In this document: positions 1-32,650 of the stretch, piece by piece
Numbering within the stretch: position 1 is the stretch's first letter
Layout of the letters: each line of letters begins with the position of its first letter
IMG/VR virus record: IMGVR_UViG_3300042868_000890
Coordinates: 1-32,650 of that record
Length of the DNA stretch: 32,650 nucleotides
From: a virus
Strand: one strand, 5' to 3'
The notes under the pieces: generated by a model
Told to the model about the DNA's origin: nothing
The model's input: the letters and a program-made list of their open reading frames with translations, nothing else
The model's database searches: none
Position numbers and translations under genes: made by a program

Positions 1-1000
1 TCCTTGCCGTACTTGCAGATGCAGTTAACTCAGACAAGTTGTTAGCTGTCAGCAAGTAACTAGCACCAGACACATAAGCCGCCACCCAAGCAGAGCCTGT
101 ATACAGACGCATCTCTGGCACGGTAGTGTTGTAGTACAAAGCGCCAGCAAGCAGTGCGTTGCCGTCATTGTCTACAGATGGATCACTTGTTTTACTACCA
201 AGATAGCGATCATCAAAGCTGTCGTATGCCGCCAATGTTGCATCTCTAGCCGCCTCTGCCGCAGTCTGTGCAGTTGATGCATTACTAGCAGATGTTGCCG
301 CATTGGTAGCATTGGTAGATGCATTCTGAATTGCAACAATATTTGTAGCATTTGTTGTAACTGCCGCAGATATACCAGCAACAGTTGTGACATTGCCAGA
401 TATGCCTGCAACCGTATTGATATTTGTATTGTTGCCAGCAACCGTGTTAACACTAGCAATGTTGGTGGCCACCGTATTGATGTTGGCAGACTGAGCAATC
501 ACTGTAGTCATAGAGTCCAACGCTGGACCATTGACAGGATCACCAGTAGTTTCATCAAATGCCAGCACCTTGCCTTTACGTGATGACTTAACTGGCAATA
601 TCATATTGACATCAGTTGGATCAGTGATAGGCGCTTTTAATCCACGGCTGGCTTCTTCTTTAATCTGCTGTGAATAAATAACCAGACTGTCAAACTCATC
701 ATTGAGTGTGTTGGCAAACAAGTCACCGCCAGTTACAAAGTCACTAGCGCGCTCAATTGCACGATTACCAACCAGTGTGATCTGATCAGCACCAGTTGCG
801 GCAACTACAAGCGTTACAGAGCCAGTACCATTTGCATTGATAGTAACTGTGTAGTTAGTAGTCAGTGTCAACAGGGTTGTGTTCTTGTAAACAGCAATGT
901 CTGTATTGGTGAGAATCTCAAAACTAAAACTGTACGGACCAACTCCAGCCGAGCCAGAGTAGACAACTCTGCGGGTTACATCTGATATTGGATAACTCAT
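1..1000 (-). CDS. Tail fibre protein, N-terminal part (cut by left edge)
   Basis: The ATG at 1000 opens 333 codons with no stop before the edge, so the 3' end lies outside the window. The first 130 or so residues resemble the T7 gp17 N-terminal domain that anchors fibres to the tail (start MSYPISDVTRRVVY, then a motif around 'GNRAIERASDF'). After residue 180 come repeated NTVA / NINTVAG units and an Ala/Ser/Thr-rich stretch with heptad character, the usual trimeric shaft. The last visible residues (LTANNLSELTASASTAR) suggest the start of another shaft segment. The ribosome site AAGGAG lies directly after the stop of the gp16-like gene upstream. The receptor-binding tip is not in this fragment. 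The fibre role is clear; its full length is unknown. Confidence 0.85.
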   Translation of the reverse strand, partial: MSYPISDVTRRVVYSGSAGVGPYSFSFEILTNTDIAVYKNTTLLTLTTNYTVTINANGTGSVTLVVAATGADQITLVGNRAIERASDFVTGGDLFANTLNDEFDSLVIYSQQIKEEASRGLKAPITDPTDVNMILPVKSSRKGKVLAFDETTGDPVNGPALDSMTTVIAQSANINTVATNIASVNTVAGNNTNINTVAGISGNVTTVAGISAAVTTNATNIVAIQNASTNATNAATSASNASTAQTAAEAARDATLAAYDSFDDRYLGSKTSDPSVDNDGNALLAGALYYNTTVPEMRLYTGSAWVAAYVSGASYLLTANNLSELTASASTAR

Positions 1001-1012
1001 TTATTTAACTCC

Positions 1013-4000
1013 TTAGTCTTTCGGCTCTCGTTTAATCATATCAATGTGCAAGTCTGCTTTTGCTTTGTTATTAGCAATGTTTCTTTGCATGTCTTGATAT
1101 ACCAGCATTGTTGGTGACTTGAGAGCCTCATCACGGTATGCACTTACTGTTTCAGATAATTTTCCAGCAAGACCAGCAAATGCACCAGCCTTAGTCTCAG
1201 AACTAAATGCTGTCATATCGCTGGCTATTTGCTGGCGCAAAGATACGCCATTCAAGGAAACCTTATTCATTGATAGCAACAAGTCAGAATATTCATTGTC
1301 ATTTAACTTGACATTATCAATAGTCTTACTTGGGTAATTTACGATCATCCGGCCACGCTTGTCAGACAATTCACGCAACTTTGTTGACAAAGCATCGTTC
1401 TTCTCATCCTTCATAAAGCTGGCAGACTCAACCTCTGTTCCCCAAAGGTTGCGCTTTGGCTTGAGGTCTGTAGACATCAGCGGAGTGCCGGCCATCCAAC
1501 TGCGAATGGCAAAGTCAAAGTATTTAACTTCAGATGGCAGGCTTGGATCAAGCGTTACATCACGCTTTGTTGGATCAATAGTGCGCTCAATCTGTCTCAG
1601 CATGGCAGAGAATGGCATTGGCACTGGAGCAACGCCACCGGCTAGATTTTGCGTATAAGTTCCAAAGAATTTATTCATAATCTCGCCAGTTTTCTCACCA
1701 CTAGTATCACGGGTTACTTCTTGAAAAGCATCAAAGAACTTGCCAAGCCCATCCATCATTGGTAGTTGGCCAATGTATTTAAATGGCAATAGCGTTGAGT
1801 ACAACAGAAGATCGCCAAATGATGCGTCATCGTCTTTTCCGTAGATAGAACCAAGTTCAGCAACAGTTGCGGCAGAACACAGCAAACCACCAACAGGCTC
1901 AAGACCAGCGATAGAGTAATAAGTGCCATTCATTTTGACAGAGCATTCCTGCCAGCCTTCATTCTCTTTTAACCATTGACGCTTTTTAGGATCAGATGGG
2001 CCAAGGCCAGTAAGCATTCCCTCTGTCGTCATCCAATATGCCGTACCCATAATTGCAGAACCAGCATACATCTTGCCTAGAGCCATTTGACGACGAGCGC
2101 CACCGGCCTGCAATTCAGCACGAACTTCCGACATCACGGGAGCAAATGGTGTACGAGAAAGAATCTGTTTTTCAGCATTGATAACAGTCTTGACAAACGG
2201 TGCAAGCAAAGTACCTACTGGCAAACCAGTTGGGTTGTCATCAAGTGCTTTGCGCGTAGCCAGTACCCAGTTACCAAAGCCACCCATGTCAGACTGAAGT
2301 GATGCTTCTTTTACAGCAAGATCAAGTCTTTCTAAAGTATCAACGCTTGGATTGGTAATCTCATCAGCCATCAACATCATGGCATCATCTGAACTCATGC
2401 CATTTTTAATATTGACTGCGGCATCACGTCCAGCAATTCGACGCAGTTCCATGTTGGCCACAAGTGCCTTAGTACCCTCGTCAACAAACAACGCACCACG
2501 GAAAGGCAGACGGATAGCTTTACCAGCAAAGTCTGTCATGTGGGCAATGGGGCTGTCTGGGTCTTTAAATAACTTTGAAGTAATGGCAGGGTCTGGCTGA
2601 GTATCAATATTTCTACCGACACCGTAGACAGGAGCATCATTCTTGAACGCTTTAGATGCGGCTCTTAATGCATCAATACTTCCAGTGAAGAAGTTTGCCA
2701 GTTCAATGGCTGACTCTGCTGTTGACACAAAGTCTTCAGTAACTTCACCACGAGTTTTTGTCCAAGCAAAATCAGTAGCACGGCCAAGTGTTGAAGCAAA
2801 TGCTGTATCAATTGGGCGCATAAATGACTGGAAAGCAGAACCAAAGAACATTCTTGTAAATGTTGCTGGAGAAGACATGATGGCAGACATCCATACTTCT
2901 TTCCACACATTACCAATGACTTGCATTCTTCTGCCACCCTCTTGAATAAACTTTGCTTTTTCAGCATCGTTAAGCAAGTCCATCATGGTTACCATGTTCT
3001 TGATGTTCTTAGCACCACCAAGTTCAGCGATCATTGATGTCAATTGTTCTGCATCAATAGCGCCAGCATCATCCTTGTATACACGGGATGCACGTAAGGC
3101 ACGACCAGCCTCAGACTTTGCCGCTTTAAAATTCATTTGCATAGCGGCATGAACAGTTAACTGATTAGTAAAGTCAACCAGTAATGCGTCATCATTTTTG
3201 CCTGTTTCAGCAAGCGCCTTAATTTGCTGGCGCATGTTTTCAATCTTCATTGCAGAAGATTTAATTACTATCTTAGATGCTTGTAATTGTTCTGCGTTAT
3301 ATACAGTTCCTATTTGCCGCTTTAGCAAGTCAGGAGCCATATTCATCTGAGTAGCCAAGTCGTTTAGTTCATCATCACTGATAACACCACGCTTGGCGGC
3401 AGAGAACTCACTTGCAAATACTTCCTCAGTCTTGCGGATCACAAAGTCAATATCTTCTGGTGACTTCATGTTCTGGAAACTGATGTCTAGCGGTATATCA
3501 TCTGGTGCTTCACCAGTGAAATACGCCTTTATCTTGGCGGCATCCACAACAGGAATCAAATCAGGACGCTCTGTTGACGGTAGAACATTGTCAACAACCA
3601 TTGGCTCTAGCTTGATTACATCAGTCTGGCCTTCAGGCAGTATTGTTGTAGTCTCTGAATCTGGCATAACAGGAGCAACTTCTTGCTTGGCCGCTTTATT
3701 GGCCTCCCGTGTAGCCTTTGCTTTCTCAGCAGTGGAAGCCTTCTTCTTGGCCTCAGCCGCCATTGTTGCTTCTTCTTTAAGCATTTCAATGGCATTGGCA
3801 TTGTCTTTTGCTACTTGTTTAAGGACATCTTTGCTTTTAGTGCCTTGTTTAATAATGCGTACAACGTCTTCTAAGCCAGCAACTTGCACACCTTCTGGTG
3901 GAATGATCTGGTCAGACTCAGCGTCTTGTAATGCTGACTCGTTTCCAGTAGGTGCGGGAGCGCCTGCATCAGACATCATTGCCGTTAATCGGTCTTCTAA

Positions 4001-4015
4001 TGGGGCGATAGCCAT
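1013..4015 (-). CDS. Large internal virion / DNA-ejection protein (T7 gp16-like position)
   Basis: A 1000-residue protein in the position of the largest podovirus ejection protein, between the other internal proteins and the fibre. It is rich in Ala, Lys, Asp and Met, with long predicted helices and a charged Ala/Lys segment at about residues 75-110. Moderately hydrophobic glycine-rich stretches occur at about 640-760. I see no lytic transglycosylase motif at the N-terminus, where T7 gp16 carries one. The start overlaps the upstream stop (TAATG) with AGGAG just before it. In T7 such proteins leave the capsid and form a conduit through the cell envelope for DNA entry. Assignment rests on size and gene order more than on recognised sequence motifs. 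Confidence 0.7.
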   Translation of the reverse strand: MAIAPLEDRLTAMMSDAGAPAPTGNESALQDAESDQIIPPEGVQVAGLEDVVRIIKQGTKSKDVLKQVAKDNANAIEMLKEEATMAAEAKKKASTAEKAKATREANKAAKQEVAPVMPDSETTTILPEGQTDVIKLEPMVVDNVLPSTERPDLIPVVDAAKIKAYFTGEAPDDIPLDISFQNMKSPEDIDFVIRKTEEVFASEFSAAKRGVISDDELNDLATQMNMAPDLLKRQIGTVYNAEQLQASKIVIKSSAMKIENMRQQIKALAETGKNDDALLVDFTNQLTVHAAMQMNFKAAKSEAGRALRASRVYKDDAGAIDAEQLTSMIAELGGAKNIKNMVTMMDLLNDAEKAKFIQEGGRRMQVIGNVWKEVWMSAIMSSPATFTRMFFGSAFQSFMRPIDTAFASTLGRATDFAWTKTRGEVTEDFVSTAESAIELANFFTGSIDALRAASKAFKNDAPVYGVGRNIDTQPDPAITSKLFKDPDSPIAHMTDFAGKAIRLPFRGALFVDEGTKALVANMELRRIAGRDAAVNIKNGMSSDDAMMLMADEITNPSVDTLERLDLAVKEASLQSDMGGFGNWVLATRKALDDNPTGLPVGTLLAPFVKTVINAEKQILSRTPFAPVMSEVRAELQAGGARRQMALGKMYAGSAIMGTAYWMTTEGMLTGLGPSDPKKRQWLKENEGWQECSVKMNGTYYSIAGLEPVGGLLCSAATVAELGSIYGKDDDASFGDLLLYSTLLPFKYIGQLPMMDGLGKFFDAFQEVTRDTSGEKTGEIMNKFFGTYTQNLAGGVAPVPMPFSAMLRQIERTIDPTKRDVTLDPSLPSEVKYFDFAIRSWMAGTPLMSTDLKPKRNLWGTEVESASFMKDEKNDALSTKLRELSDKRGRMIVNYPSKTIDNVKLNDNEYSDLLLSMNKVSLNGVSLRQQIASDMTAFSSETKAGAFAGLAGKLSETVSAYRDEALKSPTMLVYQDMQRNIANNKAKADLHIDMIKREPKD

Positions 4016-4806
4016 TATTTAGGCTCCTGCGGAAATAGTGGCATTGTGCCAGATTTTATTGATTTACCAGCCTTTTTTGCAGTGCCAACAGCGGCCTCTA
4101 CAACACCGGCAGTTCCAGTACCAGCAGGGATTAAACCAGCCGCATCCAACACATCCCACATATCAGGCAAGTTACCAGTGCCAAGAGCCTCAGCAATCCT
4201 AGCAACGCCACGCAGGCCGATAACCTCAGACACAGGGGTAGCCTTTAACAAGTCCCCAACAGTGACTTCTACGGGCTTTAAACCCAATGTGGCAGGCACT
4301 TCCTCACCAGTAGCAGGATTGATTTGTCTAGGGGTTGGCTTTAAGTCAGTAGGGATTGTCAGCTTTGTGTCTGGGTCAAACCCGCCCGGTATGATCAACT
4401 GCATGGTGTCGTACAAAGTAGCACCCTTGTCTACCTGATCTGCCATCCAATTAGCACCTTTTGATATCACTCTTGCAAACGGATTCATGTCTGGCTCAAG
4501 ACCAACATTAGGTTTGCGTTTGACAATGGCTTTTGGATACATACCAAATGCCGCACCACCATCAGAAGTTACTGGAGATGGACCAGCGGCAACTTGAACT
4601 TCCGGCATAGGCGCATCACGCATTCCAAGAAAATAACGCAGGCCAGCCTCTGACTCATAAAACACAGATTCTTTGCCATTACCATCATCATCAAATTCAT
4701 AACGCTTGTCAGTAGCATCAGCGCCTTCTAGCAAAGCGCCAGCCACACCTTCTGTCGACATATAGAAATCTGCGTGATACAAGTCTGAAATAGTAGGTTG
4801 CTTCAT
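4015..4806 (-). CDS. Hypothetical virion-region protein
   Basis: 263 residues, not recognised. It sits between the gp15-like and gp16-like internal virion genes and is translationally linked to both: GAGGAA precedes its ATG at 4806, and its stop overlaps the next start as TAATG. The N-terminal third is acidic and aromatic, the middle is proline-rich, and the C-terminal 80 residues are rich in Ala, Gly and Val with short hydrophobic stretches and end in a basic tail. No enzyme motif is visible. Position suggests a minor virion or ejection protein, possibly a fourth core component. That is inference from context. Confidence 0.6.
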   Translation of the reverse strand: MKQPTISDLYHADFYMSTEGVAGALLEGADATDKRYEFDDDGNGKESVFYESEAGLRYFLGMRDAPMPEVQVAAGPSPVTSDGGAAFGMYPKAIVKRKPNVGLEPDMNPFARVISKGANWMADQVDKGATLYDTMQLIIPGGFDPDTKLTIPTDLKPTPRQINPATGEEVPATLGLKPVEVTVGDLLKATPVSEVIGLRGVARIAEALGTGNLPDMWDVLDAAGLIPAGTGTAGVVEAAVGTAKKAGKSIKSGTMPLFPQEPK

Positions 4807-4808
4807 GC

Positions 4809-6530
4809 TTATTCCTCTGCTTGCTTTCTAGCTTTACGAAGGTTTTGTATACCAATCTTGGCCGCACTAATACTGCCTTCATTAGCCTTGTTTTTGACTG
4901 CTTGAGCAATTGCCGCGTTAACTGCCGCATCATCATATAGATCAACGTTATTTAACTCTTTTAGTTGCGAACGTACAGCTTCAGCCGCTTTTTCATTTGC
5001 AGTTAATAAATATGGCCTGATCAATGTCTTAGCGTTATCTCTAATATCTGAGGCTTTCTTTCTTATTTGCTCTGAAGTTGGATATTTACCGTCTGCATCT
5101 GGTGTAGATGCAAATTTACGCAAATCAAGTTCACCAGTATTCTTGGTGTTAATCGCAATCGACTTGCCTTCTTTTGAATTAATCTCAGGTGGCAACATAG
5201 AGTTCTGGATGTTTAAAGCCAGTTCAATTTGCTTAACACCCCACGTCACATCATCGCTTGGATTAGCAATGTTTACCACAAATGTTTTGGCAGTATCGTT
5301 CTTTAACAAACCAGATTTCTTAGCGGAAATAACATCTTCTACCGTGGCAGTACCAGCAGATATATTGCGTTGAATTGTTGCCAATGTCTGCAAGTCATCC
5401 TGCTTTGCACCTTGCGTGTTGTAGTTATCAAGCCACTCACGGGCAGACTTTAGCGTAGATGGGTCAACAGCCAATGTTTGCAATTGCTTAAAGTACTGGC
5501 TTGGATTGCTAGACATATACATCTTGCGTAAGATGTCATTAGCATCAAATTGCTCTGCCGCCAAGAATGAATCTCTTGAATTCTTTTGGAAAGTAAATTG
5601 CTCAATAATGGATTGTCTTGTCAGCTTTTTCTGATCACTACCCATGCTGTCCCAGATAGGTTGCATCTTTCCAAAGTCACCAGCAAGAATCTTGTTTAAC
5701 TTGTCAACACGGTTAGCACCAAAGTCCTTGGATGTAGCGTAATCAGAGATGACGTTTTTCTTTGCTGATTCAGCAATGATCATCGCCTTTTCCCAAATCT
5801 CATTGCTTCCACCCAAGATACCAACAGAGTCTGCATACTTTTGCAGTTTGCTGTTTAGCATTTTTGTGATATCAATTGGCTTTCCAGTTTGTGGATCAAT
5901 AGAGTCAATCTGATACGTCATTATGTCTTCTAGTTGCTTACCCAATGTAGGCAACATAGCTGTGTACTCAGCCTTCTTTTGACCAAGGAAAGTTTTTAAC
6001 TCTAGTTCTGAAATCTTTTTATACGATGTGCTGGCAACGCTGGCCAAAGAAGCACGATGCTTCAATGAGTACTCAGGGCTAACAGCAATCATTGCGGCAG
6101 ACTGGCCATCCATCAGGTCAGCCAGACGTTGCTGTGCTTGCACCTTTGTAATCTGACCCATCTGGAAATTACGCTCAATCGTGTCAGCCTCTGCGTCTGC
6201 CTTTAAAAGCAACTCAGAAGATAAGCGTTGGGCAACTACGCTTTGATATGTCTCTTGGAATACAGCGCCAGCACCCTTTACTTTGAGTGCGGCAGGATTA
6301 GAGATTGCCTCATTTAACTGAGCATTTGTGGGAGGATTCTCCACAGCGTATTTAATAGCCTGTTTCTTGGCTTCAGTAGTAGCAGACTCTTCTGCATACG
6401 CAAACATGCGATCTAGATTCTGACTTAACTGCGACAAGCCCTGTGCCTGCACTTGTTGTGCAACTGGGTTGATGCGCGGCATATCAGCGTACTGAACGCC
6501 TAGATTTTGATAGCGTGGTAGATCAGCCAT
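4809..6530 (-). CDS. Internal virion protein (T7 gp15-like)
   Basis: 573 residues, largely predicted alpha-helical and rich in Ala, Gln, Lys and Ser. The N-terminus (PRYQNLGVQYADMPRIN) matches the short 'core protein' opening common in podovirus internal proteins. The gene lies directly between gp14-like and gp16-like genes, as in T7, where gp15 forms part of the internal core and then a periplasmic tube during DNA ejection. GGAG followed by TTAA ATG places the start immediately after the upstream stop. No catalytic motif is seen. Confidence 0.75.
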   Translation of the reverse strand: MADLPRYQNLGVQYADMPRINPVAQQVQAQGLSQLSQNLDRMFAYAEESATTEAKKQAIKYAVENPPTNAQLNEAISNPAALKVKGAGAVFQETYQSVVAQRLSSELLLKADAEADTIERNFQMGQITKVQAQQRLADLMDGQSAAMIAVSPEYSLKHRASLASVASTSYKKISELELKTFLGQKKAEYTAMLPTLGKQLEDIMTYQIDSIDPQTGKPIDITKMLNSKLQKYADSVGILGGSNEIWEKAMIIAESAKKNVISDYATSKDFGANRVDKLNKILAGDFGKMQPIWDSMGSDQKKLTRQSIIEQFTFQKNSRDSFLAAEQFDANDILRKMYMSSNPSQYFKQLQTLAVDPSTLKSAREWLDNYNTQGAKQDDLQTLATIQRNISAGTATVEDVISAKKSGLLKNDTAKTFVVNIANPSDDVTWGVKQIELALNIQNSMLPPEINSKEGKSIAINTKNTGELDLRKFASTPDADGKYPTSEQIRKKASDIRDNAKTLIRPYLLTANEKAAEAVRSQLKELNNVDLYDDAAVNAAIAQAVKNKANEGSISAAKIGIQNLRKARKQAEE

Positions 6531-6995
6531 TTAACTCCACCAATCTTTAGCAGGAGTAGCAACTCTCTGCGATCTATAGTACCCAGTGCCAGCAGTGGCA
6601 AGAGCATTCATAGTTCCAAGCGCCTCAGCCGCTCTAGCACCAGATTGCAGACTCTGCGACTGTGCCAAGCCACCATAGATAGCCAACTCAGCATTCTCTT
6701 TTGCCATACCAAACTCAACACCAGCCTTTTCAGAACTAATCTCTTGCAATGTCATTGGACTGCCGGTATCAGGGTTTACACCACCAGCGGCCGCACGGGC
6801 GCGTATAGCACCGCGAATTTGTTCTTGTCTATCAAGTACAGCAATTGCCTGTTTGTTGTAATTCAAAGCACCTTGTCGGCCTTGTAATTCAGCCTGCTGT
6901 GCTTGTATTCTCATACCAATAGCCTGCTGTTGGGCAGACAATAGCGTACTGGTAGTAGATACAACAGCGGCCGCAATCATTACATACTCTGCCAT
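6531..6995 (-). CDS. Internal virion protein (T7 gp14-like)
   Basis: 154 residues. A hydrophobic, small-residue N-terminal segment (about residues 4-22) could insert in a membrane. It is followed by a long Gln/Ala-rich helix and the motif RGAIRARAAAGGVNPDTGS, which recurs in podovirus internal virion protein B homologues. In T7 gp14 leaves the capsid first and forms a pore in the outer membrane. The gene overlaps the tail tubular B stop (TAATG at 6995) with GGAGG upstream, so the two are coupled. Family recognition is good at motif level. Confidence 0.8.
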   Translation of the reverse strand: MAEYVMIAAAVVSTTSTLLSAQQQAIGMRIQAQQAELQGRQGALNYNKQAIAVLDRQEQIRGAIRARAAAGGVNPDTGSPMTLQEISSEKAGVEFGMAKENAELAIYGGLAQSQSLQSGARAAEALGTMNALATAGTGYYRSQRVATPAKDWWS

Positions 6996-8977
6996 TATGT
7001 GCCTCCGTATATAGAAAGTTTGTATTCAAGACCTAGCAACGTCATTTTGAGCGGCAAGTCTTGGCCAATTGTAATTTGTGCATCTTGGTCATATCCCAAA
7101 ATTCCACCAACTTTCTTAGTACCAGTAAACGATGGCATAGCATTATCAAGAATGTCAACAGTGTCTAGCGTCCTGATAGGAACTAGATTGCCATTGATTT
7201 TCAAATGCTGAGTTTCATACAGCAAAGCATTAACTTCAATAATGCGCTTAACAAAGCCAGTACGCACACCCGCGGCCAATCTTGGCTCTACCGGCAATGT
7301 CTTGATAGACACGGTAAACGGCAATCCAACTTCATAACTTGTTGTGCTGGCGCGGTCAAAGGTTACTGATCCACCACCACTTACCACCTCATCAGACAAC
7401 ACACTTCCATCACAGATGACGTTTAGTGTTTTACCAATATGAGGAAGACTGGTTGCAGTAGCCGAAGCGCCACCAGAGAACGCACAATCAGTGAACTTGG
7501 TAGTATCAAACACCTCAACGTAGTACTTGTCCACGCTGTTAAACGTGCGCTTGACAACAACATAGATGTCTTCAATGTCAACACCAACGTCTTTAAACAG
7601 ACCATCAGTGGTAATTCTGCTTGGTGCTACCACCTCTTGCTGGCGTAGGATTGAGTAAGCCGCCATCGTGCCATCGCCATTGAGCAAGTACAAGGTATCA
7701 GACTCTTCCGTAGAAGTAGCCTTACGCAACGCCAACTCTTGTGGGCTGATGATCAAATGGCTAGACAATAAGCTAATGCTTGTGCTTATGTATGACAGCG
7801 TTGTATCGCTGAACGTAAACTCATTGAGTGCTTTGCCTTGGCGCTGTATATACAAAGTACCAGACTGCAAGATTTGAACTCGTATGCCTTCTCTAGAGCC
7901 ACTACGGCTGACAGAACGAACAAAGAAGTTTGCAGGCGTAATAGGCTCTAGTCCGTTTTGCGGAACATAGAACTCGCCACCAGTAGTAAACACTTGCAGA
8001 TCACGGCCAGAAATAATGTCCGTAATGATGTTCAAACTGTTGGTGTCTAGCGTTGCCTCAATCGCATCGTCATCGTAGGCTTGATCAGGCGTAAAGTCAA
8101 AGAACAAGTTAACTTTGCTACCCCAAACGGTAGACGGACGTGACTTAGAGCCGCCAAAGTACAAGCGTCCCTCATGGAATGTGCAAGTACGTGGCCAGCC
8201 CTTGGTAGAACTCCACACATCTTCATAGCCAGACTCATACTCCCATCCACCAGAAGCCATTGCACTGGTATCAAAGAACGGAACTTCAGTTACAGCAGAC
8301 ACAACAGTACCGCTGGTAAAACCAACAATGCGCGCACGTCCCTGCACACCTCCATTGACATACTGACCAACACTGCCAGACGTAAACACACTGCTTCCTG
8401 CCGTTAACGTGATGCTTCCAGATGTTGCAGACGGAGTCAAAGTAGACGCTGGGTTGCTAGAACTTACGGTATAAGCATACTTAGGAATGCTAGTAAAAGA
8501 GATGTTGCTAACAGTCCAACTGGCATCTGTACCGCCACGAACAATCGTAATAGGGTTAATGTCTTTGTGCGTAATGATCAACGTATCAGCAGATTGCGTC
8601 CAGCACATGGTAGACAAGATGCTACTGGTAACAGCAGTAACCACCAGATATGGGTTGCCAGTGCCATTGATGTTTGTAATCAGGGTCTTGTCTTTAAATA
8701 TATACATACGCTGATTGACAAATATCAGCATGTAACTGTCGTCTACGTTAAATTCAAATGGCACAGACCTAGTACCACTAGCAGGACTAGCCGCACTTGG
8801 AATCTCAACTATGTATTTCAGACCACCACGACGACGAACACCGCCTTGTGGTTGTACAAGAACATTAGTTAAAGTCTCAGCACCATTTTGGTATTGTTTT
8901 AAATCAACACGCGCTCTTAACAGTGGATCAATCTCACCACTGCTAAAGTTTGTCTGAATGCTGACAAGTCTTGTCAT
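6995..8977 (-). CDS. Tail tubular protein B (T7 gp12-like nozzle)
   Basis: 660 residues, close to the usual size of the family. The N-terminus reads QTNFSSGEIDPLLRARVDLKQY, continues with a 'GGVRRRGGLKY' motif and later 'TFHEGRLYFGGSKSRPSTVWGS', all typical of podovirus nozzle proteins. This beta-rich protein forms the distal end of the short tail and gates DNA exit. Its ATG overlaps the stop of tail tubular A (TGATG at 8977), so the two are translated in linked fashion. Confidence 0.92.
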   Translation of the reverse strand: MTRLVSIQTNFSSGEIDPLLRARVDLKQYQNGAETLTNVLVQPQGGVRRRGGLKYIVEIPSAASPASGTRSVPFEFNVDDSYMLIFVNQRMYIFKDKTLITNINGTGNPYLVVTAVTSSILSTMCWTQSADTLIITHKDINPITIVRGGTDASWTVSNISFTSIPKYAYTVSSSNPASTLTPSATSGSITLTAGSSVFTSGSVGQYVNGGVQGRARIVGFTSGTVVSAVTEVPFFDTSAMASGGWEYESGYEDVWSSTKGWPRTCTFHEGRLYFGGSKSRPSTVWGSKVNLFFDFTPDQAYDDDAIEATLDTNSLNIITDIISGRDLQVFTTGGEFYVPQNGLEPITPANFFVRSVSRSGSREGIRVQILQSGTLYIQRQGKALNEFTFSDTTLSYISTSISLLSSHLIISPQELALRKATSTEESDTLYLLNGDGTMAAYSILRQQEVVAPSRITTDGLFKDVGVDIEDIYVVVKRTFNSVDKYYVEVFDTTKFTDCAFSGGASATATSLPHIGKTLNVICDGSVLSDEVVSGGGSVTFDRASTTSYEVGLPFTVSIKTLPVEPRLAAGVRTGFVKRIIEVNALLYETQHLKINGNLVPIRTLDTVDILDNAMPSFTGTKKVGGILGYDQDAQITIGQDLPLKMTLLGLEYKLSIYGGT

Positions 8978-9591
8978 CAGTTTCTCACAGCAATCAGGGT
9001 AAAGTCTTCAAATGCAACAGTTGTATTGCCTTGTCCATCAATAACCATAGCAGTGCGGAAGTAACCACCGCGGCCGTTCTCGCCCGGTGTCCCAATCGCA
9101 GTAATCTGCCATTGCTGTGTCTTTGTAATCTGGTCAGTAATAGGATCAGCCAAGTGCCAAGCCACCATGTACTTGAGCAACTGGATGAAGTACGAAGGCA
9201 TCTCAGCCTCAGTAGGAAGATATTGGTAATCAATAACCACAGTCTCTTGGTTTGTCAGTAACTTATCACCTTGGATAACCCACTCAGTGTAAGTACCAGC
9301 ACCGACAGCAGTAGAGTTATACACACGACGAACAGTACCAAGTCTGTCAGACGGTAATTGATATTCGTATTTGTATTGGTTAACAGGCGTGTTAATAGTG
9401 CGCGCTAACTGGACTTTCTTAAAAGAGAAAGACCAAGGAAAAGATTGCAAGGTAGATTTTTTAATGTCAGGGTAGAGTCGATCACAGACGTTTGCTCCAT
9501 CCGTACCCTCATTAAAAGATGAGATAGGAGCCGCGCCAAGCAAAAGCAAGGCATCAGAACATACTTTTAGATCGGTATCACCACTTGCCAT
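8977..9591 (-). CDS. Tail tubular protein A (T7 gp11-like adaptor)
   Basis: 204 residues, the usual family length. It opens with a 'CSDALLLLGAAPISSF' helix, then 'CDRLYPDIKKSTLQSFPWSFSFKK' and 'YEYQLPSDRL', which are hallmark motifs of the gp11 family. The protein forms a ring between portal and nozzle. GAGGTGATAT precedes the ATG at 9591. A hairpin terminator lies just upstream, so this tail module may be transcribed at a different level from the capsid genes. Confidence 0.93.
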   Translation of the reverse strand: MASGDTDLKVCSDALLLLGAAPISSFNEGTDGANVCDRLYPDIKKSTLQSFPWSFSFKKVQLARTINTPVNQYKYEYQLPSDRLGTVRRVYNSTAVGAGTYTEWVIQGDKLLTNQETVVIDYQYLPTEAEMPSYFIQLLKYMVAWHLADPITDQITKTQQWQITAIGTPGENGRGGYFRTAMVIDGQGNTTVAFEDFTLIAVRN

Positions 9592-9609
9592 ATATCACCT
9601 CAAAATGTG

Positions 9610-9645
9610 AGAAAGGCCAACCTCCAGATAACTAGAAGTTGGCCT
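9610..9645 (-). terminator. Hairpin terminator after capsid-associated gene
   Basis: On the minus strand, perfect 8-bp arms AGGCCAAC (9645-9638) and GTTGGCCT (9621-9614) flank a 16-nt loop and are followed by TTTCTCAC. The T-run is short, so it may only partly stop transcription from capsid into tail genes. Confidence 0.6.
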
Positions 9646-9662
9646 GTTCACTTAACTACTGA

Positions 9663-9944
9663 TTAATCAGTATCAGTTGCTGTAACTGTCACACCGTCAG
9701 TGATGTCAACCACGCCAGAAGCGTTGCTGACCACATAAGCAGTAGACATAACTGGTGTACCACCAGTGGCGCTGTAACAGAAAACGATGTCACCGACTCT
9801 CAACACTGATGCGACAGAGTTGAAGTAGCCAGAAACACGAATTACTGATTGAGCGTCAGTTGATGAATAGCTATAAATAGCTGGTGCGTTGCCAGATTTA
9901 GACTGGCCACCGATAGCGTTAAAGCCTGTTGCTGAGAATGCCAT
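9663..9944 (-). CDS. Small capsid-associated protein
   Basis: 93 residues, beginning MAFSATGFNAIGGQSKSGNAP. The rest is beta-rich (VLRVGDIVFCYS, STAYVVSN) and low in charge. A protein of this kind usually follows the major capsid gene in podoviruses of aquatic bacteria. It is a fair candidate for a capsid decoration or stabilising protein, but I know no proven function. AAGGAG lies between the capsid stop and this ATG. A hairpin terminator follows the stop. Confidence 0.75.
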   Translation of the reverse strand: MAFSATGFNAIGGQSKSGNAPAIYSYSSTDAQSVIRVSGYFNSVASVLRVGDIVFCYSATGGTPVMSTAYVVSNASGVVDITDGVTVTATDTD

Positions 9945-9956
9945 GATGTGTACTCC

Positions 9957-10799
9957 TTATTCTGTACAAGTAATGTCAACGCAACCACCAGCATCGATAG
10001 CAATAGCGCCAGCACTGAACATAGAAGCTACTAACCATGAGGTTTTCTCAGGCACGTAGTTGATTTCACTGCGGATTGCCATAGACTCAGCCATGCCGAC
10101 TGCCATCTTGTGGTATGCATACACCTTACGGGTAGAACCAGAACCACCACCAGTTAAACCACCTTCAGTGCGGTCACCAATGACGTTAAAGGTAAAGCCC
10201 ATGAATGTGTTGATCTCACCTTGTACCAAAGCCTTGACTGTATTAAAGTCAGAACTGGTAACTGATGTCTCAGACAACAAACTGGCCAACTGTGATGCAT
10301 GGATCAACATATAGCGGTCTTCTGCTGGTACGTTTGCAGTGTTTAGCAAACGTGAAGCTTCACGCAATTTAGCCATGTTCAAGTTTGTACCAGCGCCACC
10401 GATGCTAGTAGCAACTGTCAAGCTGGTGCTTGATGCGGCTAATGCGTCAATGATCATCTGGTCTGAACGACGGCCAATAGCTTTAGCAACAACTTGCACC
10501 AACTCTTGGCGCTCGTCAAAGTTAACTTTAGCTTGGTTGAAAATGTCAGAGTACTCAGCCGCAATGTAGTCTGTCAAAGTGACAGTTGCTTGTGAATAAG
10601 TGACGTTGAGTGGGGTGATATCAGTCTGTGGTACACGAACTTGTGCAACGCCAGAGCCGATCTTTGGGAACTTATGTGTGCTTGCAGTAACGCCAGTACG
10701 CAGACGGACAGTGTTACGCAAGACAGCATCACCTTGATACGCTTGTTTAACTTCCGTGTCGAACAGGGTTACAAAAGCATTAGAGATACTAACTGCCAT
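9957..10799 (-). CDS. Major capsid protein
   Basis: 280 residues. Features fitting a HK97-type coat protein are an N-terminal helix, 'FPKIGSGVAQVRVPQTDITPLNVTYSQATVTLTDY', the long 'RQELVQVVAKAIGRRSDQMIIDAL' helix, and the late segment 'MGFTFNVIGDRTEGG' followed by 'HKMAVGMAESMAIRSEINY'. It lies downstream of the scaffold gene as expected and is the only protein here of capsid size. AGGAGAAAACA precedes the ATG at 10799. The gene is separated from the scaffold by terminators, so strong capsid expression probably uses its own promoter in 11076-11494, which I could not pin down. Confidence 0.9.
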   Translation of the reverse strand: MAVSISNAFVTLFDTEVKQAYQGDAVLRNTVRLRTGVTASTHKFPKIGSGVAQVRVPQTDITPLNVTYSQATVTLTDYIAAEYSDIFNQAKVNFDERQELVQVVAKAIGRRSDQMIIDALAASSTSLTVATSIGGAGTNLNMAKLREASRLLNTANVPAEDRYMLIHASQLASLLSETSVTSSDFNTVKALVQGEINTFMGFTFNVIGDRTEGGLTGGGSGSTRKVYAYHKMAVGMAESMAIRSEINYVPEKTSWLVASMFSAGAIAIDAGGCVDITCTE

Positions 10800-10877
10800 T
10801 GTTTTCTCCTAGAAAACGGTTGATGAAATGTTTATCGCCAACGGTTGTCCAGAAAACTCTGGGCCAAGACTTGTGCC

Positions 10878-11075
10878 TTACAGCGCACCCCTGAATAGAC
10901 TACTATCATTACTGGCCTTGCGGTTGTCAGTGTTTGCATTATAAGCATTTTGTAAGTTTGTCAAGAGGGTATTTAAAAATATTTCATACCTACCACAATC
11001 AGCACAACTCCTGCGCTCCCTGCCAGAAGTCAATTCCGCTTGACTAACCTTACCGCCACATGGACATATCAGCAT
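10878..11075 (-). CDS. Small zinc-ribbon-like protein
   Basis: 65 residues. The first 30 carry C-x-C-G-G (CPCGG, residues 4-8) and C-x2-C-G (CADCG), a four-cysteine pattern for a zinc ribbon. The C-terminal half is Asn-rich with no motif. AAGGG sits 5 nt before the ATG at 11075. It lies immediately before the capsid gene at the end of a long hairpin-rich leader. A nucleic-acid-binding regulator is possible, but the function is unknown. Confidence 0.7.
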   Translation of the reverse strand: MLICPCGGKVSQAELTSGRERRSCADCGRYEIFLNTLLTNLQNAYNANTDNRKASNDSSLFRGAL

Positions 11076-11112
11076 CTTTTCCCTTAATTGCTACTTGGTG
11101 AATGTTTGAGCA

Positions 11113-11155
11113 AAGCGTAGCCTATACCGTGTCAGAACACAGCATCGCTACGCTT
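11113..11155 (-). other. Nested stem-loop upstream of zinc-ribbon/capsid genes
   Basis: Outer 9-bp perfect arms AAGCGTAGC and GCTACGCTT (11155-11147 and 11121-11113) enclose an inner stem GTGT-TCTG-ACAC. No T-run follows on either strand, so this is not a terminator. It lies 38 nt before the zinc-ribbon ATG and could be a 5' leader element that protects or regulates the mRNA. Confidence 0.5.
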
Positions 11156-11362
11156 GGATGAATTGCTACTCGGAGCCATGCCATCGCATCACGCTGAACA
11201 GACTTATATGGATTGAGGCGCATACGCGAGGCTCTATCCACTACCACCCGGCTCTATTCTTAGCCCACCGCCCCTGCTTTGGTTCGCTCATGTAACAGGG
11301 TTTTTTAAGATTCCACCACCGACGTACCGCATGGATTCCGATTTATCGTGGAAGAAACAAAA

Positions 11363-11453
11363 AAGCCGTTTACAACTACGCTCTGGTGGAAGTCTTTCTT
11401 AAATGATCTACAACAGTCACTTAAAAAAGACAGAACGTATGTGTAAACGGCTT
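11363..11453 (-). ncRNA. Long hairpin with terminal T-run (attenuator, terminator or small RNA)
   Basis: Minus-strand RNA can fold as a 12-bp perfect outer stem (AAGCCGTTTACA with TGTAAACGGCTT), a 3x3 internal loop, a 7-bp stem (ACGTTCT with AGAGCGT, one G-U), a 7-nt bulge, then an 11-bp stem (GTCTTTTTTAA with TTAAGAAAGAC, one G-U) and an 18-nt loop. The outer stem is followed by TTTTTTG. An 11-codon ORF with GGAAGG upstream (ATG 11456, TAA ending 11421) runs through the 5' arm, so ribosome passage would open the hairpin. An attenuator, a simple large terminator and a stable small RNA are all possible. Confidence 0.55.
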
Positions 11454-11494
11454 CATCTTTGTCACCTTCCACAGTAACAGTTTGGATTGTACAT

Positions 11495-11522
11495 AAAAAA
11501 AGCCCCCGCGCAAGCAGGGGCT
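11495..11522 (-). terminator. Rho-independent terminator after scaffold gene
   Basis: Minus strand: AGCCCCTGC, loop TTGC, GCGGGGGCT (9 bp with one wobble), then TTTTTT. It lies 45 nt beyond the scaffold stop and should separate packaging-module from capsid-module transcription. Confidence 0.85.
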
Positions 11523-11566
11523 AAGTCTAGAAGGAATATCCATGAAAACTGACTTACGCCAGCCCC

Positions 11567-12343
11567 CTAACCATACCTCTTTTCAAAGAGTTTTTCAACC
11601 TTTGCACGGTATCCAGCATCAACTTTATATTTAGGATCGGCAACCATGCTGGACAATTCCTCATCAGACATAGCAGTTTCCCCGCTATTCTTCAAAGTTT
11701 CTACTGGTACACGGCCTTCGTAAGTCTCACGTAACTTCATCAGAGCCTTCATGCCCTGTGCTGTGCCGCCCCAGACCTTGTATTCCTCAAAGTCATCTCC
11801 TGACCAGATACCCTTTTGTACCATGCCACGCGCCCAAGAGGTCATATTGCCAATGATGGCATCTGCATTAGGACCAAGGGCTTCACGCTCTTTTTTGGCT
11901 GATAACTGGGCTTGCTGGTTATTACTAGCCCCCATAGATGTAATATCTTTGGCTAAGTCTTCAAAAGCTTGCTGGCTGATGCCATACTTTTGCGCCCATC
12001 CAAGGTAAGACTGGACAACTGGATCGTCCTGATTTAGTCCTTCAAGGGCTTCTAAGTTGTACTTTCCGCCTTCAGGAGCCTTGTGGCCGCCTGCCCTGAA
12101 CTTCTTTTCTAGTTCTACGTAGGATTTACTAATTCCCTCTAGATCAGGCTCCGCTTTGTCTTTGTTCCAGAATTTCTCTGGCCAGAAGTCTGGTCTGTCT
12201 AGGGGTGTATCGTCTTCAGTGCCGGCTGGTTTCTGAAGATGTTCGATAGTGGATTGCTCTTGGCTACTGGTTGTCGGCTGACTGGGGTCTTCAACAGACA
12301 CGCCATCTAGCAGGCCAGAGTTGTCATTTGCTTCTTCACTCAT
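11567..12343 (-). CDS. Scaffolding (capsid assembly) protein
   Basis: 258 residues, acidic, with a disordered Ser/Thr/Pro-rich N-terminus. It then shows 'RPDFWPEKFWNKDKAEPDLEGISKSYVELEKKF' and a helical second half, the normal make-up of T7-type capsid assembly proteins. The lysine-rich C-terminal helix (ending KVEKLFEKRYG) is the usual capsid-binding end. It lies between portal and capsid genes as expected. The stop of the preceding small gene overlaps its ATG at 12343. It is followed by a strong terminator. Confidence 0.88.
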   Translation of the reverse strand: MSEEANDNSGLLDGVSVEDPSQPTTSSQEQSTIEHLQKPAGTEDDTPLDRPDFWPEKFWNKDKAEPDLEGISKSYVELEKKFRAGGHKAPEGGKYNLEALEGLNQDDPVVQSYLGWAQKYGISQQAFEDLAKDITSMGASNNQQAQLSAKKEREALGPNADAIIGNMTSWARGMVQKGIWSGDDFEEYKVWGGTAQGMKALMKLRETYEGRVPVETLKNSGETAMSDEELSSMVADPKYKVDAGYRAKVEKLFEKRYG

Positions 12344-12597
12344 TAGGTTTTTGCTCTCTTAATACGGGCTTCAATTTCACGGATGACAGTGTTCTGTCCA
12401 GACCTCCAATGCCCAAAGGAGTCCTCCGCACCGGGTTGCCAAGTCGGTTGTTCAAGAAACGTCTGTCTCAACCAACTTAGCACCTTCTGTCCCTCATCCG
12501 TAGCAAATGTTCTTGCTATCAAGAGGTTTATATCAATATGCTTCTGATCTAACTCAATGGCTTCTGTATCGCCTTCTAAGTCTTCCCACCCGCTCAT
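12343..12597 (-). CDS. Bbp19-like phage protein
   Basis: 84 residues. The 'FATDEGQKVLSWLRQTFLEQP...FGHWRSGQNTVIREIEARI' pattern fits the Bbp19-like family (named after a Bordetella phage protein), found between portal and scaffold genes. No biochemical role is established for the family as far as I recall. It overlaps the portal end by 4 nt and shares its stop with the scaffold start, so it is embedded in the head operon. Confidence 0.75.
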   Translation of the reverse strand: MSGWEDLEGDTEAIELDQKHIDINLLIARTFATDEGQKVLSWLRQTFLEQPTWQPGAEDSFGHWRSGQNTVIREIEARIKRAKT

Positions 12598-14171
12598 GCT
12601 GGCGCTCCCATCTCAGGCGCTGGTAAAGCAGGCTGGCCACCGCCCTGTTGCGTTTGTTGCACTTGTTGAGCCATCTGAGCCATGTTTTGCATCATTGCCG
12701 CACGTTCCTCTGCGCTGGCGCGTACTGCCGCAGGCACACCAAGTTTGTCAGCAATGTAATCAATAGCCGCACCAGCCTTAATAGCCATCTGGCCTTCTGG
12801 TCCAAGCCCTTGAGCAATCTGCATAAACTGCATGATGTTGTTGATCTCATCCATGTTCTGCGCCATAGCAAGCGGAGATACAGGAGCAACTCTCACTTCC
12901 AAGCCATTGACCTTTAATGGCAGATCAATCATGCCATCATCATCCATGACTTCCAATATCTTGGTTACCAATGGAATCATGGTTTCATTGATCAAGCGGC
13001 CAAAGGCAGAGCCTAAGTTCTGAGCCAACTCCTTCATGCGCTCAACCACCTCAGTGGCCGATCTTGCACTCATGTTGTCTGGCGGCAGGCTCTCATCTAG
13101 CAGGGTACGCTTAATAGATTGCACCAAGTCATTGATGACCAACTGAGAGATGTTGAAGTCACCAGCACGGGGTAGAGGTTTCAAAGCCTCGCCTTGTGGA
13201 CCACCGTTACGGGCAACGGGGATGATCGCTCCGGGCGTGATCTTGATGGTGGCTGGGTTTAGTACCCCATCATCAGCCGCGGTATATACACCAGTGATAG
13301 CAAGGGAAGCGTTTTTCAACAGCAACTCTTTGGTTTTGTTTAACGTCTTGATATCTGGCAACGCAGTCAGCACTGGACCACGTCCGTATATCTCGCCTGC
13401 CACCTTCATGTAACGAGACACTACCCACGGGCTAGTCTTTTTCTTGCGATAGACAAGCATGGACTTAGACTTCTCATGGAGAACGTAGTAACCAAAGTCA
13501 CCTCTGTCATAGTTGTAGACAGTAGCTTCAATTAGATCAACTTCTTCTGTTGGCTTATCCATGATTTGTCTTTGCAAATCAGCAGGGATATCAGCATCTT
13601 TCCACTGTTGCTGGATAGATTCGCCCTTGATACGCATCTTGCGATAGACGTTATCAACTTGGCCATTAGCGCCTTCTTCAAAAGCCACCAAGTACTGCGG
13701 CACAGGAATGAAGTTAATCGGATTAACAGCATCACCCTTTTGCACCAGCATCACGGCTGTACCAACGGACAAGTCCAGCAAGAACTCACCCATAGCAATA
13801 TCAAAGTTGGATTGTTTCAATACGGCAAACATCTTGTCGCTGTACATATCCAGTATGTTTTGCGCTTGTGATCTGCGCTCCATTGGTATCTCAGAACCCG
13901 GCTCCAGTCTGCACCACTTGCGCTGTGGCGGGAAGATGCCAGACTGCAAACGGTTAGCAAAACGCTGTGTAGAGTTAATGGCCGTCGAGTCAAACACACG
14001 ACTCATCTTCTTCTTGCCGCCTACTTTGCCTTCGTACTCTCCACCGTATAGATTACGTTGTGGAAGAGCAAACTCCATAGCATCTTCATAGAGACTACGA
14101 AAATCATCTTTACGTGCCTGAGCAATCTTGTGTCTTTGCAAGATTTGCTCTACTGTCATTTTTTCAGCCAT
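12594..14171 (-). CDS. Portal (head-to-tail connector) protein
   Basis: 525 residues, standard for podovirus head-tail connectors. Recognisable segments are 'LYEDAMEFALPQRNLY', 'VFDSTAINSTQRFANRLQSGIFPP', 'ATVYNYDRGDFGYYVLHE', 'SRYMKVAGEIYGRGPVLTALPDIKTLNK' and 'NMSARSATEVVERMKEL'. The protein forms the 12-subunit vertex ring through which DNA is packaged and ejected. The C-terminal 50 residues are Met/Gln-rich and probably form the barrel or a disordered tail. It overlaps the next gene by 4 nt. Confidence 0.95.
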   Translation of the reverse strand: MAEKMTVEQILQRHKIAQARKDDFRSLYEDAMEFALPQRNLYGGEYEGKVGGKKKMSRVFDSTAINSTQRFANRLQSGIFPPQRKWCRLEPGSEIPMERRSQAQNILDMYSDKMFAVLKQSNFDIAMGEFLLDLSVGTAVMLVQKGDAVNPINFIPVPQYLVAFEEGANGQVDNVYRKMRIKGESIQQQWKDADIPADLQRQIMDKPTEEVDLIEATVYNYDRGDFGYYVLHEKSKSMLVYRKKKTSPWVVSRYMKVAGEIYGRGPVLTALPDIKTLNKTKELLLKNASLAITGVYTAADDGVLNPATIKITPGAIIPVARNGGPQGEALKPLPRAGDFNISQLVINDLVQSIKRTLLDESLPPDNMSARSATEVVERMKELAQNLGSAFGRLINETMIPLVTKILEVMDDDGMIDLPLKVNGLEVRVAPVSPLAMAQNMDEINNIMQFMQIAQGLGPEGQMAIKAGAAIDYIADKLGVPAAVRASAEERAAMMQNMAQMAQQVQQTQQGGGQPALPAPEMGAPA

Positions 14172-14172
14172 A

Positions 14173-14499
14173 TTAGTCTTTCTTACTTGCTTGGTATCTT
14201 TTTAAAATTGCTCTTCCTTTGGCGGCCAATCTAGAAGCCGCATCAGCGGTCTTTGGTACTGGCTCCCCCCATGCGTTTGCTGAGAGAGCCAGCCTTGTTG
14301 GCTTACCGTTTTTGTCAACCAGTGGACCGCTTGGGTTAGTGAAGAATCGAGTCAAAAAAGATCCCTTGCGTCTAGCGTCTTGCCCTGTTGGGTTCGATGC
14401 TTTAACGCCTGCTTGTAGGTTTTTACTCTCGCCAGATCGCTCAAACTTGCGCCTGCCAGCCTCAGTCAAACCACCTTCAGGGTCTTTGTATTTGCTCAT
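14173..14499 (-). CDS. Conserved head-region protein (DUF6321-like)
   Basis: 108 residues, basic, with 'DPEGGLTEAGRRKFERSG', 'RRKGSFLTRFFTNPSGPLVDKNGKPTRLALSANAWGEPVPKT'. From memory this matches a phage family labelled DUF6321, whose function is unknown. The name should be checked. It overlaps the neighbouring small basic gene by 4 nt and ends 1 nt before the portal start, so it belongs to the packaging/head operon. Its positive charge would fit DNA or capsid binding. Confidence 0.75.
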   Translation of the reverse strand: MSKYKDPEGGLTEAGRRKFERSGESKNLQAGVKASNPTGQDARRKGSFLTRFFTNPSGPLVDKNGKPTRLALSANAWGEPVPKTADAASRLAAKGRAILKRYQASKKD

Positions 14500-14660
14500 T
14501 TCTTTTTTGCGGCATTCATGTTGTCAATTAAATTTGGATATGGGCGACCAGACCTTCTGGCACTTGCTTGTGCTGATTTCTTTTCGCCTGAAGATAGTTT
14601 CTTTGGCTCACCAAGATTTTTAGGTCTTGCGCGTTCCCATATTTTTTTATTCATACTCAT
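14496..14660 (-). CDS. Small basic protein
   Basis: 54 residues and strongly basic (many Lys/Arg), with 'RPKNLGEPKKLSSGEKKSAQASARRSGRPYPNLIDNMNAAKKK'-type composition in which the GRPYPNLIDN motif stands out. The start at 14660 is chosen because GGAGG lies 6 nt upstream; a second ATG follows at 14654. It overlaps genes on both sides. Similar small proteins accompany podovirus portal genes. Function unknown. Confidence 0.7.
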   Translation of the reverse strand: MSMNKKIWERARPKNLGEPKKLSSGEKKSAQASARRSGRPYPNLIDNMNAAKKK

Positions 14661-15105
14661 CTGATTCCTCCATCTCATCATTGATAGGACCACCGACTAA
14701 CCATGAATCACACGTTCTAGTGCCTGCACACTTGAAGTGGAATAGTTCGCAAAATCCTAGTTGTGCTGTTTCAATCACATCTTCGTCGTAGCCAGATTCC
14801 TCTTCTGGATTCTTGGCTTCTATGCCTGCCTTGATGCAATCAAGCATTTGAGTTGTTTGTATAAATGCCGCACAGTTACCACAGCGCATTCCCTTGGCTT
14901 CGTCTATGTTTGTTGCCCAGATAACAGATTTTCTAAGCCAGAATGTTTCGTTGTTTTTTTCATCATTTGGATTTGCTGGACCGTATCCAACATTTGCAAA
15001 TGCCCAGTCTCTGTTTTCCAGATTGGTCAGGATATCGCGTGTGGCCAATGGACATTGATATGTTTCTTCAATGTCTTCGCTTTCAATCATGTTTCTTGTT
15101 GCCAT
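14647..15105 (-). CDS. Cysteine-rich phage protein
   Basis: 152 residues, with a TAATG-overlap start at 15105. The cysteines cluster as CGNCAAF, a single Cys in 'MLDCIKAG', then 'GFCELFHFKCAGTRTCDSWLVGGP'. The spacing would suit an iron-sulphur or zinc site, and the second half resembles high-potential iron-sulphur protein spacing, though I cannot prove that. The N-terminal half begins with ATRNMIESEDIEETYQCP and the C-terminus is very acidic. It lies within the head-gene run. Function unknown. Confidence 0.7.
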   Translation of the reverse strand: MATRNMIESEDIEETYQCPLATRDILTNLENRDWAFANVGYGPANPNDEKNNETFWLRKSVIWATNIDEAKGMRCGNCAAFIQTTQMLDCIKAGIEAKNPEEESGYDEDVIETAQLGFCELFHFKCAGTRTCDSWLVGGPINDEMEESDEYE

Positions 15106-15698
15106 TATTCGTACCATTCAAGTGTTAAACAGGCAGTATGGGATGTGCCGTTTATGTTTGTTAATCTAAACAAATAATTAGTCAATGGCTTTAAGACATA
15201 TTCCAATGTTGAAGAAGAGCCACCACCAGCTTTTTTACCTGATCCACCCGGAATAATCTGTGCATCAAGTTCAGTACCAAGCGATACAACCGTTGGGTTT
15301 ACAACCATTGCAACTTCACTTGGATTGCTTACAGCATAGTTACGATTACGATTTATTGGAATAAAAGAAGTACCGCCAGTAGTAGATGTACCTTCATACA
15401 TATACAACTCAGCATCTCCTGCACACATACCATCAACAGTTACGTGTGGATATACACCTGATGGAGATGCCAACACAATATCAATACTTGCATCAGGAGC
15501 TAATTTAGCTGTATCAGGTGCAATCTTGTATGCATAGTACGCACGTCCATCATGGTTGCGTTGATGATTTACATCAACAACAATCATTGGTGCGTCAGCT
15601 CCAGCAATGGCAAACGTGCCATCATTTTGTTTTTGAACTGGAGTTACAAAGCGTGACTTAGTTGTAAACGACTCTAGTTCTATAGGCGTGATGGCCAT
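15105..15698 (-). CDS. Probable virion structural protein
   Basis: 197 residues, beta-rich, ending with 'LTNYLFRLTNINGTSHTACLTLEWYE', a typical beta-sandwich closing strand in phage surface proteins. A Gly/Ser/Lys loop lies around residues 153-162. It is joined to its neighbours by TAATG overlaps at both ends, so it is co-translated with the small head-region genes. A capsid decoration or head fibre role is reasonable from fold and place, but no family name is recognised. Confidence 0.6.
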   Translation of the reverse strand: MAITPIELESFTTKSRFVTPVQKQNDGTFAIAGADAPMIVVDVNHQRNHDGRAYYAYKIAPDTAKLAPDASIDIVLASPSGVYPHVTVDGMCAGDAELYMYEGTSTTGGTSFIPINRNRNYAVSNPSEVAMVVNPTVVSLGTELDAQIIPGGSGKKAGGGSSSTLEYVLKPLTNYLFRLTNINGTSHTACLTLEWYE

Positions 15699-15856
15699 TA
15701 TTTCTTCGCGGCTCTACGCGCCTCGCTCAAGGAAATAGCAATGGCTTGTTTCTCACTCTTGACAACAGGACCGCCTTTTCCAGAATGCAATGTGCCAGAC
15801 TTGTACTCGCGCATGACCTTGCCAACTTTCTTTTGGAACTTGTCTTTTTTTTCCAT
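15698..15856 (-). CDS. Small basic protein, DUF6496-like
   Basis: 52 residues: 'KVMREYKSGTLHSGKGG', then 'SEKQAIAISLSEARRAAKK'. This matches the small phage/bacterial DUF6496 pattern as I recall it. It is too short for common gene finders. The ATG at 15856 lies 3 nt after the upstream stop, and the stop overlaps the next ATG as TAATG. The Lys/Arg content suggests nucleic acid contact. Function unknown. Confidence 0.75.
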   Translation of the reverse strand: MEKKDKFQKKVGKVMREYKSGTLHSGKGGPVVKSEKQAIAISLSEARRAAKK

Positions 15857-15858
15857 GA

Positions 15859-16098
15859 TCAGCCGCCCAAGGTAGTTTGAATTCCAAGTTCAGAGTCGGC
15901 ACGTTCAGTAGACAGCAACATACGCTGGCCACCACCACGTCTTTGGATGATGCGCTCTTGTGTCTTTTTAGCAAGATCACTTTCTTGCACTTTTACCTTA
16001 GCTTCTTGTTCAGCAACTTTGGCTTCTGCCTGAGCAATCCTTGCGCGGGTAGATGCACCATCATCTATACCAACCGCTTTGCGAACCACATTGGTCAT
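15859..16098 (-). CDS. Small coiled-coil protein
   Basis: 79 residues. An Ala/Glu/Lys/Gln heptad region at about 18-50 predicts a coiled coil, followed by a conserved-looking 'RRGGGQRMLLSTERADSELG' tail. AAGGACGTGAT precedes the ATG at 16098. It lies between the gp13-like and DUF6496-like genes. The Gly-Arg tail recalls small podovirus proteins found next to the terminase. Function unknown. Confidence 0.65.
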   Translation of the reverse strand: MTNVVRKAVGIDDGASTRARIAQAEAKVAEQEAKVKVQESDLAKKTQERIIQRRGGGQRMLLSTERADSELGIQTTLGG

Positions 16099-16099
16099 A

Positions 16100-16570
16100 T
16101 CACGTCCTTGACATTAAATAGTAGTCAGAACCGTCCGGACCGTATGATTTCATCATTCCATCAATAGTGAAACCAAGCACAGTCCCCCATCTAACGGCTC
16201 TCATGTCCGCGCATCTTACAGTAATCTGGACACGATGCAAGTTTTGTGATATCACTCTGAAATCAATGTAGTTTATGGCGGCACGGGTAAGCGTTTTCTT
16301 GTATTCACGCCCTCGCTCCTCCATGTACAGCCATATTTCCTCTACCCCATTCCAGATATGTACTGCACCAAAGCAGGCAACTGGACGGCTATGTTGTATC
16401 GCTGTGAAAGCATCTCCATGTTTGGCCTGCATGAGCATCATCTGGTTGACGGTCAGCCCTTTGGAGACTATTTGATCGCCACTTTGCGTGGTTCGCAGGC
16501 TCATCAGGTGAGCCTCATGGAATGGAACGAAAGATATTGCTGGATGTATGGGAAAACTAGGCAAAGACAT
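16100..16570 (-). CDS. GNAT-like acetyltransferase, T7 gp13-like
   Basis: 156 residues. After a short N-terminal part ('HPAISFVPFHEAHLMSL') the order of strands and helices fits a GNAT fold, ending in 'RWGTVLGFTIDGMMKSYGPDGSDYYLMSR', the usual final GNAT segment. T7 gp13 has a related fold and is needed for virion assembly. The ATG at 16570 is preferred; a TTG codon lies 3 nt before it. It overlaps the end of the terminase gene by 14 nt. Whether it acetylates anything is unknown. Confidence 0.7.
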   Translation of the reverse strand: MSLPSFPIHPAISFVPFHEAHLMSLRTTQSGDQIVSKGLTVNQMMLMQAKHGDAFTAIQHSRPVACFGAVHIWNGVEEIWLYMEERGREYKKTLTRAAINYIDFRVISQNLHRVQITVRCADMRAVRWGTVLGFTIDGMMKSYGPDGSDYYLMSRT

Positions 16571-18095
16571 CAAAATCTGAGTTTGTGATGGTGCTGGCTA
16601 TGAATGGCAGGCCACTTGGCTTGGTTGAACCTCTAGTTAGATGGCGATATTCACCGCCACCGCACATCAAATAGCCAAAAGCGTCGCCAACGTGGCTATG
16701 CTCATTTTTATTTGGGGTGTCTCTGAAGCGTTCATGGCCTGCACCTACGGCAATGCGCTTAAAGTGGTAGCCACCAGAGAGGGATTTGCGTAAAAGCTTG
16801 CAAGATTTGTTGACAAGGAGGCCGGGCTTGCCCTGCACCATCCGATTCATTGGACTTGCGGCCGCCTCTCTACGTGCTTTGAAGTCATTGGTTGCCGTAG
16901 GCTCTGCCCTTAGTCCCAAAGAGCGCAGATACTCAAACGCTGTAGTCTCATAAATGGCATCGCGTTGCATACCAGCGGGGTCACCCCAGATGCGGACATC
17001 GTATTTGGGAAACCTAGTCTGTAATTCAGCCATTAGGGTTTGCCCGAATCGCTCTAATCCCATATCAAAGGTGACGATCTCATGCAGAACACGCCATTGG
17101 CCGGACATTGTGCGCTGGCCAAACACTGCGGCAGGGGTTAAACCAAAGTCAAGACCTACCTGAATAGACAGATTTGGGTCTGGTTCGAGTTCAGCGGACA
17201 TGATGTTGTCGTCGTACTCTGGCCAGACGGACTTACCATCTTGCACAAAGGTGTATTTGCCTTCTGCGTAGCACCGAATCCAGTCTAGGGTTTTACCGGC
17301 CAACTGCTGGAGGTAGTAGCCAGCGGGTAGGTTCTTGATGTTTTCGGCTTTGGGGTTGATCTTCCACCATTTGCCAGATGCAAATATGTGATCGTTTGCT
17401 TCAGGATTTTCTGGTAGTTCATCGCTATTGACTTCGAGGACACCGCCTGCCTGTTTAAAGAATTTCCAAGCATACTTTCCTGTTATCGGTTCTTTCTCTG
17501 CGATCCTGTGCCACCAGTGATCGTCGTCCATTGGGTTAGTATCCATCCAGATGCCGTGCCATGTGGCTCCGCCATCACGCTTTGTTGGATACCGGCCAAC
17601 GCGGTGGGTAAGTCCGTCGATAACTGCTTTGGGTAGTTCTTTGGCTTCGTTAACCCAAGCGCCTGTGAGTTCAAGCGAAAGCAACTTGCGGACATCTTTA
17701 GGCTGGTCAAGAGCCAGAAATATAACTTCGCAGTCAATCCCTGCCGCGTCACCTCTGGGTGGAAGTTTGATGTGATGTGTGATAGGTGGCGTGTGTAGGA
17801 TTGGTCCATAGACGTTCTCTGGAAACAGATCAGCCCAAGTTTTGAGCGTGGTAGTTTTTAATTCAGGGTAGCTGTTACGCACAATGACAAACCGGCTATA
17901 CCGGATGCCGTCTACTGGGCTAGGCTTTTGTTGTACAGCTTTGACCATGATCTTGGCGGCACTGACAAATGACTTGCCAGAACCTACTGGTCCCATGATG
18001 CCGGTTACAAAGGCATTGCTTTGCAGGAACTTGAAGGCTATGGGGCTAGAGCGTAGATCAATGTTCAGGTTTGACAGGGCAAATTCATTACTCAT
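16557..18095 (-). CDS. terL: Terminase large subunit
   Basis: 512 residues from the ATG at 18095, chosen because GGAG sits 7 nt before it (the frame stays open upstream to 18137). The ATPase domain shows Walker A GPVGSGKS at about residues 35-42 and a Walker B-like 'ELTGAWVNEAKEL'. The nuclease half has 'VGLDFGLTPAA', 'IWGDPAG' and 'HVGDAFGYL', supplying the acidic residues. The enzyme translocates DNA into the prohead and cuts it. It overlaps the small-subunit gene by 8 nt. Confidence 0.95.
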   Translation of the reverse strand: MSNEFALSNLNIDLRSSPIAFKFLQSNAFVTGIMGPVGSGKSFVSAAKIMVKAVQQKPSPVDGIRYSRFVIVRNSYPELKTTTLKTWADLFPENVYGPILHTPPITHHIKLPPRGDAAGIDCEVIFLALDQPKDVRKLLSLELTGAWVNEAKELPKAVIDGLTHRVGRYPTKRDGGATWHGIWMDTNPMDDDHWWHRIAEKEPITGKYAWKFFKQAGGVLEVNSDELPENPEANDHIFASGKWWKINPKAENIKNLPAGYYLQQLAGKTLDWIRCYAEGKYTFVQDGKSVWPEYDDNIMSAELEPDPNLSIQVGLDFGLTPAAVFGQRTMSGQWRVLHEIVTFDMGLERFGQTLMAELQTRFPKYDVRIWGDPAGMQRDAIYETTAFEYLRSLGLRAEPTATNDFKARREAAASPMNRMVQGKPGLLVNKSCKLLRKSLSGGYHFKRIAVGAGHERFRDTPNKNEHSHVGDAFGYLMCGGGEYRHLTRGSTKPSGLPFIASTITNSDFDVFA

Positions 18096-18525
18096 ACTTT
18101 GGCTCCGCATCTTCTGGTGCTTGGATGTTGATGCCAATCACACTAGGTTTCTGTCCGTCATCAGGAGTATCAAGTAGGCCACTGGCCTTGGCCAATATAC
18201 GCAGTACTTGTACTTTGTCAAACAGTTCAATGTCTATAGTGGCGTTTCCCTCTTTGTCTACGCGCTGGCTGATCTTCTTAATAGATTGCAGGGCGTGTTC
18301 AGGAATCTTGTTGCTGGCCTTGACACGGACATTACCCATGTCATCCCACTCCATGATGTCTGTAATCTTTGTGTTTGCCATTGTGAGCAAGCTATAAGCG
18401 ACTGCTTCACGGTTGGCAACAATAGTTTGGCTACGCTCAATACGCTGGACAACATTACGAACTCCACCCCAGCCGCGGACGGAGGGGTAAGAGCCGTTAG
18501 ATTTCTTCTCTACTTTCTCAGTCAT
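18088..18525 (-). CDS. terS: Terminase small subunit (probable)
   Basis: 145 residues directly before the large subunit, the usual place. 'NREAVAYSLLTMANTKITDIMEWDDMGNVRVKASNKIPEHALQSIKKISQ' resembles the central helical region of small terminases that recognise packaging DNA. The C-terminus is acidic. The start ATG overlaps the previous stop (TGATG), with no clear Shine-Dalgarno sequence, so translation is probably coupled. Confidence 0.85.
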   Translation of the reverse strand: MTEKVEKKSNGSYPSVRGWGGVRNVVQRIERSQTIVANREAVAYSLLTMANTKITDIMEWDDMGNVRVKASNKIPEHALQSIKKISQRVDKEGNATIDIELFDKVQVLRILAKASGLLDTPDDGQKPSVIGINIQAPEDAEPKYE

Positions 18526-18797
18526 CAGAATGGGATGTCGTCATCAGGCATTGGCTGATAGGCATTAGCCTTTGCCGCACTGTGAGCGGGGACTGGCTTC
18601 ATAGGCACATCCCCACGCTCTTCAACGGGATTACCCAGTTTCAGGCTAAAGTAGACATCACCAGTCTTTTGATCAACATTGCGCCATGCAGATAGCCAAT
18701 ATTGTTGTCCAGTGGCATCCGTCCACTTACCAGTTAAATCAGGATGAGACTCTTTTTCTTTGCGTGGATTCTTACGTAAACTACCCTTGGCTTCCAT
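18525..18797 (-). CDS. Small protein with SSB-type acidic C-terminal tip
   Basis: 90 residues from the ATG at 18797, chosen for a strong AAAGGAG 7 nt upstream. The open frame to 18959 crosses the predicted promoter and is not credible as coding. The core 'DLTGKWTDATGQQYWLSAWRN...GDVYFSLKLGNPVEE' is short and beta-like. The last residues, PDDDIPF, match the C-terminal tip by which bacterial SSB recruits partner proteins. It may be a small single-strand-binding protein or an SSB mimic. It is the first gene of the packaging/late operon and sits just behind the shared operator. Confidence 0.65.
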   Translation of the reverse strand: MEAKGSLRKNPRKEKESHPDLTGKWTDATGQQYWLSAWRNVDQKTGDVYFSLKLGNPVEERGDVPMKPVPAHSAAKANAYQPMPDDDIPF

Positions 18798-18835
18798 GTT
18801 TATCTCCTTTAAGAAAGCTGTTGAACAGGAAGTAA

Positions 18836-18865
18836 ATGCTATCACAGTGAAAGTATTGCAAGCAA
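18836..18865 (-). promoter_or_regulatory. Late-operon promoter with overlapping operator
   Basis: Minus strand: -35 TTGCTT (18865-18860), 18-nt spacer, -10 TAGCAT (18841-18836). The third copy of the 21-bp palindromic operator (18836-18856) covers the spacer and -10, so a bound regulator would block polymerase. It lies about 40 nt upstream of the ATG at 18797. Confidence 0.55.
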
Positions 18866-19046
18866 CATTTATTTGTGGCATAGTGCAGTACATGGGGCCA
18901 TCACTCAGCCCTCCAGAAGGCAGGCAACATACCGACTGGGATAAACGTATCGAACTCATTGGTACTTCTAGTAGGAAACGAACGGGGACACACAGGTGAG
19001 GTTAGTGTCTGACCAGCACTAATAGATTAGATAAACAAGGTGTTGC

Positions 19047-19061
19047 AACGCTAATAGCGTT
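19047..19061. repeat. Perfect 15-bp palindrome
   Basis: AACGCTA and TAGCGTT meet around a single A. It lies 5 nt from the CTCACT/AGTGAG hairpin. It could be a protein-binding site; no T-run suggests a terminator. Confidence 0.5.
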
Positions 19062-19075
19062 ATCTCTCACTTTTT

Positions 19076-19222
19076 TTAGTGAGTGCCATAGTTCGTCTGC
19101 CAGCCGTCAGTGCTAACCAAGCTAAAGTTGTCCATCAGGCATGGATCGCCTGCGATACATCCGTGACTGTGGTCAACATGCTGGCTAATGTCCTCGTACT
19201 TTGTACTGCGGGTGGTCAACAT
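19076..19222 (-). CDS. Possible small protein
   Basis: A 48-codon ORF (begins MLTTRSTKYEDISQHVDH, later CIAGDPCLMDNFSLVSTDGW). The residue mix looks protein-like, with two Cys and several His, but there is no good Shine-Dalgarno sequence, it runs across the direct repeats, and its stop falls inside a hairpin. It may be chance. Confidence 0.3.
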   Translation of the reverse strand: MLTTRSTKYEDISQHVDHSHGCIAGDPCLMDNFSLVSTDGWQTNYGTH

Positions 19223-19233
19223 GCTAGGCTAAT
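19169..19233. repeat. Direct repeat pair gtggtcaacatgct(a)ggctaat
   Basis: Two copies (19169-19189 and 19212-19233) differ only by one inserted A. Their starts are 43 bp apart, about four helical turns, which puts both on the same DNA face. They could be iteron-like sites for the adjacent replication-type protein. Two copies alone are weak evidence. Confidence 0.6.
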
Positions 19234-19434
19234 CTTTGTTTATCAATAAGTAGCGGCAAGTACGATTTCTAGAAAAAAATTGTGTATGACACCCCTACGC
19301 ACAAGGGGGTGGGTGGGGGGGCATAAGGTGCTTGTGGCGGAGCGTAGCGAAATAGGATTACATGCACCCCTATCGATAATGGTACAAATATACCTAGCGC
19401 CTACTTCATACAATCACCATTATGTAAAGTAAGA

Positions 19435-20106
19435 CTAGGCTAGTAGTTCTTTTAACTTACTTTGCACCTGTTCCAGCGTAGGGTTAGGATCGCACTGGCT
19501 TATAACGTGAGCGAGTAAGTCTATGCCTACAGTCCTTTGTAACTGTAATACTTGCTCTTCAGTTATTGGCTTATATAACTTGTCGTTATAACTAACCCCT
19601 TCCTTTAGATTACTATCCGCTGTATTCAATACTGAATTGTCTTTTATCTTAGCTTTGCGCGACATTGTGGCTCCTTTGTGTTGCTGTAGTTTACTTTCCT
19701 GCTGGATCATATACGGGGGTTTTTCCCCTGTGTTAGCTACTATTTCCTGTACTGATAACTCACTGTTATAAATAATCTGTCTAGTCTGAGCGCGCTCCCC
19801 AGCGTACCCTTTGTAGAGTACTCTCACGTACTTCTTAGCTATTAGCTGGCGCGTGAGTACGCTGGCTCTGTTTATCTTCACCCCTAGATGCTGGCCTACT
19901 TTGGCCAAGCCTACCCACGTCAGTCCGCCCTTATTGGCATAACTGCATAACACCATGAGGGTGCGTAGTTCCATCGGGGTGAGTGTTCTGTCCGTGGCCG
20001 CTCTAATTGGCACGACAGTAAAAAGCCTTTGATCCGGTGGCTGTTCCCTTTGCAGTATGCGTGGCTTTTTAGGTAACTTGATAGGGGTGGCTTGCATGGC
20101 CAGCAT
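19435..20106 (-). CDS. Winged-helix protein, probable replication initiator
   Basis: 223 residues from the ATG at 20106. TTG 20118 and ATG 20097 are alternatives, and none has a strong ribosome site. Residues about 25-110 ('LFTVVPIRAATDRTLTPMELRTLMVLCSYANKGGLTWVGLAKVGQHLGVKINRASVLTRQLIAKKYVRVL') look like a winged helix of the plasmid/phage replication-protein kind. The C-terminal part is Gln/Lys-rich and ends in a helix. It lies next to the repeat-rich region 18798-19434, which would suit binding to a nearby origin. A transcription factor is the alternative. It follows a terminator and so may have its own promoter. Confidence 0.6.
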   Translation of the reverse strand: MLAMQATPIKLPKKPRILQREQPPDQRLFTVVPIRAATDRTLTPMELRTLMVLCSYANKGGLTWVGLAKVGQHLGVKINRASVLTRQLIAKKYVRVLYKGYAGERAQTRQIIYNSELSVQEIVANTGEKPPYMIQQESKLQQHKGATMSRKAKIKDNSVLNTADSNLKEGVSYNDKLYKPITEEQVLQLQRTVGIDLLAHVISQCDPNPTLEQVQSKLKELLA

Positions 20107-20119
20107 TATGCCAAGCAAT

Positions 20120-20142
20120 AAAAAAGCCCCCGTAGGGGCTTC
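20120..20142 (-). terminator. Rho-independent terminator
   Basis: Minus strand: AAGCCCC, loop TACG, GGGGCTT, then a run of T and ATT. It lies 3 nt after the KorA-like gene stop and just before the Rep-like gene. Confidence 0.85.
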
Positions 20143-20144
20143 AA

Positions 20145-20348
20145 TTAAGCTACTTGGCGAGCTATTCGTCGCCTGTCCTTTAGGGTACGCACTGCCCTGC
20201 TAATTATGCTTTGTGTACAGCCTAATCTTTCGCTGGCTTGTACTTGTGTCAGGCCATTGCATAGCACCAAGTAAGCCCCCAGCGTGGCCACGCTGTCCGG
20301 CTTTAATCTTGTAAGCTGTTTAAGGGTTTGGAATTCTTGACTTGTCAT
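20145..20348 (-). CDS. KorA/TrfB-like HTH protein
   Basis: 67 residues. 'LTRLKPDSVATLGAYLVLCNGLTQVQASERLGCTQSIISRAVRTLKD' carries a helix-turn-helix with the spacing of the plasmid TrfB/KorA repressor family. The short length fits a DNA-binding domain with a basic tail. Its ATG overlaps the stop of the 40-residue gene upstream (ATGA), and a terminator follows, so it ends a transcript. It probably regulates the middle operon. Confidence 0.7.
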   Translation of the reverse strand: MTSQEFQTLKQLTRLKPDSVATLGAYLVLCNGLTQVQASERLGCTQSIISRAVRTLKDRRRIARQVA

Positions 20349-20467
20349 TGTGTCCCCAGTAATAGCTTTTTAAGCTGTGGCACTGTCCGGCCGGTTAACT
20401 TGGCCAGCTCCGCCAGCGTTACATTTAAGTGGCTGTCGAAGTACTCGATTATTTGATTGTCTGTCAT
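20345..20467 (-). CDS. Small HTH-like protein
   Basis: 40 residues: MTDNQIIEYFDSHLNVTLAE followed by LAKLTGRTVPQLKKLLLGTQ. The second half has the look of a helix-turn-helix (LAELAKLTGRTVPQLKKLL). AAGGG lies 8 nt before the ATG at 20467. It overlaps the KorA-like start (ATGA), so the two are coupled. It may be a partner or antagonist of the next protein; no family is recognised. Confidence 0.65.
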   Translation of the reverse strand: MTDNQIIEYFDSHLNVTLAELAKLTGRTVPQLKKLLLGTQ

Positions 20468-20478
20468 TGTGTATTCCC

Positions 20479-20724
20479 TTAAATTGTGCAACAGCCACAG
20501 CACGGGGCATCAATGCACCGGCCCTGCTTGTTGCGAATGAATGAATTATTTCCTATGCTTATCAGGTAAGAACCATGCTTATCCGGCACGATATCAAAGT
20601 CTCCCGGCTCCCCGTACCATGTTTTACGGGTTACCGTATCAAATAGCACGTCATCGCCTGCCCTTATTGGCGCGCCTGATATCGCGCACCGGCCATTGAA
20701 TTTAGCTTTAATCGTTTTTATCAT
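20479..20724 (-). CDS. Small Cys-rich protein
   Basis: 81 residues: 'KFNGRCAISGAPIRAGDDVLFD' near the start (pattern of a small zinc-finger-like 'C..SG..I..GD' opening) and a C-terminal CIDAPCCGCCTI with five Cys in ten residues. It could bind metal, and the CCGCC tail is unusual. The ATG overlaps the GP88-like stop (ATGA). Function unknown. Confidence 0.65.
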   Translation of the reverse strand: MIKTIKAKFNGRCAISGAPIRAGDDVLFDTVTRKTWYGEPGDFDIVPDKHGSYLISIGNNSFIRNKQGRCIDAPCCGCCTI

Positions 20725-21371
20725 GCGGCCACCTGCTTAAGCATAATTACTTTAGACATTTTCCGGCCATGCGCTGGGTATGCTATTACTTTGATTTTCT
20801 TATCCCAGCAGGCGCGACAGCCTGAACACTTGCCGGAATTCTCATAAGCCCTGCAAAGTGTCATCCCCCGTTTTACGTCATCCGCTGTGGGTACTATCAC
20901 GCTACCATGTAAGCCTTTGATGTACTCACCCTGTACGCTGTCGCTGGAAAACCTGACCGATACATTTCGCAAAGCTTGCATTTCGGCCAGCACAATCTTA
21001 AATTTTGGGAACTTGTGCATTCTTGTGGGCAACCAGTGTTTAACCCACGGTGTCCGAATCATTACTTCAAGAATTTTCTCAGCCAGAGCCAGCGTATAAA
21101 TGTCTCCGCTGTCAAACCAGCGCCAGTGTGTATCGCTGGCCAGCTCGGCCACCATATCATCAACCCAGCCTAATCGTTGCCAGTCCTGCTTGTTGTGAGC
21201 GCGTGGGGCTTTCACGTTTGGATAATTATAGTTCCCTGTTGTTGCGTAACAGCCCTTGCAGGCATCCACAAGCACACCGGGAGCCGATACACTGCCGGGG
21301 CATGTCTCCAGCGCCTGCAAAGACCACGAGCGAATATTGTCAAGCTTTGATGTAATGCTAATTTTGATCAT
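20721..21371 (-). CDS. GP88-like phage protein with cysteine motifs
   Basis: 216 residues. 'ALETCPGSV' and 'CKGCYATTGNYNYPNVKAPRAHNKQDW' at about 22-62, 'RWFDSGDIYTLALAEKILEVM' in the middle, and 'LCRAYENSGKCSGCRACWDKKI' near the C-terminus. This matches my memory of the phage 'gene product 88' family (first named in mycobacteriophages), whose role is not known. The Cys spacing suggests an iron-sulphur or zinc site. GGGGG lies 5 nt before the ATG. It heads an overlapping group of small regulators. Confidence 0.6.
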   Translation of the reverse strand: MIKISITSKLDNIRSWSLQALETCPGSVSAPGVLVDACKGCYATTGNYNYPNVKAPRAHNKQDWQRLGWVDDMVAELASDTHWRWFDSGDIYTLALAEKILEVMIRTPWVKHWLPTRMHKFPKFKIVLAEMQALRNVSVRFSSDSVQGEYIKGLHGSVIVPTADDVKRGMTLCRAYENSGKCSGCRACWDKKIKVIAYPAHGRKMSKVIMLKQVAA

Positions 21372-21381
21372 GCTGTCCCCC

Positions 21382-21459
21382 TTATGCTGTTAACCAAATA
21401 ACCAGCAGGGCAACAAAGCCAAGCACGTATATAACGCGATCATATAGTTCTGTTTTCAT
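21382..21459 (-). CDS. 25-residue membrane peptide
   Basis: MKTELYDRV then a hydrophobic segment IYVLGFVALLVIWLTA, a single membrane span. A strong AAAGGAG lies 6 nt upstream of the ATG at 21459 and overlaps the stop of the gene before, and the stop is followed by the ribosome site of the GP88-like gene. The good translation signal makes it likely to be real despite its size. Confidence 0.55.
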   Translation of the reverse strand: MKTELYDRVIYVLGFVALLVIWLTA

Positions 21460-21462
21460 GGC

Positions 21463-21636
21463 TTACTCTCCTTTGAAGATTTGGAAATAAGCCACTATTG
21501 CAAACGCGACAGCAGATAAGATTGTGACGTTAGCTAACAGTTCCGAAGGCTGGCCAATAAGTATTGACGCTGAATAGCCAAGCAAGCATATGATTGTTTT
21601 TGCAAAAAAGTATATGCTCTCAATGTAATTACTCAT
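21463..21636 (-). CDS. Small two-span membrane protein
   Basis: 57 residues from the ATG at 21636 (GGAG upstream; the ATG at 21651 has no ribosome site and itself contains that GGAG). Hydrophobic segments lie at about residues 6-25 and 34-53, giving two spans with a short loop and a charged FKGE end. No family is recognised. Small membrane proteins in this position may modify the host envelope. Confidence 0.6.
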   Translation of the reverse strand: MSNYIESIYFFAKTIICLLGYSASILIGQPSELLANVTILSAVAFAIVAYFQIFKGE

Positions 21637-21724
21637 ACTGAAATTCTCCATAAGTAGGTAGGTTTTTCAAATCACTAGGTGCAAAATCGCTCCCAGTGCC
21701 AATAATATAACGCGCATAAGTACA

Positions 21725-21868
21725 TTATGAAATAGGGATAAACCCTAGATTATGAAAATAATTGTATTCAGGGCTTGACAATGCTTCCCTTATGTCCGCA
21801 TCACGTACACAAAGCCACCTATACGCGCCAGCACTGGCCGGATGTACTGGCCTGCCCGCCTGCTTCAT
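21725..21868 (-). CDS. Possible small protein
   Basis: 47 residues beginning MKQAGRPVHPASAGAYRWLC, then VRDADIREALSSPEYNYFHN and LGFIPIS. Composition is protein-like and the frame fills most of an otherwise empty 350-bp gap (21637-21986), with an AGG about 9 nt upstream. The 3' end contains the palindrome tagggataaacccta, flanked by two attatgaaa copies, which may be a binding site for the promoter of the membrane-protein genes downstream. The rest of the gap shows only a repeated tggcctgc. Confidence 0.45.
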   Translation of the reverse strand: MKQAGRPVHPASAGAYRWLCVRDADIREALSSPEYNYFHNLGFIPIS

Positions 21869-21986
21869 GCTGGCCTGCTTCCCTAAAATTACCGCTGTAA
21901 TACTGAATCATTACACTGTAGTACCTTCGCACTACAAAGCATAGATATAGCGATCCGCTGGTGTCGGGCGCTGGAAAATTCTCCAA

Positions 21987-22262
21987 CTATTGGCTATGTG
22001 CTGGAAAATCCTCTTCTTGTATTTGCCGCATGTATTTCCTAATACGCTCAGGCGCGCCTGCCCCATAGAACTTTTCAGTACGCGCCAGCGCATCACGTAC
22101 CCACTCTTTATCTTTGAACCTATGCCATGTGTTAAGCAAGTCTCTTGCCTCACCCATCTCTAGCATACGCTGGCCATGCGCTAGGTTATCCAACTGTTCT
22201 TGTGTTGGCTTTGGCCTGCGCTTGTAAGTGCCACCCCATCTAGACGGTACAGAGCGTTTCAT
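21987..22262 (-). CDS. Conserved phage hypothetical protein
   Basis: 91 residues from the ATG at 22262, which overlaps the upstream gene by 23 nt. Positively charged at the start (MKRSVPSRWGGTYKRRPKP), then helical: 'HGQRMLEMGEARDLLNTWHRFKDKEWVRDALARTEKFYGAGAPERIRKYMRQIQ'. I recall similar proteins in other aquatic phages without a function. The frame is open further upstream, but that part overlaps the neighbouring gene. Confidence 0.65.
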   Translation of the reverse strand: MKRSVPSRWGGTYKRRPKPTQEQLDNLAHGQRMLEMGEARDLLNTWHRFKDKEWVRDALARTEKFYGAGAPERIRKYMRQIQEEDFPAHSQ

Positions 22263-22722
22263 CTTTGATTGACCTTGCGCGGTGGTGTCTGATCTCGCGC
22301 TCGACAATGCCAAGCGCCTCCTCTAATTGCTTGACAGTACAGTTCTCTAACTGGGCATCATGTATGTCCATGCCTAAGTTCATGGCCTGCATCTCAGGAC
22401 CGGTAAACACAAATCTACCCTTGCTCAACCCGCGCCTGCCCATTGTGAAGATTGCATTTTGTGCAACCTTAATCTCTTCTAGCCAGTCTTCACCCACACC
22501 CAGCATGGCCAGCGCCTCAGACACATTCATGGCGGCCACCAAGATGTCTATGTTGGCTCTCGTACCATCACCCTGCGTAATGCTGGTCAGTGCATCATGG
22601 TTCTTGATCCTGAGCAAGATGCCGGCTTCAGGCAGACTGGCCACTACTTTAAGACCAGCCTTCACCCACGACATCGTGTCTAGGCGTACACCTTTGGGTT
22701 TGTACTTGGATTTCTTTCTCAT
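22240..22722 (-). CDS. Conserved phage hypothetical protein
   Basis: 160 residues starting MRKKSKYKPKGVRLDTMSWV, helical throughout, with a 'HDALTSITQGDGTRANIDILVAAMNVSEAL' segment. The start ATG at 22722 overlaps the upstream stop (TGATG), and AAGGA lies 7 nt before. I recognise the opening from other phage genomes but know no function. It belongs to the RusA-containing operon, so a role in DNA metabolism is possible. Confidence 0.7.
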   Translation of the reverse strand: MRKKSKYKPKGVRLDTMSWVKAGLKVVASLPEAGILLRIKNHDALTSITQGDGTRANIDILVAAMNVSEALAMLGVGEDWLEEIKVAQNAIFTMGRRGLSKGRFVFTGPEMQAMNLGMDIHDAQLENCTVKQLEEALGIVEREIRHHRARSIKDETLCTV

Positions 22723-22895
22723 CACATCGTCCTTGGATTTGGTATTTCAATATCTAACTCATTGGATATATGCCGCAACTGTCTGGCCAGCATATGCACA
22801 ACATGCGAGTGCTGTGCAAGTGACTCAGCCAGCAATATCACCTGATGTTCTAGGCGCTCAATCCGTTGTTCAATGGTTGGTAACTCTTCATTCAT
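22722..22895 (-). CDS. Small coiled-coil protein
   Basis: 57 residues: MNEELPTIEQRIERLEHQVI leads into 'LLAESLAQHSHVVHMLARQL', a clear heptad pattern, then 'RHISNELDIEIPNPRTM'. It overlaps RusA at the start (ATGA) and the next gene at the end (TGATG), so it is firmly part of the operon. It probably makes a homo-oligomer or binds a partner. Function unknown. Confidence 0.7.
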   Translation of the reverse strand: MNEELPTIEQRIERLEHQVILLAESLAQHSHVVHMLARQLRHISNELDIEIPNPRTM

Positions 22896-23320
22896 TCAAG
22901 TTCCTCCTTGACCAGCACGTCGACACACGGCTCTGCACCGTATAACTTCTTGATGTGCGCGCTTACTATCTGGCAATCATCCAAATAAACAATGCCGTTC
23001 AATGCATCGGTTATCGCCTTGGCTACGTTGTCCCAGTCTGGTTTCTTTGTATGCTTCTCAATACCCGCTAAACAGTCGCTGGTACGCTTCTTTGAGTAAC
23101 TTTCTGGTATTGGCATACGGATATAGAGATAGATCGCTACAGCCGTTTCTAGTGGCTTTGTCTCACCCATCGCCAGTCTGGCTGACTCACGTACCACATC
23201 CTCGTAGTCCATCGTTTTCTTGGGGGTGTACGTTCGCACAAATGGCCCCCTGCTGGTGAATCTTGGCCTGCCCTTGCCAATAGGCACTCCATCCACCACA
23301 AAGTTCACCATGAATGTCAT
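22892..23320 (-). CDS. rusA: RusA-family Holliday junction resolvase
   Basis: 142 residues, usual for RusA. 'VDGVPIGKGRPRFTSRG' at the start and 'TKKPDWDNVAKAITDALNGIVYLDDCQIV' in the second half give the family's catalytic aspartates (D-x-D-N followed by D). It cleaves four-way DNA junctions, which here would help resolve branched replication and packaging intermediates made by the ERF/YqaJ recombination pair on the other strand. AGGGGA lies 5 nt before the ATG at 23320. Confidence 0.92.
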   Translation of the reverse strand: MTFMVNFVVDGVPIGKGRPRFTSRGPFVRTYTPKKTMDYEDVVRESARLAMGETKPLETAVAIYLYIRMPIPESYSKKRTSDCLAGIEKHTKKPDWDNVAKAITDALNGIVYLDDCQIVSAHIKKLYGAEPCVDVLVKEELE

Positions 23321-23423
23321 CTAAATCCCCTGTTAAAGACAATGCTTGATCAATCATAGGCTGAGGCAATCGATGCCCCTCCTTTACTTTGTCCAACCAC
23401 CTATGCGCCTGCTCAATATTCAT
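23187..23423 (-). CDS. Small protein overlapping rusA
   Basis: 78 residues starting MNIEQAHRWLDKVKEGHRLP. The first 45 residues look like a helical conserved phage protein ('LPQPMIDQALSLTGDLDDIHGELC'). The last 45 codons overlap rusA by 134 nt in another frame and read as low-quality protein, so the true C-terminus may be an accident of drift. The start overlaps the previous stop (ATGA). Function unknown. Confidence 0.55.
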   Translation of the reverse strand: MNIEQAHRWLDKVKEGHRLPQPMIDQALSLTGDLDDIHGELCGGWSAYWQGQAKIHQQGAICANVHPQENDGLRGCGT

Positions 23424-23581
23424 TTAAAAGCCCAGTACATCATGCCGGCAACCACTGCAAGCGCCAGCCCAACGCTATACCAGCGTGGCTCAGGCTTATG
23501 CTTTTCAAACCACTCAGGATAATCCTTGGGAAAAGCTTCTTGCAAAGTACGTGGGTACTTACGAGTTGTTGGCGTTGGCAT
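23420..23581 (-). CDS. Small membrane-anchored protein
   Basis: 53 residues: MPTPTTRKYPRTLQEAFPKD, an aromatic/proline middle, then a single span 'WYSVGLALAVVAGMMYWAF' at the C-terminus. GGAAG lies 5 nt before the ATG at 23581. It overlaps the RHH gene by 23 nt and the next gene as ATGA. Probably a tail-anchored inner-membrane protein. Confidence 0.6.
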   Translation of the reverse strand: MPTPTTRKYPRTLQEAFPKDYPEWFEKHKPEPRWYSVGLALAVVAGMMYWAFK

Positions 23582-23765
23582 CTGTACTTCCCAGAAAACG
23601 AGTTAGCCTGTCATCAGTACTCGCATACTGGCGACTCAGGTTGTCAACAATAAGATATTCCACCACGCTGGCTTGCGATCTGCGCTGGTCTTTGGCCGCA
23701 CGAATCAGCAACTCCTTAGACGATGGACGGATACGAACTAGAACGGGTACATTTTTAATCTTCAT
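23559..23765 (-). CDS. Ribbon-helix-helix DNA-binding protein
   Basis: 68 residues. 'VPVLVRIRPSSKELLIRAAKDQRRSQASVVEYLIVDNLSRQ' has the strand-helix-helix pattern of Arc/MetJ-type repressors. It is the first gene left of the divergent promoter and so is well placed to regulate it. The ATG at 23765 has no clear ribosome site, and a TACAAT box lies only 6 nt upstream, so the message may be leaderless. It is one of three candidates for the protein that binds the shared operator. Confidence 0.7.
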   Translation of the reverse strand: MKIKNVPVLVRIRPSSKELLIRAAKDQRRSQASVVEYLIVDNLSRQYASTDDRLTRFLGSTDANANNS

Positions 23766-23777
23766 AGCAACATTGTA

Positions 23778-23798
23778 ATGCTATCACTGTGAAATCAT
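23778..23798. promoter_or_regulatory. Operator copy 1 (left, near RHH gene)
   Basis: 21-bp palindrome: ATGCTATCAC-T-GTGAAATCAT. Paired positions fit ATGnTnTCAC around one base and then GTGAnAnCAT. It lies just upstream of the RHH gene and over its likely promoter. Confidence 0.75.
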
Positions 23799-23819
23799 GC
23801 AATTAGGGAATGTACTTAG

Positions 23820-23848
23820 CGGACAATTAAATTTGTATGTCCTATAAT
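23820..23848 (+). promoter_or_regulatory. Early rightward promoter
   Basis: -35 CGGACA (23820-23825), 17-nt spacer, perfect -10 TATAAT (23843-23848). It should drive the early plus-strand operon by host sigma70 polymerase. Operator copy 2 begins inside the -10 and covers the start site. Confidence 0.7.
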
Positions 23849-23867
23849 GCTTTCACCGTGAAATCAT
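23847..23867. promoter_or_regulatory. Operator copy 2 (early promoter)
   Basis: ATGCTTTCAC-C-GTGAAATCAT, the same palindrome as copy 1 with only the centre and one arm base changed. The centres of copies 1 and 2 are 69 bp apart. Its place on the start site predicts repression. Confidence 0.75.
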
Positions 23868-23906
23868 TTACGGCAACATCAACCTACCAATTATGGAGAG
23901 ATGACT

Positions 23907-24212
23907 ATGAAGTTCGGTACTTTCTGGCAAACGCTAGTACGCAAAGATTCCCCTGTAACCAGCATTGAGGCGGCCGCATCTGTGGACACCCCCAAGATGG
24001 AGCAACTTGTCTATGAGGTTATTGCCTCATTTGACCAAGGCTGTATTCAGGACGATGTCTTAGCAAACCTCCCCCAATACCCTTATTCCAGCGTTACGGC
24101 ACGTTTCCGTGGCTTGCTAGACAAAGGGTACATCATCGACACAGGACTCACCCGCGCTGGTAAGTCTGGCCGTCAACAACGCATCTTAAAAATCAAGGAA
24201 AACCATGCCTAA
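23907..24212 (+). CDS. Winged-helix protein, first early gene
   Basis: 101 residues from the ATG at 23907 (GGAGAG 6 nt before; the ATG at 23901 lies too close to it). 'KMEQLVYEVIASFDQGCIQDDVLANLPQYPYSSVTARFRGLLDKGYIIDTGLTRAGKSGRQQRILKI' is a winged helix of the phage/archaeal regulator type. It would be made first after infection, under the shared operator, and could regulate other units. It overlaps the nuclease gene by 8 nt. Confidence 0.75.
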   Translation: MKFGTFWQTLVRKDSPVTSIEAAASVDTPKMEQLVYEVIASFDQGCIQDDVLANLPQYPYSSVTARFRGLLDKGYIIDTGLTRAGKSGRQQRILKIKENHA

Positions 24213-25158
24213 ACTTACATCAGACACCATGTTGTCTTGCTCCCAACTGCCTGCCATCTTGGGTCACTCCAAGTGGGCAAGCGCCAATGACACTTTGAAC
24301 TTCTGCATGAAGTCTATCCAAGGTGAGTATGCCCGTACAGAAGCAGGCGAAGCCGCCAACTGGGGTAACGCACTAGAGGAATCCATCATCAAGGAGATAG
24401 CCAAGCGCCTTGGGATAGACAGCTACGTCATGCCAGACATTGCCTATAAACATCCTGAACTGCCACTGGCCGCCAGCGCAGATGCCATTGCAACAGCACC
24501 TTTGCTAGGTCTTACCATCAAGCATGATCCATCGATAGGTATTTATGTAGTTGGTGCAGATGAGATCGTCTTGACCGGCCAAGGTGTACTTGAATCCAAG
24601 TTAACCAAGATGGCTCCTGAAGAAGTCCTGCCCCTGTACCGTGGTCCTATCCAAGTCCAAGGCGTGATGATGTGTACCGGCCTGAAGTGGGCGGCCATTG
24701 GCTGTCTGTACTCAGGCGTTGAGTTACGCATCTACTTGTTCGCTTCGCATGAGCAAACGATGGACACCATTTGGAATGCCGCCATTGACTTTGAATCAAG
24801 GCTAGAGAACTTCCGCCAGACTGGTGAGACAGCATGGTATCCACCATCAGATAGCAAAGATGCTGATCGCGTCTGGCCAAACGCCAAAGAAGAAGACATC
24901 GATCTTGGTAACCAAGCTGAAGGCATAGCCAGTGCAATCGTTGCGCTCAAGGCAGAGATCAAAAACATGGAAGAGGAAGTATCTAAAAAAGAAAAGGACT
25001 TAAAGACGCAAATGCAAGAGTTCAGTACGGCTAAGTGTGGCAAGTGGCATATCAAGTGGCCAATGCGTCACTTCAAAGCACAGCCTGCTAAATCTACACC
25101 AGCAAAAGAAGCATATTCAATCCGTCAGTCAACTCTAACAATCAAGGAAGCCAAATGA
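24205..25158 (+). CDS. YqaJ-type viral exonuclease
   Basis: 317 residues with all the PD-(D/E)xK motifs of the lambda-exonuclease/YqaJ family: E59 in 'WGNALEESI', D93 in 'AASADAI', E130-S-K132 in 'GVLESKLTK', and Q150-x-Q152 in 'IQVQGVMM'. A helical coiled-coil region at about 235-275 precedes the tail. The enzyme resects one strand at double-strand ends to make 3' overhangs for the annealing protein encoded next (ATGA overlap at 25155). AAGGAAAACC precedes the ATG. Confidence 0.88.
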   Translation: MPKLTSDTMLSCSQLPAILGHSKWASANDTLNFCMKSIQGEYARTEAGEAANWGNALEESIIKEIAKRLGIDSYVMPDIAYKHPELPLAASADAIATAPLLGLTIKHDPSIGIYVVGADEIVLTGQGVLESKLTKMAPEEVLPLYRGPIQVQGVMMCTGLKWAAIGCLYSGVELRIYLFASHEQTMDTIWNAAIDFESRLENFRQTGETAWYPPSDSKDADRVWPNAKEEDIDLGNQAEGIASAIVALKAEIKNMEEEVSKKEKDLKTQMQEFSTAKCGKWHIKWPMRHFKAQPAKSTPAKEAYSIRQSTLTIKEAK

Positions 25159-25895
25159 AAGAAATCGCATCAGCCTTAGTCAAAGCCCAACGTCAGTTCG
25201 GTCCAGCCCTCAAGACATCTACTAACCCACATTTCCGTAGCAAGTACGCTGATCTGTCAGCCTGCATTGAAGCTGTCATTGATGCGCTAAATGACAATGG
25301 CATCTTTTTACTGCAAAAAAATTATGACTGCAATGATGGCATCATGTGCGAGACAGTGTTTGTGCATGAGTCTGGCGAAATGCTGGAGTGCGGCATTGTC
25401 CACTTCCCTGCTGTTAAACAAGACCCACAGGGTTACGCTGGTGCGTTGACTTATGCACGTAGGTATAGCCTTATGTCCGCCTGCGGCATTGCACCAGAAG
25501 ACGACGATGGTAATGTCGCTAGTCGAAAGTTAGCGCCAGCAGTTAACCCATTGGACAGCGTCAAGCCTGCTTTAGTTGTACAAGTAGAAGCACCAAAGTC
25601 TGCACCAACTGGTGGTCCTGTCTTCACAATGGCCATACCCAACAAAGAGCCACGCATATACGATTCATCAGAGTCTTACATGAAGGGTACGGTTGAGTTG
25701 CGCGAAAAGGTAGAGAAGTCAGCAATGGCGGCACGTACCAAGATGACTAAGTTACGTGAACTGAAAGAAGCCAATGAAGAGCAAACCAAGAAGTTAGAAA
25801 TCCATCACATGACAGCATTGCTTTCTGATTACCAATTGCGTTTAAAGCGACTAGGCGCACAACTGGGTGAAGGAGAGTCAGATGGAGAGCAGTGA
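25155..25895 (+). CDS. erf: ERF-family single-strand annealing protein
   Basis: 246 residues. 'ALKTSTNPHFRSKYADLSACIEAVIDALNDNGIF' and 'DPQGYAGALTYARRYSLMSACGIAPEDDDGN' (about residues 18-51 and 90-120) are ERF hallmarks. The C-terminal part is Lys/Glu-rich and helical, normal for the family. It binds single-stranded DNA and anneals ends made by the YqaJ nuclease, typically for genome circularisation or concatemer formation. The gene overlaps the nuclease gene by 4 nt. Confidence 0.93.
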   Translation: MKEIASALVKAQRQFGPALKTSTNPHFRSKYADLSACIEAVIDALNDNGIFLLQKNYDCNDGIMCETVFVHESGEMLECGIVHFPAVKQDPQGYAGALTYARRYSLMSACGIAPEDDDGNVASRKLAPAVNPLDSVKPALVVQVEAPKSAPTGGPVFTMAIPNKEPRIYDSSESYMKGTVELREKVEKSAMAARTKMTKLRELKEANEEQTKKLEIHHMTALLSDYQLRLKRLGAQLGEGESDGEQ

Positions 25896-25998
25896 TTGGG
25901 CTGAGTTAGATATGCGCTACAGGGAGTATTGCCACCAGTGCCAAGTGGCTGGAAAAGTTCCTGTAGATTTTCATACTTGGTTACTTGGAAAGGACTAA
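25882..25998 (+). CDS. Small protein
   Basis: 38 residues (starts MESSDWAELDMRYREYCHQC, ends with VDFHTWLLGKD). AAGGAGA lies 5 nt before the ATG at 25882, inside the end of the ERF gene. A C-H-Q-C pair in the middle could bind metal. It ends 1 nt before the XRE gene. Function unknown. Confidence 0.6.
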   Translation: MESSDWAELDMRYREYCHQCQVAGKVPVDFHTWLLGKD

Positions 25999-25999
25999 G

Positions 26000-26569
26000 T
26001 TGAATAAGTTTGCACAGCAATTATTACTTGAGAGAACTACTCTTGGGTTAAACCAACAGGAAGTTGCTGATGCAATTTCCATTAGTCAACAAGCTGTTGC
26101 AAGATGGGAGACTGGTGCTTCTTATCCAAGGATGGCTGTGCTAAATAGGCTTTGTGATTTTTTTGAACATAAGTATTTAGAAAATGGCAATGAATCTTTT
26201 CTGCGAAATACTTCATCTGAAATTCCAAATGTATATTTAACGCAAAACAGTTTGTCTCATTGGATACGTCATGCAAGAAAGCGCAAGAATCTTAGACAGC
26301 AAGATGTTGCTGAAAAGCTTGGAATACTTAGATCAACAATAGCCCACTGGGAAACATCCAGAACTAAGCCAAGCAAAGAGATACTTGTAGAGTTTGAAAA
26401 TCTTGTTGGGCAAACATACGAAGGAGATATTGAAAACAATAATTCTTCTTTTAAATCATTAAACAATGCTGACGTTGATGCAATATTGATTTGTTCTAGA
26501 TTGCAAAAGACATCTACTTATGATCTTATTTTGCTAGTGCAATCTTTTTTGAAGGAGAAAAACGCATGA
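26000..26569 (+). CDS. Tandem XRE (Cro/CI-type) HTH regulator
   Basis: 189 residues from the TTG at 26000, favoured because AAAGGA lies 5 nt before it; TTG 25985 is the alternative. Two XRE helix-turn-helix domains occur in one chain: residues about 3-56 ('LGLNQQEVADAISISQQAVARWETG') and 84-137 ('KNLRQQDVAEKLGILRSTIAHWETS'). The remainder is a short helical tail. A single chain with two such domains could bind a palindrome as a pseudo-dimer. The gene is visibly richer in A+T than its neighbours, suggesting separate acquisition. Confidence 0.8.
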   Translation: MNKFAQQLLLERTTLGLNQQEVADAISISQQAVARWETGASYPRMAVLNRLCDFFEHKYLENGNESFLRNTSSEIPNVYLTQNSLSHWIRHARKRKNLRQQDVAEKLGILRSTIAHWETSRTKPSKEILVEFENLVGQTYEGDIENNNSSFKSLNNADVDAILICSRLQKTSTYDLILLVQSFLKEKNA

Positions 26570-26593
26570 CACATATAAACTGTTGGAGGAACT

Positions 26594-26791
26594 ATGCGTA
26601 AACCAGTGGCCATTACAGCACCGTATAGAGTGTCTAAAGATGACTTCAACGATACGGAGAAGTTGTCTAAGGTGAAGCAGGAGATCATCCGTAACCCATC
26701 CAAGGAGGCACAGTTAATCGCAGAGGTTACTGTGCTAACTGAGTTGGTGCGCGCTTTGTCTGACAGAGTTAGAGAACTGGAGAGCAAATGA
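26594..26791 (+). CDS. Small hypothetical protein with coiled coil
   Basis: 65 residues with a strong GGAGG 4 nt before the ATG. The C-terminal half ('EAQLIAEVTVLTELVRALSDRVRELESK') is a clear coiled coil. The N-terminal half is basic and polar. It overlaps the next start as ATGA. Probably oligomeric; no family recognised. Confidence 0.65.
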   Translation: MRKPVAITAPYRVSKDDFNDTEKLSKVKQEIIRNPSKEAQLIAEVTVLTELVRALSDRVRELESK

Positions 26792-26922
26792 CACCAGTTA
26801 AAACTCAGTGGGCTTCACCACCACCTTGGGCAAAGCCAATTTCAAAGTGCGAGACTTTGGGTATCTGCCAGTCTCTGCCAAAAAAAGTATGTACTAAATG
26901 TCCGCAAAGGAAAAACAAATGA
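26788..26922 (+). CDS. Small Cys-rich protein
   Basis: 44 residues. Two cysteine pairs ('KCETLGIC' and 'VCTKCPQ') in the second half give a C-x5-C...C-x2-C pattern that could bind zinc. The N-terminus is Trp/Pro-rich (MTPVKTQWASPPPWAKPISK). It overlaps both neighbours by ATGA, which strongly supports it being translated. Function unknown. Confidence 0.6.
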   Translation: MTPVKTQWASPPPWAKPISKCETLGICQSLPKKVCTKCPQRKNK

Positions 26923-27023
26923 TTGAAAGCATCCTGACCATCATTTCTTTGTTGCTGATCGGTGCTTGTGTAGGGATTGGCGTGATCATCGCCATCCTCT
27001 ACTTCAACATGGACAAAGACTAA
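26919..27023 (+). CDS. 34-residue membrane protein
   Basis: MIESILTIISLLLIGACVGI then GVIIAILYFNMDKD: one long hydrophobic span with short charged ends. It is the last early gene, overlaps the previous by ATGA, and meets the endolysin gene tail to tail with a 4-bp overlap at 27020-27023. No terminator hairpin is visible at this junction, so antisense read-through is possible. Confidence 0.55.
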   Translation: MIESILTIISLLLIGACVGIGVIIAILYFNMDKD

Positions 27024-27619
27024 GCTATAACAGCAAGTGCCTCGCGCACATGCTTCTCTCTGTCCGCCAGCCCGATGACACCACCATTTATGATCTTGGT
27101 GACCTTAACAAAGTCAAGGGCATCCGCTGGTGAATTGAGATTATGTGTTGACCAGAACCAGCCTGCTGTGAGGGCGGCATATCTAGGGGTTGCCACAAGA
27201 TCAGGCTCCATAACAAAATCCACACCAAGCGCCTTGCCTGCGTGGAAATGGTTCGAGTGTCCGGTAAGCTGAACCAGACCTTTTCCCCTGAACCGATACC
27301 CGTCACCAGATGCTTCATCTCTATTCCCCATACGGTCTGCGTAAACCTTGTTGGCAATAGCCCGTGCGTTGCCTGCGTACTGGTTGGCAACTTCAATAGT
27401 AGGAAATCTCTTTGGCCATAACTTCATAAGCGTTGCCGCTTTGTAGTTCAGGTTCTCTTGCAACATCTTGAAGTTGCCACTCTCATGCGAACACTGGCCA
27501 ATGAACATAGCCCGCTGGTTGCTGGTAACAATTCCAAATTTCTCAAATGTATTGTTCAGTGCATCTACCCACTCGACACCAATGTGTAAGCGTTTTAATT
27601 GTTCAGCGTTTACTGCCAT
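27020..27619 (-). CDS. Endolysin, GH19 chitinase-like
   Basis: 199 residues, the size of single-domain phage GH19 lysins. 'MFIGQCSHESGNFKMLQENLNY' contains the catalytic Glu (E46), and 'GDGYRFRGKGLVQLTGHSNH' is the substrate-binding motif of the family. It cleaves the peptidoglycan glycan chain. No signal peptide or anchor is seen, so it needs a holin for release. GGAG lies 7 nt before the ATG, inside the end of the Rz gene. Rz1 ends a few nucleotides upstream. Confidence 0.93.
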   Translation of the reverse strand: MAVNAEQLKRLHIGVEWVDALNNTFEKFGIVTSNQRAMFIGQCSHESGNFKMLQENLNYKAATLMKLWPKRFPTIEVANQYAGNARAIANKVYADRMGNRDEASGDGYRFRGKGLVQLTGHSNHFHAGKALGVDFVMEPDLVATPRYAALTAGWFWSTHNLNSPADALDFVKVTKIINGGVIGLADREKHVREALAVIA

Positions 27620-28070
27620 TTGCTTTCTCCATTACTTGTTGGTAGGCATCGATGCAGGCGTTGAGTTGGTTGATTGCTTTGTCTCCGTCTGCGACGATTT
27701 GAGCAATAAGTCTGAGAGTCTCTGTGTCAGATTCGCTTGCCGCTTGACTGCTATTTCCGCTGGCAGGGGTGGGATTTCCATTGGTTTGTACGCAACTTGT
27801 GGACGGGAGGCGCACCCGACCAGCACGGATAGCACGATCAAGAGAAGACTGTTTTTCAGATATGGCATTGTTGGCCTCCAAAAGTTTTGATGATTGATCA
27901 TTAAGTTGTTTAGCAAGTTCTTGTTCTTTGGTACGAGACTCTTCATTCTTGATAGCAATCTCTGCCTGCATCTCAGCATCACGCTCTACCCATCCCTTAT
28001 GGTGGCCATAGCCATAGAAGCCAGCCAAGGCCAGTAGAACACCAAGTATTACCCAAGGGTTTGGAATCAT
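27603..28070 (-). CDS. Rz: Rz-like inner-membrane spanin
   Basis: 155 residues. A short N-terminal signal anchor (about residues 6-22, 'WVILGVLLALAGFYGYG') is followed by a long periplasmic coiled coil (about 35-90). It matches the i-spanin design that, with Rz1, fuses inner and outer membranes at lysis. The start overlaps the holin candidate as ATGA, and the end overlaps the endolysin by 17 nt. The complete rz1 gene lies inside it in another frame. Confidence 0.88.
   Translation of the reverse strand: MIPNPWVILGVLLALAGFYGYGHHKGWVERDAEMQAEIAIKNEESRTKEQELAKQLNDQSSKLLEANNAISEKQSSLDRAIRAGRVRLPSTSCVQTNGNPTPASGNSSQAASESDTETLRLIAQIVADGDKAINQLNACIDAYQQVMEKANGSKR
27632..27868 (-). CDS. Rz1: Rz1-like outer-membrane spanin lipoprotein (nested in Rz)
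   Basis: 78 residues fully within the Rz coding region in another frame. A lipoprotein signal 'LLLIVLSVLVGCASRP' with lipobox LVGC gives a mature start at the Cys near residue 18. Proline-rich 'KPMEIPPLPAEI' follows, as in known o-spanins. GGAGG lies 6 nt upstream of the ATG at 27868, a strong signal that this internal start is used. Confidence 0.88.
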   Translation of the reverse strand: MPYLKNSLLLIVLSVLVGCASRPQVAYKPMEIPPLPAEIAVKRQANLTQRLSDLLLKSSQTETKQSTNSTPASMPTNK

Positions 28071-28549
28071 GCTTCAGCCCTCGCTAAGGCACGTTCCTGC
28101 GCTATCTCTTCCTTGGCAGGGTCAACGTAGTCAGGCGGTGTGGTTGGCGGTGGAGGCGCTCTCCAGTCCTCATCCAACGGTGGGTTAATCCAGACAGGCA
28201 AAGCACCAGATGGAGTTGATGGTGCTGGCGCTGGCGCTGGAGTAGGGGCAGGCGGTGGTGGAGTAGACGACAGTTTGTCAGCGACAGTCTGTACACCCTT
28301 ACGGCTCATCACCCCACCAATGCCACCTACGATCAATAGCACAATGTCGTTCAACATCTTGGCAAATGCTTGATCTATGGGAGCCATAGACTTGATTGGT
28401 TGTACAACAAAGGCAAGGCTGTACAGCATAAACATCACGATGCCAGCAAGAATTAAAGTGACGAGTAGGACCACAAAGGCCCAGACTCGTATCTCAATTT
28501 CTTCCTGCGTCAGAAGCCGGTTGGGATGGAATCGGTGGGGGTTGGACAA
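28067..28549 (-). CDS. Holin candidate with proline-rich tail
   Basis: 160 residues with a TTG start at 28549, supported by GGAG 7 nt before. Hydrophobic segments at about residues 22-50 and 66-82 give two membrane spans; the rest is a disordered Pro/Ala-rich tail (about 95-150) followed by a charged end. It sits immediately before Rz, which is the usual place for a holin. The tail is longer than in classical holins, so a holin-like membrane protein of other function is possible. Confidence 0.6.
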   Translation of the reverse strand: MSNPHRFHPNRLLTQEEIEIRVWAFVVLLVTLILAGIVMFMLYSLAFVVQPIKSMAPIDQAFAKMLNDIVLLIVGGIGGVMSRKGVQTVADKLSSTPPPPAPTPAPAPAPSTPSGALPVWINPPLDEDWRAPPPPTTPPDYVDPAKEEIAQERALARAEA

Positions 28550-28715
28550 TTGTTTTCTCCAGTATGGGGGCTACAAGATAATCGGGACAGTCTTGGGTGA
28601 ACTGGCAGTCAGGACGCTGGCATCGCTTGGCAGGAAAGTTCTTTGGGTCTTGGCAAAAGTAGCGATAGCGATCATCGCATCCCACTAGCAATAACAGCAA
28701 CAAGACATACTTCAT
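28494..28715 (-). CDS. Small Cys-rich lipoprotein
   Basis: 73 residues. MKYVLLLLLLVGCDD has a lipobox (LVGC) after only about 12 residues, so the mature protein would start at Cys13. It then has several Cys (YFCQD, KRCQRPDCQF, DCPD), probably disulphide-bonded in the periplasm, and a Pro-rich end. I recall similar 'GCDDRYRY' lipoproteins in aquatic phages. Superinfection exclusion or envelope change is a guess. It overlaps genes on both sides. Confidence 0.65.
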   Translation of the reverse strand: MKYVLLLLLLVGCDDRYRYFCQDPKNFPAKRCQRPDCQFTQDCPDYLVAPILEKTIVQPPPIPSQPASDAGRN

Positions 28716-28846
28716 TTGGTTTCTTTCAGTTCTTGTTTCAACTTACGTAATTCTTTTATCTCTCGCTTGAGTTGTGCTTTCATGTATAGCGTTTCAACGT
28801 ACGCCATACTCGTTGCACCCACGACAACGCATAGCATCACGCCCAT
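28712..28846 (-). CDS. Small membrane protein with basic coiled coil
   Basis: 44 residues from the ATG at 28846: an N-terminal membrane segment (MGVMLCVVVGATSMAYVE), then a Lys/Glu-rich helix. The ATG overlaps the upstream stop (TAATG), and the stop overlaps the lipoprotein start (ATGA). A GTG at 28879 in the same frame would make it 55 residues, but it has no clear ribosome site. It could be a small spanin-like or holin-associated protein. Confidence 0.6.
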   Translation of the reverse strand: MGVMLCVVVGATSMAYVETLYMKAQLKREIKELRKLKQELKETK

Positions 28847-29577
28847 TAAAACCCATCCGACAAGTTTTGTAGTTGCCACATTAGCCACCCAAAAATTACA
28901 GAGATAAACATTATTGCAACCGCTCCACTTGTTAACTCAACAAACCTAATCTCTTCTTGCTCTTTGCGCCACCTTGCAAGTCTAGCCCTGCGAATCATCT
29001 CAGACCTAGCCCACGCCTGCTCTTGCTCAATCCGTCCGTACATCACCAAAAATCTACCATACAAATCTTTCAACTCTGCTGGCGCATACACCATTGCCTC
29101 ACGGGTCTGCTCTAGCAACTTCTCCATCTGTAAGGTAACTAGCACCCTCTCAATTGCTTTCTTGCTGGTGTTCTGACTTGGGTCATAGTTAGTCTTGCTT
29201 GTCTCTTCCAGTTCTATGTAATAGTTGTTTATCTGTTGTTGTGTGTCAAAGAGAATTCCAAGGTTGTCACCAATTTCTTTGATTAGTTTTAGTTCTAATT
29301 GTTCGTAGGATTGTGCGGAGGCTGTTGTTTTGGTTGCTGTTTTGACTGGCGCTTTCGCCACAGGCTTTGTCGTATCACTTGCAGTCTTTTCTTTAGATGT
29401 GAACAGTCCAATGAACCAGCTAAAAATACCCTTGATTGCCTTAACGTCTGCCAAGACCCCTTCAACTGTTTTTTTAGCACCCTCCAACTCAAGCCTACCA
29501 GCGTGTAAATAATCGCAACCCTGTTTGATAGCAGAAAAAGCACCCTGCGCCAAAAGTAGGAGAGAGAAAGGGTCCAC
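28846..29577 (-). CDS. Hypothetical membrane-anchored helical protein
   Basis: 243 residues with a GTG start at 29577, directly after the upstream stop. An N-terminal helical region, a Lys/Thr/Ala linker (about 65-90) and a long helical middle precede a C-terminal membrane span (about 213-235, 'AIMFISVIFGWLMWQL'). The tail-anchored topology places most of the protein in the cytoplasm. It lies between the fibre and lysis genes. No family is recognised; a lysis regulator is possible from context only. Confidence 0.6.
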   Translation of the reverse strand: MDPFSLLLLAQGAFSAIKQGCDYLHAGRLELEGAKKTVEGVLADVKAIKGIFSWFIGLFTSKEKTASDTTKPVAKAPVKTATKTTASAQSYEQLELKLIKEIGDNLGILFDTQQQINNYYIELEETSKTNYDPSQNTSKKAIERVLVTLQMEKLLEQTREAMVYAPAELKDLYGRFLVMYGRIEQEQAWARSEMIRRARLARWRKEQEEIRFVELTSGAVAIMFISVIFGWLMWQLQNLSDGF

Positions 29578-29578
29578 A

Positions 29579-29776
29579 TCACAAGCCTAGCAACTTCTTA
29601 ACAAAGTCTGCCGCCACGCCCGGTCCAAGCAGGACACACAGCATCACTGCATAAATCAGATATTCAATCTTGGCCATGCGCTTGTCGCCAACAGATAGAG
29701 ATTCATCAATGCGCTTGTAACGCTCACTACACAGAGCTTCATGCACGGCCAAGCGTGTCTCAGTATCTTCAAGCAT
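29579..29776 (-). CDS. Small membrane protein, XhlA-like topology
   Basis: 65 residues from the ATG at 29776, which overlaps the upstream gene by 8 nt. An N-terminal amphipathic helix ('DTETRLAVHEALCSERYKRIDESLSVGDKRMAKIEYL') leads into one span ('IYAVMLCVLLGPGVAADFV'). This topology is like small haemolysin XhlA proteins that work with holins. It may be the holin or its partner. An open frame to 29806 exists but lies mostly in the upstream gene. Confidence 0.55.
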   Translation of the reverse strand: MLEDTETRLAVHEALCSERYKRIDESLSVGDKRMAKIEYLIYAVMLCVLLGPGVAADFVKKLLGL

Positions 29777-30308
29777 CAGGCCAACCCTGCGCGCCAACCA
29801 CAGCAATCAAAGCAGGCACATCGGCACAGCCTGCAATAGCCGTTACCAAGCGTGAACACTCAGTTATCACAGCAGTTCTGTAAGTAGCCGTAGCCGTAGG
29901 AATATCCACATTGCGTTCTGCCTTGCGGATCACCATCCAATCGGTCTGAGCCAACAGTTTGTTTGCCGTGTCCTTGACTTGTGCAGTCCAGTTTGACTTT
30001 AAGCCCTTAGTGACCAAGCGTTCTGTAGAGTCAACCATTGCTGGCTTGCCATCCACTACGCCAAGAACCTTGACATACATAGGATTGCCATCCTCGTCAG
30101 ACTCTTCTCTGTCGTTCAAGAGTTTAGGGTTGTCTGCACTCCAAAAGAATCTGTCATCGTATGTTGTGGTTACATCTGCAACCTCTGTAATGCCGACTGC
30201 TTGCTTCTCAGCAAGTGAGGTTAACCTAAGCCAATTCTGTGGGTATGAAGTTCCATTATGTGTAAATGGTGTATCAATATTTAATGGTTTGCCGTCAAGA
30301 AGAAACAT
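29769..30308 (-). CDS. Fibre-associated protein (tail fibre assembly/DUF4376-like)
   Basis: 179 residues: 'MFLLDGKPLNIDTPFTHNGTSYPQNWLRL', then 'TTYDDRFFWSADNPKLLNDRE', then 'LKSNWTAQVKDTANKLLAQTDWMVIRKAERNVDIP' and a helical end. The last two parts match the pattern of DUF4376 or tail-fibre-assembly C-termini that often follow fibre genes. It probably helps fibre folding or is a minor tail protein. Its ribosome site AAGGAG lies inside the 3' end of the endonuclease gene, which overlaps its first 28 nt. Confidence 0.65.
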   Translation of the reverse strand: MFLLDGKPLNIDTPFTHNGTSYPQNWLRLTSLAEKQAVGITEVADVTTTYDDRFFWSADNPKLLNDREESDEDGNPMYVKVLGVVDGKPAMVDSTERLVTKGLKSNWTAQVKDTANKLLAQTDWMVIRKAERNVDIPTATATYRTAVITECSRLVTAIAGCADVPALIAVVGAQGWPDA

Positions 30309-30883
30309 ATTCCTCGCTCCTTAAGTATGTTAGATTTTTTGTTTATTGCTTGTGTTGACTTGTCAGCCCATCTGCAATTTTTTGGTTCATAAATACCAAA
30401 TGGGTTTATTCTGTCAAGACTTGTTCCTTCTGGTCTATTTCCCATATCTGCATAAAAGTTTTCAAACTTCATCCACCTATCACATACAGATATACCAGAA
30501 CCACCATATCTCCAATAACCCCTACCATTTTTGTTGGTGCATCTTTCCTTCATGCTTCTCCAACTTGTATATTCTCTTGTAAAAGTCATGTGGTGTTTTT
30601 TAGATTTCTTTCCTCTTGCTATGGCGTTTTCTTTTACAAGACACCCGCAACTTTTTGTGTTGCCATTTTTAATTCTTGTTATTCCTATTTCTTTTTCTGT
30701 ACCGCAATCACATTTGCACATCCATTTATAACTACCTTTTTTATCTTGTACTGTTGGGTATAAAGCAGTTAGTCTGTTGTATTTATGATTTGTAATATCT
30801 ACAAATCTATGTCCCTTTTTTGCTTCAACATACAAGTTTTCATTCATATCTAAAACGAAAGGAGTGTCGTTGTGTTTAAACAT
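30281..30883 (-). CDS. HNH-type (homing-like) endonuclease
   Basis: 200 residues. After a 24-residue extension comes 'HRFVDITNHKYNRLTALYP', a Cys motif 'CKCDCG...KSCGCLVKE' likely to bind zinc, and 'CDRWMKFENFYADMGNRPEGTSLDRINPFGIYEPKNCRWADKSTQA', an HNH-like catalytic pattern. Such free-standing nucleases cut phage DNA and spread to related genomes. The gene is much richer in A+T than its neighbours and fills the gap between fibre and fibre-associated genes with overlaps, which suggests a late insertion. AAGGAAC precedes its ATG next to the fibre stop. Confidence 0.85.
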   Translation of the reverse strand: MFKHNDTPFVLDMNENLYVEAKKGHRFVDITNHKYNRLTALYPTVQDKKGSYKWMCKCDCGTEKEIGITRIKNGNTKSCGCLVKENAIARGKKSKKHHMTFTREYTSWRSMKERCTNKNGRGYWRYGGSGISVCDRWMKFENFYADMGNRPEGTSLDRINPFGIYEPKNCRWADKSTQAINKKSNILKERGICFFLTANH

Positions 30884-30891
30884 ATTGTTCC

Positions 30892-32650
30892 TTATCGGGC
30901 GAGAGCGTTGCGGAAAGGGTTTTCGGCAAAGGTCATATATACATAAGAACCTCCCGATGCGTTATAACCAACCCAAGTATTGCGAACTTTAAATCCGTTT
31001 GATAAAGAATCAATTTGCACATTACCCGGAGCCAATTCCTGATTTGAATTGTTGGCATTTAAATAATCTGGCATTGTGTTGTAGGGGTCACGTGAGGTAT
31101 CCCACATACCCCAAACTTCTGCTGAATCTGTTCGCTTAATCATAATCCAACGAGGTCTAAACCCCGTGTAAATAAAAGGCCCATCAGCAGACCCGTTACC
31201 CGTGTACGAACCAAAGGCTGAATACCCTGCTACTGCGGAAAAGCAGTAGGCTACAAATGTTCCACCATTGCGGTTTACATTGGATACAGTTCCTAGCGTT
31301 ACAACAGACGATGATGGTGTGGTGTTATTCCAAACTGTTGATAGAGTTTGAAATGACAAAGTTGCATCAAGTTCTAGATAGCCTGTGTTACCAGTAGAGA
31401 TGTGATAGCAAAGCCATCCGTTTACATTGCCACGCTCTTTAATAATCACAAAACTAGGTGCTACACCAAGCCCGTGACCAAAGGTTGCACCAGCAGAGCC
31501 GTTTCCTGTGTATGTAGCCACGCTAAAGCCTTGCGTAGCACCAGCACTTACAGTTGATGTGATAGAGCCGTTAGTGTTGGATGCGGATGTTGTTCCCGCT
31601 TTCCATTGCCAGCCGATGTAAGTAATACTGCTTTGGTTGTTATTTAAATCAGTTCCTAAAGTAAATCCATTTGATGCAAATGCAGTTAAAGACTGAGCAA
31701 CAGTAGATTCAGCATTTGTTGCGTTTGAGTACAACTCTATCCCAGCACCACGCACAGAATCATATAAACGATGACTGAAAGATGCACTATTGCGAGATTT
31801 AATCCAAACAAAATCAGGTTGAAACGATGTAGTTCCATTGGTGTTGGTGATGGTTTGCGCTGTACCACCATTGCCGTTATAAGTCGTAGCCGCCATATAA
31901 GCCGCACCATTAGTGATGGTTGATGCGGGTAGGTTATAGGTGTTTAGTGCAACAAAGCCAGTTGGGGGTGTGTAGGTGAATGGGCGTTGACCGAAGTTCC
32001 AATTTGCTGTGTATCCATTTCCTGTGCCGTCAGATGTATTGTAAAAAAACCAAGGTTGTGCAGTTGTTGGTAGCGTGATTGCACCTTGACTTGTGTTATT
32101 TAAATAAAAAGTAACTGTGCCAGCATCAAGATTAAGGGCTATACCAATCACACTTCCAGACACAAAATAGCCACTTCCGTAAGAAGAGGCCGCAAATGAG
32201 CCAGCAGTCCAAATACCTTTTTGACCATTAGCCGCAAGACCATTATTTGCGGCAGTATAATAAACAGTGTTATATCCGTTAGAAGAATCTGTCCAATTTT
32301 CTTTTGTTGTTACACCAGTCATTACGTAGTTATCGTTAGGCGTAGTATTGGTAATGCTAGTCCAAGTAATTTCAGCGTAAAACTTACCAGAAGTTGCGCC
32401 AAATGTAGCGGCGGCCCTTGGAGAATTGTTGGCAGTCGCTTTTGTTAGCGTTAGGTTTCCGTTTGATGTAGTAATGTCTGCGCGGTCAATGTCATTGATG
32501 TTGGACACAGCATAATTAGCCGCAGTCGCACTTGTCAGCGTTGGCACATCTTGCATGGAATCATAAGTAGCACCAGCAGTCACGCTAATGTTGTTAGGTG
32601 TCCAGTTGTTGCCGTTGCCAGAGTAGTCCTTGCCGATAGTGGCGGCTGTG
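30892..32650 (-). CDS. Tail fibre/tip protein, SPRY plus repeats (cut by right edge)
   Basis: At least 585 residues; the frame stays open to the window edge, so the N-terminus is outside. The GTG at 32583 is not a credible start. The first visible residues (GKDYSGNGNNWTPNNIS) are the usual end of a LamG-like domain. A SPRY-like domain follows (about 60-225 from the edge, including 'SGKFYAEITWTS' and 'IGIALNLDAGTVTFYLN'), then three related modules of about 100 residues each starting near 'YNGNGG', 'YTGNGSAG' and 'YTGNGSAD' with 'F/VxIKxR' strands. These are receptor-binding type modules. The chain ends ENPFRNALAR. It is probably the host-recognition protein of the tail. Confidence 0.8.
   Translation of the reverse strand, partial: TAATIGKDYSGNGNNWTPNNISVTAGATYDSMQDVPTLTSATAANYAVSNINDIDRADITTSNGNLTLTKATANNSPRAAATFGATSGKFYAEITWTSITNTTPNDNYVMTGVTTKENWTDSSNGYNTVYYTAANNGLAANGQKGIWTAGSFAASSYGSGYFVSGSVIGIALNLDAGTVTFYLNNTSQGAITLPTTAQPWFFYNTSDGTGNGYTANWNFGQRPFTYTPPTGFVALNTYNLPASTITNGAAYMAATTYNGNGGTAQTITNTNGTTSFQPDFVWIKSRNSASFSHRLYDSVRGAGIELYSNATNAESTVAQSLTAFASNGFTLGTDLNNNQSSITYIGWQWKAGTTSASNTNGSITSTVSAGATQGFSVATYTGNGSAGATFGHGLGVAPSFVIIKERGNVNGWLCYHISTGNTGYLELDATLSFQTLSTVWNNTTPSSSVVTLGTVSNVNRNGGTFVAYCFSAVAGYSAFGSYTGNGSADGPFIYTGFRPRWIMIKRTDSAEVWGMWDTSRDPYNTMPDYLNANNSNQELAPGNVQIDSLSNGFKVRNTWVGYNASGGSYVYMTFAENPFRNALAR

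Follow-up and report, generated by a model that had tools for sequence, protein, structure and literature searches.

The window, a stretch of 32,650 bases from one IMG/VR virus record, carries on its minus strand a structured element (sRNA1) that lies between structural genes (Table 1). Upstream of sRNA1 is a scaffold gene with a Pfam match to the T7 capsid assembly protein (PF05396), and downstream is the gene of the major capsid/head protein (phrog_3437 match). A head-tail adaptor and tail proteins are also encoded near here, and a YqaJ-type exonuclease and an ERF annealing protein are found farther off. Before the capsid gene is reached, sRNA1 is followed by a second conserved RNA region (RNA2), an ORF of 65 aa, and a structured leader of the capsid gene preceded by a promoter-like site. 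The leader is likely a separate cis-regulatory RNA. The ORF is possibly a passenger gene; a similar paired-cysteine ORF was found after a family-B RNA2 in a different phage (L091).

Table 1. Features of the window between the scaffold gene and the capsid gene (coordinates in the window; RNA letters refer to the minus strand).
Feature	Coordinates	Strand	Basis or remark
Intrinsic terminator after scaffold gene	11501..11522	-	22 nt upstream of sRNA1; loop region holds the -35-like hexamer of sRNA1
Predicted sRNA1 sigma-70 promoter	11486..11513	-	TTGCGC 11513-11508, 16 nt, TACAAT 11491-11486; 8/12 matches
sRNA1, whole structured RNA	11359..11479	-	Predicted 5' end ~11479, 3' end in U-run; covariance model, covariation, fold
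P1, 5'-terminal hairpin GUUA/UGAC	11461..11478	-	Every cell paired in A2 and in A3 (100%)
K, GUGGAAG, P1 loop, pseudoknot 5' strand	11466..11472	-	Exact complement of K'
11-codon ORF	11420..11455	-	Judged not a gene; in 1/74 representatives (window only)
P2 5' strand, AGCCGUUUACA	11442..11452	-	Covariation, fold
P3 5' strand, UACGUUCUG	11431..11439	-	3' of conserved CA/GU internal loop; covariation
P4 hairpin	11393..11430	-	Sequence and length variable; covariation, fold
K', CUUCCAC, pseudoknot 3' strand	11386..11392	-	Inside the big hairpin, at the P4/P3 junction
P3 3' strand (11385-11377), internal-loop GU, P2 3' strand (11374-11364)	11364..11385	-	Covariation
U-run, predicted transcript end	11359..11364	-	Sequence; promoter of at least 9/12 absent just after in all 74 representatives
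RNA2, family B	11096..11348	-	Directly downstream of sRNA1; A4 alignment, 11 sequences, 76% mean identity
RNA2 direct repeat, copy 1, AGUAGCAAUU	11161..11170	-	After GGCUCCG
RNA2 direct repeat, copy 2, AGUAGCAAUU	11086..11095	-	After CACCA
65-aa ORF, CxC and CxxC cysteine pairs	10878..11075	-	Window copy has no match in Pfam or PHROG
Promoter-like TTGACA-15-TATAAT before capsid leader	10938..10964	-	Sequence
Structured 5' leader of capsid gene, separate RNA	10800..10934	-	20-sequence alignment; 13/24 predicted pairs with kept double changes

Folding of minus-strand 11480-11340 (141 nt) gave -61.5 kcal/mol, compared with -27.5 +/- 3.5 for 200 dinucleotide shuffles (z -9.7, 0/200 as stable). For the trimmed stretch 11479-11357 (123 nt) the value was -51.8, with z -8.2 and again none of 200 shuffles as stable. 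The long hairpin proposed by the initial annotation is therefore confirmed far beyond chance (z -8 to -10), and the three stacked stems, the T-run, and the normal terminator just upstream that it described are all present. Two of its points stood only in part. The hairpin does lie between structural genes (scaffold and major capsid), but three more features intervene before the capsid gene; and the hairpin exists, but forms only the 3' two-thirds of a ~115-nt RNA whose real start is placed at ~11479, with a 5' hairpin (P1) of its own. From the sequence evidence, the hairpin probably serves a discrete small-RNA gene of the phage as both body and terminator.

The predicted RNA of ~115 nt contains, from 5' to 3', P1 with loop K, a linker, P2, a CA/GU loop, P3, P4, K', the 3' strands, and U6. 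Covariance model R2 matched the window at 11359-11478 with 69.6 bits (E 5e-14). Across relatives P1 is of the GUUG/CAAC type and P2 of the AGCCGUUUACU/AGUAAGCGGCU type. A second sequence class, with a GAACCCUUUGG outer stem (L023, L025, L030, L035, L036, L038), matches the same plan by eye, and its K of ~9 nt is accompanied by a K' that changes along with it. For the window, the secondary-structure fold lets P1 reach into K, which counts against the pseudoknot model.

Relatives of sRNA1 are found in more than 100 viral contigs, from bacterial viruses of fresh water and the sea. A first search with an exact DNA pattern returned seven contigs: L051 and L089 carry the element, and the other five share one unrelated stretch. 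Among the viral-contig relatives of the capsid gene (80 loci), regions upstream of the capsid revealed the same element with differing sequence, and a pattern of 18 nt from the last stem plus the U-run gave at least 120 loci. An architecture scan (10-bp outer stem before T5, upstream hairpin, and a loop-to-interior match of at least 6 nt) produced 140 hits in 139 of 213 loci (1.81 Mb; the loci overlap, several contigs having been fetched twice, and L001 and L002 are the window), compared with none in 60 Markov-1 random copies (0.53 Mb). The 88 unique sequences, which exclude L001 and L002, L199 (chance), L123 (a variant), and a plus-strand hit in L092 (a different element), were reduced to 74 representatives. 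The plus-strand element of L092, ending at 8964, has the sRNA1 plan in quite different sequence: the loop of a hairpin is complementary to part of a long terminator's interior. The same contig also holds a normal sRNA1, which hints at a wider class.

The structure of sRNA1, including the pseudoknot, is conserved. K' is a perfect complement to a 7-nt GUnnnnn of the P1 loop in 74/74 representatives, a count that is partly due to selection, because the scan behind this set, the 88 unique elements, and the alignments A2 and A3 demanded a K match of at least 6 nt. About 25 distinct K sequences are involved (27 entries are listed, a few of which repeat the same K from a start one base earlier or in shortened form). 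A match of at least 7 nt between an element's own loop and interior was found in 87 of the 88, versus 1.4% of 6972 cross-pairings of different elements. A less biased count was obtained from the set picked solely by 18 nt of the P2 3' arm and the U-run. Among the 120 matches listed in this set, four were due to chance (L093, L111, L166, L199) and one was cut off (L203); the other 115 of the matches listed comprised 111 with K/K', three with one mismatch (L173, L183, L194), and the variant L123.

Covariation was measured in A2 (19 sequences including the window) and in A3 (37 sequences, cut from 39 by dropping L062 and L187 before alignment, both with perfect K). Paired cells reached 98.0% in A2 and 97.0% in A3, compared with 84.8% and 85.7% in shuffled alignments. 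Pairs with double changes numbered 21 (shuffled, 11.2) and 18 (10.6), respectively, and the covariation scores were 0.485 (0.215) and 0.417 (0.188), with 0/500 shuffles for each of these measures. The K pairs showed double changes at five of seven positions in A2 and likewise in A3, and pairing fell to 33-53% when the register was slid by 1-3 columns. P4 was the weakest helix (79% and 87% paired in A3 and A2). In a structure-blind mutual information analysis of the 37 sequences, K pairs ranked 1, 2, 4, and 6 and the top six were all structural; the top 20 contained 13 structural pairs, four neighbours of such pairs, and three that were neither. One further compensated change was seen by eye in P2 of MW202484.1. 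Compensatory changes are thus present throughout the relatives, the opposite of the lack of such changes that would speak against the hairpin. U-G pairs persist in A3 at 39-99 (22 of 37 sequences), 51-87 (21), and 53-85 (17), and since these lasting pairs are on one strand, they point to selection on the RNA of this strand and not on DNA. In a test of intramolecular geometry, linker length was uncorrelated with P3 length (Spearman 0.14, p 0.24, n 73), so K-K' could also form between two molecules.

A promoter-like site precedes P1. Scored at a fixed place, at least 8/12 promoter matches were found in 60 of 72 representatives (5.4% of shuffles) and at least 9/12 in 44 of 72 (1.0% of shuffles). 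The -35 of the window is poor, with 3/6 matches, which counts against its promoter. The -10 is located at -13/-12 relative to the first G of P1, and with this spacing the start site falls at P1. A free scan before P1 detected a promoter of at least 9/12 in 51/74 representatives, versus 8.6% of shuffles, and just after the U-run this level was reached in 0/74, versus 4% of shuffles. sRNA1 therefore appears to combine two features of a phage small-RNA gene, a promoter with its start at the RNA 5' end and an intrinsic terminator of its own (the P2 stem and U-run). In the window (11513-11486) and its kin, terminator and promoter are overlapped, with the -35 within the terminator loop region and the -10 just past the T-run. 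A full TTGACA is found at the -35 inside the terminator in L028, L029, L032, L033, L051, and L106.

Directly downstream of sRNA1, and tightly paired with it in occurrence, is RNA2. In the A4 alignment (second class included), 14 of 61 predicted RNA2 pairs have kept double changes. The RNA2 of the window alone folds modestly (z -1.9, 6/200 shuffles as stable), and its structure is therefore less secure than that of sRNA1. Family-B RNA2 is closed by GGUGG and a terminal CACC (A4 columns 84-88 with 260-264), which are mostly invariant. GGUGG and CCACC motifs were also seen by eye in families A and C, which suggests that the RNA2 families may be one superfamily. When 83 unique elements with at least 150 nt downstream were grouped by single linkage, 82 fell into four groups (58, 14, 5, and 5) and L122 stood alone. 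Three RNA2s of family C (the group of 14) exceeded the 49.4-bit threshold of the Rfam family Betaproteobacteria-1 (RF02932), with 92.4 bits for L118, 91.9 for L151, and 82.1 for L098. The RNA2s of L094 and L209, also scanned, were below threshold, and the family-B RNA2 of the window had no RF02932 match at E<=1. RF02932 was over cut-off in 5/399 bacterial genomes, and sRNA1 was found near none of nine bacterial RF02932 places in seven genomes (~1.5-kb flanks). BLAST of two RNA2 queries in phages gave no match.

In the window's family, both RNAs were found in 31 of 71 capsid loci, sRNA1 only in none, RNA2 only in one, and neither in 39. These 71 loci have at least 560 nt upstream or hold both RNAs, and they were searched for RNA2 families A and B. 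They remain from 77 after removal of six that were too short; three of the 80 capsid loci, with the capsid cut at a contig edge, had been excluded. The one exception with RNA2 only, L017, has near 5471-5577 an sRNA1 without its 3' half, which could reflect either decay of the copy or a fault in the assembly. Loci with neither RNA include L005-L009, whose capsids are 97-98% identical to that of the window; such near-identical capsids without the cassette indicate that it comes and goes as a unit. With 39 of 71 relatives lacking it, sRNA1 gives no sign of being needed.

RNA2 of families B and C also contains a phage-specific direct repeat of 8-11 nt, found in 11/11 family-B and 4/14 family-C members, with others in family C showing it by eye at 7 nt. 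The repeat is listed for the window, L023, L025, L030, L033, L035, L036, L038, L055, L063, L091, L118, L153, L172, and L178. Copy 1 follows GGCUCC(G), and copy 2 directly follows CACC(A) at the apparent 3' end of RNA2, so that the repeat resembles an internal copy of the flank. A by-eye look for its complement gave none convincing. The cassette looks modular. An extra ~65-200 nt is found between sRNA1 and RNA2 in L051, L100, L028, L032, L039, and L175, and some of this sequence is tRNA-like by eye; a stretch of ~65 nt, lying just after sRNA1, is common to L051 and L100, which are two different phages. In L138, an ORF-like stretch separates sRNA1 from RNA2.

sRNA1 is phage-borne and mobile, with one copy per phage. 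Of 14 records searched with model R2, 12 had a single forward match (10 virus records, one MAG, and MW202484.1), and the weaker second matches were the same places on the opposite strand. Two capsid relatives, MEP301 and Dunaliella virus SI2, were without an R2 match. A pattern scan of genome contigs gave two matches, L211 and L212. L211, 7.8 kb long, belongs to a betaproteobacterial MAG and carries phage-type genes; L212 (Flavobacterium) was negative in the structural scan. Over 399 genomes of the MAG's order, R2 matched the MAG alone and none of the 398 others (stricter filters). A host-derived RNA was accordingly rejected, sRNA1 being confined among these 399 genomes to the MAG, on a contig with phage-type genes. 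Of 50,697 annotated phage records, MW202484.1 alone has sRNA1, and there an annotated hypothetical protein covers it; a 23-nt match in phage P1 was taken as chance. No sRNA1 was found in 72,556 plasmids. In Rfam release 15 there was no gathering-score match at the sRNA1 place of the window or of 25 loci in further scans, and the best match in window 9900-11700 was sub-threshold (27.6 bits) and lay over the upstream terminator. A window-type capsid is in the locus for 45 of the 140 hits. Elsewhere, ten chosen neighbour proteins gave nine Pfam matches and one without a match, and the matches included Sak and ERF annealing proteins, YqaJ, PD-(D/E)XK nucleases, RusA, Toprim/DnaB, Cro/YdaS, HNH, and DUF932. 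These varied neighbours and positions suggest that the element moves between phages and genome sites.

The best explanation, which we hold to be reasonably likely, is that sRNA1 is a small folded RNA acting in trans and the first product of a mobile two-RNA cassette. RNA polymerase would start at the sigma-70 promoter, at a start site coinciding with P1. The transcript would fold into P1 and then the stacked P2-P3-P4, and the P1 loop K of 7-9 nt would pair with K' at the P4/P3 junction. Transcription would stop at the U-run to yield a compact pseudoknotted RNA. Because shape is kept and sequence is free, we infer that its most likely mode of action is in trans, as a folded RNA that probably has a protein partner, and not via a base-pairing seed; with K consumed in the pseudoknot and its sequence not conserved, a conserved antisense seed is not evident. 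The cassette order would be promoter, sRNA1, terminator, and then the larger RNA2. No promoter specific to RNA2 could be detected, so that read-through, within one transcription unit, is its probable source. The alternative raised by the initial annotation, a stable small RNA whose end is its own terminator, is strongly supported by the predicted 5' promoter, the 3' U-run, and the compensatory changes in relatives.

A free trans-acting RNA does not explain why RNA2 follows, and a promoterless RNA2 leaves room for a role of sRNA1 in cis. It could be the regulatory leader of RNA2, whose terminator is passed by a fixed fraction of polymerases or is controlled by a factor, sRNA1 itself being the attenuated product. 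Lambda pR'-tR' and type III toxin-antitoxin loci are models for such an arrangement. This fits the position of RNA2 behind sRNA1 with a terminator between them, and also the promoter counts of at least 9/12 before P1 and after the U-run (51/74 and 0/74, the latter versus 4% of shuffles). It is nevertheless rather unlikely. The strongest covarying pairs of the 37 sequences included no antiterminator or competing helix (weak competitors could be missed), pseudoknot and terminator stem are compatible instead of exclusive, and so elaborate a conserved fold exceeds the needs of a terminator. In addition, the two RNAs can be separated by an ORF-like stretch (L138) or by extra sequence (L028, L032, L039, L051, L100). 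Translation-dependent attenuation, the first idea of the initial annotation, has hardly any chance of being correct. Its 11-codon leader ORF is present in the window from ATG to TAA (MKPFTHTFCLF), together with the GGAAGG motif, but the ORF is confined to the window. A linker ATG occurs in 19/74 representatives, and one with a Shine-Dalgarno-like motif in 2/74 (the window and L032). GGAAGG, read as its ribosome site, overlaps pairing strand K. With no conserved leader ORF with a ribosome site and no mutually exclusive helices found, a leader-peptide attenuator was rejected.

Since K-K' could join two molecules, sRNA1 might also form a dimer or ring in which K kisses K' of the next molecule. 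This would be by analogy with the phi29 packaging RNA, which oligomerises through interlocking loops. K and K' are strictly complementary, phage-specific, and free to vary in sequence, as are the packaging RNA loops; the length of the linker does not follow that of P3; and in the window's family the element lies at head genes. Outside this family, however, the loci examined adjoin recombination/replication genes and not packaging genes, and the window has no Rfam family match, so that we regard an oligomer as improbable. The long stem, U-run, and late-gene position would also suit an ordinary strong terminator or an RNase III processing hairpin between late genes, and T7-like phages have RNase III sites among their genes. 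Such a plain hairpin needs neither a 5' promoter nor a covarying pseudoknot, and a normal terminator is already present 22 nt upstream; this reading is disfavoured as very unlikely. Still less credit was given to a DNA element (cruciform, origin, recombination or packaging site). Mobility, inverted repeats, and nearby recombination genes agree with it, but the stable U-G pairs of one strand would be A-C on the other, and promoter and U-run are on the same strand, which disfavours it.

Beyond the trans-acting sRNA1 preferred here, a broader proposal for the cassette is plausible but tentative. It might be a mobile two-RNA system without its own protein, in which the pseudoknotted sRNA1 always comes first and is read through into exchangeable large RNAs sharing a GGUGG...CCACC-closed core. 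Families B and C would then carry an internal copy of the 7-10 nt after their own 3' end, possibly as a guide/target copy. If true, this would be an undescribed kind of phage RNA machine, perhaps for recombination or counter-defence.

Known systems share some of these traits. The lambda pR'-tR' 6S leader RNA and the HK022 put RNA are likewise structured RNAs between a phage promoter and a terminator to be passed; in sRNA1, by contrast, termination is a property of the fold itself, and what follows is a large RNA. Phi29-type packaging RNAs have phage-specific complementary loops under structural constraint, a trait shared with sRNA1, which lacks a link to packaging genes in the other contexts examined and has no Rfam match. 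Betaproteobacteria-1 RNA, which reportedly comes from a 2017 survey and for which no function was found in the literature, matches the RNA2 of L118, L151, and L098, that is, the downstream partner and not sRNA1. Type III toxin-antitoxin systems such as ToxIN (PMC3475682) share with the cassette a promoter, a pseudoknotted RNA, a terminator, and a downstream unit reached (in the cassette, probably) by read-through. Unlike them, sRNA1 is a single copy (one forward copy per record) instead of tandem repeats, and it is followed by RNA2, with no ToxN-like gene; the 65-aa ORF of the window is without a Pfam or PHROG match. Phage-encoded sRNAs, as reviewed in PMC12197685, are like sRNA1 short intergenic phage RNAs; the word pseudoknot is absent from this review, and its relevant passages describe neither the sRNA1 architecture nor a partner RNA.

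As judged from sequence, sRNA1 is upheld as a previously uncatalogued, new RNA family in a mobile two-RNA cassette. Its presence in 1 of 50,697 annotated phage records may explain its absence from catalogues. sRNA1 would add a widespread and strongly supported RNA family, and Betaproteobacteria-1 RNA gains a genomic setting as the downstream partner in a phage cassette. Because this unit passes between phages that are unrelated and varies in presence even among close kin, comparing or deleting it in a cultured phage offers a way to test what it does.
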